From an uncultured Bacteroidales bacterium (GTDB lineage Bacteria > Bacteroidota > Bacteroidia > Bacteroidales > Paludibacteraceae): a DNA stretch of 64,000 bases. The DNA is taken from contig ONHW01000003.1 of assembly GCA_900317745.1 (NCBI GenBank), positions 62,001 through 126,000 on the forward strand, in the 5' to 3' direction. Below, piece after piece: positions 1 through 64,000 of the stretch. A program made the position numbers and the translations under genes. The notes under the pieces are model-generated. The model did not search any database and was not told the origin of the DNA. It saw only the letters and a program-made list of their open reading frames with translations. How positions within the stretch are numbered: position 1 is the first letter of the stretch; the number at the start of each line of letters is the position of its first letter.

Positions 1-1
1 A

Positions 2-1909
2 CCATGGATGCGATTGGACGAGAACTCCATCGTATTACAGTCGGATCATTATAAGAAACAGTTTGAGGACATAACTGAATTAAGTAAATCTCCATCGGAC
101 AAGTATAAAAAAATCGAAGCCGATGTAAATCGGATCAAGCAGAGATTATATGAAAACGGAATACGAGCGGTAAATGATAAACCTCTGTATAAGAACGAGC
201 AAGAAGCGGAATTGGTCAATACGAAAATTGAGGATGCTCTAAACGGATTCTATCAATTAGCATTTGATGATATTGAAGAAACGTGGCAGCATTTGACTCA
301 GCGTTCCTTAAATTATACGATAGATGATTTGGCGCTTCCGTTCTTGCAATACCGTTTAGGTATGTATTTTGACGCATATCGAACATACAAGATGTTGGCA
401 CCCGAAATGTGGAAACATCGCAAATACGTTCTCTATTTCGTCTGCTTGTATAATATGAATGCAACGTTCGGTAGAGCCTTTATGCAGATGTCGTTTCGCA
501 AGGAGGAGACAACTCAAGAGATGGACTATGTGCAGAAATTCCGTTTAGTCGATATCCTGGACGCTATACCGATCGATAAAAATATCAAAGAGATTTTGAA
601 TGGCCTTGCAACGGGTGGACAACTTAAAGATCTCCGAATAAAGACGAGTGAGTTGGCAGACAAACTATTTGAGCAGCGGAGGAGTGCAGAAGGAGGTGGC
701 TGGTCTATTAATAGCCATGTCATACTCTTGTTGCAGGAGTATGTCCATGCATTTCATTTCTGCAACGACAATTATATCATCACAGATGCCCATGAGAATG
801 CTAAGAATGCATTTGTAAAAATAGGAGAAGGATTGATCCATAGTGTGCTCACAAAAGAGTATAAAGAAACACCAGCTTCTAAACTTGATGCAATGCCGAC
901 TATGTCGGTAATACTATACGTTTTCCTTATTGGAACAGATAATTTGAAAAAAGTATTAGTGAAGGCAGATGGCAATAAGATTCCGGTAGATGATGGATTC
1001 AAAGAATGGCTTAATGTTCTTGTGCATAATATGGCTGAAGATATTGCCAAGAATCCAAGAGAACACATGCTTAACAATCGATTGGCTTTATCCTACATGA
1101 GTAATATTGTTCTGCTGCAAAATGCTATTGATAATCCTTTAGAAATGCCGGAACTATATAAGCTTTTGGCGGCATATTGGGGTAATGGTATACAAATAGA
1201 CAATTCGGTTAAGATGGCATTGAGACGAATCATTAGGATGCAGATGCCAAGTCCAAAAGATGCGTTACAATTACTTGCGAGCATATCTGAAGCATTAGGC
1301 ACTAACGAAGCGACAGAGGCTAATATCATTCATGATTTGGCAGAGATTGTACACGAAGGAGGACTGGAAATGTCTCATTTCCCGAATTTGAACTTTGTTT
1401 TCCAAAATCAAGGTATAGAATGCTTGTCGGCATATTATCATGCACTATCTCCGGAGGATCAAAAGGGTTTGAAAGAATATATACGGAATAGTGTAACAAA
1501 TATGTGCGATTTAATGAATGCGGAAAGGCGTGCAAAAGCACATTTTGTCACGAAAGAACTATTAGAAAAATTGTCACCAACGATAGGTCAGGAGCATAAA
1601 CTATATATCGAACCGGAGGAATTGACCTGCCGAATGCTCGTTCAGCTATTGCATGACGATTACTATGCGGATCTTCATGAAACGATAGAATCGCTAAAGA
1701 AAGAGAATGCAGTATTGCGGTTTTTATGCGCTCCCGAAGAATATGCTGTGAAGGATATTAAGGTCCATTGGCTGAGGCATGTTAATGAAGATCAGTTGAA
1801 GGTATTGCTAAAAAATAAAGAAATGCGTAAACTTGTGGCTATCTATTGTGAAAGTCATCCGGAAGAGAGGTATTTGAAAGAAAAGCTTTGGAAATTTGAA
1901 ATGGAATAA
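2..1909 (+). CDS. large helical protein of unknown function, 5' end beyond window
   Basis: The frame is open from the first bases of the window; an ATG lies at 8, but codons before it (Pro-Trp) are also open, so this may be the C-terminal part of a longer protein. The visible 633 residues are predicted almost wholly alpha-helical, with no signal peptide, membrane segment or catalytic motif I recognise. The stretch around residues 110-150 (FDAYRTYKMLAPEMWKHRKY) resembles the helical-repeat C-termini of some SIR2-type defence proteins; this is a weak impression only. The next gene, a polysaccharide gene, starts 196 bp downstream, so this gene may belong to a separate unit. Confidence 0.7.
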   Translation, partial: PWMRLDENSIVLQSDHYKKQFEDITELSKSPSDKYKKIEADVNRIKQRLYENGIRAVNDKPLYKNEQEAELVNTKIEDALNGFYQLAFDDIEETWQHLTQRSLNYTIDDLALPFLQYRLGMYFDAYRTYKMLAPEMWKHRKYVLYFVCLYNMNATFGRAFMQMSFRKEETTQEMDYVQKFRLVDILDAIPIDKNIKEILNGLATGGQLKDLRIKTSELADKLFEQRRSAEGGGWSINSHVILLLQEYVHAFHFCNDNYIITDAHENAKNAFVKIGEGLIHSVLTKEYKETPASKLDAMPTMSVILYVFLIGTDNLKKVLVKADGNKIPVDDGFKEWLNVLVHNMAEDIAKNPREHMLNNRLALSYMSNIVLLQNAIDNPLEMPELYKLLAAYWGNGIQIDNSVKMALRRIIRMQMPSPKDALQLLASISEALGTNEATEANIIHDLAEIVHEGGLEMSHFPNLNFVFQNQGIECLSAYYHALSPEDQKGLKEYIRNSVTNMCDLMNAERRAKAHFVTKELLEKLSPTIGQEHKLYIEPEELTCRMLVQLLHDDYYADLHETIESLKKENAVLRFLCAPEEYAVKDIKVHWLRHVNEDQLKVLLKNKEMRKLVAIYCESHPEERYLKEKLWKFEME

Positions 1910-2105
1910 ATGAAAGAAACGCAGCCGGAAGGAAGTGTTATGATCTGATATCGCAGAATGAATAATGTCATGGGAAGATAAAACCATGAATAAATCAATT
2001 GACATCACAGAAAAAATCGCATGCCTTCCCATCTCGCCATCAGATATGTTGAGAAGGAAAGAGTAGCATAAAACAACACAAAATCCGAAGATCAAATAGA
2101 AGAAT

Positions 2106-3929
2106 ATGATCCAAATCAAGAATAAAATAGATTGTTGCGGATGCAATGCGTGCGGGGATATCTGTGCGCATGGAGCAATCACGTTTAAGACGGATAACGA
2201 GGGATTCTGGTATCCGGAGATTGATGCATCTAAGTGCGTGGATTGTGGATTGTGTGAGAAAGTATGTCCGCAGTTACATGTAGATGAGTTGAAGAAAAAT
2301 GATCTTCCACAGTCAATTTGCTACGCAGCGGAGCACAAGAACCTTGAGGTGGTGTTTGATAGTACTTCAGGAGGATTGTTTTCCGCATTGGCTGACCGGA
2401 TGTACCGCGATAGCGGCTATGTTGGTGGAGCTATCTTCAATGAGGACTTCTCCGTTCGGGAATATATCTCCAATAGTAAAGAGGATCTTCCGAAACTCCG
2501 CAGTAGCAAGTATCTGCAAAGTAATGCTGAGGGATTCTATAAAGAAATCAAATCGCTTTTGGTCAAAGGAGAAAAGGTACTTGTATGCGGCACGCCATGC
2601 CAGATGGCTGCTTTGCGTGTATTTCTGCATAAAGATTACGAAAACCTGATTATTGTTGATTTTATCTGCCGTGGTGTCAATTCTCCGAAAATTTGGCGTA
2701 GGTACTTGGATTCGTTCGAAGAGCGCTACGGCTCTAAAGTGGTTTATGCAAAAGCCAAATCCAAGGAGTACGGTTGGCGTAATCTGACGCAGAAAGTGAT
2801 ACTGGAGAACGGGAAGGCATATTATGAAACTGGAACTGTTTCAAACTTTACTAAGGGATATCTTAATACAAATGCCTATTGTCGTCCATCTTGCTATGAC
2901 TGCAAGTTCAAAGGATTCCCGCGTATTGCTGATATAACGATTGCTGATTTCTGGGGAGTTGAGAATGTCAATCAGTCAATGGAGAAAAACTTAGGTACAT
3001 CGTTAGTGATGGTTAATTCTCAGAAGGGAGCTGCGTATTTTGAAAGAATTAAACCGCGTATTAATAGCGTAGAAGTGCCCTTTGATAGCATTTTTGCTGG
3101 TAATCCGGCTTTGGTAAGGCCACTTGATCCTCCAATCGTAGATAGAAAGCAATTCTTTGAGGATGTTGATAAGATGACGTTCACTCAATTAGCGGAAAAA
3201 TATATTGTTAATACCCAACAAAGAAAATTAACATTAAAACGCAAAATTAAGAACGTTTTGAAGAAAGTGAAAAAAACATATAAGTATGCTCGAATGATAT
3301 GCCGTGAAACGGATTATTCTTTCAAAGCATTATGCCAATTCTTTAAATATAACTCTTGGACTGAAATCCGTTCTAAAAACATTATCATTCCTAAAGCATA
3401 TGTTGCGTTTGATGTGGCAAAAACAGGAAAGATAGTTAAACATGGAGTGACGATTATTGGTTGGAAAAAGATTCGAAGTTCGAAATTAGAAACTCTTATT
3501 TTTGTTGGCAATAACGCGGTTCTTGAATTTGGAGGAGGAAATTCAATCGGATATGGTAGCTGCATAGAAGTGCATGATAACGCAAAGATATTGTTTAAAG
3601 AGGGCGCCAAGACAAATACAAGTTGTACGTTCGTATGTCAAGAATATATTGAATTAGGGGAGCAAGCGATGCTTGGTCGCCATGTGACGATACGTGATAA
3701 CAATGGGAATCATTATATCAATCGTGAAGGATACAAGAATTCTCGTCCTGTTTTTGTAGGCGATAAAGCATGGTTGACTGAAGCTTGCACTTTATTGCCT
3801 GGTGCTAAAATTGGTCAAGGTGCCATTATTGGTGCACACGCGGTTGTTTCTTCGCACATTAAGTCATTTGCTATGGCAATTGGTAATCCAGCGCAAGTGG
3901 TTGACGAAAATGTTTTATGGAAATATTAA
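2106..3929 (+). CDS. FrhB/F420-hydrogenase-beta-like iron-sulfur protein fused to a left-handed beta-helix acyltransferase
   Basis: The N-terminus carries two 4Fe-4S ferredoxin motifs: C10-x2-C13-x2-C16-x3-C20 and C44-x2-C47-x2-C50-x3-C54. An FrhB/FdhB-type coenzyme F420 hydrogenase beta-subunit domain follows to about residue 360 (includes VLVCGTPCQMAALR and ITIADFWGV). After a basic linker (about 370-400), residues 430-600 form a hexapeptide-repeat, LbetaH acyltransferase (IGQGAIIGAHAVVSSH near the end). Each half occurs alone in Bacteroidales polysaccharide loci, often beside pyruvyltransferase-family genes; here they are one polypeptide. A role in modifying a sugar residue is inferred. 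It opens the plus-strand operon and ends 6 bp before the ACP gene. Confidence 0.85.
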   Translation: MIQIKNKIDCCGCNACGDICAHGAITFKTDNEGFWYPEIDASKCVDCGLCEKVCPQLHVDELKKNDLPQSICYAAEHKNLEVVFDSTSGGLFSALADRMYRDSGYVGGAIFNEDFSVREYISNSKEDLPKLRSSKYLQSNAEGFYKEIKSLLVKGEKVLVCGTPCQMAALRVFLHKDYENLIIVDFICRGVNSPKIWRRYLDSFEERYGSKVVYAKAKSKEYGWRNLTQKVILENGKAYYETGTVSNFTKGYLNTNAYCRPSCYDCKFKGFPRIADITIADFWGVENVNQSMEKNLGTSLVMVNSQKGAAYFERIKPRINSVEVPFDSIFAGNPALVRPLDPPIVDRKQFFEDVDKMTFTQLAEKYIVNTQQRKLTLKRKIKNVLKKVKKTYKYARMICRETDYSFKALCQFFKYNSWTEIRSKNIIIPKAYVAFDVAKTGKIVKHGVTIIGWKKIRSSKLETLIFVGNNAVLEFGGGNSIGYGSCIEVHDNAKILFKEGAKTNTSCTFVCQEYIELGEQAMLGRHVTIRDNNGNHYINREGYKNSRPVFVGDKAWLTEACTLLPGAKIGQGAIIGAHAVVSSHIKSFAMAIGNPAQVVDENVLWKY

Positions 3930-3935
3930 AATTAA

Positions 3936-4172
3936 ATGATTATGATACTTGATGAGTTTGTAAAAATGTTTGCGGATCAATTTGATGATACAGATCCGTC
4001 AGAAATCACAGCTGAAACTTATTTCCGCGAGTTGGACGAGTGGAGTTCGCTTACTGGTTTGGCTGTAATTAATATCGTTGCAAAGAAATGCGACGTAAAG
4101 ATTACTGCCGAAGAGTTTAGAAAGTGTGAAACGGTAGAGGATGTATATAACCTCGTTCAAAGCAAAAAATAA
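3936..4172 (+). CDS. acyl carrier protein
   Basis: A 78-residue protein of ACP length and helix pattern. The 4'-phosphopantetheine site is most likely Ser38 in DEWSSLTGL, a variant of the usual DSL motif. It lies directly before a ketoacyl reductase (the stop overlaps the next ATG) and a KAS III gene. It is therefore probably a dedicated carrier for an acyl group placed on the polysaccharide, and not the housekeeping AcpP. A second ATG two codons in (3942) is an equally possible start. Confidence 0.85.
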   Translation: MIMILDEFVKMFADQFDDTDPSEITAETYFRELDEWSSLTGLAVINIVAKKCDVKITAEEFRKCETVEDVYNLVQSKK

Positions 4173-4903
4173 TGCAAAATCCATTTACGTTAGCGGGTAA
4201 GACTGTCTTAGTTACAGGAGCTTCGTCTGGCATAGGGCGAGGAATAGCAATTGCATGTGCAGGAATGGGAGCACGTGTGATTCTAACTGCTCGTAACCAA
4301 GTGCGCTTGCAGGAAACCCTATCTCTATTAGAGGGCGATGGGCATGTTGTAATCCCCGCAGATCTTACGGATGAGGCACAACGTCATGCATTGGTAGAGC
4401 AAGTGTCGTCATTGGACGGATTAGTACAATGTGCCGGTGTGATGAATCGTGTACCGGGCAAGTCAATAGGCAAGGAGGATATAGATTCTGTCTTTTTACC
4501 GAATGTAGAAGCTCCGATGTTACTACAAGCAGAGCTGCTGCAAGAGCGTAAAATTTGCAAAGAAGCGTCTATCGTATATATAGCTTCTATTGCGGCTCGA
4601 TCAGCAGTTGCCGGCAATGCATTATATAGTGCCTCGAAAGCAGCATTGATTTCATATGCTAAATGCTTGGCATTGGAACTTGCTCCTCGCAAGATTCGTG
4701 TCAACTGCATTTGCCCTGCTATGGTGTGGACGGATTTGGCTTTGGTTGGTGCAACGAAAGAAGAATTAGAAGCGGATCAACTCAAATATCCTCTCAAACG
4801 TTATGGAACTCCAGAGGATATAGCTAACCTTGCCATATATCTCTTAAGTGACGCAAGTTGCTGGATGACAGGCAGTTGCGTGGAAATAACGGGGGGGGGG
4901 TAA
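4172..4903 (+). CDS. SDR-family 3-oxoacyl-ACP reductase-like protein (FabG type)
   Basis: Classical short-chain dehydrogenase of 243 residues. It has the nucleotide-binding motif TGASSGIG (15-22), the NNAG-equivalent QCAGV, and catalytic Ser139, Tyr152 and Lys156 (YSASK). The C-terminus ends SCVEITGGG, typical of FabG-like enzymes. Placed between an ACP and KAS III, it probably reduces a 3-oxoacyl-ACP to the 3-hydroxyacyl form. The last codons contain a run of ten G residues (4891-4900). Slippage there would only swap the last few residues, since stops occur shortly downstream in the other frames. Confidence 0.9.
   Translation: MQNPFTLAGKTVLVTGASSGIGRGIAIACAGMGARVILTARNQVRLQETLSLLEGDGHVVIPADLTDEAQRHALVEQVSSLDGLVQCAGVMNRVPGKSIGKEDIDSVFLPNVEAPMLLQAELLQERKICKEASIVYIASIAARSAVAGNALYSASKAALISYAKCLALELAPRKIRVNCICPAMVWTDLALVGATKEELEADQLKYPLKRYGTPEDIANLAIYLLSDASCWMTGSCVEITGGG
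4891..4900 (+). repeat. poly-G tract (G10) at the 3' end of the SDR gene
   Basis: Ten consecutive G residues encode the terminal Gly-Gly-Gly, directly followed by the TAA stop. It is the longest of three G tracts in polysaccharide genes of this AT-rich region (see also 9174 and 33516). Such homopolymers are prone to slipped-strand mispairing. Confidence 0.9.
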
Positions 4904-4924
4904 TGAGTTGAAAATGAATTAGTT

Positions 4925-5857
4925 ATGAATGTTTATATAAAAGATATAGCCTACTATTTACCGGAAAAAGTTCTAAACAATGAACAGTTAGCAGCCGAGT
5001 TTCCGGAATGGTCCACAGAAAAGATTGCCGGTAAAGTAGGAATTGCAGAACGGCATATCGCAGCATCGGATGAGTCAGCGTCTGATATGGCTGTTGCCGC
5101 GGCAGAACGATTGTTAGCAAAGGGACATGATCGTAGTCAAATAGACTTCGTGCTGCTATGCACACAAAGTCCTGACTATATGTTACCTTCATCTGCTTGT
5201 ATCGTGCAACATCGCTTAGGTCTCTCTACTCAATGTGGGGCTTTTGACTTTAATCTTGGGTGTTCGGGTTATGAGTACGGATTAGTGATGGCAAAGAGTT
5301 TAATTCAAAGCGGTGTGGCGAATAACGTACTATTACTGACAGCTGAACTATACACCAAATATTTGTCGCAGGACGATAAAGGTAATCGAACGATTTTTAG
5401 CGATGGGGCATCTGCTACATGGGTTGGCACAGAAGGTTTTGCTGAGATCGGTGAGTGCAGTTTGGGAACAGATGGGAGCGGAGCAGAGTTTCTTATCAAA
5501 CGTCCCAACGAACCGCTGTATATGGATGGAGGTGCAATCTTTGATTTCTCCAGCGATGTGGTTCCACAGATGGTCGAAGATGTGCTTCATAAAAGCAACT
5601 TGCAGATGGATGATGTTAATCTATGGGTATTCCATCAAGCAAATAAATATATGATCAATTATATTCGCAAGATGCTAGAAATAGACAAGGAGCAATTCTA
5701 TATCTATATGGAGCATGTCGGAAATACCGTGTCCAGTACGATTCCTATTGCGCTTTGTGCAGCACGTGATGAAGGAAAATTGCATGGAAATGTAATGCTT
5801 GCTGGATTTGGTGTAGGACTAAGCTGGGGTGCAGTAATGCTAAAGATATTAGAGTGA
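4925..5857 (+). CDS. 3-oxoacyl-ACP synthase III-like protein (KAS III / FabH family)
   Basis: Thiolase-fold enzyme of 310 residues with the KAS III triad: Cys113 (LGCSGYEYGL), His237 (FHQANKY) and Asn267 (HVGNTVS). FabH condenses an acyl-CoA with malonyl-ACP. With the adjacent ACP and reductase it could make acetoacetyl- and then 3-hydroxybutyryl-ACP as an acyl donor for the polysaccharide; this route is inferred. The last codons overlap the ATG of the epimerase gene by 4 nt, which suggests translational coupling. Length and motifs are those of a complete enzyme. Confidence 0.9.
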   Translation: MNVYIKDIAYYLPEKVLNNEQLAAEFPEWSTEKIAGKVGIAERHIAASDESASDMAVAAAERLLAKGHDRSQIDFVLLCTQSPDYMLPSSACIVQHRLGLSTQCGAFDFNLGCSGYEYGLVMAKSLIQSGVANNVLLLTAELYTKYLSQDDKGNRTIFSDGASATWVGTEGFAEIGECSLGTDGSGAEFLIKRPNEPLYMDGGAIFDFSSDVVPQMVEDVLHKSNLQMDDVNLWVFHQANKYMINYIRKMLEIDKEQFYIYMEHVGNTVSSTIPIALCAARDEGKLHGNVMLAGFGVGLSWGAVMLKILE

Positions 5858-7011
5858 TGAAAAAGATATTGTTGGTTGGCGGAACAGGTGTCCTTAGTAG
5901 TGCTGTCGTAGCAGAAGCATTGCGCAAAGGGATGGACATTACTATCATAACGCGTGGTAGTAAAAAAGCCCCGCAGGGTGTGAATAATATCCTTTGCGAT
6001 AAGGATGACTATGAAAAGTTATCCGATTTGCTCAAAGGCAAGAAATTTGATGCTGTCATAGATTTCTTATGCTACCATGAGGAAGAATTAGTAAAGAGCT
6101 TTCAATTCTATTCCGGTTACACTAATCAATACTTTTTCATATCTTCTTGCGCCGTTTATGATACTCGCGTAGGCGGCGAATTGAACGAAGATTCGCCAAA
6201 AGTGTTGCCGATGTGGTCTTATAGCGTAGAGAAATGGGCGTCAGAACAGAGATTAGCACTATTAGCATCTAAGACAAACTGCAAATATACTATTATTCGA
6301 CCATGTGTAACATATGGTGATACGCGTATACCTTACGGGATTTACCCTCCATATGGCTATCATTGGACATTGTGTGCTCGTATATTAGAGAGTAAGCCGA
6401 TAATTACTTGGAACAAGGGAGAGAATCGATGCAATATGATGCGGGTAGAGGATTTCGCCATTGGGGTAGTTGGGTTAATTGGAAATGAAAAGGCTTATAA
6501 TGAAGCATTCAATATATGTGGTGATGAGACTCCTTCATTCAAAGAGGTTCTATCTGTTGTAGAGGAGTATTTTGGAAAGAAAGCAGTCACGATTGATTTG
6601 CCGGTTGAGTTTTATGCTGAACAGATGCCTAATAGAGCCGGAGAGTTGCGTGGGGGACGATCCATTGATGCTATCAATAGTAATGAAAAGATCAAATCCG
6701 TTGTTCCTGAGTTTATGCAAACAATATCAATCAAAGACGGGATATACCGGACGATAGATGCATATAAGACGCAGAATTACCAGCGCGGAATTGATTGGGC
6801 ATTTGATGCGGAGACTGATCGTATAATCAAGACGTGGTGCAGACGAGAAGGCATCTCTACAAAAGATATGAATCTGCGATTTGTGGATTATCTTGGGAAT
6901 GCAACGCTTTTAGATAGAATACAATATAGTAAAATCCGATATAATGACAACAAATTTAGATTATCAATATGGAAGATAATCCACAGGCTTTACAAAATGT
7001 TTAATAAATAG
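5854..7011 (+). CDS. NAD-dependent epimerase/dehydratase family protein
   Basis: Extended-SDR protein of 385 residues with an N-terminal GGTGVLS nucleotide-binding loop (residues 9-15). The catalytic region around AVYDTR and WSYSVEKWASE suggests a Y-x3-K type site (YSVEK). The later sequence (MRVEDFAIGVVGLIG, FNICGDE) is typical of sugar-nucleotide epimerases and dehydratases of the isoflavone-reductase-like branch. The substrate cannot be told from the sequence. The start overlaps the KAS III stop (ATGA). The basic C-terminal tail beyond residue 340 is unassigned. Confidence 0.8.
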   Translation: MMKKILLVGGTGVLSSAVVAEALRKGMDITIITRGSKKAPQGVNNILCDKDDYEKLSDLLKGKKFDAVIDFLCYHEEELVKSFQFYSGYTNQYFFISSCAVYDTRVGGELNEDSPKVLPMWSYSVEKWASEQRLALLASKTNCKYTIIRPCVTYGDTRIPYGIYPPYGYHWTLCARILESKPIITWNKGENRCNMMRVEDFAIGVVGLIGNEKAYNEAFNICGDETPSFKEVLSVVEEYFGKKAVTIDLPVEFYAEQMPNRAGELRGGRSIDAINSNEKIKSVVPEFMQTISIKDGIYRTIDAYKTQNYQRGIDWAFDAETDRIIKTWCRREGISTKDMNLRFVDYLGNATLLDRIQYSKIRYNDNKFRLSIWKIIHRLYKMFNK

Positions 7012-7027
7012 TAAAATAATATATTCT

Positions 7028-8278
7028 ATGAAAATATCTAATATTAGAATCGAAGACTTCACCGAAACCGGAGTTGCAAAGAGTCGTCTGGTGTGCGATG
7101 TTACGGATTGCTCTTTCTCTCAGTCCAAACAGATTTATTATGTAATCCCGCGTGAATTTCGGAGTTGGATAGCAGACGATGTTTATGACTCGTTCATGGT
7201 GGCATTGCTCTTCCCGATTATGCGATATAACGAAGTGTTAGAGATTGAAGGAAAAGTCTCAAAGAGAATTCATCTAAACCTGATGTATGAGGTAGCTTCC
7301 AGTCTAAAAGATTTTGAACCGTCTTTATATTTACCTACTATAAAGGTAAAAGGATATGCAGATGCAAAGAAAAATAAAGACCAGCATGTGGGAGTTGGGT
7401 TTGCAGCAGGAGTGGATTCGTTTGCGGTGATGCATGATCATTATTGGTATCCGATAGACGAAGATAAAAAAATAGATACATTATTCTCGTTCCATGTGGA
7501 CAACTATGGTGATCCATGTGATCCTGCTTCTTCAAAAAGAGCAGAGAAATGGTATAGGGTCTTGACGGAAAGATATGCGAATAGAGTCGGGGGGATACTA
7601 TCGTGTTTCGTAGATTCTAACATATTTGAATTCCATCCGCAAATGGGCACTGACTTGTTAGACGGATTCCTCGGAAGACTAAGTATGGCGTTATCTTTAC
7701 AGAGGGGATTAAAATGTTACTATTGCGCAACTGATTTGTCATACGGACAGGCATTGCGGGTATTTGATACTTTTAAGTACAAACCAAAATGGATGCATTT
7801 TTGGGAATATGTTAGTTCGTCTTATGTATGCCCTCTGTTAAGTAATCATGGATTAGAATTTATTTCAGATGGGTCAAGATATAATCGCGGAGACAAGATA
7901 GAGATGATAGTGGATGATCCGTATGTGAAGGAATTCTTTAACGTTTGTACTTGTTCAAGTGACACGGATTTGGAGACGAATTGCTCACATTGTAGGAAAT
8001 GTAAATTAACGATGTTAGCATTAGATATATTGGGAAAATTGGATGATTTTAAGGATGTATTCGATGTGGACTATTTTAGAAAACATGTGTATGGTATAAA
8101 ATGTCATGCTGTGTATAATTCAGATAAAGAGGAGTATAGCATGGTGGACGTGGAATTAGCTCAAAAGCATAATTATCCAATGCCATCCAAAATAAGAGCA
8201 GCACTTCATACATACGCCAATAAGATGTATGGCGCGTTTGGTATAAGAAAAATTAAGAGAATATTAAAGAAAAATTGA
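7028..8278 (+). CDS. PP-loop (adenine nucleotide alpha-hydrolase-like) protein in polysaccharide locus
   Basis: A 416-residue protein whose GFAAGVDSFAVMHDHY (from about residue 124) matches the SGGxDS PP-loop of ATP pyrophosphatases, with the first Ser-Gly replaced by Ala-Ala. A Cys cluster (NVCTCSS...NCSHCRKCKL, about 305-330) may bind a metal or iron-sulfur cluster, as in some QueC/TtcA-like families. PP-loop proteins in O-antigen loci (for example the WbpG type) amidate sugars, so such a role is possible but unproven. It is encoded 16 bp after the epimerase gene. Confidence 0.65.
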   Translation: MKISNIRIEDFTETGVAKSRLVCDVTDCSFSQSKQIYYVIPREFRSWIADDVYDSFMVALLFPIMRYNEVLEIEGKVSKRIHLNLMYEVASSLKDFEPSLYLPTIKVKGYADAKKNKDQHVGVGFAAGVDSFAVMHDHYWYPIDEDKKIDTLFSFHVDNYGDPCDPASSKRAEKWYRVLTERYANRVGGILSCFVDSNIFEFHPQMGTDLLDGFLGRLSMALSLQRGLKCYYCATDLSYGQALRVFDTFKYKPKWMHFWEYVSSSYVCPLLSNHGLEFISDGSRYNRGDKIEMIVDDPYVKEFFNVCTCSSDTDLETNCSHCRKCKLTMLALDILGKLDDFKDVFDVDYFRKHVYGIKCHAVYNSDKEEYSMVDVELAQKHNYPMPSKIRAALHTYANKMYGAFGIRKIKRILKKN

Positions 8279-8288
8279 TTTTTAAATA

Positions 8289-9323
8289 ATGTCGAAAGAA
8301 CGTATAGGGTATATTGATTCTGTTAAGGGATTAGCCGTTTTATTGATGGTTATGGGGCACGTGGTCGCATGCCAGTTTGCCAATCCTGATGGCATACTAA
8401 GCAATGAACCTCGCTCCGCTATGTTTCTGTTCCGATTTATTTATAGTTTTCATATGCATTTGCTGATGTTTTGTTCGGGTTTATTTGCTTTGAAGATTAT
8501 GGACTATACATGGAAAGGGTTGGGACAGTCGATATGGAAACGCTTCTATACCTTGATGGTGCCGTTCTTCTGTGCAGGACTTGTACAAAATCTTATAAAG
8601 CCTAATGCACCATTTGATTATTGGTATCTATGGGCATTATTTCAGTTTGTGATAGCTGTTTTAGCAATAGATGGTTTGTGTTCGTTACTGCCAAAGAATG
8701 GAGAAATAATTTCAACAGTGCTGATTGTGGTGTCTGCCATATTAGTTCATTTATTCTATTCTAAATTTCTTGTCTATGAAAACAAACCTCTATTAGATAT
8801 AGGACATTGGCGCTTCTATCCCTATTTCTGCATGGGTGTGATCTGTACACGATATGATTTATGCGGCAAGTGGTTCTCTAAGAACTGGGTATATACATGT
8901 GCCTTGGCACTATTTGGATTGCTAACCTATGTCATTACTATAAAAGGATTCCATATACCCCAACAAAGTATAACCGGTTGCTTGCTACCGATATCTGCTA
9001 TCATCGCATGTGTATATTTGTTTAAAGAAGGATTGGCAAATAATACATCTTTGGGAGTAAGATGGCTGCAAGATATTGGACGTCATTCGCTAGAGATATA
9101 TATCATTCATTTCTTCTTCCTATTCAAAGCTTACAAGATAGGGGGTTGTGTGCAGAAGTTGGCGAATATAGATGGGGGGGGGCAAACAATATTCTTCGTG
9201 CAGATAGTAACGTCTTTCGTCGCGTCGGTCATAATTATCGCTTTGTGTTACCTTGTGATGAATATTATCAATAAAAGCAAGGTGCTATCATTGTTGTTTT
9301 TAGGTAGAAAGAGTGAGAAATAA
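8289..9323 (+). CDS. acyltransferase family 3 membrane protein (OafA/YrhL-like)
   Basis: Polytopic membrane protein of 344 residues with about ten hydrophobic segments. The N-terminal signature RIGYIDSVKGLAVLLMVMGH includes the conserved His of acyltransferase-3 proteins. These enzymes O-acetylate or O-acylate exported glycans at the inner membrane. A run of nine G residues (9174-9182, residues about 296-298) lies in the coding sequence before the last membrane helices. Loss or gain of one G would replace the C-terminus, so this gene is a candidate phase-variable modification enzyme. Confidence 0.88.
   Translation: MSKERIGYIDSVKGLAVLLMVMGHVVACQFANPDGILSNEPRSAMFLFRFIYSFHMHLLMFCSGLFALKIMDYTWKGLGQSIWKRFYTLMVPFFCAGLVQNLIKPNAPFDYWYLWALFQFVIAVLAIDGLCSLLPKNGEIISTVLIVVSAILVHLFYSKFLVYENKPLLDIGHWRFYPYFCMGVICTRYDLCGKWFSKNWVYTCALALFGLLTYVITIKGFHIPQQSITGCLLPISAIIACVYLFKEGLANNTSLGVRWLQDIGRHSLEIYIIHFFFLFKAYKIGGCVQKLANIDGGGQTIFFVQIVTSFVASVIIIALCYLVMNIINKSKVLSLLFLGRKSEK
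9174..9182 (+). repeat. poly-G tract (G9) inside the acyltransferase gene
   Basis: Nine G residues encode three Gly codons within the open frame. A frameshift here removes the last roughly 45 residues, including the final transmembrane segment, and would probably inactivate the enzyme. Confidence 0.9.
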
Positions 9324-9335
9324 AAGCATGGTCAA

Positions 9336-10421
9336 ATGAAGATAGCTATATTAACATTACGAGTAGATAATAACTACGGAGGGCATTTGCAACGGTATGC
9401 CTTGTCTCGCGTATTGCGGGACATGGGGCATGATGTGAGTGTGCTGTATTTTAGATCTACGTGGGTGAATGATTTTGTTAAAAAGAGAATCAAGGTGGCT
9501 GCAAAGAATTTGGTAAAAGCCCTATTAGGCCGAAAGCATAATCCGGTGTTGTATTGGAAACATGAGGATGCACAATGGGAGGTGATCCGTGCTCATGCTT
9601 ATCCTTTCTTTGAGCGATATGTGAAGCATTCTTCGCTGATATATGACGGTGCTTCGTTAAAACAAGTGGTGGCAGAGGGAGAGTATGATGCATTTGTTGT
9701 GGGTTCGGATCAGGTTTGGCGTAAACGTTATACCGAACGTTGGGGAGTAACGCATTTCTTCTTGGATTTTGCACAAACAGGAGCAAAGAAGATAGCCTAT
9801 GCGGCATCGTTCGGTTTGCCGGAAATGGAGTATAATGAGCAAGAGTTAAAGCTACTTGGCGAACTATATAAGCAATTCGATGCGGTGTCGGTGCGTGAAG
9901 AATCAGGTTTGGACATCTTGAAACGGCACGGATGGACGAAACCGCAAGCGGAATTGGTGCTGGATCCGACGATGCTGCTCCCCAAAGAGCATTATCTGGA
10001 GTTGATTAAGAATGGGAATACTCATCCATCAAAAGGCAATATGTTCTGCTATGTATTGGATAGAAACGAGGAACATGTTGAACTGGTGCGTAAGATAGCG
10101 TCGGTACGCAAGTTGGCACCATTCTATGCTTCTATCGATGGGGATGTTCGGATGTCTGTAGAGCAATGGCTACGTTCGTTTGCGGACGCGGAATATGTGG
10201 TAACGAACTCGTATCATGGATTAGTGTTCTCGCTGATTTTCAATAAGCCATTCTATCTGGTAGAGAATAAAGAACGCGGAAATGCACGATTTGCATCCAT
10301 GATGAAGCTGTTTGGTATTGTGAGCGAGAACAATGAACCGGATTGGAAGCAAGTGAATAAACAAATGGAAGAGTGGAGAACTCTGTCTTTACGATTTATA
10401 GAAAGTGCGCTAACTAAATAA
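9336..10421 (+). CDS. polysaccharide pyruvyl transferase family protein
   Basis: A 361-residue member of the CsaB/WcaK family. It starts MKIAILTLRVDNNYGGHLQRYAL and carries the family hallmarks VVGSDQVWRKRY (about 125-135) and VTNSYHGLVFSLIFNKPFYL (about 285-305). Family members transfer pyruvate ketals, or act as glycosyltransferase-like enzymes, in polysaccharide assembly. In Bacteroidales loci it often accompanies FrhB-domain proteins such as the one at 2106. The next gene follows without a gap. Confidence 0.87.
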   Translation: MKIAILTLRVDNNYGGHLQRYALSRVLRDMGHDVSVLYFRSTWVNDFVKKRIKVAAKNLVKALLGRKHNPVLYWKHEDAQWEVIRAHAYPFFERYVKHSSLIYDGASLKQVVAEGEYDAFVVGSDQVWRKRYTERWGVTHFFLDFAQTGAKKIAYAASFGLPEMEYNEQELKLLGELYKQFDAVSVREESGLDILKRHGWTKPQAELVLDPTMLLPKEHYLELIKNGNTHPSKGNMFCYVLDRNEEHVELVRKIASVRKLAPFYASIDGDVRMSVEQWLRSFADAEYVVTNSYHGLVFSLIFNKPFYLVENKERGNARFASMMKLFGIVSENNEPDWKQVNKQMEEWRTLSLRFIESALTK

Positions 10422-11504
10422 ATGGAAAGTATGAAAATCTTTATAGCCCTATTTGAAGATACGTTACGTGCTCAACCGTATGTTTATACTTACACGGATG
10501 TGATTTCTCGCATGCATCCGGATGTTACCTTTGGGGCAATGCAGGGTGACTTTTGGACTGATAAGATCTTCGAATATGATATTGTTCATATCATGTGGCC
10601 CAATTGCTTTACCGGTGCGGTGAATAAGGGAGGCGATTTTGCAAAACGGTTACAGGAGATAAAAGAGCATCATATTGCGATAGTAGTTACATGCCATAAT
10701 CTGCAGCCTCATGCTAATGTGACTGATTCTGTTAGTGCGGCATGTTATGACTTTGCGTACAGGAATTGTGATGTGATGATTCATTTGGGCGAGACAAGCA
10801 AAAAGTTAGTGGAGAAAACATATAGCCAGGCTCGTCATGTAGTGATTCCACATCATGTGTATGATGAGGTTTACACCCAAATGCCTACAAGAGAAGAGAG
10901 TATAAAAGCACTTCATTTGAGAGATGATAAGACATACATACTGGCATTTGGTGTGTTCCGCAGCGAGAAAGAGCGTGATTTGATTCGGAAGGCTGCACGA
11001 CAATTGAGAAAGGAGAATGTTGAGTTTTTGGCACCGAGTTTTTATATGCTCTCTTGGTCTCCTCGTATTATCGGACGAAATAGTTTGCGTCGGATAGTCA
11101 CGTTAGGGAAACATTATCTCCGCTATCCGAATATCAAGGTTGCCGGTAAACGGTGTTCGGACGAGGAGCTTTTGTGGTACTATGGCGCGTCTAAGATTGC
11201 CTTTATACAAAGGACGGATATTCTCAATTCGGGGAATGTGCCTTTGGGATACTTGATGGGTAAGGTAGTTGTCGGACCAAAGATCGGCAATATAGCAGAA
11301 TTATTGCAAGCATATGGGAATCCGACATTTGATCCTACGGATACCGATTCAGTAATAAACGCGATTCGTCAGGCGTTGAGATTGGCCGATGGAAACAAGG
11401 GAATCGAGAATAGAGAAAAGGCGATAAAAGAGATTACCTCCTCCAAAATTGCTCAGATGCATTATCAATTATATAGTGAAATCATTCGTAAATATGCCGA
11501 ATAA
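10422..11504 (+). CDS. glycosyltransferase (GT4-like)
   Basis: A 360-residue GT-B type protein. The N-terminal half has the EYDIVHIMWP acceptor-domain motif. The C-terminal half has YILAFGVFRSEKERDLI and the sugar-nucleotide region NSGNVPLGYLMGKVVVGPKIGN. This looks like a divergent GT4 in which the usual E-x7-E is not clear. ATG codons at 10422 and 10431 are both plausible; the second gives the cleaner start MKIFIALFED. The 3' end overlaps the next gene by 11 bp. Confidence 0.8.
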   Translation: MESMKIFIALFEDTLRAQPYVYTYTDVISRMHPDVTFGAMQGDFWTDKIFEYDIVHIMWPNCFTGAVNKGGDFAKRLQEIKEHHIAIVVTCHNLQPHANVTDSVSAACYDFAYRNCDVMIHLGETSKKLVEKTYSQARHVVIPHHVYDEVYTQMPTREESIKALHLRDDKTYILAFGVFRSEKERDLIRKAARQLRKENVEFLAPSFYMLSWSPRIIGRNSLRRIVTLGKHYLRYPNIKVAGKRCSDEELLWYYGASKIAFIQRTDILNSGNVPLGYLMGKVVVGPKIGNIAELLQAYGNPTFDPTDTDSVINAIRQALRLADGNKGIENREKAIKEITSSKIAQMHYQLYSEIIRKYAE

Positions 11505-12528
11505 AGAGAAAAATAGTACATTAGCCATTGTCATCCCCTGCTGGAATGAGGAGACATTGTTGCCGGAGATGCTGGATTGTTTGCTGAAGCAGACATTCCA
11601 AGATTGGTGCGCGTATTGCGTGGATGATCAATCGACGGATAATACAGCAGAGATTATTAAAGCCTATCAAGCAAAGGATGCGCGTATACAATATGTATGC
11701 CGCGATAGAGAACCGAAGGGTGGACAGACATGTCGGAACATTGGGTTTGAGCAAGCGGCTGGAGCGAAATATGTATGTTTTTTTGATGCAGACGATTTGG
11801 TCGCTCCATATTGTTTTGAGCAGCGAGTAAGATATATGGAAGAGCATTCGGAACTGGATTGTGGTGTTTTTCCTTTACTTGCATTTACGGACGATATACA
11901 TGAGGAATATGGGCCTGTGTTTGGCGTTAAGACATTTGACGATGATCTGCAAGCGATGCTGAATCTGAATATTCCGATGGCCGTGTCTACAAATATTTAT
12001 CGATATAGTGTGCTTGTTACGAACAATATTGTGTTTGATGAGCACGTATTATCCATGCAAGATTCGGATTTCTCGTTTCAAGTGATGTTATCCGGTATGC
12101 GATACAATTATGCAGTAGAAGCCAAAGCGGACTATTTCTATCGAGTGACTTATGATGGAGTGGCAAGTGGAATTAACTCATCCAAGAAATGGCAAAGCCA
12201 TGTGTATTTGGCACAAAAAGTAACGGTTGCAGTTACGAAGAGATATGGCAACAAGTACGATTTGTTTTTGGGGATATATGTGGCGCAGATCATTCGTAAG
12301 ATAGGGTTTGTGAAGCAAGCATTTGAGCAATTAGTTCAAGCACCTTGGGTGAAGAGACATTGGGTGTTTCACATGAGAATGTCTATTTACAGGATGCTGA
12401 AAAATCAAAGATTATGGAGCCTTTTGTTTTATCGATACCGAGGCGTGTCTAAACAGCGTACTGCGGTATGGCAAGCATCGATGGCTGAGAAACGGAAGGT
12501 GTTGCTTGAAAGAGGGGTAGAGGTATAA
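11494..12528 (+). CDS. glycosyltransferase family 2
   Basis: GT-A protein starting MPNKEKNSTLAIVIPCWNEE, with the GT2 core CVDDQSTDNTAEII and the DXD-type motif CFFDADDLVAPY. An upstream in-frame codon at 11449 exists but lies well inside the previous gene. The ATG at 11494 gives the normal GT2 N-terminus and an 11-bp overlap. The C-terminal 100 residues are basic and aromatic, consistent with membrane association. It adds a sugar to the lipid-linked repeat unit; donor and linkage are unknown. Confidence 0.88.
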   Translation: MPNKEKNSTLAIVIPCWNEETLLPEMLDCLLKQTFQDWCAYCVDDQSTDNTAEIIKAYQAKDARIQYVCRDREPKGGQTCRNIGFEQAAGAKYVCFFDADDLVAPYCFEQRVRYMEEHSELDCGVFPLLAFTDDIHEEYGPVFGVKTFDDDLQAMLNLNIPMAVSTNIYRYSVLVTNNIVFDEHVLSMQDSDFSFQVMLSGMRYNYAVEAKADYFYRVTYDGVASGINSSKKWQSHVYLAQKVTVAVTKRYGNKYDLFLGIYVAQIIRKIGFVKQAFEQLVQAPWVKRHWVFHMRMSIYRMLKNQRLWSLLFYRYRGVSKQRTAVWQASMAEKRKVLLERGVEV

Positions 12529-12561
12529 TGAGTGAACGAATGAAGGATTGAGACAGTTAAT

Positions 12562-13203
12562 ATGAAAAGTTCAGTTAAGATATTGGTATGGGTGCGGCGA
12601 CATGTGACAAACGTGAAGTTGTGCCGGTGGCTAGAGAAGAAGATTGCCCAACTGGATGGTAGTTATTATTACTCATCTGTGATACGTGAGTTGTATAAAG
12701 AATTGCATGGCTTGGAAATAGGGTATGGCACGTATGGTGGATGTTGGAATAATAGTGCGATGTGGTGGAGTAATATTAAGATTGGTAGATATTGCTCGTT
12801 CGCCGGACAAGTGTCTTTGTTCCCATGTAATCATCCGATGAACTTGTTTACTACGCATCCTATTACCTATGATAAATGGTGTGCGGGAGCGTCAAAGGAA
12901 CGGCATTTTGCTGATGAACCATCGTTGCGAGTGGGACATGGTGTATGGTTTGGAAGCAACTCGGTGGTGTTGTCCGGATGCAAGACAATTGGCAATGGTG
13001 CTGTGATAGGTGCCGGAGCGGTGGTGACGAAGAATGTGCCTCCATATGCTGTAGTGGTTGGAAATCCTGCTAAGATTTTGCGGTATCGGTTGACTCCGGA
13101 GCAGATTGAGAAGGTGGAGGCAAGTAAATGGTGGGAACTGGATAAGGATGAATTGAATGAGAAGATGGAGGAACTGCTTCAATTGACATTGAAATATGTG
13201 TGA
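12562..13203 (+). CDS. hexapeptide-repeat acetyltransferase (CatB/LbetaH family)
   Basis: A 213-residue left-handed beta-helix acetyltransferase of the xenobiotic/virginiamycin-acetyltransferase-like group. It shows hexad repeats (IKIGRYCSFAGQVSLFP, IGNGAVIGAGAVVTKNVPPY) and the end motif VVGNPAKILRYRL. Residues GHGVWFGSNSVVLSG form the coil before the catalytic turn. It probably O- or N-acetylates a sugar of the repeat unit. It lies 34 bp after one GT2 gene and 3 bp before another. Confidence 0.87.
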   Translation: MKSSVKILVWVRRHVTNVKLCRWLEKKIAQLDGSYYYSSVIRELYKELHGLEIGYGTYGGCWNNSAMWWSNIKIGRYCSFAGQVSLFPCNHPMNLFTTHPITYDKWCAGASKERHFADEPSLRVGHGVWFGSNSVVLSGCKTIGNGAVIGAGAVVTKNVPPYAVVVGNPAKILRYRLTPEQIEKVEASKWWELDKDELNEKMEELLQLTLKYV

Positions 13204-13206
13204 TGT

Positions 13207-14145
13207 ATGAATAAAGAACGAATATTAATATCAACGATTATCCCTTCCTATAACCGAGCAAACACGGTAGGTGAGACGATAGAGAGTATTGTTGCACAGA
13301 AAGTGGATGCGGACATTGAGATCGTCATAGGCGACGATTGTTCGACTGATAATGCGCGTGAGGTATTAGAACAATACCGACAGAAATACCCGAATATCAT
13401 CCGTCTTTTTTTGCGCGAGCAGAATATGGGATTAGGTGCCAACTGGGCACAATGCGTCAAGGATTGCCGTGGGGAGTTTATCTGTAACTGCGACAATGAT
13501 GACTATTGGCATAATCCCAATAAGTTGCAACTTCAGTTGGATTACATGCGTGCTCATCCGGAGTGTAACATCCTCATAACGAACCATCGAACGCATAACC
13601 GTTCAACGGGAGAGATAAAGGAATGTAAAGCAGAGATAGATCATACAGACATACAACAGTCGTTGTGGGGTGGTGCGCATTTTTGCAACGCCACTATCAT
13701 GTATCGCGCGGATTTCATGAAAGCGCATCTGGATCTTGATGAGTTCATTAAACGTCGATTGTCATTGCAAGATTGGCCTGCATGGGTGATTCTAACTGCT
13801 TATACGGATATTGATGTATTGCCAGAATCAACAGCTACATGGTGTCAGGAAACAATTTCTATTACGCGCCCTGACTCCGTGGAGCGTTATGCAAAGCGGC
13901 TGAATGGAGATAAAGAGGTGTGTAGATATTTAGGCGAAGTATTCCCTGAGAAGTTCCCATTTACGGATGAGATGTGGGATTTATATGCTAATGGTCGTTT
14001 ATGCGCCAAGGCCTATAATGTAAATGATTTTGAGTCCGCCAAGAAATATGGAAAGGAGTGTACGGGGGTGGGGCGTATCAAACGTCTTTGTTCCCAAAAC
14101 AAGATATTATTTGAGATTTATAGATGGCTACAGAAAATAAAATGA
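13207..14145 (+). CDS. glycosyltransferase family 2
   Basis: GT-A fold protein of 312 residues. It begins [20 protein letters not shown], with [17 protein letters not shown] and the metal-binding [11 protein letters not shown] (DXD equivalent). It resembles the rhamnosyltransferase/galactosyltransferase-like GT2 group. Its stop codon overlaps the ATG of wecB (ATGA at 14142), so the two are probably translationally coupled. Confidence 0.88.
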
Positions 14146-15293
14146 AAACAATACTTTTAGTTTTTGGAACGCGACCGGAGGCGATCAAGATGGCGCCGCT
14201 GGTGAAGAAATTACAGAGTGAACCGGAGCATTTCAAGACAGTTGTTTGTGTGACAGCACAGCATCGGCAGATGCTGGATCAGGTGCTACGTATATTTGAC
14301 ATCGCGCCGGATTATGACCTTGACATCATGAAGCCTAATCAGGACCTATACGATGTCACCACTCGCGTGCTTATAGGTATGCGCGATGTGCTCAATGAGG
14401 TTAAGCCCGACGTGGTGCTTGTGCATGGCGATACAACCACCTCCACGGCAGCCGCACTTGCATCGTTCTATCAGCAGATACCGGTCGGGCATGTGGAGGC
14501 AGGACTGCGTACGCACGACATATACAGCCCATGGCCGGAGGAGATGAACCGCCAGCTGACAGGACGTATAGCCACCTGTCATTTTGCTCCGACGCCATTG
14601 GCGAAGCAAAATCTGCTGGATGAGAACGTGAAGCCGGAGCAGATCATTGTGACGGGAAATACGGTGATAGATGCGCTACATATCGTAACGAAACGGTTGG
14701 CTGAGGATGCAGAGCTTCAGCAATCAGTGAAAGGCGAGTTGGCAGAGTTTGGTTATGATGTAAATAGGCTGAATAACAGACGAAAATTAGTGCTTGTCAC
14801 AGGGCATCGGCGCGAGAATTTTGGTGAAGGGTTCTTGAATATATGCCACGCCATTAAGAATTTGGCTGAACGTTATCCGGATACAGACTTTGTATATCCT
14901 GTACATCTGAATCCGAATGTGCGTAAACCGGTTTTTGAGATTCTGGGTGATGGAGCCGAGAAGAACATCTTCCTGATAGAACCGCTGCAATACTTGCCGT
15001 TCGTATATATGATGGAGCGAAGTTATTTGATATTGACGGACTCGGGTGGAGTGCAAGAGGAAGCTCCAGGACTTGGCAAACCTGTGCTGGTGATGCGGAA
15101 CACGACGGAGCGTCCTGAAGCTGTGGAAGCCGGAACAGTGCTCTTGGTAGGAACGAATAGAGCGAAGATAGAGCAAGGCGTGATAGACCTGATGGAGAAA
15201 CCGGAGGTATATCGAAAGATGAGTGAAGCCGTGAATCCGTATGGAGATGGTTTGGCTTGTAGTCGTATTTGCGACTACTTAGCCAATGTATGA
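14142..15293 (+). CDS. wecB: UDP-N-acetylglucosamine 2-epimerase (non-hydrolysing)
   Basis: A 383-residue enzyme interconverting UDP-GlcNAc and UDP-ManNAc. Clear family motifs are [15 protein letters not shown] at the start, [33 protein letters not shown] and [12 protein letters not shown]. The ATG at 14142 overlaps the previous stop and gives [14 protein letters not shown]; a start at 14124 would only add six residues. ManNAc made here can feed a nucleotide-sugar dehydrogenase such as the one at 42633, but that enzyme looks more like a GDP-mannose type. Confidence 0.95.
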
Positions 15294-15345
15294 TGAATAA
15301 TGTGTGATGTATTATGTATGATGTATTATGTATAATGTATAATGT
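15294..15345 (+). repeat. tandem ATGTATTATGT-type short repeats
   Basis: About 50 bp of near-tandem copies of a TGATGTATTATGTA-like unit lie between wecB and the broken four-helix-bundle gene. An inverted copy (CATAATACATAAAACAT) lies at the far end of that gene (about 15700-15716). A similar string occurs inside the GT4 gene near 31548. Confidence 0.75.
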
Positions 15346-15711
15346 ATGAATGAGTATCAGAAACAAATACAAGAAAAGTGCATAGACTTTGCGGTTAGGG
15401 TTGATGCTTTGCGTAAGGATCTTAATAAGAGGCACCATGAGTACAATAAAGCTGACCAAGTAGATCGATGCGCGAGTTCAATAGGCGCGAACTATAGTGA
15501 GGCTGTATTTGCAGAGAGTGAATCGGATTATATTCATAAATTGGGCATTGCTTAGAAAGAAGCAAACGAAACAATCTATTGGTTAAAGGTGATTTCCCGC
15601 TGTGGTTATATTGATGACCAATTATACGGAAGTTTAGTCGCGGATGCTGAGGAGTTAATCCGCATTATAACCTCAATAATCCTTTCTCTGAAACGAAAAC
15701 ATAATACATAA
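15346..15711 (+). pseudogene. four-helix-bundle protein (S23/IVP family) broken by an in-frame TAG
   Basis: Residues 1-69 (from MNEYQKQIQEKCIDFAVRVD) and, after a TAG at 15553-15555, another 51 codons to a TAA at 15709-15711, read in the same frame as one protein of about 121 residues. Family features are SIGANYSEA and, across the stop, KLGIA-stop-KEANETIYWLK, where relatives have LKEANET. A single TTG-to-TAG change explains the break. The family (TIGR02436-like, 23S rRNA intervening-sequence and Avd-like) forms basic four-helix bundles that can bind nucleic acid. Suppression of TAG cannot be excluded. Confidence 0.8.
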
Positions 15712-15727
15712 AACATTGCGAAGCACC

Positions 15728-16471
15728 ATGATCCCCAAAATAATTCACTACTGCTGGTTTGGTGGCAAGCAAATGCCTGAGTTAGCGCTTCGATGTATTG
15801 AGAGCTGGAAGAAATATCTTCCTGAATACGAACTGCGGCTATGGAACGAAGAGACGTTTGACTTGGATATGTATCCGTATGCGCGTGAAGCGTACGATAA
15901 CCGCAAGTTTGCCTTTGTGACGGATGTGGTGCGTCTATGGGCATTGGAGAAGTTCGGAGGTGTCTATATGGATACCGATGTAGAGATTCTCCGTCCGCTT
16001 GGGGACCTGATGAACCTGCCGGCTTTCACCGGTTATGAGGCAAGTATGGCTAATGCACCGGTCACCGGACTTATGGCATCTGCTCCACATGGGGTGTGGG
16101 TGAAAGAGCAATTAGCGTACTACGAAGGAAAGCATTTCGTCCAACCCGATGGTACGCTGGATCTCACGCCGAACACGATCACCATTGCAGACATCATGGT
16201 TGCCGGAGGTTTTAAGATAGATGGAAAGTATCAGGTTTATAAGAACGATATGCATGTCTTTCCTGTCGATTATTTCTGTCCGTTGACCAGCACGCGCGTC
16301 CTCAAACTCACAAAGAACACCTACTGTATTCATCACTTTGCCGGCAGTTGGGTGGAGAAGACTCGCGGGCAGCTCGTGAAGGAGTGGATTGTCACCCATA
16401 TCCTTGGGCGCACATTGACTGACAAGATTGTGCAGGTCAAGCGGAAGATAAGAGGGAAAATTTCCAGTTAA
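15728..16471 (+). CDS. glycosyltransferase with DXD motif (GT32/OCH1-like)
   Basis: A 247-residue protein starting MIPKIIHYCWFGGKQMP, the standard N-terminus of GT32-type capsular glycosyltransferases. It has VTDVVRLWALEKFGGVYMDTD, in which DTD is the metal/nucleotide-sugar DXD motif. A TTG at 15716 would add four residues; the ATG at 15728 is preferred. It is the last gene of the first polysaccharide block. The next gene is accessory and has its own promoter 116 bp downstream. Confidence 0.88.
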   Translation: MIPKIIHYCWFGGKQMPELALRCIESWKKYLPEYELRLWNEETFDLDMYPYAREAYDNRKFAFVTDVVRLWALEKFGGVYMDTDVEILRPLGDLMNLPAFTGYEASMANAPVTGLMASAPHGVWVKEQLAYYEGKHFVQPDGTLDLTPNTITIADIMVAGGFKIDGKYQVYKNDMHVFPVDYFCPLTSTRVLKLTKNTYCIHHFAGSWVEKTRGQLVKEWIVTHILGRTLTDKIVQVKRKIRGKISS

Positions 16472-16586
16472 GGAGGAATTCGAAAGGAGTTCACGTGATA
16501 ATGGGTTAAATGGACAATCTTTTGAGTTGTTTCTTTGCTAAAATGAAGAAAAAAATGATAATTATTAAAAAAAGTGAGTGTTATTC

Positions 16587-16617
16587 TTGCATATGTCATT
16601 TTTTTTTTATATCTTTG
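16587..16617 (+). promoter_or_regulatory. Bacteroidetes-type promoter for the Panacea operon
   Basis: TTG at 16587-16589, 20 nt spacing, TATCTTTG at 16610-16617. It includes the block CATATGTCATTTTTTTTTT shared with other promoters in the window. The ATG of the next gene is 21 bp after the -7 box. Confidence 0.75.
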
Positions 16618-16637
16618 TGAATCCTTAATTCTATATC

Positions 16638-17234
16638 ATGAACGAAGTAATTACAACAATGGATACTCGTAAAATTATACAAGCATTAACTTATTTTTCT
16701 TACCACCAACCAAATCATGAGTTGAATAATCGCAAGGCATACAAGCTTTTGTGGTTAGCTGATCGTTACCAATTGCGTCAAAGCGGAAGATTTCTGACAG
16801 GTGATAGGTATTATGCAATGCAGTTCGGTCCAGTCCCTTCTGATGCAAAAAGTATTCTTGAGGGGAAGGCGACATCTAAGCCAACTGATTTACAGTATGT
16901 TGCTCAATATATTAAATTGAACGGAACAAAATACTCGGCAATAAGCGAACCTGATATGAGAGTGTTCTCTGTGTCTGATAGAGAGGTGTTGAGTAAGGTA
17001 ATGGAGCACTTTAGTGGTATGTCTACGGCTGCGTTATCAAGCATGTCGCATGAGTTTCCGGAATGGTTAGCATATAAAGACGAAATTAACGATAAATCCA
17101 AGCATAGTGCATATCCTATTGATGTAGATTATTTCTTTGAGGAATCTAAAAATCCCCAAAACTCTTTTTTTGCCGATGATGCTGAGGCGTTGAGTTTGGC
17201 AAAAGAGTTGTATCACGAAAGAAATAGAGGATAA
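16638..17234 (+). CDS. Panacea-domain (DUF4065/SocA-like) protein, probable antitoxin
   Basis: A 198-residue protein with an N-terminal Panacea domain (about 8-120). Hallmarks are ALTYFSYHQPNHELNNRKAYKLLWLADRYQLRQSG in outline, then DRYYAMQFGPVPSDA. Panacea domains act as antitoxins for unrelated toxins in PanAT systems, or occur in phage and defence genes. It has its own promoter and is followed 5 bp later by an unrecognised 145-residue gene and a terminator, giving a two-gene unit as expected for a toxin-antitoxin pair. ATG at 16659 is an alternative start. Confidence 0.85.
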   Translation: MNEVITTMDTRKIIQALTYFSYHQPNHELNNRKAYKLLWLADRYQLRQSGRFLTGDRYYAMQFGPVPSDAKSILEGKATSKPTDLQYVAQYIKLNGTKYSAISEPDMRVFSVSDREVLSKVMEHFSGMSTAALSSMSHEFPEWLAYKDEINDKSKHSAYPIDVDYFFEESKNPQNSFFADDAEALSLAKELYHERNRG

Positions 17235-17239
17235 ACGAT

Positions 17240-17677
17240 ATGGAATTGCCTGCATTGGTGATAGGTGCAAATGTCGTTGAGGGAGAGATATTTTTCTTTA
17301 CGGGGCAATGCCCTGTAGGGGTTCCTGATCATCCGCATGTGTTGATTAGGCATAAAGAAAAATACTTGTTTTTGAACACGTGTTCCTCATCTCTGGATAC
17401 AGCTATTAGACTTGCAGAGATTCGAAACTGGCCGAAAGACTCCTATCCGATTGTATGTAAGAATGCGGTTAATAAATTGAGTTATGATTCGTATGTCAAT
17501 TGTAATGAATATATAGAATTAACCGAAGAACAGTTTGGAGAGTATTATAAGGCCGGTTATATCTATCGTGAAAAAGGCGGGGGAGTTATGGAGGACGCTG
17601 ATATGCGTCGGATACTGCATGGCATAGAGATTAGCTTGAATATCACTGATGAAGATAAATCGAAAATTTTAGATTGA
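17240..17677 (+). CDS. unknown 145-residue protein, candidate PanAT toxin
   Basis: No family was recognised. The protein is soluble, starts MELPALVIGANVVEGEIFFF, and its middle (HPHVLIRHKEKYLFLNTCSS, then IVCKNAVNKLSYDS) alternates short beta strands in a way that recalls small beta-barrel toxins of the PemK/MazF kind; this is only a resemblance. Genetic position (5 bp after a Panacea antitoxin, before a terminator) is the main argument for a toxin role. The pair sits at the edge of the polysaccharide block, a typical place for accessory genes. Confidence 0.7.
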   Translation: MELPALVIGANVVEGEIFFFTGQCPVGVPDHPHVLIRHKEKYLFLNTCSSSLDTAIRLAEIRNWPKDSYPIVCKNAVNKLSYDSYVNCNEYIELTEEQFGEYYKAGYIYREKGGGVMEDADMRRILHGIEISLNITDEDKSKILD

Positions 17678-17703
17678 ATGTAAAAGGTCAATCCTTCATT
17701 TAG

Positions 17704-17737
17704 AGTTGCAATTCCGAGGGGAGTTGCAACTTTTTTT
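17704..17737 (+). terminator. intrinsic terminator of the Panacea operon
   Basis: Arms AGTTGCAA (17704-17711) and TTGCAACT (17724-17731) form an 8-bp stem, directly followed by a run of T to 17737. Confidence 0.8.
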
Positions 17738-17747
17738 GTAGGTATGA

Positions 17748-17780
17748 TTTGGGGATAATACAAGAATTGTAGTATCTTTG
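17748..17780 (+). promoter_or_regulatory. Bacteroidetes-type promoter
   Basis: TTTG at 17748-17751, 21 nt spacing, TATCTTTG at 17773-17780. It would drive the gene at 17873 through a leader that starts with a hairpin. Confidence 0.7.
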
Positions 17781-17782
17781 TA

Positions 17783-17812
17783 CGCTCGATGAACTGAGTC
17801 ATCGGGCGTTTT
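17783..17812 (+). terminator. leader hairpin with T tail (possible attenuator)
   Basis: Arms CGCTCGATG (17783-17791) and CATCGGGCG (17800-17808) pair over 9 positions with one G-T wobble and are followed by TTTT. The hairpin starts within a few bases of the expected transcription start, so it may attenuate transcription or protect the 5' end. Confidence 0.5.
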
Positions 17813-17872
17813 GTGTGTGAACATGATCGTACACAAGTGCTTTTTAGTGTTTTATCCTTAAATCCAAATCGT

Positions 17873-18193
17873 ATGAAGAACCATCCTATCCCCTCGTCGT
17901 CAGGCCGATGCCAAGACCCGCTTACCCCCGCTGAAATGGCGATGTTGCAATTCTGGCACGAGTATGTACGGCGCTATTCGCCTGGTGCGTGCCGTTATGT
18001 GCCGGATGTGCACTGCATCCATCGGACGAAGTTATTCTATCTGATGACAGAAGACCTGATTGAGCATTACAAGACCAGCGGCGTCCCCTGTTACTCATCC
18101 CGAGCCGGACAACTGATGGGCGTGAGTGTAGGGAGTCTGAAGAACTGGCGTGACATATGGGGCAGATTGTGGCGTCGGTTGCGGCTGAAGTAG
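17873..18193 (+). CDS. small basic protein of unknown function with HTH-like segment
   Basis: A 106-residue protein from ATG 17873 (the open frame extends upstream to 17813 through the leader). The C-terminal half, AGQLMGVSVGSLKNWRDIW, has the pattern of a helix-turn-helix, and the last ten residues are strongly basic (GRLWRRLRLK). No family was recognised. It has its own promoter, and the following winged-helix gene has another. DNA binding is inferred from composition only. Confidence 0.6.
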   Translation: MKNHPIPSSSGRCQDPLTPAEMAMLQFWHEYVRRYSPGACRYVPDVHCIHRTKLFYLMTEDLIEHYKTSGVPCYSSRAGQLMGVSVGSLKNWRDIWGRLWRRLRLK

Positions 18194-18206
18194 CAATTTT
18201 CAATTT

Positions 18207-18241
18207 TTGAAAAATCTTTCCAAAAGATTTCCGTATCTTTG
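18207..18241 (+). promoter_or_regulatory. probable promoter of the winged-helix gene
   Basis: A good -7 box TATCTTTG lies at 18234-18241. The nearest TTG (18207-18209) is 24 nt away, longer than usual, so the -33 element is uncertain. An imperfect palindrome AAATCTTTCCAAAAGATTT lies between them. Confidence 0.55.
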
Positions 18242-18267
18242 CAACCGTTTTCAAATTATTGTAGCCT

Positions 18268-19023
18268 ATGAAAGAATACTTCACTCGCATCCGTCACCAG
18301 TCCGTCGTGCAGCGGCTGGGTACGCGTGACCTCTATCTGCGGGTCATCTACAGCCATATACTCGGCTTCACGCAGGCGGAGGGTTATTGGCAGGGTACAC
18401 ATCTGGAGCTGGCCGGTCAACTGGAACTAACCAAGTCGCAAATCACCAAATCGATGAACAAACTGATCGGAGCAGGGGTGGTTCGCAAGCAAGGTACGAA
18501 CATGTACATTGCTGTCGGTGCCAATAGCACCACGGCCGGTTCTGACAGCACCGGAACGGGTTCCGTGGGAACCGAAAACGGTTCCGAGGGAACTCTCCCT
18601 AACAACCCTCTAAATACAGACAGTACTGATAGTACCGAAGCGTGCACGCATCCGCGTGACGCACCCGCAGGGCAGGATGTCAGTTTTCCGGATTTCTGCA
18701 ATGCCTACCGTGCCCGTGGCGGTAAGATCACCGCGCAGCAGCGCACGGACAGCTACGACCTGTGGTGCGGTATGTCGCAGCAAAAGCGTCAGGCGGTGAT
18801 GGCGGAGCTCGGCAATGCCGAAGGTTTTTGGCGTTCGCGACCGGACTGGCTGCTGGCGGACTACCAGTTGCCGCCGCCGAAGAACTACAACGGCAGTCGG
18901 GAGTTTGATGCCGTTGTCAAGACGACACCGCTCGTATCGGCAGCATACAATGGCGCGTACGGCATCTATACGCTCGATGATGCACTGAAATACGGTATGG
19001 AGATCAAGTGCCGGATGAACTGA
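18268..19023 (+). CDS. winged-helix DNA-binding protein, replication-initiator/DnaD-like architecture
   Basis: A 251-residue protein. Residues 1-85 form a winged helix (HLELAGQLELTKSQITKSMNKL is the recognition region). A Ser/Thr/Gly-rich linker built from repeated GSxGT-like codons follows (about 88-130). The C-terminal domain (about 145-250) starts FPDFCNAYRARGGKIT. Wing-linker-C-domain layout resembles phage and plasmid replication proteins and DnaD-like proteins; function is not proven. A cluster of TCAACAATTA repeats starts 7 bp after its stop. Base composition is richer in GC than the polysaccharide genes. Confidence 0.65.
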   Translation: MKEYFTRIRHQSVVQRLGTRDLYLRVIYSHILGFTQAEGYWQGTHLELAGQLELTKSQITKSMNKLIGAGVVRKQGTNMYIAVGANSTTAGSDSTGTGSVGTENGSEGTLPNNPLNTDSTDSTEACTHPRDAPAGQDVSFPDFCNAYRARGGKITAQQRTDSYDLWCGMSQQKRQAVMAELGNAEGFWRSRPDWLLADYQLPPPKNYNGSREFDAVVKTTPLVSAAYNGAYGIYTLDDALKYGMEIKCRMN

Positions 19024-19353
19024 ATGTGGTCAACAATTATCAACAATTATTCAACAATTTTAACTAAAGTTTCCTGCGTGATCTTTGAGATAAAAGAAAA
19101 ATGCGGCTGAACGGCTACCGAAATAGCCTGATGTTTATCGGCTTTTGCCCTCCCGTGAGCAAGCTCCCGGAGTACAAAATCCGCTAACCCTTTTGTCCGA
19201 CTTCGATAAGTCGTCCATCAGCCTTACAAAAATATCCGAAAATACCGAAAATAAAATTACACGGCCGCATGGATTTTTGGAATTTTTGTAAGCAAAGCGC
19301 ATTTTTGATTTACTAAAAAATCAACAACTGGAAATTTAAAATCATTAACAATC
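19024..19353. other. 330-bp non-coding stretch with TCAACAATTA iterons
   Basis: Holds three near-tandem copies of TCAACAATTA/T (19030, 19040, 19051), each resembling a DnaA-box-like TTATCAACA across the junctions. It also has a small GACTT/AAGTC hairpin near 19200 and A/T-rich sequence before the next gene. No gene or clear promoter was seen. Confidence 0.5.
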
Positions 19354-19713
19354 ATGGCAAAAGTAGAATTATCGCCTTTAATCCAATCGATGTCAGGCAG
19401 CATCGCCAAACGCCGACGGCCGGACGGTACCGTCGTCAACTATGTAGTGACGAAGAAAGGCACGATGTACGTGCAGTCAACCAGGCCCCGTACCGCTCCG
19501 TTGAGTGCAGCGCAGAGGGAACGGCGCCGTAAGTTCGGCGTCCTGTCGCCGGCATGCACGCTCGTCCGTCACAAGCTGGCACTGCCCGCCGATCCGGCGA
19601 CGCAGAAGAAAATCTGGCGCACGCTCAGCGAAATGTACGATATGATGATCCGTGACGGCATGTCGCGACGTCCCGAAGACCTGGCAAACGCATATTGTAT
19701 GCTCGTCAGGTAG
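19354..19713 (+). CDS. MAK-family small basic protein (paralogue 1)
   Basis: A 119-residue protein starting MAKVELSPLIQSMSGSIAKR, followed by VVNYVVTKKGTMYVQSTRP and a basic helical region (AAQRERRRKFG). The layout (MAKV, short hydrophobic Ser-Gly motif, beta pair, then an R-rich helix) recurs in three further genes here (22816, 23462, 24619). It also resembles small structural-region proteins of Bacteroidales phages. Function is unknown. Its stop codon is the first triplet of a 90-bp inverted repeat. Confidence 0.65.
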   Translation: MAKVELSPLIQSMSGSIAKRRRPDGTVVNYVVTKKGTMYVQSTRPRTAPLSAAQRERRRKFGVLSPACTLVRHKLALPADPATQKKIWRTLSEMYDMMIRDGMSRRPEDLANAYCMLVR

Positions 19714-19800
19714 TTGTCGGGACATGGTCGCGTGATGGTCGTGTTATTGGAACGTTGTTTTGCCGAACATGACCATAACGCGACCATCTGCCAACAACTA
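19711..19800. repeat. 90-bp imperfect palindrome
   Basis: Arms of about 35 nt (19711-19745 and 19766-19800) are reverse complements with about five mismatches. They begin TAGTTGT and end ACAACTA and share the core ATGGTCGCGT-ATGGTC. The loop is about 20 nt. There is no T run, so it is not a standard terminator. A related half (GCGACCATCACGGGACCATC) occurs at about 61779. Confidence 0.85.
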
Positions 19801-19842
19801 AACAATCAACATTCATCAATAACAAGATTGACAATACCAATT

Positions 19843-20055
19843 ATGACAAAAGAGAAACGCTACAAGAAGAATGAACTACGGCTCCGTTTGGCGCGGAATA
19901 TGCAGACGAACGTAACAGCCAAGGAGTTTGCACGGTGGTTCGGCATCTACTGCGATATGAAAAACAAACAGGAAGATATACGAAATGCAAAAGAGTTATC
20001 GGCGGCTGAGACAACTGAGCTTGCGGAGTGGTTGGGGTATGAACTCACGGAGTGA
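19843..20055 (+). CDS. small protein of unknown function
   Basis: A 70-residue protein from ATG 19843 (MTKEKRYKKNELRLRLARN), strongly basic at the start and acidic at the end (ETTELAEWLGYELTE), predicted helical. The frame is open further upstream through the palindrome, but that part is not protein-like. No family was recognised. It lies between the palindrome and the XRE operon. Confidence 0.5.
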   Translation: MTKEKRYKKNELRLRLARNMQTNVTAKEFARWFGIYCDMKNKQEDIRNAKELSAAETTELAEWLGYELTE

Positions 20056-20158
20056 GTGTTTGATTAGGGTAAAAAGTACAGTTATTTGTTTATCATTCGT
20101 GGAATTTTAATTTTTAATGAGCAAAAAAAGAGAAAAAACAAAATAAATGCAAGAAAAT

Positions 20159-20205
20159 TGTGGCAAAATTTGCATAAATAAAAAAAATATTGTAAATTTG
20201 CCACA
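20159..20205 (+). promoter_or_regulatory. promoter overlapped by an operator palindrome for the XRE operon
   Basis: Promoter: TTTG (20169-20172), 20 nt, TAAATTTG (20193-20200). Each box lies inside one arm of an inverted repeat, TGTGGCAAAATTTGCA (20159-20174) and TGTAAATTTGCCACA (20191-20205), nearly perfect. A repressor bound here would cover both boxes. The HTH protein 31 bp downstream is the natural candidate. Confidence 0.8.
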
Positions 20206-20235
20206 GTTTTATTTCTCAAATAATTCATATACATC

Positions 20236-20568
20236 ATGAAAGAAATAATTGGCGCAAACCTGAAAGCCTTACGTAGTGCTACAGGATACACGATGGAACA
20301 AGTAGCGCGGATAATCGGAATAGAGCGTTCCGCTTATGCAAATTATGAATCCGGCATGCGCGAAATGCCCTTGCGGTTATTGGAGAAAGCAGCGGACCTG
20401 TTTGGCGTGGAATTGGCATTGCTTTTTGAGAAAGACAGCCAAGCAGTAGATGGTATGCTGCTTACAGCCTTTCGTGTAGATGATTTGAATGATGAAGATC
20501 TGAAGGAGGTCTCTCATTTCAAGCGTATAGTGAAGAATTATCTTAAACTAAGCCAAAAGTTAGGATGA
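20236..20568 (+). CDS. XRE-family HTH transcriptional regulator
   Basis: A 110-residue protein with a Cro/CI-type HTH at residues 1-65 (LKALRSATGYTMEQVARIIG, then YANYESGMREMPLRLLEKAADLFGV). The C-terminal tail is short. It is probably the autorepressor of the three-gene operon it opens and the antitoxin-like partner of the following ImmA/IrrE peptidase, whose start overlaps its stop by 4 nt. The operator palindrome is at 20159-20205. Confidence 0.9.
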   Translation: MKEIIGANLKALRSATGYTMEQVARIIGIERSAYANYESGMREMPLRLLEKAADLFGVELALLFEKDSQAVDGMLLTAFRVDDLNDEDLKEVSHFKRIVKNYLKLSQKLG

Positions 20569-21278
20569 CAAGAAGATTGAATGTAAATGAAGCGGACCTG
20601 TTGGCCAGTAAGTTCCGATTGGATGTGCTGGGGTGCAGTTTGGCTGATCCTGTTCGGGTGAAGGCGATGCTGCTGAAGTTGAATATCTTGACAGTTTATC
20701 GACCTTTATCAGAGAAGTTTTGCGGTCTGTCGCTACTATCAAAAGACGGTAAGCGGTTTATGCTGATTAATAGCAATACCAAGCGCGGTAGGCAGCATTA
20801 CACGATTGCCCATGAGTTGTACCATTTGTATTACGATGAGAATCCCAAACCGCACATCTGTACAGAAACAGAGTCAAAGGATGTACAGGAGAAGAATGCG
20901 AATAAGTTTGCGAGTTCGCTGCTGATGCCTCGTGAAGGAGTGCTGCAACTAATTCCTGAGCAAGAGATTCTTTCTCGAAGAATATCGTTGCCGACAGTAT
21001 TGAAGTTAGAGCATTATTTTGGGGTGTCATGGAGTTCTATGCTGTTTCGGTTGAATGATTTGAATCTGATGACGAGTCAGCAAGTGGAGAATTATAGATA
21101 TTATTCTCCCACAGAGATTGCGCGTCAATATGGGTTTGATACGGCTTTGTATGAATCAGGGAATGAGAATCTTATTATTGGCGATTATGGTGTTATGGCG
21201 CGTGAGTTGTTTGAGAAAGAGATTATAACTGAAGGAGAATACGATGAGGCTATGAATCTGATTCGCTATGAAGAGTAA
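20565..21278 (+). CDS. ImmA/IrrE-family metallopeptidase
   Basis: A 237-residue protein with the zinc-binding motif H83-E-L-Y-H87 in TIAHELYHLYYDE and a downstream FASSLLMPREGV segment typical of ImmA/IrrE peptidases. Family members cleave partner XRE repressors to relieve repression. Overlaps with both neighbours (4 nt before, 11 nt after) suggest tight co-translation. In the XRE-COG2856 layout it can be part of a toxin-antitoxin or SOS-like switch. Confidence 0.9.
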   Translation: MTRRLNVNEADLLASKFRLDVLGCSLADPVRVKAMLLKLNILTVYRPLSEKFCGLSLLSKDGKRFMLINSNTKRGRQHYTIAHELYHLYYDENPKPHICTETESKDVQEKNANKFASSLLMPREGVLQLIPEQEILSRRISLPTVLKLEHYFGVSWSSMLFRLNDLNLMTSQQVENYRYYSPTEIARQYGFDTALYESGNENLIIGDYGVMARELFEKEIITEGEYDEAMNLIRYEE

Positions 21279-21786
21279 AGTGAAAATAGTGTTGGATGCT
21301 GATGTGATTATTCATTTTTCTGAAGGAGAGAGTTTGGGATTGTTGCCTCAAATATTTGACGAGTGCGAGTATATTGTACTTGATTACGTGTACGATGAAG
21401 TAAGGAGAAAAGAGGTGCGGGAGCAGTTGCAGAAGCAAATAGAGTGGTTTAGGAATATCCGTTTGGTGGAGTTTGCCCCGACAGGCGAAATGATGCACGA
21501 CTATGCACGGCTGCTGCGTGATCGCGGAAAAGGTGAGAGTGCATGTCTGACGTATTGTATGTACAACCACGATGTGATAGGCAGTAGTAATTTGATGGAT
21601 ATAAAGGATTTTTGCGTGGAGCATGGCATAGCATATCTGACGACGTGTGATTTCTTATATTATGCATGGTTACGCGGTAAAATGAGCGAAACGGAAGTGG
21701 TGACATTTATGGAAAATGTGAAAAATAAAGGTAGCAAGCTGCCGGATATAGATATAAGGCGTTATACACCGAATACACAGATGTAG
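21268..21786 (+). CDS. PIN-domain-like protein, probable RNase effector
   Basis: A 172-residue protein with a PIN-like order of acidic residues: VLDADVIIHF (Asp10, Asp12), then YDEV, GKGESACLTYC (Glu in the position of GEAEA) and YLTTCDFLYYA. PIN proteins cleave RNA. As third gene of an XRE-ImmA/IrrE operon it matches the COG2856/XRE toxin-antitoxin layout in which the last gene is the effector. The role is inferred; motif spacing is divergent. A terminator follows at 21811. Confidence 0.75.
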   Translation: MKSKVKIVLDADVIIHFSEGESLGLLPQIFDECEYIVLDYVYDEVRRKEVREQLQKQIEWFRNIRLVEFAPTGEMMHDYARLLRDRGKGESACLTYCMYNHDVIGSSNLMDIKDFCVEHGIAYLTTCDFLYYAWLRGKMSETEVVTFMENVKNKGSKLPDIDIRRYTPNTQM

Positions 21787-21810
21787 AAATAGAAAATGAA
21801 TTTGGATGTA

Positions 21811-21848
21811 TAGCAGCAGTGGTGATGAGCCGCTGCTGCTATCTTTTT
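21811..21848 (+). terminator. intrinsic terminator of the XRE-ImmA-PIN operon
   Basis: Arms TAGCAGCAGTGG (21811-21822) and CCGCTGCTGCTA (21830-21841) pair over 12 positions with one wobble, loop of 7 nt, followed by TCTTTTT. Confidence 0.85.
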
Positions 21849-21919
21849 ATAGCATAAGATCCCAAAATCGTGTAAATCGCACAAAAATGGGGAGTAAATC
21901 CCAAGATGTGACCAAAAAA

Positions 21920-21952
21920 TTTGCAAAAGTGGGCATTTGTGGTATATATTTG
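21920..21952 (+). promoter_or_regulatory. promoter of the lysis-like trio
   Basis: TTTG at 21920-21923, 21 nt spacing, TATATTTG at 21945-21952. The first ATG is 35 bp downstream. Confidence 0.75.
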
Positions 21953-21987
21953 CACTCGATTTTGTGAAAAAACAATGAAATGACAAA

Positions 21988-22209
21988 ATGAATATGCCCC
22001 AAATGAATATGACACCGAACACGCAACTGATCACTGCTGCCGTGCTCTCGTTAGGAGGACTGGTACTGCTGTTCTGCGGGACGTTTATTGATCCGCAGGG
22101 ACAGATACACGAGAGTCTGCTGGTGGCATTCGGCGAGACTGCGACGTTTGCAGGCGCGCTATTCGGGATAGATTACACGTATCGCAACAGAAACAAAGAC
22201 AAACACTAA
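21988..22209 (+). CDS. small membrane protein (holin-like size)
   Basis: A 73-residue protein with two hydrophobic segments (LITAAVLSLGGLVLLFCGTF and a weaker one around ATFAGALFGI) and a basic tail RNRNKDKH. It is followed 4 bp later by a DUF5675-like gene and then a tiny lipoprotein. Order, size and topology resemble the holin-endolysin-spanin order of phage lysis modules, but no sequence family was recognised. An ATG at 22000 is an alternative start. Confidence 0.65.
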   Translation: MNMPQMNMTPNTQLITAAVLSLGGLVLLFCGTFIDPQGQIHESLLVAFGETATFAGALFGIDYTYRNRNKDKH

Positions 22210-22213
22210 GGCT

Positions 22214-22624
22214 ATGTATTACAAACTAATCCGACAGCCTGCTGACGGTTTGAATGTCAGAGGCACACTGTACCGCACCGAGCATCGTTATTCGGGCAGC
22301 ACGGGGCAGTACAAGGAGTATCTTCATCCCGTATGTCCGACGCTGGAGAACGCCGACTATCTGATACCTCCGCTGGTGTACAAGGTGGCGGTGACGCAGA
22401 GTAGGAAATTCAAGCGTTTGCTGCCCGCGGTAGAGCAAGTGCCCGGTCGGACAGGCATCCGCATCCACCGCGGGACCAAGCCTGAGCACAGCAAAGGCTG
22501 TATACTTGTGAGCAGTGCAGATGAGCAGTGCCTGACGGCGCGATGGCTCGCCGAGCAAGCGGGACATGAGGAGACGCGACTGGAGATATGTAACTACACC
22601 AACTTAAATACCAATCGATTATGA
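22214..22624 (+). CDS. DUF5675-family protein
   Basis: A 136-residue protein with the DUF5675 signature IRIHRGTKPEHSKGCILV near residues 87-104. Short arginine- and tyrosine-rich strands precede it (VRGTLYRTEHRYSG). The family is found in phages and Bacteroidetes accessory regions and is thought to be cell-wall related; the His and Cys of HRGT...KGCI are the likely active residues. The last bases overlap the next ATG (ATGA), so the lipoprotein is probably translationally coupled. Confidence 0.8.
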   Translation: MYYKLIRQPADGLNVRGTLYRTEHRYSGSTGQYKEYLHPVCPTLENADYLIPPLVYKVAVTQSRKFKRLLPAVEQVPGRTGIRIHRGTKPEHSKGCILVSSADEQCLTARWLAEQAGHEETRLEICNYTNLNTNRL

Positions 22625-22797
22625 GAAAGATTATGATTATGATGACAATCATCGCAACGGGCGTGTGCATCACGTCGTGCAAAGCGTGGCGGACGATCAG
22701 CACCACTGCTACCTACGTGCAGAAACAAGACTCCGCGCAGACGTCTGCGACCATCACAACGAAGACGGTGGAAGAGTACACGGGAGTGAAGAAGTAA
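22621..22797 (+). CDS. very small lipoprotein
   Basis: A 58-residue protein starting at an ATG that overlaps the DUF5675 stop. The signal peptide is MRKIMIMMTIIATGVCITSC with the lipobox ITS-Cys20. The mature part is about 38 residues, Thr/Ser-rich (RTISTTATYVQ). It is too short for most gene finders. In position and size it matches an outer-membrane spanin (Rz1-like) next to an endolysin, but it is not proline-rich as many Rz1 proteins are. Confidence 0.75.
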   Translation: MRKIMIMMTIIATGVCITSCKAWRTISTTATYVQKQDSAQTSATITTKTVEEYTGVKK

Positions 22798-22815
22798 AGG
22801 GATTGACTATTTGAA

Positions 22816-23145
22816 ATGGCGAAGGTGGAGTTTGACCCGGGGATCGATTCGGTGCGGGGCATACTGATGGGAACAGATCCTTTCTATATCCGTCGTTATC
22901 CCGAACGCGGAGGCGGCGTGATGCATATCGTGCAGGCGCGACCCAATCGCTCCGGGCATACACCTTCCGCCAGCGAGGCTGCCAACCGTATCTGTTTCGG
23001 CGAGCGGTTCGGCAAGCAACGGCATGCGGCGTTTATGGAGCGGAAATGGCGAGGGCAGCTGGAACTGCCGCTGGGGGAAGACCCACCCCCGACCCCTCCC
23101 TCGGGAACCCCCGAGGGGGAGGGAGGGGAGGGAATACAATACTGA
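22816..23145 (+). CDS. MAK-family small protein (paralogue 2), C-terminus encoded by a GC-rich palindromic repeat
   Basis: A 109-residue protein starting MAKVEFDPGIDSVRGILMGT, a close match to the start of paralogue 4 (MAKVEWSAGIDSVSGALSK). It continues DPFYIRRYPERGGGVMHIVQ and a basic helical region. From about residue 87 the sequence turns into EDPPPTPPSGTPEGEGGEG. That part is simply the translation of a CCCTCCCTCGGG/CCCGAGGGGGAG hairpin, so a repeat has become the 3' end of the gene. A hairpin-repeat array starts at its stop codon. Confidence 0.6.
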   Translation: MAKVEFDPGIDSVRGILMGTDPFYIRRYPERGGGVMHIVQARPNRSGHTPSASEAANRICFGERFGKQRHAAFMERKWRGQLELPLGEDPPPTPPSGTPEGEGGEGIQY

Positions 23146-23408
23146 GAGACCGCTGCGCTGACAGAAGAGAGACCGCTGCGCTGACAGAAGAGAGACCGCT
23201 GCGCTGACAGAAGAGAGACCGCTGCGCTGACAGAAGAGAGACAAGACAGACCGCTGCGCTGACAGAAGACAGACCGCTGCGCTGACAGAAGAGAGACCGC
23301 TGGCGCTGACAGAAGAGAGACCGCTGCGCTGACAGAAGACAGACCGTTCGCGTTGCTCACTGACAGACCGGCTGCGCCTGACAGAAGAGAGACCACTGGC
23401 GCTGACAA
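23144..23408 (+). repeat. array of about 11 hairpin repeats, GACCG-stem-loop-CTGACAGA
   Basis: The first units repeat every 23 nt (GACCGCTGCGCTGACAGAA plus GAGA). Later units change the middle: CGCTGGCGCTG, CGGCTGCGCCTG and GTTCGCGTTGCTCAC. Flanks AGACCG and CTGACAG stay constant while the inner bases vary and usually remain self-complementary. It is the same family as the repeats at 53813, 56440, 56944 and 60839. Confidence 0.9.
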
Positions 23409-23461
23409 CGCTAAACACAAAACAATAAACGCTAAATAAAAATTAACCTAAACCTTAACTT

Positions 23462-23782
23462 ATGGCAAAAATCACATTACATGGCATGTTTGCCCGCGTG
23501 AAGGGCAAATTCAACAAGTCGGAGACCTTGTACTTCAAAGGTTGTCCGTGCGGACGTGAACAACTGGGCGTCGATCTGCTCAACCCGGGCAAGGCGAACG
23601 GTGCGAAGCATATCCTGTCGCAGGACGCACTGAAGACCGCTGCACAGGCAGCGAAGACAGCGCTGGCGGATCCGACGGAACGCGCTACACTGGAAGCAGC
23701 GTTCAAGGCACAGAAGAAGTACACCAGTCTATTTGCTTACACCGTGGCGCAGAAGTACGTGAAGCCCTCTTACGGCGGCTAA
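23462..23782 (+). CDS. MAK-family small protein (paralogue 3)
   Basis: A 106-residue protein starting MAKITLHGMFARVKGKFNKS, then ETLYFKGCPCGREQLGVDLL and an Ala/Lys-rich helical C-terminus (AAQAAKTALADPTERATLEA). It shares the MAK start, the short Gly-containing motif near residue 15 and overall length with the three relatives, but little else. Paralogy is therefore inferred from layout. It sits between two different repeat arrays. Confidence 0.65.
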   Translation: MAKITLHGMFARVKGKFNKSETLYFKGCPCGREQLGVDLLNPGKANGAKHILSQDALKTAAQAAKTALADPTERATLEAAFKAQKKYTSLFAYTVAQKYVKPSYGG

Positions 23783-23789
23783 ACGGATG

Positions 23790-24580
23790 GGGCTGAATGG
23801 GTCTGTACGGATCGGACGGATTACACGGAGGCCGATGGATGAACTGTACGGATCACACGGATTACACGGAGGCGGATGGATGAACTGTACTGATCACACG
23901 GATTACACGGATGCAGATGGACAGAAATATCCGTAGTATCCGTAAAATCCGTACAGAACAAAAACAAACTACACGGAAAACCACGGAACAGCACGGATGC
24001 AGATGAGCAGAGATTCCGTGACACTCCGTGAAAATCCGTGTTCGAACAAAAATATCCTTAGTATCAGTGGGATCCGTACAGAACAAAAACAAACTACACG
24101 GAAAACCACGGAAAAGCACGGATGCAGATGTGCATAGATTCCGTGACACTCCGTGAAAATCCGTGTTCGAACAAAAATATCCGTAGTGTCCGTGAGATCC
24201 GTACAGAACAAAACGAACACGGAAATACACGGAACAACACGGAGGCAGATGAGTGAACTGTACGGATCACACGGATTACACGGATGCAGATGGACAGATA
24301 TCCGAAAGATCAGTGGGATCCGTACAGAACAAAAAAACGAACACGGAAATACACGGAACAACACGGAGGCAGATGGATGAGCTGTACGGATCGGACGGAT
24401 AACACGGAGGCCGATGGATAGGATATCCGAAAGATCAGTAGGATCCGTACAGAACAAAAACAAACTACACGGAAAACCACGGAAAAGCACGGAGGCAGGT
24501 GAGCAGAGATTCCGTGACACTCCGTGAAAATCCGTGTTCGAACAAAATTATCCGTAAGATCCGTAGTATCCGTGCAGAAT
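23790..24580. repeat. 800-bp degenerate array of ACGGATTACACGGA-type repeats
   Basis: The stretch is made of interleaved copies of CACGGATTACACGGAGGC, ACACGGAAAACCACGGAA, CACTCCGTGAAAATCCGTG and ATCCGTACAGAACAAAAAC in mosaic order. Direct and inverted copies (CACGGA against TCCGTG) allow extensive folding. Open frames on both strands here are only translations of the repeats. No gene was seen. Confidence 0.9.
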
Positions 24581-24618
24581 TTAGTAAATCAATCAATTAA
24601 ACAAAAATCTTAACAACA

Positions 24619-24990
24619 ATGGCAAAAGTAGAATGGAGTGCCGGTATAGACAGCGTGTCCGGCGCATTAAGCAAACCGAGTAAGAGCGGTCAACACTCGT
24701 GCAGCAAGATGCTGCTGGGTACACACCGCGTAGCAGCAACCACGAGTAGCGACTGCAACCGTCTGTTCCTGCGGAAGAAAACCAAGCGTTCAACGCCGGT
24801 AACGTCCGATGAGCGTGCATGGCGCAACCGCTTCAAGCTTATCGTTCAGGCTATCAATGCTCGCAGGAAAGACCTGAGCCATGTAGCCGAGGATCTGGCG
24901 GCGTTCAATGCGCAGAAAGACACCGCCGGCGGTTACAAGACCATGCGTCAGTATCTGTGGCACGTCTGTGCCGCCGAGATCAACGGCTAA
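24619..24990 (+). CDS. MAK-family small basic protein (paralogue 4)
   Basis: A 123-residue protein starting MAKVEWSAGIDSVSGALSKP, followed by LLGTHRVAATTSSDCNRLFL and a basic helical region (DERAWRNRFKLIVQAINARR). The C-terminus ends AAEING. It is closest to paralogue 2 at the N-terminus and to paralogue 1 in the AQRERRRKF-like helix. Function is unknown. A strong intrinsic terminator follows about 200 bp downstream and closes the accessory block. Confidence 0.65.
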   Translation: MAKVEWSAGIDSVSGALSKPSKSGQHSCSKMLLGTHRVAATTSSDCNRLFLRKKTKRSTPVTSDERAWRNRFKLIVQAINARRKDLSHVAEDLAAFNAQKDTAGGYKTMRQYLWHVCAAEING

Positions 24991-25191
24991 CGGACAGCGG
25001 CTGGACGGCTGAAAACGTGAAAAAACGAACGGGAGTGCAGGGCGTGTCAAAAGTCAGCAATGGAGAGGTTTGTCAGTCAACCATACAGCGAAGCAGATCG
25101 TGCCCTTTAGGGCTAAGAATTATCAACAATTATCCAAAATTTCTCTTTTTGTCGATGATTAAAGACATTAACCAACAGCTTTTGTGATCAG

Positions 25192-25229
25192 AAAAGTGGG
25201 GGTGCCAATTATGACACCTCCACTTTTGT
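25192..25229 (+). terminator. strong intrinsic terminator closing the accessory block
   Basis: Arms AAAAGTGGGGGTG (25192-25204) and CACCTCCACTTTT (25215-25227) pair over 13 positions with one G-T wobble; loop of 10 nt. The A and T runs at the stem ends make it likely to work in both directions. Confidence 0.85.
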
Positions 25230-25288
25230 TATACAAAGGCAGCGTTATGACGCAAAAATAAAAAAATCAAAAGATTTTGGCGTGTGCA

Positions 25289-25319
25289 TTTGCAAATGTC
25301 ATTTTTTTTTGTATCTTCG
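25289..25319 (+). promoter_or_regulatory. promoter of the candidate small RNA
   Basis: TTTG at 25289-25292, 19 nt spacing, TATCTTCG at 25312-25319 (one mismatch from TAnnTTTG). The spacer CAAATGTCATTTTTTTTTTG is almost the same as before 16638 and 37010. Confidence 0.6.
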
Positions 25320-25325
25320 GCACGC

Positions 25326-25425
25326 CCCTTCCCTTCGGGTGGGTTCCCTCCGAAATTACACTACGGCGATGCCGGGCATAAGCAAGTCTTCACGAAGAAA
25401 AATGACGCTACGCGTCTCCTTTTTT
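25326..25425 (+). ncRNA. candidate small RNA of about 100 nt
   Basis: A promoter ends at 25319. A hairpin GACGC-TAC-GCGTC (25404-25416) followed by TCCTTTTTT ends at 25425, so a discrete transcript of about 100 nt is expected. The interval has no protein-like open frame and can form local hairpins (CCCTTCGGG-like near 25328, CTTCACGAAG near 25388). The family was not recognised. Confidence 0.45.
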
Positions 25426-25510
25426 AGTATGAGAGGTCACATTCGTGCAAGCCCATGTGGCACTCTAATACTAAAAAATGCAAATAATTGCAATTTTTCT
25501 TCGAGAAAAC

Positions 25511-25541
25511 TTGTAAATGTGCATTTTTTTTCGTAACTTTG
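25511..25541 (+). promoter_or_regulatory. promoter of the polytopic membrane protein gene
   Basis: TTG at 25511-25513, 20 nt spacing, TAACTTTG at 25534-25541, with the T-rich spacer TAAATGTGCATTTTTTTTCG. Confidence 0.75.
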
Positions 25542-25597
25542 CAAGTTGTTGTGTGCATGTAAGCATGCGGTAATAACAATATATTAAATAGAGTATC

Positions 25598-27226
25598 GTG
25601 CCAACAAATAATCCATATAATCCTCAGCTGCATCCGGAGTCTCAACCCGGGGCAGCGCAGCAGCAGTTCCCCACGCCGCCGACGCCACCTATGCCTGTGA
25701 TGCCGCCGCCTCGACGGGGGCAACCTGTGGCACACACGTGGCGTGAAAGGTTGTTTGCCGGTAATAGCGGACGGCCACTGACTCTACGGCAGGAACTGAC
25801 AATGCCCGAATGGGCAGTGGGAAAATCTGTTGTCGTGTTCTTTATCGCTTTTGCGGCATGTACCTTGGCTTTCGGCTACCCGATGGAGTTGCGAGATGCC
25901 GTTATTTCTTCTCTCTCGCTGTTGATATTCTTCTATGGTTGCAAAAGTGTGCTGTCCAGTCGTGTCCGTGCGAATGAAAAAACATTTATTAAGAGTGTAT
26001 TTGTCATTGGCCTTATAGCCCGATTAGCGTGGGCGATGTACTGCTATTTTATTTTCAATCCGGAGTATTGGGGAACTATTTATGGCGATGGAGCAGATAC
26101 TACGTGGTATATGCCATTTGGTGCAGCAATTGCTGATTGGATACGCGAAGGGTTTCCTGTGCCATTCAGCGAACTAATGGATACTTGGGATTCTGCTATA
26201 GATGATATAGGCTATCCGTTTTGGTTGGCAATCATTAATTTGCTTACATCCGGCGAAAGTGATGTGTTTGTGCCGTTTGTTGTCAAATGTATCGTTGGCG
26301 CATGCTGTGGCATAAGTATTTATCACGTCTCCAAGCGGCACTTTGGTGAAGGTGCAGCTCGTATGGCAGCATTATTTGTGGCACTCAATCCGAATATGAT
26401 CTATTGGTGTGGCAGTATGTTCAAGGAGGCAGAGATGGTGTTTCTGTGTTGCCTATGTGTCGATTTGGTGGATAAAACATTAACTTCGGGATCAAAACTC
26501 ACATTTAAGAGTCTGCTGCCGGGTGTGTTGGTGGCAATATATATATTCTTCTTCCGATCGGCATTGGGCCTCGTGCTGTTCTTGGCTATTTTTGCTCATG
26601 TCGTGATGGCTTCCAGCCGTGTGATGAGTGCGGGTAAAAAGATTATAGCCGGTGTGATGGTTGGTGTCGTACTGCTTGTGGGAATGGGTGACCGAATCCG
26701 CACGCAAGCAGAGAGTATTCGTGAGGCTGTTCAATCTGATCAGCAGGATGTAAACATGAGATGGCGAGCCGAACGCAAAGGAGGTAATTCTTTTGCCGTT
26801 TATGCCGGTAAGACGGTATTTGCACCTTTAATTTTTACGATTCCGTTCCCATCGTTCAATGTTGCGTTAGAGAGCCAGGTTTTACAGCGACAATTATCAG
26901 GAGGAAACTATATTAAGAATATCTTCTCATTCTTCGTGATATTGCTGATGATTCTGATGCTCGTCAGCGGGGAATGGCGAAAACACGTATTCATATTGGC
27001 ATATACATTAGGCTACTTAATGTCGCTCGTGCTCAGTAGCTTTGCTCAATCCAGTCGCTTCCACATGCCTATATGGCCGATGTTGATGCTGTTTGCGGCG
27101 TACGGAATCCAGATGTCAAAGAGTAATCCGCGCTATAGGCGCTGGTTTGGATATGCGCTGATAGTAGAGGTTGGGGCTTGTTTGGCATGGAACTGGTTCA
27201 AACTCGCCGGACGAGGGATGATATAG
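25598..27226 (+). CDS. polytopic membrane protein, probable glycan polymerase or GT-C glycosyltransferase
   Basis: A 542-residue protein from a GTG start 56 bp after the promoter. Residues 1-65 are a proline-rich cytoplasmic tail (TPPTPPMPVMPPPRRG). About ten transmembrane segments follow, with a loop containing YGDGADTTWYMPFGAAIADW (about 165-185) reminiscent of GT39/GT-C first loops. A large loop around 365-400 precedes the last helices. Position at the start of the second polysaccharide block suits a Wzy-type polymerase or GT-C enzyme; which of the two is not decidable here. Confidence 0.7.
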   Translation: MPTNNPYNPQLHPESQPGAAQQQFPTPPTPPMPVMPPPRRGQPVAHTWRERLFAGNSGRPLTLRQELTMPEWAVGKSVVVFFIAFAACTLAFGYPMELRDAVISSLSLLIFFYGCKSVLSSRVRANEKTFIKSVFVIGLIARLAWAMYCYFIFNPEYWGTIYGDGADTTWYMPFGAAIADWIREGFPVPFSELMDTWDSAIDDIGYPFWLAIINLLTSGESDVFVPFVVKCIVGACCGISIYHVSKRHFGEGAARMAALFVALNPNMIYWCGSMFKEAEMVFLCCLCVDLVDKTLTSGSKLTFKSLLPGVLVAIYIFFFRSALGLVLFLAIFAHVVMASSRVMSAGKKIIAGVMVGVVLLVGMGDRIRTQAESIREAVQSDQQDVNMRWRAERKGGNSFAVYAGKTVFAPLIFTIPFPSFNVALESQVLQRQLSGGNYIKNIFSFFVILLMILMLVSGEWRKHVFILAYTLGYLMSLVLSSFAQSSRFHMPIWPMLMLFAAYGIQMSKSNPRYRRWFGYALIVEVGACLAWNWFKLAGRGMI

Positions 27227-27261
27227 GCGTGTGAGACGTATTTGAAATTTGACATTTGAAA

Positions 27262-28071
27262 ATGGAAGTGATCGAATTGCGGAAATATTTTAAGAAAGAT
27301 CAAACATGGTACGATACGAAGGGGGTTGTGTTGTATAGATTCGATGCTGCAAAGAAGCGCGAGTTTATACAGGAGATGATGGTGCCGATGCGTGATATGT
27401 TTGTGTCGGAAGAAAAGATTCAGCGCGAACTAAAAGAGTATGAAGAAGAGTCGAGGACAGATATCATAACCGAACACCTTCCGACAAATCCATCTATTAT
27501 GTCAGGCGATTTTGGAGAAGCACTGACATACTACTTTGCTTTAAATTTCTTTGCAAAAGGCGCAAATGTAGTTCCAAAGAAACTACGATTCAAGGGAGAT
27601 CCAAATAGCCCATTACCCAAAACAGATATAATGCTATTCTATATCGAAGACGAGAATCTACCTTCAGCCAATGATACAGCATACACTATAGAGGTGAAGA
27701 CGCGCAAAGATTCACCGAGTATAGCAGATAAAGAAAGTTCTATTATGGAGGCGGTAAAAGATGCAAGAAAAGATAAAGTATCAAGAGCAGCTAAGACGAT
27801 AGCTTATTTAATCAAGCGAATAAAGGATACAGGAGAACCTAATGAGTTGCTAAAGGGTGTAAAAAGATTTAGTGGAGCATATTTTAAGACATGTAGGAAA
27901 AAGTATAATGCAGTAGCGGTAGTAGAAGAGCGATTTTTGCAAAGACATATAGATCATATTGACAAGAAACTACGAGAAACACATCCGGATATTGCTGTAT
28001 ATTGTTTGCCGATAGCAGAGTTAGAACAGATGTATAAAACATTCTATCAACAGATGCCGTTACAAGCTTAA
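27262..28071 (+). CDS. hamA: HamA-like protein (DUF1837), Hachiman-type defence nuclease subunit
   Basis: A 269-residue protein (ATG 27262; a TTG at 27256 would add two). The DUF1837-type region has MSGDFGEALTYYF (acidic Glu), PKTDIMLFY (Asp) and YTIEVKTRK (E-x-K), the order of a PD-(D/E)XK nuclease core. Its stop overlaps the start of a 964-residue helicase gene, which is the HamA-HamB arrangement of Hachiman anti-phage systems; known HamA cleaves DNA after HamB senses it. Assignment rests on motif order and neighbour, not on a search. Confidence 0.75.
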   Translation: MEVIELRKYFKKDQTWYDTKGVVLYRFDAAKKREFIQEMMVPMRDMFVSEEKIQRELKEYEEESRTDIITEHLPTNPSIMSGDFGEALTYYFALNFFAKGANVVPKKLRFKGDPNSPLPKTDIMLFYIEDENLPSANDTAYTIEVKTRKDSPSIADKESSIMEAVKDARKDKVSRAAKTIAYLIKRIKDTGEPNELLKGVKRFSGAYFKTCRKKYNAVAVVEERFLQRHIDHIDKKLRETHPDIAVYCLPIAELEQMYKTFYQQMPLQA

Positions 28072-30965
28072 TGTTGCAAGAAAGAGACATATTACAACAG
28101 AGTTTCATCGATGCAGAGGCATTGGAAATGATTCGTAGTTATCATCTGGAACCGGATGTGCATTATGAATTTGTGAAACGACAGGATGATTATTACATCA
28201 CACTGATAGGTGCGATGTGTCATTATCTCGAAGAGTTGTACGATGTCAATCGCGAGTTGAGCAAAGAGGAAATTACGCATGAACTGCTAAATGTGGCAAA
28301 AGGATTGTTGGTATATTCGGATAGTAATACAAAAGAGCAGTTCAAGGATGTTAATCAAATTGATAATGCACTATATGTAGCTGCGATATACTATGTATGT
28401 CAGTATGAGGCGATTGCAAGTTTAATACTGAGAAATCTCAAGGTTAGGAATTTTGTGCATTCCGAATCGGCACGAAAAATTTACTATATCATACGTGCGC
28501 CTAAGACGGAGTGGTTGCATCAGGCATATCAGAAGGAAATCGTCTTTTTAGATGCATTTCTGGAGACCGGAGATGAGCTGTATCTTAATGAAGAGATAGC
28601 TGAAATTGAGCGGTTGACACAGAACGATGGGTTTAAAAGTACGGATGAGTTCTTCAATGCGCAGATCTTATTAGCTGTATTGAAGAAATTCAAGGATCAT
28701 AATTTGCGGACAATGCTATACGCGTATGATAGTTCGATAGATTGGACGCCGTATATAAAGCATTCGAGAGAAGATAAAAATATTTTATCATTCCTACCGT
28801 CACAAGAGGATGCCATAAAGAAGGGACTGTTGACTTTTGATCGTTCATTCTGTTTGGGCATGTCAACGAGTGCAGGGAAGTCTTATATCACGGAGTTGAT
28901 CGTGTATCAAGAGATACAGAAGAATCCGCAGGCAAAGATTATCTATTTGGCACCGCTTCGTTCGTTAAGTAGGGAGTTGACAGCACATTACCGCAAAGTG
29001 TCCACGAGGTTGGAGTATAAGATGCGCTGCACATATGGAGGACACATCAATGAGATGGAAGATGCATCTATGGAAGTGGCGCAACTCATCATAGCGACTC
29101 CGGAAGCGTTTACTTCGATTGATGTGGATTTTGCAGATATATCTTTGGTTATATGCGATGAAGGACAATTGATAGATGACGAAAGTAGGGGCGTTGATTA
29201 TGAGCTGCTGCTAACTCGGCTTCGTCGGTATGAGCATATGCGATTCTTGTTCCTGTCAGCAATTATCCCGAATCTTGATGATGTGAATACATGGATAGGA
29301 GGCACCGAAAATCAAGTGGAAGTTGGTAATTATAGACCATGTCAGCAACGAATTGGCGGTATCCAATATGACGGGGAGCAATATGTGGTGGATATCTATG
29401 ACAAGGATAGCGATTATACACAGACGAATTATACGATAGCTCTTAAAGGATGGAATGAGGGTGAAGTTAATCGTCATGGACAATGTGCGCTTGTGGCACA
29501 TAACGCAAAACATGCCGGAGTAGTGATGGTGTTTGCGTATATGAAGATGCGATGCAATCAAATAGCAAAGTACTTCTTAAAGGACGCAGATCAGAGGTGT
29601 TTAGCGGATGCTAATTATAGTGAGTTTGGCAGGAATGTGATTGAATATTGCGCATACCAGTTAGGAGAGGATTTTAGGTTGGTAAAATTATTACGCAAAG
29701 GAATGTCATACCACCATGGTGATCTGCCGCAAGATATTCGAGAATATATAGAAAGACTGCTGGAGGCGGGTGAGATTCGAATCGTACTATGCACCAGTAC
29801 GTTGGCTGAAGGAGTTAATTTTCCGATAAAGACATTAGTGTTGGCATACATAGATAATCATGATGAGAAACGCAATAAGCAATATAAGGTAAAGGCAGAG
29901 AAGATTAAGAATATCATTGGTAGAGTAGGAAGAGCCGGAAGAGAAACATATGGGACGATCGTTGTAATGGATCCATCTTTTATGGGAGAGGTGCGCCTAG
30001 CTATGTCGAATAACATTGAACGGAAGATGCGGGGCACATTGTATAGAGAGCTTAAGTTGGATAAACCGCGATATACCAAATGGCGCAATGAAGAGAAGAT
30101 TGTATCCGCAATAGATTTTACCATAACAAAGAACAAAGGACAAGAGGAGTTTGATACGGCTAATATTCAATCGATAGCGGAGGGTTCATTTGCATATAAA
30201 TTCTGTAAGAGTGAGCAAGAGAAAGAGCGATTAGTATCTATCTTTACGGAACGTTATGAAATTTTGCGGACTTTCTTTGCGGATAGTTCGTATGATAGCT
30301 ATCGGCATTCTGGATTGTCCATCGCTGAGATAGGTAGATTGTTGCCGCTATTAGATGAGGGGTTGATAGGCGACTTGCGAGAATGTCGAATGGTAGATAT
30401 ACCTGATATGATGGCTCGATTGATATGCATCGTCAAGGATTTGCGACTGCCTGGAGATATTGAGAAAGAGAAAACAAGGAAACCAATGGTGTTTACGCAC
30501 GAGAACTTAGTTCACGTAGCAGATAGTTGGATAAGAGGGAATACCTACGTGGCTATGGCGAACAGGTATGGGATTGAGGTGGATGATACGATAGAGATAG
30601 TGAATAAACTGTCAACTATGTATGCTTTCAAGATCCAATCCATATTGACTTATCTGATAGAATCGTATGATATCCAGAATAATGCAGTCTTAGATAATAT
30701 ACCGCGGTTCCTGCAGTGTGGAGTAAATGATGAATTTATGCTGTTTTTAATGTTACAGCGATTAGCTGATAGGATGGCAGTGCATGTGATGAAACGCATT
30801 GTAGATGAGCGCGAATGGTGGGATAAGAATGATAACGAAATTTTGGAGGCAATTTTATTGTCCAGTAACGGAGTATTGGAGGAGATAAAAGCAAAGGATA
30901 TACCGACAATGACCAAGGTGATTATCAGTGACTGGTTTGATAGAAAGAAACGGTTATTTATATAA
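28071..30965 (+). CDS. hamB: HamB-like superfamily 2 helicase, Hachiman-type defence
   Basis: A 964-residue SF2 helicase. It has Walker A GMSTSAGKSYITEL (about 260-273), motif Ia YLAPLRSLSREL, Walker B CDEGQ (about 360; DEGQ rather than DEAH), motif III LSAIIP and motif VI IIGRVGRAGRE (about 614-624). A long N-terminal helical region precedes the motor, and about 300 residues follow it. In Hachiman, HamB loads on DNA and unleashes the HamA nuclease. The start overlaps hamA (ATGTTG at the TAA). It is flanked by polysaccharide genes. Confidence 0.8.
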   Translation: MLQERDILQQSFIDAEALEMIRSYHLEPDVHYEFVKRQDDYYITLIGAMCHYLEELYDVNRELSKEEITHELLNVAKGLLVYSDSNTKEQFKDVNQIDNALYVAAIYYVCQYEAIASLILRNLKVRNFVHSESARKIYYIIRAPKTEWLHQAYQKEIVFLDAFLETGDELYLNEEIAEIERLTQNDGFKSTDEFFNAQILLAVLKKFKDHNLRTMLYAYDSSIDWTPYIKHSREDKNILSFLPSQEDAIKKGLLTFDRSFCLGMSTSAGKSYITELIVYQEIQKNPQAKIIYLAPLRSLSRELTAHYRKVSTRLEYKMRCTYGGHINEMEDASMEVAQLIIATPEAFTSIDVDFADISLVICDEGQLIDDESRGVDYELLLTRLRRYEHMRFLFLSAIIPNLDDVNTWIGGTENQVEVGNYRPCQQRIGGIQYDGEQYVVDIYDKDSDYTQTNYTIALKGWNEGEVNRHGQCALVAHNAKHAGVVMVFAYMKMRCNQIAKYFLKDADQRCLADANYSEFGRNVIEYCAYQLGEDFRLVKLLRKGMSYHHGDLPQDIREYIERLLEAGEIRIVLCTSTLAEGVNFPIKTLVLAYIDNHDEKRNKQYKVKAEKIKNIIGRVGRAGRETYGTIVVMDPSFMGEVRLAMSNNIERKMRGTLYRELKLDKPRYTKWRNEEKIVSAIDFTITKNKGQEEFDTANIQSIAEGSFAYKFCKSEQEKERLVSIFTERYEILRTFFADSSYDSYRHSGLSIAEIGRLLPLLDEGLIGDLRECRMVDIPDMMARLICIVKDLRLPGDIEKEKTRKPMVFTHENLVHVADSWIRGNTYVAMANRYGIEVDDTIEIVNKLSTMYAFKIQSILTYLIESYDIQNNAVLDNIPRFLQCGVNDEFMLFLMLQRLADRMAVHVMKRIVDEREWWDKNDNEILEAILLSSNGVLEEIKAKDIPTMTKVIISDWFDRKKRLFI

Positions 30966-30980
30966 TAATTATCGATTGAT

Positions 30981-31967
30981 ATGCGAGTACTTGAAGTTAG
31001 TAGGTATAAGAATAATTTCGCGGATCATCAGTTGCCGTTCGTTACCGAACAAGGAGAAGCAATACGTGCATTAGGGAATGATGTAGAATATTTTCTCGTG
31101 CGGGGGAACTATGTGAAGGCGGTAGGCGCGCTAAAGGCGAAGATACGAGAGTTTAAGCCGGATATTGTTCACGCGCATTATGGCTTGTCAGCGATTACGG
31201 CGGAGCTGCAAGGGTTGGTGCCGGTGGTAACGACGTTCCATAACGGAGAGACGTTGAATCCGGTGGTGAACTTTGTGTCGTCGCTGATGTCACTGAGAGC
31301 GAAGTATGTGATCTATGTGGCGCAACATGTGCGGGATCTGAGTTACTTCAAAGCGAAGAACTATTCGATAATTCCGTGCGGAGTGCCGATGGATGAGATG
31401 ATTATCACGCCAAAAGAGGAAGCTCGTAAGCAACTTGGTTGGAATCCTAATAAGAAATACATCCTGTTTGGTGGAGCATTTGATAATCTCCGCAAGAATT
31501 ACCCTCTATTGCGTGATGCGGTGGAAAAACTAAAAAACGATACCTCATACATAAAACATAATACATCAGACGTAGAGTGCGTTGAGATGAAAAATCTCAC
31601 GCGCTCACAATGTGTTCTCCGCATGTGTGCATGCGACCTGTTTGCACTGCCGAGTCATAGCGAAGGATCACCACAAGCGCTTAAAGAGGCGATGGCATGC
31701 AATTGTCCGTGCATTGCTACGGATATAGCGGATGTTCGGGAGTTGTTCGGAGATGAGCCTGGGCATTGGGTGTTGCGTAATCCTCGCAAGACTCATGAGC
31801 GTTGGGATGGAGACGAGAGGAGTCTCGATGAAATGGTTGCTTTGCTGAATGATGCATTGAAATTTGAAGGAAGGACAAAGGGAAGACAGCGGATATTGGA
31901 GTTGGAACTTAGCAATGAGCAAGTGGCAAAGCGGATTATTAATATATATAAGGAGATACTTGCATGA
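30981..31967 (+). CDS. glycosyltransferase family 4
   Basis: A 328-residue GT-B protein. It has DIVHAHYGLSAITAEL in the N-domain and the GT4 donor-site motif SHSEGSPQALKEAMACNCP (E-x7-E) near the C-terminus. A segment coded by a CATAAAACATAATACATC string (about residues 190-197, DTSYIKHNTSD) looks like an inserted short repeat, the same type as at 15294. It begins 15 bp after hamB and its stop overlaps the next ATG by 4 nt. Confidence 0.9.
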   Translation: MRVLEVSRYKNNFADHQLPFVTEQGEAIRALGNDVEYFLVRGNYVKAVGALKAKIREFKPDIVHAHYGLSAITAELQGLVPVVTTFHNGETLNPVVNFVSSLMSLRAKYVIYVAQHVRDLSYFKAKNYSIIPCGVPMDEMIITPKEEARKQLGWNPNKKYILFGGAFDNLRKNYPLLRDAVEKLKNDTSYIKHNTSDVECVEMKNLTRSQCVLRMCACDLFALPSHSEGSPQALKEAMACNCPCIATDIADVRELFGDEPGHWVLRNPRKTHERWDGDERSLDEMVALLNDALKFEGRTKGRQRILELELSNEQVAKRIINIYKEILA

Positions 31968-33181
31968 TACAACGCGTAGTTATATTCGGAGGGCATATAC
32001 AGGCGCTGGGACTGGCGAGGCAGGTAGCTGCGCATAGGCGCGGATTGGTGATTGGTAATAGGAAATTGGTAATTGGTGAACAAGAACCAAAGATAGAGGT
32101 TGTCATCGTAACCGATGATGGATGCTCCGTAGCTAGGTTTTCTCGTGCTGTGGATAGGACGATTATCGAACCGATTGGTAATTGGTCATTGGTAATTGGT
32201 GATTTGGAGCTGCCGGAGAAGGGGACGATGTTGTTTCCGACGAATGATGAGGCTGTGGAGATGTTGTGCGGGAGGTATGATCAGTACAAGGAGCGGTTTG
32301 CGTTAGGTGTACCGAGTCCGGAAGTGATAGAGTTGTTTAATAACAAACGGACGGCATACCGATATGCTACGACGCACAAGGTGCCGTGTCCTGAATGTTG
32401 GTATCCAAACACGCTGGCAGAGGTAGAAACATTGAGTTCTTCGCTACCATATCCCGTAGTTGTCAAACCGGCAATCATGTATAGTTTTCATGCTACATTC
32501 GGGAAAAAAGCGTTCCGTTGCGATAACGCAGAGGAGTTGATGGTTATCTATCAACGGATTGCGGATGCCGATTATCCGTTGGAGTCGATACTGATTCAGG
32601 AGTTCCTTTCTGGAGGACCGAAGCACCTTTATTCGTACGGAGTGATGGCAGCGGATGGAAAACCATTAGTCTCGATACAAGCTAATCGTATTCGGCAGAA
32701 CCCCATGGATTTTGGTAACTCAACAACTTTTGCTGTTACCTGCGATATACCTGCCATTGAAACACTGAGTGGGAGCCTGTTAGCGGAAACGAAGTATTTT
32801 GGGTTAGGCGAAGTAGAATGGATGTGGGATGAGAAAGCGCAGCAATACAAGTTCCTGGAGATCAATACCCGTGCGTGGAAATGGCATACGATAAGTAATC
32901 AACTTGGGTTCTCGTTTATCGGGGCTATGATAGATTGGTTTGATGGTGTTGTAACGCATGATGGAGTGAAAGAATTAAAGAGTGAAAGAGTCGCATGGGT
33001 GGAGCGGTTGACAGATTGGACTGTGGTTGCAAAGGAGATACTGCACGGACGGATGAAGTTGCGGGATGTGATGAGGAGTTATAAGATACCACACGAGTTG
33101 GCTGTTTGGTCTTGGTCTGATCCTCTGCCCGGAATCATGTATGTTTTACTCAGTCCAATTTTATACATAAAAAGACATTGA
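31964..33181 (+). CDS. ATP-grasp carboxylate-amine/peptide ligase-like protein
   Basis: A 405-residue ATP-grasp enzyme. It has an N-terminal pre-ATP domain (VVIFGGHIQALGLAR), an ATP-binding core (YPVVVKPAIMYSF, ILIQEFLSGGPKH) and a metal-binding KFLEINTRAWKWHT near residue 305. Similar proteins in polysaccharide loci ligate amino acids or acyl groups to sugars. Two stretches in the N-domain (about residues 26-38 and 68-78, GLVIGNRKLVIGE and IGNWSLVIGD) are translations of an ATTGGTAATTGG repeat, so short repeats have lengthened the protein in frame. Confidence 0.85.
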   Translation: MIQRVVIFGGHIQALGLARQVAAHRRGLVIGNRKLVIGEQEPKIEVVIVTDDGCSVARFSRAVDRTIIEPIGNWSLVIGDLELPEKGTMLFPTNDEAVEMLCGRYDQYKERFALGVPSPEVIELFNNKRTAYRYATTHKVPCPECWYPNTLAEVETLSSSLPYPVVVKPAIMYSFHATFGKKAFRCDNAEELMVIYQRIADADYPLESILIQEFLSGGPKHLYSYGVMAADGKPLVSIQANRIRQNPMDFGNSTTFAVTCDIPAIETLSGSLLAETKYFGLGEVEWMWDEKAQQYKFLEINTRAWKWHTISNQLGFSFIGAMIDWFDGVVTHDGVKELKSERVAWVERLTDWTVVAKEILHGRMKLRDVMRSYKIPHELAVWSWSDPLPGIMYVLLSPILYIKRH

Positions 33182-33238
33182 AATTACTTTGGATTTAGGA
33201 TTTAAAATTATGGATCACAAAATTAATATTAAGATTGT

Positions 33239-34057
33239 ATGGAAAAGATATTACTATTGATTGAAATAATGGTGCTTAGCACGTGTTTATATATGTTCGT
33301 GCATCGGAAAACTCATATATCGCTGAGTTATCTGTATAAAGACAATGTTCTCAATATCGCATTGGCTATGGCAGTGGGGTATGGTTTACTACAAGTGCTA
33401 CCGGTTTGGATTATGGCAATAAGTTTGCCTATAGTAGTGGGTATATGTGCTGTGATACTTTTTGTAATACGTTTCTATCGCAAGCCATTTTGGCGAATGC
33501 TGATACTAAGCTACAGGGGGGGGCAATTCGCAGATAATCAAATAATCAGTAGTGCTGATGGACGCGTTATTTACATCAAAAAGATTGCCTCAGGTGAAGT
33601 GCCTGTTTCTGTTAAAAATGGACGGAAAGCCACTTTGACAGAGATAACAAAGACCGGAATATTGGATTATCCGTGCTGGTTAATCGGAATTGAAATGACA
33701 CCATTTGATGTGCATCGCAATGGTGCTCCGGTAGATGGAAAGATAATCCTCAATCATCATATAGATGGTGAGTTTCGATCTCTCAAAGATTCGGAAGCTT
33801 TGGCGCATAATGAACGTAACACGATGGTATTCCAGATGGAGAATGGTACGAAAGTGGGTATCGTTCAAACAGCTTCGCGAATGGTGCGACGGATTGTGAC
33901 TTATGTTCAAGAGGGAGAAGGTGTGAAGAAAGGTGATTGGGTAGGTATGATTAAGTTTGGATCACAAGTGGATATGATCATTCCGGCAAGTAGTAAGGTG
34001 TGCGTGGAATTAGGACAACAAGTATATGTACAAGAAACAGTAATAGCAGAATTATGA
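33239..34057 (+). CDS. phosphatidylserine-decarboxylase-like protein with N-terminal membrane domain
   Basis: A 272-residue protein. Residues 1-80 contain about three hydrophobic segments. Residues 100-270 match the small PSD family: SADGRV, MTPFDVHRNGAPVDGKI, AHNERN, and GSQVDMIIP, where Gly241-Ser242 would be the self-cleavage and pyruvoyl site. Psd makes phosphatidylethanolamine; a copy inside a polysaccharide operon more likely decarboxylates a phosphoserine-like group on a glycan or its lipid, which is inference. Eight G residues (33516-33523, residues 93-95) separate the membrane and catalytic parts. Confidence 0.8.
   Translation: MEKILLLIEIMVLSTCLYMFVHRKTHISLSYLYKDNVLNIALAMAVGYGLLQVLPVWIMAISLPIVVGICAVILFVIRFYRKPFWRMLILSYRGGQFADNQIISSADGRVIYIKKIASGEVPVSVKNGRKATLTEITKTGILDYPCWLIGIEMTPFDVHRNGAPVDGKIILNHHIDGEFRSLKDSEALAHNERNTMVFQMENGTKVGIVQTASRMVRRIVTYVQEGEGVKKGDWVGMIKFGSQVDMIIPASSKVCVELGQQVYVQETVIAEL
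33516..33523 (+). repeat. poly-G tract (G8) in the PSD-like gene
   Basis: Eight G residues in AGG-GGG-GGG, in frame. A slip would remove the whole catalytic domain, so the gene could be switched off reversibly. Confidence 0.9.
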
Positions 34058-35097
34058 AAGTATGGATAGATATATGCCATACGCCACAGTTTAATTTCTT
34101 TAAACCGCTCATAGAAAAATTAGCTTCTATAGGGCATGAGGTGTATGTGACAGTTCTTGATCGGGGAAAGACTCCGAGGATTGTTCGTGTAGAGTTGGCG
34201 GGATTGGAACGTGTCAAAGTGGAAGTGATAGGTAAGCATCGTATGACCAAATGGTCCGCTATTTGGGATGCGAATGTTATTAGAATATGCAAATTGATTA
34301 AATGGGCAAGAGGAAAGAAAATAGACGCAGCGATATCAACAAATATATTCACTCCATTAGTTGGAAGATTGTTCGGAATGAGAAGTTATGCTTTTGGTGA
34401 TGATCCACAAGTATTTGATTTTTATCCTAAAGGTTGGTTAGCAACAAAGGCTCATATGTGTATATATGAATGGACGCTTCCGATGAAGAAACCTAATCAT
34501 ACAGAGGTGCTGAAATGTCTCAAGGAATGGGCGTATTTGAATCCAAGAACGTTTGTCCCAAACGAGAAAGTGTTGGAGAAATATGGTGTGAAGCCCAAAG
34601 AGTATATGTTCCTGCGGGAAGTGACGGTGGGGACAATCAACTACACAGGCCAGGCGAGTGGGGCGATACTGGGTATCAAAGATATGATTCCGGCAGGAAT
34701 GAAAGTGCTGTTCTCGCTTGAAGAGAAGAAACGGCGGAGTGAGTATCCGGCTGATTGGATTCTGCTGCAGGAGCCGATAGAGGATATACACAGCCTTATT
34801 TACTACTCAGCGGGACTGGTATCATCGGGGGACTCAATGGCACGTGAGGCTGCGCTATTAGGAGTGCCTTCCTACTATCTTGGCATCCGCTACTCCATGC
34901 CTGCAAATACTGCGGCTTCGAAGGTCGCTTCGCTCCAAAACGAGAAAACGATGCCGTTTGACAAGTGGATTACCTCTCTACCTACCAATCCGGCAGAATG
35001 TGCTAAAAAGCAAGATGCGCTGCGGAAACATATTGATAGTGAGTTTATCGATATCAACGCTTATATGCTAGAGTTGGTGGAAGGAGTTAAAGAGTGA
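34054..35097 (+). CDS. DUF354 family protein (glycosyltransferase-like)
   Basis: A 347-residue GT-B-like protein starting MKVWIDICHTPQFNFFKPLI, the typical DUF354 N-terminus (WIDxxHTPxxxFFKP). It has ISTNIFTPLVGRLFG and the C-terminal GLVSSGDSMAREAALLGVP loop. The family occurs in archaeal and bacterial surface-glycan loci and resembles MurG/WecB folds; its exact reaction is unknown. The ATG overlaps the stop of the PSD-like gene (ATGA), which argues against the longer frame from 34000. Confidence 0.85.
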   Translation: MKVWIDICHTPQFNFFKPLIEKLASIGHEVYVTVLDRGKTPRIVRVELAGLERVKVEVIGKHRMTKWSAIWDANVIRICKLIKWARGKKIDAAISTNIFTPLVGRLFGMRSYAFGDDPQVFDFYPKGWLATKAHMCIYEWTLPMKKPNHTEVLKCLKEWAYLNPRTFVPNEKVLEKYGVKPKEYMFLREVTVGTINYTGQASGAILGIKDMIPAGMKVLFSLEEKKRRSEYPADWILLQEPIEDIHSLIYYSAGLVSSGDSMAREAALLGVPSYYLGIRYSMPANTAASKVASLQNEKTMPFDKWITSLPTNPAECAKKQDALRKHIDSEFIDINAYMLELVEGVKE

Positions 35098-35101
35098 AGA
35101 A

Positions 35102-35191
35102 ATGATAAAATACCACTGCGTACTCAACGGTTGCTCAGCGTGGTGGGAAGAACAGAGCGACCATAAAACTATCGGTTATGGAATACAATAG
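35102..35191 (+). CDS. possible 29-codon peptide upstream of the RiPP precursor
   Basis: ATG 35102 to TAG 35189-35191 encodes MIKYHCVLNGCSAWWEEQSD plus nine more residues. It begins 4 bp after the DUF354 stop and its end overlaps the start of the precursor gene in another frame. It may be a coupling leader, a second peptide, or chance. Confidence 0.25.
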   Translation: MIKYHCVLNGCSAWWEEQSDHKTIGYGIQ

Positions 35192-35291
35192 ACCTACGAT
35201 TGTTGCGCAGAGCACAATGCAGATGGCTGATTGCAGAAAAGGTCCGTGTGGAAGGCCTTCATGCAGTAGTAAGCCATCAGGAACACATTGA
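35178..35291 (+). CDS. Cys-rich RiPP precursor peptide (37 residues)
   Basis: ATG 35178 to TGA 35289-35291. The leader-like half is MEYNRPTIVAQSTMQMAD. The core-like half starts at Cys19 and reads as five-residue units, CRKGP, CGRPS, CSSKP, then SGTH, giving three Cys at exact spacing C-x4-C-x4-C. It lies 57 bp before a radical-SAM/SPASM gene whose N-terminus looks like a precursor-binding RRE, with a terminator-like hairpin between them. That is the usual arrangement for a ribosomally made, thioether-bridged peptide (sactipeptide/ranthipeptide type). No export gene lies next to it. Confidence 0.75.
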   Translation: MEYNRPTIVAQSTMQMADCRKGPCGRPSCSSKPSGTH

Positions 35292-35304
35292 TGTTATCGC
35301 GTGG

Positions 35305-35339
35305 AATGCGGTAGCAAGAAAAGCTACCGCATTTGTTTT
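35305..35339 (+). terminator. attenuator between RiPP precursor and maturase
   Basis: Perfect 11-bp stem AATGCGGTAGC (35305-35315) and GCTACCGCATT (35323-35333), loop AAGAAAA, then TGTTTTG. A partial terminator here would let precursor RNA exceed maturase RNA. Confidence 0.8.
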
Positions 35340-35348
35340 GAATCAATT

Positions 35349-36791
35349 ATGTTTGTACGAAAACTACCATATATTATTTATCGAGCATATCCAACGAAGG
35401 GATATCTGACAGATAATCGCAATTTTGGTTACGATACTGCTGCGAAGAGTTGCTTGAAAGTGGGAGATTTATTGATTTCTCATGAAGGCAGTATTTTCTA
35501 TTCTCAGTTGGAGGATGAGTATAGAAGTGTAGATGAGATTGCAAAAAAGTTGACAACAATTTTCACGGGTGTCAGCTATGAGGTGCTACTCGAGGATGCT
35601 ACTGTGTTTTATGCAGAGTTAGCAAGAAAGGGATTTGTTGAGTGTGTAGAGAGTGTAGGTGCGAGGAAGTCATCAAATTACTTTTCGTATGATAATTACG
35701 AGCCTTGTATTATCGATGCGGAGATCAATGCTCCGGTTGAGTATAACGTGGTGTTTGAGGGAGAGTTTAGCCTAACCCGTGTTCATGTGGATATCTCCAG
35801 TCGATGCAATGAGAACTGTGCGCATTGCTATATTCCAGTTGAATACAAACGCGGCATGATGGATGAAGATATGTTCGATAGGGTGCTCAATCAATGTGTG
35901 GATATGAAAATTATTAATATCACATTGAGTGGTGGTGAACCGATGCTGAATCCACATTTGAAATCATTTCTAGCCAAATGTAGCGAGGCTAATTTGTCCA
36001 TAAATATACTATCTAATTTGACCTGCTTGTCTGATGATCTGTTAGATGTAATTGCTTCAAATCCATTGGTTTGCGTACAGACATCAGTGTATGCTATGGA
36101 CGCGGATTTGCACGACTCGATTACACAACATAAGGGGAGTTTTCAAAAGACAATAAGTGCCATCCATGAATTACATAAACGGAACGTTCCAATGCAGATT
36201 AATTGTCCGATTATGAAGCAAAATCTTCATTGTTATCGTGAGGTGTTGGAATTCGCAAAATCGTTGAATATAGAGGCGAGTTCGGATTACACATTATTCG
36301 GATGTTATGACTCATCAGGGATAAATCTTGGTTGCCGAATAACGAATGCTGATATTGAGAATATTTTGGATGCTGATTATACGAATGCGAATGTATATAA
36401 TGAAGCTATTCAGGTCATTAATCAGAAGAAAGTAGGCGATGACGAACCAATATGTACGGTGTGTAAATCATCGTTGTGCATTTCGAATACGGGAGATGTG
36501 TATCCATGTGAGGGGTGGCAACGAATGAAATTAGGTAATCTCAATACGATGACATTAAGGCAGATCTGGGAAGATTCTCCGTTGACAAGGCATTTGAGGG
36601 AACTGAAGTATCGGGATTTCAAGGAATGTAGTACATGTCAGGAAAGAAAGTATTGTACGACATGCTTGATTATGAACGCTAATGAGAATGACGGAGGAGA
36701 CTACATGCGAGTGAATCCGTACATGTGCGAATTGGCAAGGATAAAACGTTGTGTAATAGAGGGAAAGATGGGGGAAATAGCGCGATATTGA
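35349..36791 (+). CDS. radical SAM/SPASM peptide maturase with N-terminal RRE (PqqD-like) domain
   Basis: A 480-residue protein from ATG 35349. Residues about 27-101 (VGDLLISHEGSIFYSQ through EIAKKLTTIF to ELARKGFVE) follow the PqqD/RRE winged-helix pattern that binds RiPP leaders. The radical SAM motif is C153-x3-C157-x2-C160 (SSRCNENCAHCY), followed by LSGGEPMLNP. The SPASM region has CTVCKSSLC, VYPCEGW, CSTCQERKYCTTC and a final YMCEL, enough Cys for two auxiliary clusters. It probably forms thioether links on the 37-residue peptide encoded just upstream. Confidence 0.88.
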   Translation: MFVRKLPYIIYRAYPTKGYLTDNRNFGYDTAAKSCLKVGDLLISHEGSIFYSQLEDEYRSVDEIAKKLTTIFTGVSYEVLLEDATVFYAELARKGFVECVESVGARKSSNYFSYDNYEPCIIDAEINAPVEYNVVFEGEFSLTRVHVDISSRCNENCAHCYIPVEYKRGMMDEDMFDRVLNQCVDMKIINITLSGGEPMLNPHLKSFLAKCSEANLSINILSNLTCLSDDLLDVIASNPLVCVQTSVYAMDADLHDSITQHKGSFQKTISAIHELHKRNVPMQINCPIMKQNLHCYREVLEFAKSLNIEASSDYTLFGCYDSSGINLGCRITNADIENILDADYTNANVYNEAIQVINQKKVGDDEPICTVCKSSLCISNTGDVYPCEGWQRMKLGNLNTMTLRQIWEDSPLTRHLRELKYRDFKECSTCQERKYCTTCLIMNANENDGGDYMRVNPYMCELARIKRCVIEGKMGEIARY

Positions 36792-36922
36792 TTACAAAAT
36801 TAAAATATTTTGCAAAATTTGGCATATACATTTCTTAGCCCCTACTAGGCACGATTATTTTGATAAATTTATGCGTTTAAAGTGACAAAAACGAGAAATT
36901 TAATAAATTTATTATTAAAATC

Positions 36923-36953
36923 TTGTATATGTCATTTTTTTTTTGTAATTTTG
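36923..36953 (+). promoter_or_regulatory. promoter of the five-gene defence operon
   Basis: TTG at 36923-36925, 20 nt spacing, TAATTTTG at 36946-36953, with the shared spacer TATATGTCATTTTTTTTTTG. The 36792-36922 stretch before it is AT-rich and holds no gene. Confidence 0.7.
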
Positions 36954-37009
36954 TGCGCTAAATTATATTATAAGATACCCATTAAGGGCGTAAAAAAATA
37001 TAAAAAGAG

Positions 37010-38377
37010 ATGATACAACTGAAGAAACTGCAATTGTCTAATTTTAAGTGTTTCGATGAAACGCCGAAAATTGAGTTTGGAAAGATTACACTGCTATTAG
37101 GTGCTAATAGTGCCGGTAAGAGTTCGTTGATGTACTCGATGCTGTGTGTATTTCAGTCGATACCGTCGTTGATGCGTCTATCTCTAAACAGCGACTATGT
37201 CAATTTGGGAAATTATGAAGAAGTAGTCTATGGGCATGATAAGAGTCGAGTGATGCGCATTAACTTTACGCTATCAAATGACGGTGTAGATTATACATAT
37301 AAGACAGCATGGCATTGCGATGAGCAATCTAATCAACCGATACTGGTGATGCTATCGTGTGAGTCGGATCACTACAAATATACAATTCATGAGGAATTGT
37401 ATGGTGGAAGGCACTATCTATTAGATCTTAAGTATGATTACAACAAGAGCCAGGCAGCTGCAGAAAATCATGATCAAACGCTCAAAGCGCTTCAAGATTT
37501 TGTCCTTTCCGGCAAAATTCAGTATGCAAATCCGGCAGAGTATAGTAAGCAGTTAACAGCATGGTTTTCTCCTATCGATGAACAAAATATCTTGATAGAT
37601 ATCAATGCTAGGACGGAGATGATGATAAAAAATAATGCCCATGCATCAACGGTATTCAACTTGGTATCTAATGATTCTGCGCATATTATTTCGGAGTATG
37701 TGGATAATATGAATTTCATCAGTTCGTATCGAATGCCAGCAGAACGAATGTATCCTGAGACGACAGTTGCAAACGGAAAAGTTAAGCCATCCGGCAATGG
37801 TTTTGTTGCAGAATTGCTGAAATGGGGTACGGAGGATGCACCGCGGTATAATGCTTTGGTAGAATCGTTGCGAAATCTCGGAATGTTGTATGCAGTGGAA
37901 TCGGCAAGAAGGGATGAGGGCAACTTTGTGGTAAAGGTGCAAGTGAATCAAGATGGACCTAAAGCGAACTTATATGATGTTGGATTCGGTGTGTCACAAT
38001 TGTTGCCGGTAATCGTTGGTGATTTTGAATTGGAAGATGAATCGACCCTTTTTGCAGCACAACCTGAGATTCACTTACATCCGAGCATACAAGCTAATTT
38101 AGGTGACTATTTCTCCACGCAAGTTCTATCTGCGCATAAGAACTATGTGATAGAGACTCACAGCGAGTGCTTGATAAATAGACTTCGTTTGAAGATCGTT
38201 AAAGGTGAACTTCGGATGGAAGATGTGCGTGTATACTATATGAATCAGGAGAATAAAAAATCGGTTGTTCACGAAATTCAGTTTATGAAGGATGGACGCA
38301 TTTTGGGTGCCCCAAAAGATTTCTTTGAGACGTATATGGTGGATGTGATGAATATAGCAATGGAGGCTACAAGATGA
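37010..38377 (+). CDS. AAA15/DUF3696-type ABC ATPase, defence-associated
   Basis: A 455-residue SMC/OLD-like ATPase. It has MIQLKKLQLSNFKCF at the start, Walker A GANSAGKSS (31-39), signature GFGVSQLLP (about 325), Walker B region EIHLHPS (about 350) and the H-loop ETHSE (about 383). DUF3696/AAA15 ATPases act as sensors in several phage-defence systems, paired with a nuclease or toxin (for example PARIS AriA). Here the partner gene overlaps by 4 nt and encodes a PIN-like protein. It is first in an operon that ends with Kiwa genes. Confidence 0.85.
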   Translation: MIQLKKLQLSNFKCFDETPKIEFGKITLLLGANSAGKSSLMYSMLCVFQSIPSLMRLSLNSDYVNLGNYEEVVYGHDKSRVMRINFTLSNDGVDYTYKTAWHCDEQSNQPILVMLSCESDHYKYTIHEELYGGRHYLLDLKYDYNKSQAAAENHDQTLKALQDFVLSGKIQYANPAEYSKQLTAWFSPIDEQNILIDINARTEMMIKNNAHASTVFNLVSNDSAHIISEYVDNMNFISSYRMPAERMYPETTVANGKVKPSGNGFVAELLKWGTEDAPRYNALVESLRNLGMLYAVESARRDEGNFVVKVQVNQDGPKANLYDVGFGVSQLLPVIVGDFELEDESTLFAAQPEIHLHPSIQANLGDYFSTQVLSAHKNYVIETHSECLINRLRLKIVKGELRMEDVRVYYMNQENKKSVVHEIQFMKDGRILGAPKDFFETYMVDVMNIAMEATR

Positions 38378-38859
38378 AACGGGATATATTCATAGATGCC
38401 AATATAGCAAGCAACTTTGCCAATCCTGCAGATCCGAACTATAAGGAACTGATTGCTTGGTTAAACGACAATCACGATATCCCAGATGGGCAAGAAGATG
38501 ATAGGGCGTATCTGGTGGTATCTAACAAATTGATGGGTGAATATTGCCGATCATTTCGAGATTCATTTCTTACTAATGCGATGCCGATGATCGTAAATCG
38601 ATTGACTATAGATGGGCGATTAGTAAACATCTCCAATACTGAAATTAGAAAATTTAAAACCGCAGAGTTTGTGCCACGTGTCGTACATCACATGCAATCT
38701 AATGCTGAGGATAGGGAACATATTCCTGTCGTATTGCTATCGGAGCGAAAATTTGCATTAACCAATGATGGGGATTTTGCACATGACTTGGGATTATTTC
38801 CGCGTTACGGTGCTATGGTGTCTAACCGACCAGAACAGATTCCATATCAGGAAGGGTAA
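38374..38859 (+). CDS. PIN-like protein, probable effector of the AAA15 ATPase
   Basis: A 161-residue protein. Acidic positions follow a PIN-like order: IFIDANIASNFANP (Asp8), GEYCRSFRD (Glu), EDREHIPVV, and ALTNDGDFAHDL (Asp pair near the end). PIN folds cleave RNA. The ATGA overlap with the ATPase gene implies coupled synthesis, as for sensor-effector pairs. The family is divergent and the assignment is inferred from motif order and position. Confidence 0.65.
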   Translation: MKRDIFIDANIASNFANPADPNYKELIAWLNDNHDIPDGQEDDRAYLVVSNKLMGEYCRSFRDSFLTNAMPMIVNRLTIDGRLVNISNTEIRKFKTAEFVPRVVHHMQSNAEDREHIPVVLLSERKFALTNDGDFAHDLGLFPRYGAMVSNRPEQIPYQEG

Positions 38860-38890
38860 TTGAGTGGGATGTGATAAGGTTTTAAAACGC

Positions 38891-40948
38891 ATGGAAACAA
38901 TGACTATAAATTTAGATTCGGATTTAAGGGGACGGTTGCGTAATACCAGTTTGCCAATTAGCAAAAGTATGTTCCCTGTATTTGAAGCAGTGGTTAATTC
39001 TATATTATCCATTGATGATCGTATTACAAAGAATGGTGACATATCAAAAGAAGATAGCTATATAGATGTCTTTGTGAAAAGGATTCCTCAGACATCATTG
39101 GTGGAAGGGAAGAAGCAGCCTATATTGAACGTAACAATCGAAGATAACGGTATAGGTTTTAACGAAGATAATTATCATTCGTTTCTTACGATGGATTCTC
39201 AATTTAGAGTGGATAGGGGATGTAAAGGTATCGGACGTTTGATTTGGCTAAAGGAATTTGAAAGTGCTTCTATCGAAAGTGTCTTTAGCGAGAAAGGAAA
39301 AATATTAGAGAGAAAATTCCGCTTTAATGAGAATGGAGTTGAAATAGAGGAGGAGCATGAGATCGCACAGGATTCGCGAATCATTACTAGAGTAACATTG
39401 AATACCGTACGAAAAGAATTTCAAGAAGAACTTGGAAAGAAGACGGCAAAGAGCATGGCAAAGGCCTTATTGGAGCATTGTTTATGGTTCTTTTTACGTA
39501 CTGGTGGGGCACCGCGAATTCGTATTATTGATGGCGATGATGTTGAATGTTTGGATGATTTATATGAGTATTATCTGTCAAAACAGGAATCTTCAACTTT
39601 TGAAATAAACGGAAAGGAGTTTCAAGTATTGCACGTATGGTCAGGAATACAAGAGACGGCAAGAAAAGCTTCTTATTGTGCAAATGAGCGAGTTGTGACA
39701 GAAGAGAAAATCACAGCGGTGGCAGGATTAAATGATAATCAGTTGAGATATGGCGATGAGACATTATATTATGCATGCTATGTTACATCGGATTATTTCG
39801 ACGAACATGTAACTGCTAACCGTACATCATTTGAGATACCAGAAGAACCGAAAAAGGATCAACAGGATGTATTTGAAGATACAATCTATTTCAGTACAAT
39901 ACGCGAGAAACTGCTAGAAAAGGTTCGGGAATATCTAAAACCATATCTTCGCGAGAATCTTAATGAGGGACGTAGGAAGGTTCAGCAATTCATTGAACAA
40001 AAGGCTCCCTATTATCGTCCATTGTTGACAAGTATGGAAGATGAGGAGATAACCATCAGTCCAAATTCAACAGAAAAGTCGATTGAACTGATGCTGCATG
40101 ATGCACTGGTAAAGAAAGAACACAAATTATTGGAAGAAGGACATGATATAATGATCGTTCGCGAAGGAGAAACAGAAGAAGAATATAGAGAAAGAACCAG
40201 TAAATTCTTTTCGGATGCAACATCATTAAAAGAAACTACATTGGCGCATTATGTGGTTAATCGAAAAATCTTTATTGAGATTTTAAAACGCGCAGTTAGA
40301 AGAGGCGACGATGGTAAATATGCAAAAGAAGAGGATATTCATAATATCGTTATGCCAATGCGTGTTGAAAGCGATGATTTGAAATTCCTAGAGAACAACC
40401 TATGGATTGTGGATGAAAGGTTAGCATTTCATACCTATCTTGCATCAGATAAGTATATCAAATCTATGTCTATAACGGATTCCGATTCATCACGTCGTCC
40501 GGATGTGTTGATAGAGAATTTTATATATGATAATCCGATGTTCGTCGCAACGTCAGACAAAATGCCATATACTTCACTTCGCATTGTTGAGTTTAAAAGA
40601 CCAATGCGTGATGACTATTCTAACAAAGAAGGAAAAGATCCCATTAAGCAATGTATTGATTATGTAAAAGATATTCGTAAGGGTAATCAACTGACAAAAG
40701 ATGGAAGACCATTGAAGGGTCCAAATGATATGGTCGCATATTGCTATATTATATGTGATTTGGTGGAATCAATGAAAGAATTGTGTGATTATTACCAGTT
40801 CTGGCCAACATACGATGAGTTAGGATATATAGGCTTCCATAAAACATATAAGATTTATTTCGAGGTAATATCCTATGATCAATTACTCAATGCCGCAGAA
40901 GAACGCAATTCGGCATTGTTTGAGAAGTTGGGATTACCACATAATTAA
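38891..40948 (+). CDS. GHKL-ATPase fused to a C-terminal PD-(D/E)XK-like nuclease domain
   Basis: About 685 residues from ATG 38891 (a GTG at 38864 would add nine). The N-terminus is a Hsp90/MORC-type GHKL ATPase: VFEAVVNSIL (N box), VTIEDNGIGFNE (G1) and RGCKGIGRLIWLKEFE (G2). A long helical middle includes EYLKPYLRENLNEGRRKVQ. The C-terminal 150 residues contain SRRPDVLIENFIYDNP and LRIVEFKRPMRDDYS, matching the D...E-x-K order of a PD-(D/E)XK nuclease. Such two-domain proteins are found in defence islands. It stands between the ATPase/PIN pair and Kiwa. Confidence 0.8.
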   Translation: METMTINLDSDLRGRLRNTSLPISKSMFPVFEAVVNSILSIDDRITKNGDISKEDSYIDVFVKRIPQTSLVEGKKQPILNVTIEDNGIGFNEDNYHSFLTMDSQFRVDRGCKGIGRLIWLKEFESASIESVFSEKGKILERKFRFNENGVEIEEEHEIAQDSRIITRVTLNTVRKEFQEELGKKTAKSMAKALLEHCLWFFLRTGGAPRIRIIDGDDVECLDDLYEYYLSKQESSTFEINGKEFQVLHVWSGIQETARKASYCANERVVTEEKITAVAGLNDNQLRYGDETLYYACYVTSDYFDEHVTANRTSFEIPEEPKKDQQDVFEDTIYFSTIREKLLEKVREYLKPYLRENLNEGRRKVQQFIEQKAPYYRPLLTSMEDEEITISPNSTEKSIELMLHDALVKKEHKLLEEGHDIMIVREGETEEEYRERTSKFFSDATSLKETTLAHYVVNRKIFIEILKRAVRRGDDGKYAKEEDIHNIVMPMRVESDDLKFLENNLWIVDERLAFHTYLASDKYIKSMSITDSDSSRRPDVLIENFIYDNPMFVATSDKMPYTSLRIVEFKRPMRDDYSNKEGKDPIKQCIDYVKDIRKGNQLTKDGRPLKGPNDMVAYCYIICDLVESMKELCDYYQFWPTYDELGYIGFHKTYKIYFEVISYDQLLNAAEERNSALFEKLGLPHN

Positions 40949-40977
40949 TAATTAAGGGTATCGTTAATAAAGAATAT

Positions 40978-41571
40978 ATGAATAAGATAAGTTTGTGTGT
41001 GATGTCGATGGAACTAATTTTCATATTAGTTTTCATCGAGGCGATAGATTTTCCAGTCTATTTTGGATCGGATTGGGAGTTTGTCGGTTGGAAGAATATG
41101 CTGGGATATTTGTGTGAGTTGAGAAATATAATTGCCATATTGTGCGTTGCCGGAGTGATGTGGAGCGAGGTAGCATATGGATTATTTAAGTACCAGCTAA
41201 AAGGAACGCCTAATTCAATTCCGGATACACTAAAAAATGTAGATAATAAGGACGTGGAATATTTATCGTTGTTGCTGACTATTATCACGATAGTATGTTT
41301 TGATTTTTGCAATTTGAGAGATATCATAATATATGTCATAGTGTTTGTTTTGTATTGGATAATAACGATACATACTGAGCTATATGCCACAAATCCGTTG
41401 CTGCGAATCAGGGGGATGCATTTGTATACGGCAACGGCAGATAAAATAGGCGAGGGTACAATGTTCTTATCATACGAAAACATAAAACCCGGACAGATTG
41501 TTAATCGGCAATATAAGAAGATCTCAAAACATGTGTATGTGTTGTATACACCCCAAGAAAAAATGAAATAA
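40978..41571 (+). CDS. kwaA: KwaA-like membrane protein (Kiwa defence)
   Basis: A 197-residue protein with four hydrophobic segments (about residues 5-25, 45-65, 95-112 and 116-133). A soluble tail begins after YATNPLLRIRGMHLYTA and ends KHVYVLYTPQEK. Size, four-helix topology and the immediately following DUF4868 gene match KwaA, the membrane sensor of the two-gene Kiwa anti-phage system. It starts 29 bp after the GHKL-nuclease gene. Confidence 0.78.
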   Translation: MNKISLCVMSMELIFILVFIEAIDFPVYFGSDWEFVGWKNMLGYLCELRNIIAILCVAGVMWSEVAYGLFKYQLKGTPNSIPDTLKNVDNKDVEYLSLLLTIITIVCFDFCNLRDIIIYVIVFVLYWIITIHTELYATNPLLRIRGMHLYTATADKIGEGTMFLSYENIKPGQIVNRQYKKISKHVYVLYTPQEKMK

Positions 41572-41581
41572 ATTATATGCT

Positions 41582-42559
41582 ATGAATAAACAGGAATTAT
41601 TAAATAAGTTAAATACCTTGCGCGCACTTGAAAATAGTGGGTTGGTTGCCTATTTTGTGCTGCAAAAACAAGGCACGTTTGTATTAAAACAAGCCAATGT
41701 TCGTCATTCTGCATTAGAGAATATTAAAGGTTCTATAGAAGAGAATATTGATCGGCTTATATTTCAGTTGGGAGACGAGGATTTTGTTGTGAAGAATTTA
41801 TCTAAAGCTGATGACAGGCAGAAAGCCATCTATCAATATGACTTGAATGAGCCTCCGGCACCGATGCGGATGATGAGTGAAGTGCATGCAAATCTCTTCA
41901 ATGACGACTATTTTACGGAAGAGAATGATCGTGTTTTCAACTTTAATACCGATAATTTTGGTGAGATAGATGGATATATAGTGAGTTATGGAGTTGCAGA
42001 TGAGAACATCATCATATATAGGAAGACGTATCCGGTAAACTTGATGAAGCAAGGCAGAAATGTATTTTTATTAAAAGATGATGAGCAGATTGATGTGTTG
42101 CACGATGATTTATTCAGAATAGACGGGAAAATTGACTTTTTCAAAATTGGGCAGGACTCGTTTATCCTGAATTTGTCAATCCTAGAGAAATATAATGATT
42201 TTAGAGAAATCGTTATCCGTTCAGCAACTAACTCCATTCAACAGATTGCCAATTTGGATTTGGTGGCAAATATGGACAAGTTGTTGGAGAGAGCAAATGT
42301 TGATATGTCGTTTGCTCGGAAATTGATAAAAGTGACAAGCAGTTCACCTGTATTGAATGTCGTTGCAAAAGAGGATATTATTGCTTTTGCTCGTAGACAT
42401 GCGTACTTGTCGCAGAAATTAAAAATTACTAATGATCATTTCGAATTAGAAAAGAAGACGTCGCAAAATATTTTTTTGCAACTTTTGGATGATGCATTCT
42501 TACACTCAGAGTTGTCGAGAAATGAGTACGTTTCGCCGGCAAAGGATAAATTAGGATAG
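41582..42559 (+). CDS. kwaB: KwaB-like protein, DUF4868 (Kiwa defence)
   Basis: A 325-residue soluble protein of DUF4868 type. It has LVAYFVLQKQGTFVLKQANV in the N-domain. A central beta-rich part (DGYIVSYGVADENIIIYRKT, NVFLLKDDEQIDVL, DFFKIGQDSFILNL) is followed by a helical C-terminus. KwaB binds DNA and is the effector of Kiwa, which blocks phage replication and transcription after KwaA senses injection. It lies 10 bp after kwaA and is the last gene of the operon; the nucleotide-sugar dehydrogenase follows 73 bp later. Confidence 0.82.
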   Translation: MNKQELLNKLNTLRALENSGLVAYFVLQKQGTFVLKQANVRHSALENIKGSIEENIDRLIFQLGDEDFVVKNLSKADDRQKAIYQYDLNEPPAPMRMMSEVHANLFNDDYFTEENDRVFNFNTDNFGEIDGYIVSYGVADENIIIYRKTYPVNLMKQGRNVFLLKDDEQIDVLHDDLFRIDGKIDFFKIGQDSFILNLSILEKYNDFREIVIRSATNSIQQIANLDLVANMDKLLERANVDMSFARKLIKVTSSSPVLNVVAKEDIIAFARRHAYLSQKLKITNDHFELEKKTSQNIFLQLLDDAFLHSELSRNEYVSPAKDKLG

Positions 42560-42632
42560 AGATATAATTGAATTGTATGAAGAGATAAGTCGGGTTAGAG
42601 AATATTCAACCATTGGATAGAGATAAGAGAAT

Positions 42633-44024
42633 ATGAATATATCGATTTTTGGATTAGGGTATGTCGGATGCGTGGGAGCTGCGTGTCTGGCGAAATTGGG
42701 ACATCGGGTAGTCGGTGTCGATGTGAATGAGAACAAAGTAAGGCTGATCAACGAAGGCAAGCCGACAATCATCGAAGAAGGGATTGCGGAGTTGTGTGCG
42801 GAGGCGCATGAGAAAGGGTTGATGAGCGCAACGATTGATGTGCGGGAAGCGGTGCATGGGACAGATGTGTCGTTTATAGTGGTTGGGACGCCTTCGTCTA
42901 AAGAAGGACACCTCAATCTCAATTACATTTACAAAGTGGCTGAGCAGATTGGTGCTGCTTTGAGCGATAAACCGGCTAACAAAGACGGATTGCGGCATAT
43001 TATCGCTATTCGTTCGACGGTGCTGCCGGGGACGAATGAGAAAGTGGGGGAGATCATTGCTCAGGCGAGTGGACTGGTTCGTGGGAAGGATTTTACCATC
43101 GTCAGCAATCCGGAGTTTCTGCGCGAAGGTACGTCCGTCAAGGATTATTTCAACCCGCCTTTGACGCTTGTTGGCACGGATATGCCGGAGGCAGAGGCTG
43201 TATTCCGCGAGATCTATCAAGGTATAGATGCGGAGTTCATCAGTACAGACATTCGCGTGGCAGAAATGATGAAGTATGTGAACAATACCTATCATGCACT
43301 AAAAATCGTATTTGGCAACGAGGTGGGAAATATCTGCAAGGAACTGAATATTGACAGCCACAAGGTGATGGAGATATTCTGCAAAGACAAGCAACTCAAT
43401 ATCAGTCCATATTATTTCAAACCCGGTTTTGCGTATGGCGGTTCGTGCTTGCCGAAGGATATGAAGGCACTCAAGACCCTGGCACATGATCATTATGTGG
43501 AAGTGCCTGTGATTGAAGCAATTGGCGAGTCGAACGAGTTGCAGAAGAAACGTGCCGTACAACTGATCATGGCGCAAGGACAACGCAAAGTGGGTATCTT
43601 AGGTCTGTCTTTTAAGTCAGGAACGGATGACCTGCGTTGTTCGCCGATAGTGGATGTGGTCGAGAGTCTATTAGGTAAGGGATTTGAGATTCGTATCTAT
43701 GACAAGAACGTCAAAGTGAGTGAGTTAACCGGTACAAACAAGGACTTCATCATGGCGAAGATTCCGCATCTGCAGCATTTCGTGAGCGATGATCTGGAGG
43801 CTGTGTGCCGTGAGAGCGATGTGTTAGTGGTGACTAACAAAGAGAAAGAGTTCGCCGAACTGCTGGCTCGCTACCCCAATAAAACGGTAGTTGATCTTGT
43901 CCGTCAGTGGAAAGAGGTGGATTATTCCGGTCATTACGAAGGCCTTTCGTGGGGCGATATCAACACCAACCGTCCAGGACAAGAAACCTCTATAGCGCAG
44001 GATTTCAGACAGACCGAATTTTAG
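42633..44024 (+). CDS. nucleotide-sugar dehydrogenase (GDP-mannose/UDP-glucose 6-dehydrogenase family)
   Basis: A 463-residue enzyme. It has the Rossmann motif IFGLGYVGCVGAACLAKLGH, VVGVDVNENKVRLINEGKP, FLREGTSVKDYFNPP (substrate loop), and the catalytic Cys in GGSCLPKDMKAL. The GGSCLPKD form and the N-terminal sequence are closer to AlgD-type GDP-mannose dehydrogenases than to UDP-glucose dehydrogenases (GGSCFPKD), but substrate is not certain. It makes a uronic-acid sugar donor and appears to close the polysaccharide locus. Confidence 0.92.
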   Translation: MNISIFGLGYVGCVGAACLAKLGHRVVGVDVNENKVRLINEGKPTIIEEGIAELCAEAHEKGLMSATIDVREAVHGTDVSFIVVGTPSSKEGHLNLNYIYKVAEQIGAALSDKPANKDGLRHIIAIRSTVLPGTNEKVGEIIAQASGLVRGKDFTIVSNPEFLREGTSVKDYFNPPLTLVGTDMPEAEAVFREIYQGIDAEFISTDIRVAEMMKYVNNTYHALKIVFGNEVGNICKELNIDSHKVMEIFCKDKQLNISPYYFKPGFAYGGSCLPKDMKALKTLAHDHYVEVPVIEAIGESNELQKKRAVQLIMAQGQRKVGILGLSFKSGTDDLRCSPIVDVVESLLGKGFEIRIYDKNVKVSELTGTNKDFIMAKIPHLQHFVSDDLEAVCRESDVLVVTNKEKEFAELLARYPNKTVVDLVRQWKEVDYSGHYEGLSWGDINTNRPGQETSIAQDFRQTEF

Positions 44025-44409
44025 ATTGCAGATATTAGAATTTAGTTTTTGATTGATACTTTCTGAAAAAGACCGACGAGGCTACGTTCGTAGCCGTATG
44101 GCACAGTTGTGACGGAGCAGATTTATTGAGCATTCTCCGCAATCAGTAGCCAAAACCTATTATGCCGACGCTGGTTTTGGGATGCTATTCAAAGATTCTT
44201 CCAGCATCTGTCGCCGAGATCGGTAAGGTTGATAAAGGATTCGGAAAAATAAAAATGAAACAACTTAAATGATTCAACTTGTTCCTTTTCTCGTCAATCG
44301 CGCTACCTATTTCTGTACATAAGGAACAAGCCGAACGTGAGGCTAAGCCGGAGAAAGGAATGAACGGAAGTATTTATATTATACGTTATAAGAATAAAAA
44401 TCAAAGGAT
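44025..44409. other. 385-bp intergenic region with hairpins and no intact gene
   Basis: It holds a perfect hairpin GGCTACG-TT-CGTAGCC (44080-44095) and an inverted repeat CTTGTTCCTT (44278-44287)/AAGGAACAAG (44321-44330). A short open stretch around 44062-44151 (KKTDEATFVAVWHSCDGADL) looks like decayed coding sequence, but I cannot name it. It marks the change from AT-rich locus to GC-richer core. Confidence 0.5.
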
Positions 44410-44901
44410 ATGAAAAAGTTTATGACAATACTTGCGGCAGCGATGCTCGCCGCAACGGGAATGCAAGGCAAGACTATCGTGGTGTATTTTTCTGCCATGG
44501 GAACGACGAAAAATGCCGCTCAGGTGTTAGCCAAGGAGCAAAACGCCGTGTTGTGGGAGATTGAGCCTGCCGAACGCTACACGGCAGCCGATCTGGACTG
44601 GCGAAACAAGCAGTCGCGTTCGTCGCTGGAGATGGCCGATCCGGCGGCACGTCCGACCATCAAACAATGCACGAACATCCAGCCGTACGACACTATCTAT
44701 GTAGGTTTTCCTATCTGGTGGGGTATATGCCCGAGGATCATCGATTCGTGGCTGGAGAATAACCTGGAGCAGCTGGAGAGCAAGACCTTGATACCGTTTG
44801 CCACCAGTGGCGGCAGCGGCATTGAGCAGTCGGAGACTTATCTGAAGAAGACCTATCCATCGCTGCACTGGCAGAAAGGATTGCTGCTGAACAAGATGTG
44901 A
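44410..44901 (+). CDS. exported flavodoxin-like protein
   Basis: A 163-residue protein with a Sec signal peptide (MKKFMTILAAAMLAATGMQG) and then a flavodoxin fold. KTIVVYFSAMGTTKNAAQVL contains the phosphate-binding loop (SAMGTTKNA), and YVGFPIWWGICPRIIDSWLE is typical of flavodoxin_4 proteins. It binds FMN and probably works in the periplasm. A signal peptide on this family is common in Bacteroidales. The next gene starts 47 bp later, so they may be co-transcribed. Confidence 0.88.
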   Translation: MKKFMTILAAAMLAATGMQGKTIVVYFSAMGTTKNAAQVLAKEQNAVLWEIEPAERYTAADLDWRNKQSRSSLEMADPAARPTIKQCTNIQPYDTIYVGFPIWWGICPRIIDSWLENNLEQLESKTLIPFATSGGSGIEQSETYLKKTYPSLHWQKGLLLNKM

Positions 44902-44948
44902 ATGCAACAGTAACCCGACAAAAACGACAATTACTCAACAAACATACA

Positions 44949-46649
44949 ATGAAACGATTCTATATCTCAGTTATGCTGTGTGTGGCAGCGATGTGTACAT
45001 GGGCGCAGGTGCCAATGCCGGAGTGGACCAAACAACTGGTGAACCTCAATCCCGAAGTGATAGATTCGATTCAGCGTTTCGCCATCGATCCAGAGTTGCT
45101 GGCTGACTATGATCTCACTCCCGCGGATATGCAGACACGTACGTACATCGTATATTACCACCAGCCTGTCAAGCACAGCAATCCCACAGGGCCGCAGTTC
45201 TCCCTGCGTGCGACGATCACGGTGTTCAACGACGCCGATGTGACTACAGCCGTCAACCATTTGTACTGCGGCGGTTATGCGTTGCAAAAAGACTGGCTGA
45301 AAATGCCGGATGCGATGTTTGTGACGGGCAAGACCGAGTCTGACATGGAGATAGCGCACCGCTATCATGCCAATTTCATCAGTCTGGAGTACCGATACTT
45401 CCAGTACTCGGCACCAGAACGCTGCTACGAGAACCTGGATGACCTGCGTAGCGAGGAGGCTGCGGAAGACTTCCACAACCTGCTGACCGCTCTGAAGAAA
45501 GTGATGAAAGGCAAATGGGTGATGTCGGGCGTGAGCAAAGGCGGTGCAGCCACGTTGCTGCAACATGCGTTCCATCCCGAGGATGCGGATATATTCGTGC
45601 CGTACTCGGCTCCGTTCTTCGACACGAACTGCGACACTGTGATGCAGACCTACTGGCAAACGCACGGCTGGAACAAAGAGTACCGCGACATGATCATGGA
45701 CATCTGCCGGCAGTTCACACAACGCGAGGCGACGATCTATCCGCTGTTCTACAAGATGTTGAAAGACGACTCAAAGACGGATGATTATGTCTATGGCCGC
45801 TATCTGGCTACTGCGGCGCACTTCGGATATCAGGAGCATACGTATTCCGACACCGCCGAACTCCGCAAAAACATAGACTTCAACGGCAACATGATGTATC
45901 TGTATGATGTGCATCAGTACAACGACACGGTGTATGCCATTATGGCTATCAATGGTCAGTTTAAGTTGAACGGTTTCGGCAATTGGATCGACTGGCTTCG
46001 CAGCAATCCTGGAGCAGGTTCGCCCTCTCGCCCGGCACGTTCCGCACATAGCGTAGGTCAGTTGCCGTTCGGCGTGACGGAAGCCGAGTGGTGGGGCAAC
46101 GAGACCATCGGCAAGACCGAACAGGCGTATGAGTACCAGTCGAAAACGGAACTGGGCTATTACGACCTGAGGTTTGACCTGATAGTAGGAGCAGAGTCGG
46201 CACCGGCATGGAACGCGGCGTACAAGAAGTATGTAGGCACGCTTCGGGATTTCGACAACCCGTACTACGCCTCGTGTACGTTCAACCGCAGCCTGTATGA
46301 CCTGGCAACCGGCACCACGCAGAATGCCATGAAACCGATCATTTTCCTGTATGGCGAGGATGATTCGTGGACGGGTGCGGCGATGAAAGACCCGTTCGTC
46401 AACGGCACGAACGTGCATAAGTTCATCTTGCCCGCGCAGAACCACGGCGTGCACTTCACATCGAACACCGATCCCGCCAAGTGCAAGCAGATAACCGACA
46501 TTCTGGACGGCGTGTTAGGCGCTCCGCAAACGGCATTGACAATTATCCCGCAGCCGGATGTGCGGGCGCGGAAAGTGCTGCGTGACGGCATGCTGCTGAT
46601 TGAGCGTGACGGGCAGCTCTATACGATGGAAGGCCGCAAGGCGGAGTAG
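44949..46649 (+). CDS. secreted S37-family (PS-10) tripeptidyl aminopeptidase
   Basis: A 566-residue protein from ATG 44949 with signal peptide MKRFYISVMLCVAAMCTWAQ. The alpha/beta-hydrolase nucleophile is in WVMSGVSKGGAATLLQ (Ser of GVSKGG); the charge-relay Asp and His are probably in GEDDSWTGA and QNHGVHF near the end. The C-terminus ends VLRDGMLLIERDGQLYTMEG, a short tail like those on other Bacteroidales exported proteins. It cleaves peptides from N-termini and serves peptide scavenging. Confidence 0.87.
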   Translation: MKRFYISVMLCVAAMCTWAQVPMPEWTKQLVNLNPEVIDSIQRFAIDPELLADYDLTPADMQTRTYIVYYHQPVKHSNPTGPQFSLRATITVFNDADVTTAVNHLYCGGYALQKDWLKMPDAMFVTGKTESDMEIAHRYHANFISLEYRYFQYSAPERCYENLDDLRSEEAAEDFHNLLTALKKVMKGKWVMSGVSKGGAATLLQHAFHPEDADIFVPYSAPFFDTNCDTVMQTYWQTHGWNKEYRDMIMDICRQFTQREATIYPLFYKMLKDDSKTDDYVYGRYLATAAHFGYQEHTYSDTAELRKNIDFNGNMMYLYDVHQYNDTVYAIMAINGQFKLNGFGNWIDWLRSNPGAGSPSRPARSAHSVGQLPFGVTEAEWWGNETIGKTEQAYEYQSKTELGYYDLRFDLIVGAESAPAWNAAYKKYVGTLRDFDNPYYASCTFNRSLYDLATGTTQNAMKPIIFLYGEDDSWTGAAMKDPFVNGTNVHKFILPAQNHGVHFTSNTDPAKCKQITDILDGVLGAPQTALTIIPQPDVRARKVLRDGMLLIERDGQLYTMEGRKAE

Positions 46650-46664
46650 GGAACAGTCCGGTGA

Positions 46665-47564
46665 CTATTGCTTAACCGTCCAGTCGGCAACGGTATAGTC
46701 GGCTTCGACCGATGCCTGGACGGAATCCGGCAGTTGGCAGAAGAAATCGATATGTGTCATCTGCTCGACCTCATCTACGGGTAGCATGTAGGTCATTAGA
46801 GGCCGGTTGGCAGGCGCATTATTCATAACAAAACCGATGGCAGTCCAGCTGCTATCGGTTTTTTTGCGTAGCAGCACTTTGTAGAACGACTGCGGCACAA
46901 CGATCTTGCGCACATCGCCGATAGTATGGGAGGCATCGGTAACAATCGGTCCGCAGCATACATACACGTTGCCGTACGCTACCGCCAGGTCGCGCACCAG
47001 TTCCTCCAGATCCTTCCAGTCGCCGGCGTTGTTGTTATGGTTCTGCGGACACATATTGGTCATGTAGAACGACTCTCGCATCGCCTGGTCGGACCACTTC
47101 ATGTCGCCTGCAGGAGCCATGTGTCCGCGGTCGTAGCCGGAACGGCTGTAATCTTTGGAAACGACGGGATCGCCGTCCACAAGCGGATCGGGCAGGAACT
47201 TGTCGGAACGCGAATTATCCCCGCCTACCTCATGATGGGTCAACTCGTATGCCACCCAGTTGGGCAGATGCCAGTCGTGGTTGTAACTGACCGTATATGC
47301 CAGATGCTCGATGATCTGCTGGCTGCGCGAGTCGGTGACCTGCGGCAGCTCGTAGCGCACATCCGCCGTGGCGGCAGTAGCCGTGTGCTGTTGACCGGCA
47401 GCAACGGTTGCCGCTGCAGGTGCTGCGGGCTGTGATGCCTCAGCCTGACTGTGACCCGTCAGATACGTGGAGTAAACATACGACAATATAGCGACCAGAC
47501 ATGCCGCTATGGATACGATACGCGCCGAACGGCGGGAACGTTTATTGCGATTGTGTGTTGACAT
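46665..47564 (-). CDS. DNA/RNA non-specific endonuclease (NUC1/EndoG family), exported
   Basis: A 299-residue protein whose start ATG at 47564 lies next to its promoter; the longer frame to 47696 runs through the promoter region and is rejected. It has an N-terminal signal anchor (RIVSIAACLVAILSYVYSTY) and an Ala/Thr-rich linker. The beta-beta-alpha-metal nuclease core is YSRSGYDRGHMAPAGDMKWS (catalytic His in DRGH), followed by NMCPQNHNNNAGDW with the metal-binding Asn. It probably degrades extracellular nucleic acid. It converges on the S37 gene with 15 bp between the stops. Confidence 0.9.
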   Translation of the reverse strand: MSTHNRNKRSRRSARIVSIAACLVAILSYVYSTYLTGHSQAEASQPAAPAAATVAAGQQHTATAATADVRYELPQVTDSRSQQIIEHLAYTVSYNHDWHLPNWVAYELTHHEVGGDNSRSDKFLPDPLVDGDPVVSKDYSRSGYDRGHMAPAGDMKWSDQAMRESFYMTNMCPQNHNNNAGDWKDLEELVRDLAVAYGNVYVCCGPIVTDASHTIGDVRKIVVPQSFYKVLLRKKTDSSWTAIGFVMNNAPANRPLMTYMLPVDEVEQMTHIDFFCQLPDSVQASVEADYTVADWTVKQ

Positions 47565-47568
47565 GATG

Positions 47569-47600
47569 CAAAGGTACGAATAAATTATGAAAAATGCAAA
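47569..47600 (-). promoter_or_regulatory. promoter of the NUC1 nuclease gene (minus strand)
   Basis: On the minus strand: TTTG (47600-47597), 20 nt, TACCTTTG (47576-47569). The start codon follows 5 nt later, so the leader is extremely short. Confidence 0.75.
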
Positions 47601-47646
47601 TTTTCCGAAAATAATTTGTAATTTTCCGAAAATATTTGTATCTTTG
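47600..47646 (+). promoter_or_regulatory. promoter of dut with a tandem 21-bp direct repeat
   Basis: TTTG (47615-47618), 20 nt, TATCTTTG (47639-47646). Two direct copies of ATTTTCCGAAAATA(A)TTTGTA lie at 47600-47620 and 47621-47640, each with a TTTTCCGAAAA palindrome, placed exactly around the -33 box. Confidence 0.7.
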
Positions 47647-47664
47647 CAGAAAAAATCGACAGAT

Positions 47665-48099
47665 ATGGAATTACGCATCATCAACAAGAGTACCAATCCT
47701 CTTCCCCGCTACGAGAGCGCACAGGCCGCCGGCATGGATATCCGCTGTAATATATCCGAGCCGGTTACCTTGCATCCGCTGGAGCGCAAACTGATACCTA
47801 CGGGCTTGTTCATCGAACTGCCTGCGGGCTACGAGGCGCAGATTCGTCCGCGCAGCGGTATGGCGCTCAAGCGCGGCATAACCGTACTGAACACTCCCGG
47901 CACGATAGATGCCGACTACCGCGGCGAAGTAGGCGTTATACTGATCAACCTGAGCAACGAGGACCAGACCATCGAACCCGGCGAGCGCATCTGCCAGATG
48001 GTGATTGCGCGTCATGAGCAGCCGGAGGTGGTGGAGGTGACCGAACTGAGTGCCACCGAGCGAGGTGCCGGAGGATTCGGTCATTCGGGACGCAAATAG
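47665..48099 (+). CDS. dut: deoxyuridine 5'-triphosphate nucleotidohydrolase (dUTPase)
   Basis: A 144-residue trimeric dUTPase with all five motifs: AAGMDIRCN (I), [12 protein letters not shown] (II), [10 protein letters not shown] (III; catalytic Asp), [10 protein letters not shown] (IV) and [13 protein letters not shown] (V). It converts dUTP to dUMP, limiting uracil in DNA and feeding dTMP synthesis. ATG 47665 is chosen because it gives the normal N-terminus and lies 18 bp after the -7 box. The lipase-like gene starts 7 bp downstream. Confidence 0.96.
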
Positions 48100-48106
48100 C
48101 AGGAAG

Positions 48107-49237
48107 ATGTACAGACAGATTCTATCGCTCGTAGCAGTGGCGGTGTTGCTTGGCGCATGCGCCTCCACCCGTCAGCAGAAGGCAGCCCCGGCAAAGAAAG
48201 GCGGCGTGCTGGAGCATGTGCTGTACTATCCGTCGGTTGACCAGCACGGCGACAGTCTGACATTGTCGGGTAAGATCTATATGCCCGAACACCCCAAAGG
48301 AATCATTCTGTTGCCGCACTACACGATAGCCTCCAACGCTGAGGTGCCCTCAACCGGCGGCTCGGGTGAGGAGCGTTTTTTGCGGAACGATTATGTGCTG
48401 ATCATGCCCGACTACATAGGCTACGGTGCGACGCGCGACAGGGTTCATCCGTACCTGCACGGCGAACTCACGGCGCGCAATACCGTGGATATGCTGCTGG
48501 CGTCGCGTGCCGCTGTTGACAGTATGTTGCAGGCCACGACACCCGCCCGCCGCCTGACGGTGGATACAATCAGCGTAGTGGGATTCTCGCAAGGCGGTGC
48601 AACAGCGCTGTGGGTACTTAAACTGCTGGAGCAGAACTATGCCGACCGCGTACATGTCACCGGCTGCTACGCCGGTAGTGGACCGTATGATGTAGCAGCC
48701 ACCTACGATGTGGCGGTTGCGGAGAACAAAGTAGGCATGCCGATGGTTATACCGATGCTTGTGATGGGTACGAGTGCCGCCTACGACCTCCATCTGCAGC
48801 GCGAGCAGTTCTTCACGCCCGAGTTGGATAAGCATTACGACGACTATGTGACCTCCAAGACGCATACGTTCCCTGAACTGTATCTGCGCATGCTGAATCA
48901 CAAAGTCAGCCATTGGCTGACCGCCTACGGTGCCGACAAGACGCAACCCGAAACCCGCCGGATGTACGAAGGGCTGTTGCGCTCCAGCCTGGTGCATTAT
49001 CCACTGGACAGTTGCGAAGTAGGGCAGCAGGTTATCTGCCCGGAGTGGCGACCTGTGACGCCCGTATATATCCTGCATTCCTACAACGATCCGATAGTTA
49101 CTTTCCGTTGCGCCGAACATCTGCAACGTTGCTGGCAGGACCTGCCGAACGTCACTTATGACTTTGGCGACTATGGCGGGCACATGCGTTCGGCAAAGAT
49201 GTTTTTCAGTCGTGTTAAGGAGCGCTTGGCGCAGTAG
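48107..49237 (+). CDS. lipoprotein alpha/beta hydrolase (secretory-lipase-like)
   Basis: A 376-residue protein from ATG 48107. The signal is MYRQILSLVAVAVLLGAC with lipobox LLGA-Cys18. The mature part is an alpha/beta hydrolase: HYTIASNAEVPSTGG, YVLIMPDYIGYG, and the nucleophile motif VVGFSQGGATALWVLK (Ser in GFSQGG). A C-terminal VYILHSYNDPIVTFRCAEHL and DYGGHMRSA probably hold the acid and His. It is anchored in a membrane facing the periplasm or the surface. The substrate is unknown. It lies 2 bp before umuC. Confidence 0.85.
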   Translation: MYRQILSLVAVAVLLGACASTRQQKAAPAKKGGVLEHVLYYPSVDQHGDSLTLSGKIYMPEHPKGIILLPHYTIASNAEVPSTGGSGEERFLRNDYVLIMPDYIGYGATRDRVHPYLHGELTARNTVDMLLASRAAVDSMLQATTPARRLTVDTISVVGFSQGGATALWVLKLLEQNYADRVHVTGCYAGSGPYDVAATYDVAVAENKVGMPMVIPMLVMGTSAAYDLHLQREQFFTPELDKHYDDYVTSKTHTFPELYLRMLNHKVSHWLTAYGADKTQPETRRMYEGLLRSSLVHYPLDSCEVGQQVICPEWRPVTPVYILHSYNDPIVTFRCAEHLQRCWQDLPNVTYDFGDYGGHMRSAKMFFSRVKERLAQ

Positions 49238-49239
49238 CA

Positions 49240-50502
49240 ATGTTTGCATTGGCGGATTGCAATAATTTCTTTGTCAGTTGTGAACGGGTGTTCCGTCCCG
49301 ACCTGCGTGACAAACCCGTGCTTGTGCTATCGGGTAACGACGGTTGTGTGATAGCCCGCAGCAACGAGGTGAAGCGTCTCGGTATAAAGATGGGCGTGCC
49401 GTTCTATCTGATACAGCAGCAGGTGAAGCAATACGGGATAGTACACTTCTCGTCGAACTTTGCGTTGTACGGCGATCTGAGTTCGCGTATCATGCACATC
49501 CTTGGCAATTACACCGACGATCTGCAGCAATACTCTGTTGACGAGGCGTTTCTTGACCTGTCGCACATGGCTGCGCAGGAAGAGATGGTAGATATGTGCC
49601 GCGCTATCCGTAAGGAGATTCTGCAGGGCATAGGCGTTCCCGTGTCGTTCGGCATAGCACCCTCCAAAACATTGTGCAAGATAGCCGCCGATTATGCGAA
49701 ACATTATGCCGGTTATCACGGCGTGTGTATCATCGACAGCGAAGACAAACGCCGTAAAGCATTGTCCACCGTGCCGATAGGAGATATATGGGGGATAGGT
49801 AGGCATACGTGCAAGAAGTTGGAGAGTGCCGGTGTGCAGACGGCGTTGGATTTTGCTGACTGTAGCGAGGCGTATGCCCGAAACCTGCTGCATAAGACGG
49901 GTTGGGAAACCTGGCGCGAGTTGAACGGCACAGCCTGTATTTTGAACCGCGATTTGCCCATGAAGCAGTCAATCACCTACAGCCGCACGTTTGCTCACCC
50001 CGTGACCGACCGCTCGCTGCTGGAGCATGCGTTGAGCGAGTTCTGCGCGCACGCCGCGCTAAAGTTACGCAAGCAACATAGCGTGTGCAAGTATATGCTG
50101 GTGTTCGCCCACTCGTCGCGATTCAGCAACCAGCCCTCGCCATCCATCAGCGCCACACTGACCTTTCAGCCACCCACAGCCAACACTCAGGAGATGCTGG
50201 AGCAGTTAATCAAAGTGGTGCGAAAGCAGTGGTGCGAAGGCAGTCAGTACAAGCGAGGCGGAGTAGTAATGCTGGGTATAGAAAGTGCACAAACACTGCA
50301 GCAACAGTTGTTCGACACGCGTGACCGCGACCGCGACAACCGCCTGCAAAAGACAATTGACGACGTGAATAACCTGTTTGGCAAAGATACCCTGTCGCAG
50401 GCAGTGTACATGCCAACGAACGACAAGTTGTACGAAATAGGGCAGAAAAGTCCGGGCTATACTACCAACATCAACGAAATAATAACCCTCAAGGCGGATT
50501 AA
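49240..50502 (+). CDS. umuC: Y-family DNA polymerase (UmuC-like)
   Basis: A 420-residue translesion polymerase. It has FALADCNNFFVSCERVFRPD at the start (first catalytic Asp), VLSGNDGCVIARSNEVK, the catalytic SVDEAFLDL (Asp-Glu) near residue 103, and helix-hairpin-helix DIWGIGRHTCKKL. C-terminal DUF4113-like sequence follows (residues 365-420). umuD is not next to it. The last codons and stop lie within the arms and loop of a bidirectional terminator. Confidence 0.92.
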   Translation: MFALADCNNFFVSCERVFRPDLRDKPVLVLSGNDGCVIARSNEVKRLGIKMGVPFYLIQQQVKQYGIVHFSSNFALYGDLSSRIMHILGNYTDDLQQYSVDEAFLDLSHMAAQEEMVDMCRAIRKEILQGIGVPVSFGIAPSKTLCKIAADYAKHYAGYHGVCIIDSEDKRRKALSTVPIGDIWGIGRHTCKKLESAGVQTALDFADCSEAYARNLLHKTGWETWRELNGTACILNRDLPMKQSITYSRTFAHPVTDRSLLEHALSEFCAHAALKLRKQHSVCKYMLVFAHSSRFSNQPSPSISATLTFQPPTANTQEMLEQLIKVVRKQWCEGSQYKRGGVVMLGIESAQTLQQQLFDTRDRDRDNRLQKTIDDVNNLFGKDTLSQAVYMPTNDKLYEIGQKSPGYTTNINEIITLKAD

Positions 50503-50515
50503 CACCTTGAGGGTT
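50484..50515. terminator. bidirectional terminator between umuC and glyA
   Basis: Perfect 11-bp stem AACCCTCAAGG (50484-50494) and CCTTGAGGGTT (50505-50515), with the umuC stop codon in the loop. It serves both converging genes. Confidence 0.8.
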
Positions 50516-50543
50516 GTTGTAGTCAGAGGCCATTCACCTTTAT

Positions 50544-51821
50544 TTACCATGCAAACAACGGGTAGGCTTGCATCTCGGCATTTACCTCGGCACGTACGGC
50601 AGCAATCACCTGCTCGTCGTCGGGCGACAGTAGCACGCGGTCGATAAGTTCAACGATCCACGGCATCTTGTCCTCTTTCAGTCCGCGCGTGGTGATAGCC
50701 GGAGTACCGAACCGCAGACCCGAGGTCTGGAAGGCGCTACGGCTGTCAAACGGAACCATGTTCTTGTTCGTTGTGATATCCGCCGCCACGAGTGCCTGCT
50801 CGGCTTTCTTGCCGGTAAGGTCGGGATATTTCGTCCGCAGGTCAACGAGCATCGAGTGGTTGTCCGTACCGCCGGAGATAACTTTGTAACCCAGGTCCAC
50901 AAACGCTTGCGCCATGACTGCGGCGTTGCGTTTGACTTGCTGCTGATAGGTCTTGAACTCGGGTTGCAGCGCCTCGCCGAACGCAACGGCTTTGGCAGCA
51001 ATCACATGCTCGAGCGGTCCGCCTTGCGTGCCGGGGAAAACAGCCGAGTCGAGTAGGGCGGACATCATCTTCACTTCGCCCTTGGGTGTTGTTTTGCCCC
51101 ACGGGTTGGGAAAATCTTCACCCATCAGAATGATACCTCCGCGCGGACCGCGCAATGTCTTGTGGGTGGTGGAGGTGACGATATGGGCATAGCGCAGAGG
51201 ATTTTTCAACAGTCCGGCGGCAATCAGTCCTGCAGGGTGCGCCATATCTACCATAAAGATAGCGCCGATCTCGTCCGCCACCTTGCGTATGCGCTCATAG
51301 TCCCACTCGCGGCTGTAGGCTGATGCACCGGCGATGATCAGTTTGGGCTTGTGCTCGCGCGCTTTGCGCTCCAGGTCGTCGTAATCCACCATGCCTGTTG
51401 CCTCGCACAGGTCGTAACCGATGGCGTTGAACATCAGTCCGGAGAAGTTCACCGCCGAGCCGTGGCTGAGGTGACCGCCGTGGCTGAGATTAAGTCCCAT
51501 GAATGTGTCACCTGCCTTCAGGCACGCCATGAACACCGCCATGTTAGCCTGTGCGCCGGAGTGCGGCTGCACGTTGACATACGCTGCGCCGTAGAGCTGC
51601 TTGAGGCGAGTGCGGGCAAGTTCCTCCACCTGGTCAACTACCTCGCAACCACCATAATAACGGTGGGCAGGATAGCCCTCGGCATACTTGTTGGTCAGCA
51701 CGCTGCCCATAGCCTGCAGTACCTGGTCGGATACGTAGTTCTCGCTGGCGATAAGTTCGATTCCTTTGGTCTGACGCTCACGCTCCATGCGGATGAGGTC
51801 AAAAATCTGTTGGTCTTTCAT
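50544..51821 (-). CDS. glyA: serine hydroxymethyltransferase
   Basis: A 425-residue PLP enzyme interconverting serine and glycine with tetrahydrofolate. Hallmarks are [37 protein letters not shown], the PLP-Lys motif [15 protein letters not shown], and [15 protein letters not shown]. The start [17 protein letters not shown] at 51821 is normal; the longer frame to 51857 runs into a GAAAGGTGGAAATTG repeat tract. It is transcribed from a divergent promoter pair shared with the EamA gene. Confidence 0.96.
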
Positions 51822-51841
51822 ACTATAATTGTATTGGATAT

Positions 51842-51892
51842 TCGTTTCGGTTTCCACCTTTCAATTTCCACCTTTCAATTTTCACCTTTCAG
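51842..51892 (-). repeat. tandem GAAAGGTGGAAATT repeats in the glyA leader
   Basis: Three near-identical copies of a GAAAGGTGGAAATT-like unit (minus strand) lie between the glyA promoter and start codon. A related AAAATTGAAAATTGAAAGG string precedes nth at 58422. Confidence 0.75.
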
Positions 51893-51896
51893 CATG

Positions 51897-51944
51897 CAAA
51901 GTTACATATTTTTTTGCAAAATTCCAAATATTTCCGTAACTTTG
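51897..51944. promoter_or_regulatory. interleaved divergent promoters of glyA (-) and the EamA gene (+)
   Basis: Minus: TAACTTTG at 51904-51897, with TTTGG near 51928-51924 as -33 element. Plus: TTTG (51913-51916), 20 nt, TAACTTTG (51937-51944). The two overlap face to face, so use of one may hinder the other. Confidence 0.7.
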
Positions 51945-51961
51945 TGCGATTTTTTTGTAAT

Positions 51962-52918
51962 ATGAAGCGATTTCTACCGTTTATAGCTGTTTTGGTGGCG
52001 ATGTTGATATGGGCGGGTTCGGGTATAGCCGTTCAGCAGGCCTTGCATGTCTTTCGTCCGCTCACGTTGATCATCATCCGATTCACGATCTCGGTGCTGC
52101 TGATGTTGCCGCTGGGGCTGGCTTTTCGCCGTATGGCAAAGCGTACGGGCAACAAACATCTGTCGATGTTGGCGTTGCAGCCGCTGGAGAAGCGGGATAT
52201 ACCCTTGTTCCTGCTGGCGGGCTTTGTGGAGCCGGTGTTGTACTATATATCCGAGACCTATTGCTATCGTGCCCTGAGTTCGCCCACGATAGCCGAGGCG
52301 CTGTTGTCCACGGGTCCGCTGATAGCACCATTCTTCGCATTCCTGTTCCTGCGTGAGCGCGTTACGCGCAACAACATTATAGGCATCGTTATATCCACCG
52401 TGGGAATGTTGATGCTGGTGCTGGTAGGTGCACAAAACTTCGATCTGGGTAACCCGATAGGTATCTTGCTGGCGCTGTTGTCGGTGCTGTGTGCAGTGAT
52501 GTACACCATCCTTATCCGCAAGATTCCCGAGCATTATTCGCTGCTGTCTATCGTTTTTTACGGCGACTTGACAGCCTTGCTGTTCTTCTATCCGATATGG
52601 GGATTGATTGAGGCGCAGACCTGCATGACCGAGGGTTGGCAACTGATACCCGATGCCACGCTTGCCTGGCAGGCTATAGCGTATCTGGCAGTGTTCTCGT
52701 CGGTGGTGGCGTTTGTGCTGTACTGCTATTCCGTGCGGCAGATCGGTGTCACACTGGCGAATGCATTCAACAATGCCCGACCTATATTCACGGCACTGAT
52801 CATGTTACTCGTGTTCCGCGAGCAGTTACCTTTAGGTAAATGGGTCGGGATAGCACTTGTAGTGATTGGTTTGTTCGTTTGTCAAAAACGAGAAAAACCG
52901 CGCCTAAAGAACGAATAA
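51962..52918 (+). CDS. EamA-family (drug/metabolite) transporter
   Basis: A 318-residue protein from ATG 51962 with ten transmembrane segments in two EamA repeats. MKRFLPFIAVLVAMLIWAGS begins repeat 1, and ILLALLSVLCAVMYTILIRK begins repeat 2. The typical end GIALVVIGLFVCQKREK is present. The substrate is unknown. The start is 17 bp after the -7 box, which rules out the longer frame at 51914 that would begin inside the promoter. Confidence 0.9.
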   Translation: MKRFLPFIAVLVAMLIWAGSGIAVQQALHVFRPLTLIIIRFTISVLLMLPLGLAFRRMAKRTGNKHLSMLALQPLEKRDIPLFLLAGFVEPVLYYISETYCYRALSSPTIAEALLSTGPLIAPFFAFLFLRERVTRNNIIGIVISTVGMLMLVLVGAQNFDLGNPIGILLALLSVLCAVMYTILIRKIPEHYSLLSIVFYGDLTALLFFYPIWGLIEAQTCMTEGWQLIPDATLAWQAIAYLAVFSSVVAFVLYCYSVRQIGVTLANAFNNARPIFTALIMLLVFREQLPLGKWVGIALVVIGLFVCQKREKPRLKNE

Positions 52919-52930
52919 AACGGTTGCGGC

Positions 52931-52961
52931 TTGCAAATGTCGGAATATTGTCGTAACTTTG
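52931..52961 (+). promoter_or_regulatory. promoter of the steroid-5-alpha-reductase-like gene
   Basis: TTG (52931-52933), 20 nt, TAACTTTG (52954-52961). The -33 context TTGCAAATGTC is shared with several other promoters here, but the poly-T spacer is missing. Confidence 0.75.
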
Positions 52962-53031
52962 TAACCCTTTCGGCATGATTGCCGGGATAGAAATATAATC
53001 AAATAGTAAATGAACCAATAGTAAATAATTT

Positions 53032-53814
53032 ATGGATCATCTGTACTCAGTAGAATTCTTTTACAACTTCCTGTTTGTGATGGCACTGATAGGATTTGTT
53101 GTATTTGTGGCATTGTATTTTGTAGATGCCGGTTACGGCAAGATGCGTACCGAGAAATGGGGACCTGCCATCAACAACAAGGTAGGCTGGTTTCTGATGG
53201 AGGTGCCGGTGTTTATAGCCATGCTGTACTTGTGGGGAATCTCTCCCGTGCGCGGCAACATACCGTATCTGCTGTTCTTCCTGATCTTTGAGTTGCATTA
53301 TTTCCAGCGCTCGTTTATCTTCCCGCTGCTGATGCGCGGCAACAGCAAGATGCCTGTGGTCATCATGGGCTTGTCGGTGGCGTGGAACCTGATTAACGGC
53401 TATGTGCAGGGCTACTGGCTGTTCCATATCGCTCCTGTATATGCTCCGTACTCAGCCGAATGGGTGCGTGATCCGCGGTTCATCATCGGTACGGTGATTT
53501 TCCTGTGCGGATTCATCATCAATCTGCACTCCGATTATGTGATCCGTAACCTGCGCCAGCCGGGTGATACCAACCACTATCTGCCCAAGAAAGGCATGTA
53601 CCGCTTTGTGACCTCAGCCAATTATTTCGGCGAGATAACAGAGTGGCTGGGCTTTGCACTGCTTACATGGTCGTGGGCGGGCGCATTGTTCTTCTGGTTC
53701 AGCTGCTGCAACCTTGTGCCGCGTGCCAACTCCATCTATCTGCGTTACGAGAAGGAGTTCCCCGACGAGTTTGACCGGAAGAAACTGAAACGAATAATTC
53801 CGTTTATTTATTAG
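53032..53814 (+). CDS. 3-oxo-5-alpha-steroid 4-dehydrogenase family (DUF1295-like) membrane protein
   Basis: A 260-residue polytopic protein (about six membrane segments). Its C-terminal half carries the steroid-5-alpha-reductase signature: NLRQPGDTNHYLPKKGMYRF (NADPH site), VTSANYFGEITEWLGFALLT, and final LRYEKEFPDEFDRKKLKRII. Bacteroidetes members reduce steroid or other enone substrates at the membrane. Beside it lies an old-yellow-enzyme gene, also an enone reductase. Its TAG stop is made of the first bases of a hairpin repeat. Confidence 0.88.
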   Translation: MDHLYSVEFFYNFLFVMALIGFVVFVALYFVDAGYGKMRTEKWGPAINNKVGWFLMEVPVFIAMLYLWGISPVRGNIPYLLFFLIFELHYFQRSFIFPLLMRGNSKMPVVIMGLSVAWNLINGYVQGYWLFHIAPVYAPYSAEWVRDPRFIIGTVIFLCGFIINLHSDYVIRNLRQPGDTNHYLPKKGMYRFVTSANYFGEITEWLGFALLTWSWAGALFFWFSCCNLVPRANSIYLRYEKEFPDEFDRKKLKRIIPFIY

Positions 53815-53880
53815 ACCGCCTTTGGCTGAGAGACCGCTGCGCTGAGAGAGTAGAGACCGCCTGCGGCTGAGAGAAGACAG
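53813..53880 (+). repeat. three hairpin repeats, GACCG-stem-CTGA(C/G)AGA family
   Basis: Units with middles CGCCTTTGGCTG, CGCTGCGCTG and CGCCTGCGGCTG: GCC-TTT-GGC, GC-TGC-GC and GCC-TGC-GGC. The first unit supplies the AG of the upstream TAG stop. Confidence 0.85.
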
Positions 53881-53894
53881 AATAAAGACTGATA

Positions 53895-55181
53895 ATGAAA
53901 GAAAATAAACTGTTTACACCCTATCAATTGGGGCCGATTACGCTGCGGAACAGATTCATTCGTTCCGCAGCCTTCGAGAATATGTGTACCGGCAATGTGC
54001 CGTCACAGATGTTACACGACTACCACGTTAGTGTGGCGCACGGCGGAGTAGGTATGACCACTGTAGCCTATTGCGCGGTTGACCTGAGCGGCGTGAGCTT
54101 CGACGGCCAACTGTATGTCCGTCCGGAAGCATTGCCTGGACTCAAGAAACTGACCGATGCCGTGCATGCTGAGGGAGCCAAGGCGAGCATCCAACTCGGG
54201 CATTGCGGCAACATGACGCACTTCTCCACCTGCCATTGTATGCCGGTGAGCGCGTCGAACGGCTTTAACCTGTACAGCCCGACTATCCACCGCCGCCTGA
54301 AGGTCAGCGAGATCAAGGCACTGGTCAAGAAGTTCGGCGAGGCTGTGGATTTCTGCCGTGAGGCAGGATTCGACTGCGTGGAGATTCATGCCGGTCACGC
54401 CTATCTGATCTCGCAGTTCATCAGCCCGCGTACGAACCACCGCCACGACGAGTACGGCGGTAGTTTTGAGAACCGCGTGCGGTTTATGAACGAGGTGCTG
54501 GACGAGGTTATGCTGCATGCCAAAGATGACATGGCAGTTATCGTCAAGACAAACATGTGGGACGACTGCTGGCACGGTTCGGATATCAACGAGGGCATAC
54601 GTATCGCGCAGGAGATAGCCAAGCACAAGGTGCACGGCATTGTTCTGTCAGGCGGCACGGTCAGCCGTTCGCCGATGACCATACTTGGCGGCGCAATGCC
54701 TATCAAGACCCTGTCGCACTACATGCCGATGAAGACGCTCTGGTGGCTCAAGGCAGCACTGAACATCCCGTTTGTGGGTGATATAATGACACCTACCGTG
54801 CCGTTCAAGGAGTTGTACTTCATGCCGCAGGCGAAACGGTTCCAGGAGGCAATCAAGGATGTGCCGCTGATCTATGTAGGCGGTGTACAGTCCGGTGACA
54901 ACTGTCAGCAGATCATTGACGAAGGTTTCGAACTGTTCCAGATAGCACATGTGCTGATCAAGGACCCGGATTTCGTCAATCATGTCAAGGCTAACCCGCA
55001 TTATCACGCCGGCTGCAACCGTTCGAACTACTGCGTAGGACGTATGTACAGCAAGGATATGAAGTGCCACGAGTGCGTGGAGCGCGACGGCGAGAAGATC
55101 CCTGCCAATATCCAACGCGAGATTGCACGTCTGGAGAAGAATGCCCACCAAAGCATCGAACAGCAGAAGGCTGCCAAATAA
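53895..55181 (+). CDS. NADH:flavin oxidoreductase, old yellow enzyme family
   Basis: A 428-residue TIM-barrel flavoenzyme. It has YQLGPITLRNRFIRSAAFEN at the start, EIHAGHAYLISQFISPRTNHR with the catalytic His pair region, RHDEYGGSFENRVRF, and a late YVGGVQSGDNC flavin-binding segment. The Cys-rich end (AGCNRSNYCVGRM, KCHECVE) may hold an iron-sulfur cluster as in the 2,4-dienoyl-CoA reductase branch. It probably reduces enones. It follows the 5-alpha-reductase-like gene, separated only by hairpin repeats. Confidence 0.9.
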   Translation: MKENKLFTPYQLGPITLRNRFIRSAAFENMCTGNVPSQMLHDYHVSVAHGGVGMTTVAYCAVDLSGVSFDGQLYVRPEALPGLKKLTDAVHAEGAKASIQLGHCGNMTHFSTCHCMPVSASNGFNLYSPTIHRRLKVSEIKALVKKFGEAVDFCREAGFDCVEIHAGHAYLISQFISPRTNHRHDEYGGSFENRVRFMNEVLDEVMLHAKDDMAVIVKTNMWDDCWHGSDINEGIRIAQEIAKHKVHGIVLSGGTVSRSPMTILGGAMPIKTLSHYMPMKTLWWLKAALNIPFVGDIMTPTVPFKELYFMPQAKRFQEAIKDVPLIYVGGVQSGDNCQQIIDEGFELFQIAHVLIKDPDFVNHVKANPHYHAGCNRSNYCVGRMYSKDMKCHECVERDGEKIPANIQREIARLEKNAHQSIEQQKAAK

Positions 55182-55213
55182 ATGGTAAATAGTAAATGAC
55201 CAAATAGTAAATT

Positions 55214-55579
55214 ATGAAATCGGTCTATACAATCCTGCTGCTTATATGCTCTAACATCTTCATGACGCTTGCCTGGTACGGGCACCTGAAGCTGGCAGAG
55301 ATGAAGTGGTTTCAGCACCTGCCGCTTATCGGCGTTATTTTGTTCAGTTGGGGCATTGCTTTCTTTGAATATTGCTTGCAGGTGCCGGCTAACCGGATGG
55401 GATTCCTTGGCAACGGCGGGCCGTTCAACCTCATGCAGCTCAAGATCATTCAGGAGGTGATAACGCTGTCGGTGTTCATCGTGTTCTCCGTGGTGGTATT
55501 TCACATGCAGGTGAAGTGGAACCATGTGATGGCGGCATTTCTGATGATTCTGGCGGTTTATTTTGTATTCAAGGGTTAA
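55214..55579 (+). CDS. DUF486 family small membrane protein (DMT-like)
   Basis: A 121-residue protein with four transmembrane segments. It starts MKSVYTILLLICSNIFMTLA and has the family motif FFEYCLQVPANRMGF, then MQLKIIQEVITLSVFIVFS. Members are related to small multidrug-resistance proteins; function is unknown. It is encoded 1 bp before menA and is probably co-transcribed with it. Confidence 0.92.
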   Translation: MKSVYTILLLICSNIFMTLAWYGHLKLAEMKWFQHLPLIGVILFSWGIAFFEYCLQVPANRMGFLGNGGPFNLMQLKIIQEVITLSVFIVFSVVVFHMQVKWNHVMAAFLMILAVYFVFKG

Positions 55580-55580
55580 G

Positions 55581-56441
55581 ATGAATAAGTATATTGCTTC
55601 ACTGCGTTTGCGTACGTTGCCGCTGTCGATGTCGGGGATCATCCTCGGTTCGGGTTTGGCTTATGACTATCGACTATCGACTATCGACTGGTATGTGTTC
55701 GCTTGGGCTATCCTGACGACACTCAGTTTGCAGATCCTGAGCAATCTGTCGAACGAGTACGGCGATGCGCAACGCGGCACAGACAGCGACCAGCATGGCA
55801 GGGCAGCCTACGGCATGCAGGCAGGAACAATCACTGCACAGGAGATGCGGCGGATGATTGTTCTGTTTATTTTCCTGAGTATCGTTTTCGGTACTGCACT
55901 TGTGCTGACGGCTTTTGGCACGTTGCTGAGCATGCAGAGTCTGGCGTTTCTGGCGTTAGGCGCACTGGCTATCGTTGGCGCAATGACATACACTCTGGGG
56001 AAACATAACTACGGTTACAAAGGTTGGGGCGACTTGGGCGTGTTTCTGTTCTTCGGGCTGCTGAGTACGATGGGCAGTTTCTATCTGCAAACGCAGACTC
56101 TGACCACCGAGGCTGTACTGGCGGCTGTGGCTATTGCGCTGCCGAACGTAGGTGTGCTCAATCTGAACAATGTGCGCGACATGGATAACGACCTCAAGCA
56201 CGGCAAGCGAACCTTGGCTTCGCGTTTGGGCAAGACAGGAGGCAAGATCTATCACGCTTTGTTGCTGCTAATCTGCTTCGTGTTATTCGTGTGCATCGGC
56301 AAGTATTGGGTACTCTGCACGTTGCCTGTTATCATCTGGCATGTGTGGTACATCTTCTGCCACGACGGTCACGACCTCGATCTACAGATGCCTGTACTTA
56401 TGTTTACGACATTAACAATCGCCTTGTTGGCGATTGTTTAG
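55581..56441 (+). CDS. menA: 1,4-dihydroxy-2-naphthoate polyprenyltransferase
   Basis: A 286-residue UbiA-superfamily membrane enzyme making demethylmenaquinone. It has the first Asp-rich motif in NLSNEYGDAQRGTDSDQHG and the second in NNVRDMDNDLKHGKRTLASR. About eight hydrophobic segments are present. ATG 55581 is the natural start (MNKYIASLRLRTLPLSMSG). Residues near 32-40 (YDYRLSTIDWY) are coded by a tandem CGACTAT repeat. The TAG stop overlaps the first hairpin repeat of the array downstream. Confidence 0.93.
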   Translation: MNKYIASLRLRTLPLSMSGIILGSGLAYDYRLSTIDWYVFAWAILTTLSLQILSNLSNEYGDAQRGTDSDQHGRAAYGMQAGTITAQEMRRMIVLFIFLSIVFGTALVLTAFGTLLSMQSLAFLALGALAIVGAMTYTLGKHNYGYKGWGDLGVFLFFGLLSTMGSFYLQTQTLTTEAVLAAVAIALPNVGVLNLNNVRDMDNDLKHGKRTLASRLGKTGGKIYHALLLLICFVLFVCIGKYWVLCTLPVIIWHVWYIFCHDGHDLDLQMPVLMFTTLTIALLAIV

Positions 56442-56557
56442 ACCGCTTCGCTGACAGAGTACAGACCGCACCTTTGGTGCTGACAGACCGCTTCGCTGAG
56501 AGAGTAGAGACCGCCTTCGGCTGACAGACCGCTGCGCTAACAGACAGAGTACAGACT
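56440..56557 (+). repeat. five hairpin repeats, GACCG-stem-CTGACAG family, forward orientation
   Basis: Middles include GC-TTC-GC, GCACC-TTT-GGTGC, GC-TTC-GC, GCC-TTC-GGC and GC-TGC-GC. The second unit keeps a 5-bp stem with a different sequence. It begins inside the menA stop codon and ends just before the four-helix-bundle gene. Confidence 0.9.
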
Positions 56558-56565
56558 AAAAGTGA

Positions 56566-56934
56566 ATGGATATGCACAATTACAAAAATATGCAAATATG
56601 GAAAGATGCGATGGATTTGGCGCAGGAAATTTATTCCTTAGCAGAGCATTTTCCGGTTAGGGAAACGTATGGGATAATTTCGCAGATGACACGTGCAGCT
56701 GTATCTGTTCCTTCGAATATTGCTGAAGGCTCTGGACGTTCAGACAAGGATTTTGCCCATTTCTTATCTATTGCGTTAGGCTCTTTGTATGAATTGAATA
56801 CGCAGATTGTGCTCTCTGAGCGAATAGGGTATATAGATAACGAACAATCAGAACATCTTCAACAAAAAGCGGACGCATTGCAAATGATGATTTCCGGCTT
56901 TAAGAAGCGTCTTGATAAATCTAGTAAGATATAA
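56566..56934 (+). CDS. four-helix-bundle protein (S23/IVP family), intact
   Basis: A 122-residue basic helical protein (MHNYKNMQIWKDAMDLAQEI is the standard start; an ATG six bases earlier is used here). Family motifs are SQMTRAAVSVPSNIAEGSGR and FLSIALGSLYELNTQIVL. The family is encoded in 23S rRNA intervening sequences and resembles the Avd accessory protein of diversity-generating retroelements; it can bind RNA or DNA. It is bracketed by hairpin-repeat arrays in opposite orientation (56440-56557 and 56944-57095), which suggests that gene and repeats form one unit. Confidence 0.9.
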   Translation: MDMHNYKNMQIWKDAMDLAQEIYSLAEHFPVRETYGIISQMTRAAVSVPSNIAEGSGRSDKDFAHFLSIALGSLYELNTQIVLSERIGYIDNEQSEHLQQKADALQMMISGFKKRLDKSSKI

Positions 56935-56943
56935 GTCTATATT

Positions 56944-57095
56944 CTCTCAGCCGAAGGCGGTCAGTCTTCTGTCAGCGCAGCGGTCTGTCAGCCGAAGGCG
57001 GTCTGTATTCAGTCAGCGCAGCGGTCTGTCAGCCGAAGGCGGTCTGTCTTCTGTCAGCGCAGCGGTCTGTCAGTGAGTGAAACGAACGATCTATA
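56944..57095 (-). repeat. hairpin-repeat array, inverted orientation
   Basis: About six to seven units reading CTGACAG-to-GACCG on the plus strand. Middles alternate GCC-GAA-GGC and GC-GCA-GC, and the last is GTGAGTGAAACGAAC. It has the same family and near-identical units as the array at 56440 but inverted, so the two can pair across the gene between them. Confidence 0.9.
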
Positions 57096-57106
57096 TTCTA
57101 TAAAAT

Positions 57107-58429
57107 ATGATAGCATTAGTTACCGGCGCATCATCGGGCATAGGTTTGCAATACGCAACAGCCCTGGCGCGCGATTATCATACTGATCTGCTGTTAGTCA
57201 GCAATCAGGAGCAGGAACAGATAGCGGTTGCCCGCCAATTGGCGGACACCTATCATGTTCAGGCTACACCGCTCTATGCCGACCTGAGCAAGCCGGAGGC
57301 AGCCGAGCAGTTGCACCAATACTGCGTGGATAACAATATTCAGGTGGATATACTCATCAACAACGCCGGCGTGTTCTTCTTCAACCCGCTGAGCGAGACG
57401 AATATGAAACGCCTGGAACTGATGCTTAACCTGCACGTAGTGACGGTAGCCAAACTGACGCGTCTGTTTGCCGAAGATATGATCAAGCGCGAACTGACCG
57501 AAGTCGAACAGCAGGAACGTGTGCTGGGTAAGCCACGTAAGAAAGGGTACATACTGAATATGTCCTCAATGTCCGCATGGATGGCATATCCGGGTATTCA
57601 GACCTACAATGCCACGAAGGCGTTTATCTACAACTTCAGCAAGTCGATCTGGTACGAACTCTATCCGCAGGGCGTGAACATAACCGTGATGACTCCGGGT
57701 GCGGTGGATACGGCGTTGTTCGGCTTGGCACCTAATCTCAGACGGTTGGCGGTGAACCTGACAGTGAGTATACCGCCGGAGAAACTGGTCAAACGGGCTT
57801 TGCGGAATATGTTCCGTAACAAGAAAGCGGACACTTCGGTGTCCGCTTTGCTTTTGCGTTTTTTGCTCGGTCATTATGTACCACATAACTCCCTCGCGAG
57901 AAAAAACAAATCTGCTCAAGAAAAATCCAAAATATGCAATAGAACAATGAAGAACAAGAAAGAAAATATAGCCGAGTACATTTTGTATTTGTGGCAGTTG
58001 GAGGATTACCTGCGTGCTTTTCCCGAGCAGGCTGAGGGCAACGACGAATTGACGGATATACTGCGTATGATGCACGCCGACGATGTGATGGACGGCGGTC
58101 ATATCCAACTGGCGCAGATTGCCCTGAAAGAACTGGAGATGCTCAGCGACGAGATCTTCAATATTGAGGCAACCTATCGTGCCGCCATGATTCGTATCAC
58201 TCCTGCGCTGAACATGCTCAAGGCGCGCACCGACCGTCCGACAATGAGTAACGTGGAGGCGTGCCTCGTGCTGCTTTATCAGATTATGATGCTTCGGCTG
58301 CAGCAACGACCGATCAGCGCCGAGACGCAAGAAGTGCAACAGCAGGCCACAAGTATTCTACAGTACCTGAGCAAGACCTACTACAAGCAAGACGAACTGG
58401 CTGCCCAAGACGAGGAAGATGAAAATTGA
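57107..58429 (+). CDS. SDR-family oxidoreductase in frame with a DUF4924 domain (fusion containing a terminator)
   Basis: Residues 1-250 are a short-chain dehydrogenase: VTGASSGIGLQYA, INNAGVFFF, NMSSMSAWMAYPGIQTYNATK (catalytic Ser, Tyr, Lys). Residues 281-440 are DUF4924 (ENIAEYILYLWQLEDYLRAF, VEACLVLLYQIMMLRL), normally a separate gene. The junction (about 238-280) is low-complexity and includes a perfect terminator hairpin at 57824-57863; an ATG at 57947 (MKNKKENIAEY) could start DUF4924 alone. Either the SDR stop was lost or two products are made. Confidence 0.8.
   Translation: MIALVTGASSGIGLQYATALARDYHTDLLLVSNQEQEQIAVARQLADTYHVQATPLYADLSKPEAAEQLHQYCVDNNIQVDILINNAGVFFFNPLSETNMKRLELMLNLHVVTVAKLTRLFAEDMIKRELTEVEQQERVLGKPRKKGYILNMSSMSAWMAYPGIQTYNATKAFIYNFSKSIWYELYPQGVNITVMTPGAVDTALFGLAPNLRRLAVNLTVSIPPEKLVKRALRNMFRNKKADTSVSALLLRFLLGHYVPHNSLARKNKSAQEKSKICNRTMKNKKENIAEYILYLWQLEDYLRAFPEQAEGNDELTDILRMMHADDVMDGGHIQLAQIALKELEMLSDEIFNIEATYRAAMIRITPALNMLKARTDRPTMSNVEACLVLLYQIMMLRLQQRPISAETQEVQQQATSILQYLSKTYYKQDELAAQDEEDEN
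57824..57863 (+). terminator. terminator-like hairpin inside the SDR-DUF4924 frame
   Basis: Perfect 11-bp stem AAAGCGGACAC (57824-57834) and GTGTCCGCTTT (57839-57849) with a UUCG tetraloop, followed by GCTTTTGCGTTTTTT. It has every feature of an intrinsic terminator, yet lies in an open reading frame. Confidence 0.8.
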
Positions 58430-58440
58430 AAATTGAAAGG

Positions 58441-59085
58441 ATGACAACCAAACAGCGATTTGAATACTGTCTGCAGTGGTTCGGGCAGAACATGCCTGTA
58501 GCCGAATCGGAGCTAAATTATGCCAATCCGTTTCAGTTGCTGGTGGCTGTTGTTCTGTCTGCACAATGCACCGACAAGCGCGTGAATATGGTTACGCCTG
58601 CACTGTTTGATGCGTATCCTACGCCGGCGAAGATGGCACTGGCGAATGAAGATGATATATTCGTATATATTCACTCCGTCAGTTATCCCAATGCGAAAGC
58701 CAAGCACCTGAAGGGTTTGGCGGAAAAGCTGGTGAGAGATTTTGGTGGTGAGGTGCCGGACAATATCGACGACTTGCAGACCTTGCCCGGTGTGGGCAGG
58801 AAGACTGCGAACGTGGTGTGTGCCGTTATCTGGCAGCAGCCGACGATGGCGGTGGATACACATATCTTCCGCGTGTCGGAGAGGATAGGGTTGACTACCG
58901 GCAGCAAGTCGCCCTTGCAGACCGAGAAGCAACTGGTCAAATATATTCCCGAATCCATTATTCCCAGGGCGCACCACTGGTTATTATTGCATGGGCGCTA
59001 CGTGTGCCAGGCGCGCAAACCGAAATGCGACAAGTGCGGACTGAAAGACTGCTGCCGTTACTATCCGTCAACACTCAACGCATAA
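58441..59085 (+). CDS. nth: endonuclease III (DNA glycosylase/AP lyase)
   Basis: A 214-residue base-excision repair enzyme. It has VVLSAQCTDKRVNMV, the helix-hairpin-helix LPGVGRKTANVV with the catalytic Lys, Asp in MAVDTHIFRVSER, and the 4Fe-4S motif C-x6-C-x2-C-x5-C (CQARKPKCDKCGLKDCC). The last residues, STLNA, and the stop are supplied by an AACACTCAACGC repeat. ATG 58441 gives MTTKQRFEYC; an upstream ATG at 58426 lies in an AAAATTGAAAGG repeat. Confidence 0.95.
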   Translation: MTTKQRFEYCLQWFGQNMPVAESELNYANPFQLLVAVVLSAQCTDKRVNMVTPALFDAYPTPAKMALANEDDIFVYIHSVSYPNAKAKHLKGLAEKLVRDFGGEVPDNIDDLQTLPGVGRKTANVVCAVIWQQPTMAVDTHIFRVSERIGLTTGSKSPLQTEKQLVKYIPESIIPRAHHWLLLHGRYVCQARKPKCDKCGLKDCCRYYPSTLNA

Positions 59086-59143
59086 CACTCAACGCTCAAC
59101 ACTCAACACTCAACGCTTAACACTCAACATTCAACACTCAACA
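59068..59143 (+). repeat. tandem CAACACTCAACGC repeats
   Basis: About nine variants of a CACTCAACGCTTAA/CACTCAACA-like unit fill the nth-nhaC gap. The first copies code for the last nth residues. Confidence 0.85.
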
Positions 59144-59152
59144 ATTCATCTC

Positions 59153-60454
59153 ATGCGCGGATTATTAGCCTTTAGCCCCATAATAGCAATGCTGGCGTTG
59201 CTGGTGGGATTGTCGATTTACTCCGGCGGTGTAAGCAACGCACCGCTGCTGCTGATTTTTGTGCTGGCTGCTATGGTTGCGGTTGTTTCGCTGCGCGGCA
59301 TGAAGTTCAGCGAGCGTGTGGCGATCTTCTCGCAGGGCGCTGGCAGCAAGGATCTGCTGCTGATGGTGTGGATATTCATGTTAGCCGGTTCGTTTGCGGC
59401 GAGTGCGAAAGATATGGGTGCAGCTGGTGCGATGGTTGATCTGACATTGCAGTTTCTGCCGGCACGTTTTGCCTTGGCAGGGTTGTTCATTGCAGCCTGT
59501 CTGACTTCGCTGTGTATGGGTACGAGTGTCGGAACGATTGTAGCCCTAATGCCTATCGCGTCAGGCATGGCGGAGCGCACGGAGATGACCGTGCCGATGG
59601 TTGTGGCAGCGGTGGTTGGCGGAGCGTTCTTTGGCGACAACCTGTCGTTCATCAGCGACACGACGATTGTTGCTACGCAGTCACAAGGTTGCCGGCTGAG
59701 CGACAAGTTCCGATTCAATCTGAAGATGGTGCTGCCGATTGCGATTGTGGTGTGTGCGATGTACCTGTTTATCGGCAGCAGTGCAGTAGCCGTGCCGGGT
59801 GCGGGAGTAGATGCGGCGTGGTGGAAAGTGGTGCCCTATCTGGCAGTGCTGGTGTGTGCCGCATGTGGAATGCATGTGCTGATTGTGCTGGCTATAGGTA
59901 ATCTGCTGACCTGTGTCACGGGTTTGCTGGACGGCAGTTTTGACCTCATGAGTTGGATCCAGAGCACTCTGCAAGGTGTGATGGGAATGAGCGAACTTAT
60001 ACTTATCTCTATGATGGCTGGAGGCATATTTGCGGCAATCAGTTACAATGGCGGCATGGAGTTTATGCTCAGGCATATCTCCCGGCGTATATCCACTCGT
60101 CGTGGTGCTGAACTGAGTATATGCAGTCTGGTGGCGTTTGCCAATGTGTGTACAGCCAACAACACGGTGGCAATCCTGTCTGTAGGCGGCATGGCGCGCC
60201 GGGTAGCCGAGCAGTATGATATCGATCCGCGCCGCAGTGCCAGTTTGCTGGATACGACAAGCTGCGCCGTACAAGGGTTGTTACCCTATGGTGCGCAACT
60301 GCTGATGGCAAGCGGTTTGGCGGGAATAAGTGCGCTGAGTATAGTGCCTTACTTGTTTTATCCGATGTTACTGGCGCTGGTGGTGCTGGTTACCATCATT
60401 GTTCGCCCTGATCATTCTTCTTCTTCGTCGTCGTCGAGCGAGTCGAACATGTAA
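59153..60454 (+). CDS. Na+/H+ antiporter NhaC family protein
   Basis: A 433-residue transporter with about eleven transmembrane segments. NhaC-type motifs are LLLMVWIFMLAGSFAASAKD, SLCMGTSVGTIVALMPIASG and VGGAFFGDNLSFISDTTIVA (GDNLSPISDTT-like). A second half ends with VCTANNTVAILSVGG. It exchanges sodium for protons or amino-acid-like substrates. The C-terminal tail is SSSSSSSSESNM; its codons overlap the end of the hslR gene on the other strand by 43 bp. Confidence 0.92.
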   Translation: MRGLLAFSPIIAMLALLVGLSIYSGGVSNAPLLLIFVLAAMVAVVSLRGMKFSERVAIFSQGAGSKDLLLMVWIFMLAGSFAASAKDMGAAGAMVDLTLQFLPARFALAGLFIAACLTSLCMGTSVGTIVALMPIASGMAERTEMTVPMVVAAVVGGAFFGDNLSFISDTTIVATQSQGCRLSDKFRFNLKMVLPIAIVVCAMYLFIGSSAVAVPGAGVDAAWWKVVPYLAVLVCAACGMHVLIVLAIGNLLTCVTGLLDGSFDLMSWIQSTLQGVMGMSELILISMMAGGIFAAISYNGGMEFMLRHISRRISTRRGAELSICSLVAFANVCTANNTVAILSVGGMARRVAEQYDIDPRRSASLLDTTSCAVQGLLPYGAQLLMASGLAGISALSIVPYLFYPMLLALVVLVTIIVRPDHSSSSSSSSESNM

Positions 60455-60834
60455 TCATAATCGGTGCTGATGAACGATTCAATCTCTCGGCGGTCTTTCT
60501 TCGTAGGCCGCCCAGTGCCGCGGTCACGGCTGCCGTTGCCCGCCATGCGGGCGAGTTCGAGCAGTTCGAGTTGCTCTTTGGGAGTCTCGTCACGCATATA
60601 ATCCGGCACGAGTTTGGCGCCGAGGCGGTGTTCGCAGAGCTGGAGAATACGGTAGGTGTAGGTTATCGGCCCTTTTCTGACGGTAAACACATCGCCCACA
60701 TGAAAGGCGCGCGAAGGTTTGACCTCTACGCCGCTGAGCTTGACGCGGCCGTTCTTGCACGCGTCGGCGGCTATGCTGCGCGTCTTGTAGATGCGCATAG
60801 CAAACAAATATTTGTCAACTCTTACTTCTGCCAT
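60412..60834 (-). CDS. hslR: RNA-binding S4-domain protein (Hsp15 family)
   Basis: A 140-residue protein. The N-terminal S4 domain (MAEVRVDKYLFAMRIYKTRS, ADACKNGRVKLSGVEVKPSR) is followed by a basic helix typical of Hsp15 (GNGSRDRGTGRPTKKDRRE). Hsp15 recycles stalled 50S subunits carrying a nascent chain. The acidic tail DSLDDDEEEE is read from the same bases as the poly-Ser tail of the NhaC gene on the other strand. It lies just upstream of hairpin repeats, with pth as its other minus-strand neighbour. Confidence 0.92.
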   Translation of the reverse strand: MAEVRVDKYLFAMRIYKTRSIAADACKNGRVKLSGVEVKPSRAFHVGDVFTVRKGPITYTYRILQLCEHRLGAKLVPDYMRDETPKEQLELLELARMAGNGSRDRGTGRPTKKDRREIESFISTDYDYMFDSLDDDEEEE

Positions 60835-60838
60835 AATC

Positions 60839-60934
60839 TTTCAGCGCAGCGGTCTGTCTTCTGTCAGCGATAGCGGTCTGTCAGTGAGCAACGCGAACGG
60901 TCTGTCTTCTGTCAGCGTAGCGGTCTATATTCTA
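60839..60934 (-). repeat. four hairpin repeats between pth and hslR
   Basis: Read on the minus strand: AGACCG-CTACG-CTGACAG, AGACCG-TTCGCGTTGCTCA-CTGACAG, AGACCG-CTATCG-CTGACAG, AGACCG-CTGCG-CTGA. Flanks are constant and middles differ. The end touches the pth stop codon. Confidence 0.9.
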
Positions 60935-61489
60935 ATTATACTGATTCATCGTCCTGTCAACGCCCTGCAGGCAGAACGAAGGAATGATCTCGGCTATGCG
61001 GTCGAGACGCTCGTCAAGGATCTTCTTCTCGTCGTCCGTCCAACTGCCCAAGACGAAGTTGATCTGTGCGCCGCGTGTGAACTCGTTGCCTATGCCGAAG
61101 CGTACGCGGCTGTAGTTGGGCGTGCCGAGTACCTGCTGGATATGTTTCAGCCCGTTGTGACCGCCGTCGCTGCCTTGCTTGCGGATGCGAATCGTGCCGA
61201 AGGGTAGGTTGAGATCGTCCACTATGACGAGCATGTTCTCTACTGCTATATTTTCCTCGTTGAGCCAGTAGCGCACGGCGTTACCGCTTAGGTTCATGTA
61301 GGTTGAGGGCTTGAGCAATACGAGTTCGGCGTTCTTCACGCGGCACTTGCCAACGAACCCGTAGCGTTTGTCCGCCCAGGTCACGTCGTGCTTGGCGGCA
61401 AAGCGGTCAATCGCCATAAATCCTATGTTATGACGCGTATTGGCATACTCGTCACCTATGTTTCCTAATCCTACTATAAGGTATTTCAT
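60932..61489 (-). CDS. pth: peptidyl-tRNA hydrolase
   Basis: A 185-residue enzyme releasing tRNA from stalled peptidyl-tRNA. Family motifs are [20 protein letters not shown] (catalytic His20), [25 protein letters not shown]-like [14 protein letters not shown], and [20 protein letters not shown]. Its leader, between the promoter (61623-61654) and start codon, consists mostly of four hairpin repeats. It is followed on the minus strand by the hslR gene; both act on stalled ribosomes, so co-transcription makes sense. Confidence 0.96.
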
Positions 61490-61491
61490 TT

Positions 61492-61616
61492 GTTAAAATG
61501 GTTTGCTGTGCAAACGTTAAGTAGTTAAAATGGTTTGCCGGCGCAAACGTTAAGTAGTTAAAATGGTTTGCTGCACAAACGTTAAGTAGTTAAAATGGTC
61601 GCTATGCGACGTTAAA
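61492..61616 (-). repeat. four 32-bp hairpin repeats in the pth leader
   Basis: Constant part GTTAAAATG and CGTTAAGTA; hairpins GTTTGC-TGT-GCAAAC (the arm ends in G), GTTTGC-CGGC-GCAAAC, GTTTG-CTGCA-CAAAC, and GTCGC-TAT-GCGAC (plus-strand reading). The last unit has a different stem on both sides, so pairing is kept while sequence changes. Confidence 0.9.
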
Positions 61617-61622
61617 CGAATG

Positions 61623-61654
61623 CAAAGATACGAAAAAAAATGCACATTTGCAAA
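61623..61654 (-). promoter_or_regulatory. promoter of pth (minus strand)
   Basis: On the minus strand: TTTG (61654-61651), 20 nt CAAATGTGCATTTTTTTTCG, TATCTTTG (61630-61623). It is nearly identical in layout to the plus-strand promoter at 25511. Confidence 0.8.
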
Positions 61655-61827
61655 CTTTCCCGAAGAAAAATGTGCGTGCTCGTGCGTTTTGTTGATTTTT
61701 GACCAAAAATGACAGGCGAAGTGGCAGATTGCGTTCACCACTGATGCATGTAGTGAATCGCGTGAAAATAATTGTTTCCACGCGACCATCACGGGACCAT
61801 CTCCCGAGAACACCCTAAGCAAAACCC

Positions 61828-61864
61828 AATCAAGGCAAGGATTTCTCCCTGCCTTGATTTTTTA
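61828..61864. terminator. intrinsic terminator, probably bidirectional
   Basis: Arms AATCAAGGCAAGG (61828-61840) and CCCTGCCTTGATT (61847-61859) pair over 13 positions with one mismatch or wobble; TTTTTT follows on the plus strand. It lies where minus-strand transcripts of the ATPase gene should end. Confidence 0.7.
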
Positions 61865-61884
61865 ATTTGTCGGACAAATGTCGG

Positions 61885-61956
61885 TTATTTCACCTCTACG
61901 CCTTGGATAGTGTAAGTCTTGTTGGCGTGGAGGATGAAGACCTGACCGTTTGTGTA
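61885..61956 (-). pseudogene. remnant of an exported-protein C-terminal tail
   Basis: Directly after the stop of the ATPase gene, and in the same frame, about 23 codons read YT-NGQVFILHANKTYTIQGVEVK and stop. This matches the last residues of the protein at 63544 (NGQVLIIRDGKTYTVQGVEVR), but with enough differences to come from another paralogue. The body of that gene is absent, as if the ATPase gene replaced or was inserted into it. Confidence 0.7.
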
Positions 61957-63303
61957 TTATATATTAGCTATTGCATAAAGTGGAATAATGTCTATTCCAT
62001 CCTTCTCCAACAGCGAGAAATTCTCCATCGAACAGCGAATAGCATGCGTGAGATTTTTCTTCTCCATGAACAGCCTGAGACTCTTCATCTTGCCGCTTGT
62101 GCCGGACTTAACTTCCATCGGCAGCACTTTCATGTCACGTGACAAGATATAATCCACCTCTGATGTTGTTCCGTTCGCAAGATTCTCCCAGTAGAACAAC
62201 TCAAATTTACGTTTCGGAGAGGCATATTTGATAAGTTCTAGCCCGGCTACCATCTCTGTCAAACTACCTTTATCCACTAAGTCGGCTGCAGTAGCCGTCA
62301 ATATATCTTGCGTCAGTTCGTGCGCATCATTAGCATCCATATTAAGCAGGCTCAACAGCAGTCCACTGTCTAACAGAATATATTTTGTGAATTTTTTGTT
62401 TACTTCAGCGCCTAACGGCAATCCATTAGCTGCCGTATGTTGTACGCGGTGCAGCAGACCTGCATCACAGAGAAAGTCTAAGGCTTTCTTTACCTCATTC
62501 GTAGTATATGCGCCTTCAACGTGACTATAGACGAATTTCTTCCCTACCTGCTGCACTGCACTATGCAGCACTGCTTTGAGTAAATCCGGAGATATACGTT
62601 TAGCGTATTTTTTGAAGTCATAGTCGTAACTATCAGCAATATTCTCTATTTCCTCTTGGCATGCAAGGTAGTCGTTATGTTCAATCCACGCAACCACGCT
62701 TGCAGGCATTCCGCCGGTCATCAGGAATGTGCGGAAACTGTTTGACAACTGTTCATGTAACACATCCAATATAGGCGATTGCGGACTTGATTTGCGCTTG
62801 GCATCTATCCACATAGAATGTCCGGTTGCTGCCAAGAACTCATCAAAGGACAACGGGTACATATATAGTGACTGAATACGTCCGACACCGTAGGTTGGCA
62901 TGTCTTCCTTTAGTGCTAAATCCAATAGCGAACCAGCTGCAATAACATGCAGTTCAGGAAAATCTTCTTTGAAAAACCACAAACTATGTATCGCTTCTGG
63001 GCAGCCTTGAATCTCATCCAAAAATAGCAATGTTTCTCCTGCGACGATCGGCTGATTATACAGATTTCCTATGCCCGCTGCAATGTCATGCACGGATAGA
63101 TTGGTGGTAAAGAGCGTCTTGAGTTTAGCGTTCTTCTCAAAATTCGCTTCAATATAGTACGTGAACTGCTTGCCAAGATGATGAACGGCTGTCGATTTGC
63201 CTATCTGGCGTGCGCCACGCAGTAATAGCGGCTTGCGATTAGCTTTGTCTTTCCACTCTAAAAGTGCTTTGTCAATGGAACGTTCGATATACATATTGCG
63301 CAT
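61957..63303 (-). CDS. AAA_14/DUF4143-type ATPase
   Basis: A 448-residue protein (ATG 63303; ATG 63294 also possible). The ATPase has Walker A LLLRGARQIGKSTAVHHLG (about 26-44), Walker B TLLFLDEIQGCPEAI (about 95-110) and HVIAAGSLLDLAL. The C-terminal half is DUF4143 with ELFYWENLANGTTSEVDYIL and VLPMEVKSGTSGKMKSLRLF, a PD-(D/E)XK-like core (E-x-D...E-V-K). The family is common and mobile in Bacteroidales, with unknown role. It has its own promoter and upstream 33-bp repeats and sits between two copies of an exported-protein tail. Confidence 0.92.
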   Translation of the reverse strand: MRNMYIERSIDKALLEWKDKANRKPLLLRGARQIGKSTAVHHLGKQFTYYIEANFEKNAKLKTLFTTNLSVHDIAAGIGNLYNQPIVAGETLLFLDEIQGCPEAIHSLWFFKEDFPELHVIAAGSLLDLALKEDMPTYGVGRIQSLYMYPLSFDEFLAATGHSMWIDAKRKSSPQSPILDVLHEQLSNSFRTFLMTGGMPASVVAWIEHNDYLACQEEIENIADSYDYDFKKYAKRISPDLLKAVLHSAVQQVGKKFVYSHVEGAYTTNEVKKALDFLCDAGLLHRVQHTAANGLPLGAEVNKKFTKYILLDSGLLLSLLNMDANDAHELTQDILTATAADLVDKGSLTEMVAGLELIKYASPKRKFELFYWENLANGTTSEVDYILSRDMKVLPMEVKSGTSGKMKSLRLFMEKKNLTHAIRCSMENFSLLEKDGIDIIPLYAIANI

Positions 63304-63319
63304 TTTTAATTTGACGGAG

Positions 63320-63350
63320 CAAAGGTACAAAAAATAAATCAATTACGCAA
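63320..63350 (-). promoter_or_regulatory. promoter of the AAA_14 ATPase gene (minus strand)
   Basis: On the minus strand: TTG (63350-63348), 20 nt, TACCTTTG (63327-63320), 16 nt before the ATG at 63303. Confidence 0.8.
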
Positions 63351-63352
63351 TA

Positions 63353-63440
63353 GTTTTACAAAAACAAAGAGGAAAAACAGACTAGTTTTGCAGAAAATAA
63401 AGAGGAATAGCAACTAAAAATTACAAAAAACAAAGAGGAA
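63353..63440. repeat. three direct repeats with exact 33-bp period upstream of the ATPase promoter
   Basis: AAAGAGGAA occurs at 63366, 63399 and 63432, each preceded by a TTTTACAAAAAC-like string. Spacing of 33 bp is close to three helical turns, so a regulator could bind the same DNA face three times. Confidence 0.75.
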
Positions 63441-63543
63441 TTAGGGCTCAAACGCAATGGGGAGTTATTTGCACGTGTACCACAAATGGCAAAAAGCGCC
63501 ATTTTAGACGCTTTTTGCTTTTGTTATACCCTGGTAGGTCGAG

Positions 63544-63999
63544 TTATCTCACCTCTACGCCTTGGACGGTGTAGGTCTTCCCGTCGCGTATGATCAGCAC
63601 CTGCCCGTTGCGGAGGATCTTGCTGCTGTGCTGCTCGCCGGCTTGCAACGCATCCACGCCTGTCCAACCAGAGGTTGAGAACGCTATTGTCTTCTCATCC
63701 AGCGTTGTGCCGTTGCCATCCTTGGCGGTGATTGTCAGGTTGTATGATGTACCTTCTTCCAATCCGGTTACGGTGAACGAGAAGCCTGCCGCCTGCGCAG
63801 CATTGTCGCGTGCCGGTGCACCGAAAGCAATCTGTGTCAACTGACCGTTAGCGTTGAAGATCAGTGTGCAGACAATGTTTCCATTCTTGTCTTTGATTAC
63901 TAACTCATACGTCGCCGCATTCTCCACTACAGGCCAAGCAATATCAGCAGTGGTCGCAGTAGGCTCAACTTTCACTTCGGTCGTTTCAATCGTGCTTGC
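63544..63999 (-). CDS. C-terminal part of an exported fibronectin-III-like protein, runs off the window
   Basis: The frame is open to the right edge, so the 143 residues from the GTG at 63975 are only the end of a longer protein. They form a beta-sandwich of FN3 type (TADIAWPVVENAATYELVIK, FSFTVTGLEEGTSYNLTITA). A linker and the tail ILRNGQVLIIRDGKTYTVQG follow; such a tail is found on many exported Bacteroidales proteins and may be a short sorting or anchoring signal. It probably is a surface or secreted protein; its catalytic part, if any, lies outside. Confidence 0.8.
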   Translation of the reverse strand, partial: ASTIETTEVKVEPTATTADIAWPVVENAATYELVIKDKNGNIVCTLIFNANGQLTQIAFGAPARDNAAQAAGFSFTVTGLEEGTSYNLTITAKDGNGTTLDEKTIAFSTSGWTGVDALQAGEQHSSKILRNGQVLIIRDGKTYTVQGVEVR

Positions 64000-64000
64000 G

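Follow-up and report, generated by a model that had tools for sequence, protein, structure and literature searches.

A two-gene cassette of a probable new RiPP family shared by Bacteroidota and plasmids of Gammaproteobacteria

Does a reading frame of only 37 codons encode the substrate of the radical SAM protein whose gene follows it, and if so, what might such a pair be for? The initial annotation of the window (the whole 64,000-nucleotide stretch of DNA analyzed here) read the two genes, with a hairpin between them, as a new RiPP system marked by a Cys pentad, with Bacteroidales as the place to look for a varying core. In our analyses, the precursor, the hairpin, and the RRE/radical SAM/SPASM maturase of that reading stood, but a Cys-pentad signature, a varying core, and a restriction to Bacteroidales found no support. 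The two genes (Table 1) almost certainly pair a genuine precursor with its maturase, in a RiPP family named by none of the libraries searched.

Table 1. Coordinates of the cassette and its parts in the window
Feature	Position	Strand	Detail or basis
Two-gene cassette	35101..36791	+	Pairwise blastn similarity across differing surroundings
RiPP precursor peptide gene	35178..35291	+	37 aa; putative leader up to about residue 18, core beginning at C19
Stem-loop, terminator/attenuator-like	35304..35334	+	Folding with shuffles; structure kept, sequence differs in other clades
Radical SAM/SPASM maturase	35349..36791	+	480 aa
N-terminal PqqD-like (RRE) region, about residues 1-100	35349..35648	+	PqqD in 11/12 members, E <= 0.1
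C-x3-C-x2-C radical SAM cluster motif (C153, C157, C160)	35805..35828	+	Invariant, 12 aligned maturases
SPASM region (C369, C377, C387, C427, C430, C436, C439, C460)	36453..36728	+	All invariant

The small uncalled frame is real and encodes MEYNRPTIVAQSTMQMADCRKGPCGRPSCSSKPSGTH, as first described. Across the 16 distinct homologous peptides aligned, MAxC and P[CS]GRP were kept in 16/16, as was the Cys that follows GRP(S), and the leader was conserved around KPx[IVL][VL]A[QK]SxxxMA; the putative border between leader and core was placed by conservation. Differences between precursors of the window clade (6 sequences, 15 pairs) favored third codon positions, with dN/dS of 0.04 to 0.46 in the 8 measurable pairs and saturated synonymous change in 7 pairs. 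Between the peptides of the E. coli and Photobacterium plasmids, 17 codons differed, all of them synonymously, with 0 amino-acid changes. Together, the alignment, the dN/dS values, and the synonymous-only plasmid differences argue that the 37-codon ORF is a selected gene whose core is conserved, across phyla, rather than varied; its codons are under purifying selection and do not evolve like noncoding DNA. A chance reading frame, to which the shortness of the ORF and its want of database matches might point (no Pfam match for the window peptide; 0 NCBIfam families, the GG-Bacteroidales precursors included, for it or for the L060 peptide), is vanishingly improbable and is refuted by the conservation across phyla, the codon-position bias, and the purifying selection. 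The core is cationic and rich in Pro and Gly, with a net charge of +3 to +5. The window peptide does have the C-x4-C-x4-C spacing, but the family as a whole does not, and the spacing was rejected as a family signature: the middle Cys is present in 7/16 peptides and is Ser in 9/16.

Some 75 nt directly 5' of the precursor (window positions 35101-35177) were conserved in L021, L022, and L023 despite frame-breaking indels between relatives, for which the stretch was rejected as a second peptide. It is noncoding, perhaps a promoter or leader RNA, and elsewhere in the genome of the window only 14-base matches to it were found. A separate short element, GTATATGTCATTTTTTTTTTGTAA, occurs at window positions 36925-36948 (exact) and 16589-16612 (3 mismatches), where none would be expected by chance; similar stretches are found in L021, L022, and L023, and the element is perhaps part of a promoter.

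The PqqD-like N terminus, the C-x3-C-x2-C motif, and the SPASM cysteines initially ascribed to the second gene product were borne out by Pfam matches and by cysteines invariant in 12/12 aligned maturases. The window maturase matched Radical_SAM at E 2.7e-20 and SPASM at 4.1e-11, and both models matched 12/12 members. PqqD was matched in the window maturase at E 0.0045, below the Pfam curated cut-off, and at a best value of 7.5e-7 among the aligned relatives. The gene probably starts at ATG 35349 and not at GTG 35301, since the extension from the latter holds a stop in a 77% relative (L002/L023); a Met stands at the position of the ATG in the relatives read. By sequence, the best solved relatives were SkfB, then PqqE, BtrN, SuiB, and CteB. 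An AF2 model built from 8 sequences (pLDDT 70.3, pTM 0.67, with residues 7-45 and 105-139 poor) had SuiB and CteB as its best fold matches, with the epimerase EpeE also among the matches; as TM was only about 0.5 and rmsd 8-15, the modeled domain arrangement is uncertain. A first model from 6 sequences was poor (pLDDT 46.4) and was set aside. Among NCBIfam matches of the window maturase, the best 25 of 63 all fell below cut-off, as was likewise the case for L058 and L063, and the plasmid maturases are annotated only as "radical SAM protein." The maturase frame of L026 is interrupted, by assembly error or inactivation, and that of the near-identical L025 is intact.

The two genes were found together at the close maturase loci examined. 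An order-wide search of 393 genomes returned 6 maturases above 700 bits, 6/6 with the precursor directly 5'. In genome_contigs, the precursor was present in 7/7 loci, among which L024 is nearly the window's own sequence (its maturase cut by the contig end) and L026 is close to L025. All 7 plasmid records had the maturase start 192-194 nt after the precursor start; these maturases were 36.5-39.5% identical, and the plasmid peptide matches taken alone (E 0.6) had looked like chance. In IMG/VR, the precursor stood beside 2/2 full-length maturases. A phylum survey of 395 genomes gave matches in the window's own genome and in G588, which belongs to another class; the precursor was found only in G588 within its order (1/123) and only in G243 within its family (1/5). 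When the 393 genomes were searched with the peptide, 33 matched at E <= 0.05 but only 6 below 1e-6; for the weak matches (27 genomes), the places read (L034-L037) held no family maturase, and the remainder were taken as chance. The next maturase match, G093 (512 bits), and G032 have other Cys precursors, of the GSYAAGCP type; this is the precursor type of the more distant sister maturases L063 and L081. The pairing count covers the close loci and leaves aside 9 lower maturase matches under 190 bits (of which L083 was read), distant plasmid matches (Macrococcoides, Thiodictyon), and a short IMG/VR match, L093. No close maturase locus examined lacked a similar Cys peptide upstream. Plasmid annotation was read for four stretches and has no entry for the precursor in any of them; the PLSDB gene table is incomplete.

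The two genes are separated by a hairpin that was initially described as a perfect 11-bp stem with a T-rich tail. The stem is real, with 11 Watson-Crick pairs plus one G-U (35304-35315 with 35323-35334), but the T-rich stretch after it is interrupted. The 57-nt gap of the window folds at -20.4 kcal/mol (z -3.78), and 0/200 shuffles were as stable. A stem-loop was present in 14/14 precursor-maturase gaps folded, with z from -2.4 to -6.8; shuffles folded as well as the real gap in 4/200 cases for L061 and in 1/200 for each of L082, L105, and L107. Stem sequences differ between clades. The plasmid copies have a T run behind the stem, an arrangement like that of an intrinsic terminator. The L088 gap also has a stem-loop, and the L092 gap (266 nt) has, unlike the other loci, a strong GC-rich hairpin together with extra sequence. 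This pattern fits an attenuation that would give more precursor than enzyme; the hairpin would likely either end much of the transcription or protect the upstream RNA, leaving the precursor in excess over its enzyme.

The pair is not a Bacteroidales-only system: its copies came from Bacteroidota of two classes, from Gammaproteobacteria (7 conjugative plasmids), and from two IMG/VR contigs. By pairwise blastn, similarity to the window spans positions 35108-36746 in L022 and 35101-36766 in L023 and then stops; the upstream neighbors of both differ from those of the window, which L021 shares. Neighbors were mostly unshared between loci, with the exceptions of the window and L021, of L025 and L026, and of one gene each between L058 and L059 and between L059 and L061. 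Within the genus, a close copy was found in 2/37 genomes, the window's own included. In the maturase tree, the Bacteroidota of two classes grouped with contigs L088 and L092 (support 1.0), apart from a clade of the gammaproteobacterial plasmid copies (1.0), the deeper branching being poorly supported (0.15-0.55). The L092 cassette has a GC content of 0.35-0.42 in a contig that is otherwise at 0.61-0.73, except for 0.53-0.56 just 5'; judging from translations, L092 appears to be Mu-like and L088 to carry three recombinases. We consider it very probable that the cassette spread across phyla by transfer, and we are considerably confident that it is a self-contained RiPP unit of two genes moving between genomes.

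On the E. coli plasmids, a gene annotated as a recombinase precedes the cassette, and past the maturase there are stretches with 53-67% identity to this recombinase. In the E. coli and Salmonella plasmid records L105 (8085-8726 and 10606-10922), L106, and L108, it stands between the recombinase gene and stretches 53-72% identical to that gene, an arrangement that suggests the manner of its insertion. No megablast match was found in a collection of 5,426 complete E. coli genomes, so the five E. coli plasmid records apparently fall outside that collection.

The initial view of a defense region without a local exporter was partly borne out: candidate defense genes recur beside relatives of the cassette, and no C39 peptidase turned up in the genome of the window, which is 95.6% complete, although 3/8 host genomes have one. 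In a scan of 29 neighbor proteins from 12 loci, picked partly by eye and leaving out L088, L092, and the plasmids, candidate defense genes lay beside 8/12 loci, and PADLOC models at E<1e-10 matched 12/29 neighbors versus 1/20 controls (Fisher p 0.007); at E<1e-5, the figures were 12/29 versus 3/20 (p 0.064). Matches include AriA/NsnB-like ATPases, a TIR protein, LmuA, AbiEi, a type II methyltransferase, and Vsr, as well as the candidate families PDC-S02 and PDC-S05. These neighbors support, but do not prove, a link to defense. Window positions 37010-40948 hold an AAA_15/DUF3696 ATPase (PADLOC NsnB, E 1.7e-54) and, behind it, two genes (161 and 694 aa) that had no PADLOC match, together a possible defense module beside the cassette. 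Directly 3' of the maturase, L058 (4248-5765; TPR and DUF2971) and L059 (5604-7400) encode proteins 58% identical to each other, the sole neighbor common to loci on the downstream side. In the neighbor comparison, no immunity, exporter, protease, or oxidase gene was common to the loci.

The precursor also occurs in a phage record. A 93,940-base record (L089, IMGVR_UViG_3300014208_000005) encodes MIYTKPKILAQSTVQMAECRPNSRPSGRPCNPPKPGGV at 6001-6117, between other genes, and a search of the whole record for a maturase gave no recognizable one, the only trace being one weak hit that covered part of the model (69 positions, E 1.4e-5) and lay in a protein about 290 aa long. Its helicase and DNA polymerase match 83 and 1,850 phage-collection records, respectively, all under 60% identity. 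The peptide and its L059 counterpart are unlike at 2 residues; the changes between the two genes, 15 synonymous against 4 nonsynonymous, argue that selection has maintained the peptide since the split, in the phage or in an unsampled prior host. The orphan is known from a single record, possibly a fragment, and a second copy was not found in the phage collection searched with two peptides or in viral helicase and precursor-pattern scans. The E. coli maturase had no match in the phage collection at E<1e-30; viral scans with the window and E. coli maturases returned nothing, those with the L092 maturase and the L089 helicase returned only themselves or their own record, and the precursor-pattern scan returned 10 stretches, of which 2 were those already known and 8 were other ORFs.

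Most likely, the cassette product would act in conflicts involving phages or other bacteria, because the core is conserved, no exporter or protease travels with the genes, candidate defense neighbors recur, and a phage record carries the precursor alone. As to the kind of conflict, more than one reading has to be weighed. RiPPs made by the RRE radical SAM/SPASM class of enzymes are often antibacterial, and the cationic Pro/Gly-rich core and the plasmid location would likewise suit a bacteriocin or secreted competition peptide, exported or processed by genes elsewhere and aimed at neighboring bacteria. Such a role is possible but falls short of probable in our estimate: by eye, there is no GG-type leader, the C39 peptidase is confined to the minority of hosts given above, the loci share no immunity or exporter gene, and the core is conserved across phyla, not varied. 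Antiphage defense, in which the modified peptide would act inside the cell and the phage orphan would be an RRE decoy or a competitor for modification, seems rather unlikely. It draws on the candidate defense genes beside the loci, with their excess over controls at the stricter threshold, and on the orphan precursor with its largely synonymous changes; against it, defense genes are common in variable regions anyway, the excess weakens at the looser threshold, and the orphan is known from one phage record with no copy in the phage collection. The maturase itself matched defense models only through generic radical SAM similarity to viperins (pVip, E 5e-16, radical SAM region only). RiPP clusters adjoining defense systems have been reported before (PMC12715929). 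More specific, and speculative, is a minimal two-gene RiPP immune system against phages, its core nearly fixed, that bacteria of different phyla would share through plasmids and genome islands and that a phage would counter with a bare precursor, either as a decoy for the maturase or to borrow the host maturase for a copy of its own. Quite improbable is a further reading, in which the peptide would give rise to a small cofactor or metallophore, much as PqqA gives rise to PQQ, its conserved core being consumed. The conservation of the core, the absence of an exporter, the RRE/SPASM maturase, and the place of PqqE among the nearest solved relatives would agree with such a role, but no protease or oxidase partner is common to the loci, and the patchy, mobile spread within the genus is unlike that of a cofactor pathway.

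As for the chemistry, by analogy with the enzyme class the N-terminal RRE would very probably bind the leader while the radical SAM/SPASM enzyme modifies the core. The targets would be, somewhat more probably than any others, C19 and the Cys that follows GRP, both invariant, joined most likely by thioether links to nearby residues; Cys thioether chemistry of this kind is, on the same analogy, the outcome we mildly favor. Another chemistry, such as carbon-carbon links, epimerization, or a change of the Arg or Pro of GRP, is a tenable though not a favored prospect. GRP varies no more than the two Cys do, and both SuiB, which forms a carbon-carbon link, and EpeE are among the fold matches; set against this, the two Cys are invariant in 16/16 peptides, and the thioether enzymes SkfB and CteB rank high too.

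What is new here is a RiPP family unnamed by the curated models searched, with a precursor missing from the four plasmid annotations read. Gut Bacteroidota and E. coli plasmids have nearly the same core, so its chemistry and function could be tested in E. coli laboratory strains. Provided that the phage link is true, modified-peptide chemistry would be joined to phage defense, and the phage-borne precursor would be a countermeasure.

No description of the cassette was found in the literature searched, which lay outside subscription papers and preprints, and the core strings CGRPSC, PSGRPC, PCGRPC, and KPSGRPC were absent from it. Bacteroidales RiPP clusters with radical SAM enzymes and precursor peptides have been described in PMC10352776, whose available text covers nine clusters, picked partly for precursors and transporters and mostly with a C39 transporter and GG leaders; that text does not mention a GRP core, the precursor sequences standing in its figures. 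No NCBIfam or Pfam model names the family. The sactipeptide maturases SkfB, AlbA, and StsB are likewise RRE-type radical SAM/SPASM enzymes next to a Cys-containing precursor, but the window maturase scored far below the cut-offs of their models (57/300 bits for SkfB, 62/625 for StsB, 59/850 for AlbA), and the cassette differs in its short leader, its conserved GRP core, and the lack of an adjoining exporter or immunity gene. With the ranthipeptide systems CteB/SCIFF and PapB it shares a fold match to CteB and a Cys precursor directly 5'; the PapB model gave 50/340 bits, and the two invariant Cys of the cassette peptide contrast with the six-Cys pattern of SCIFF precursors. SuiB, of the streptide system, is the best fold match and also combines RRE, radical SAM, and SPASM, yet makes its carbon-carbon link in a peptide that is not known to have this Cys/GRP core. 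On the PqqE model of the PQQ pathway, the window maturase scored 84/381 bits, below cut-off. Viperin-type proteins are not known to have SPASM or RRE, whereas the cassette maturase has SPASM and PqqD. The sister Bacteroidales maturases L063 and L081, about 30-33% identical, likewise have a Cys precursor 5', a hairpin after it, and a similar leader start; they differ in their unrelated cores and in lacking the NRNFGY stretch near the maturase N terminus, and the L063 precursor had no NCBIfam match. With its paired precursor, its RRE, and its motif cysteines all present, the cassette appears by sequence to belong among the RRE-dependent radical SAM RiPPs.
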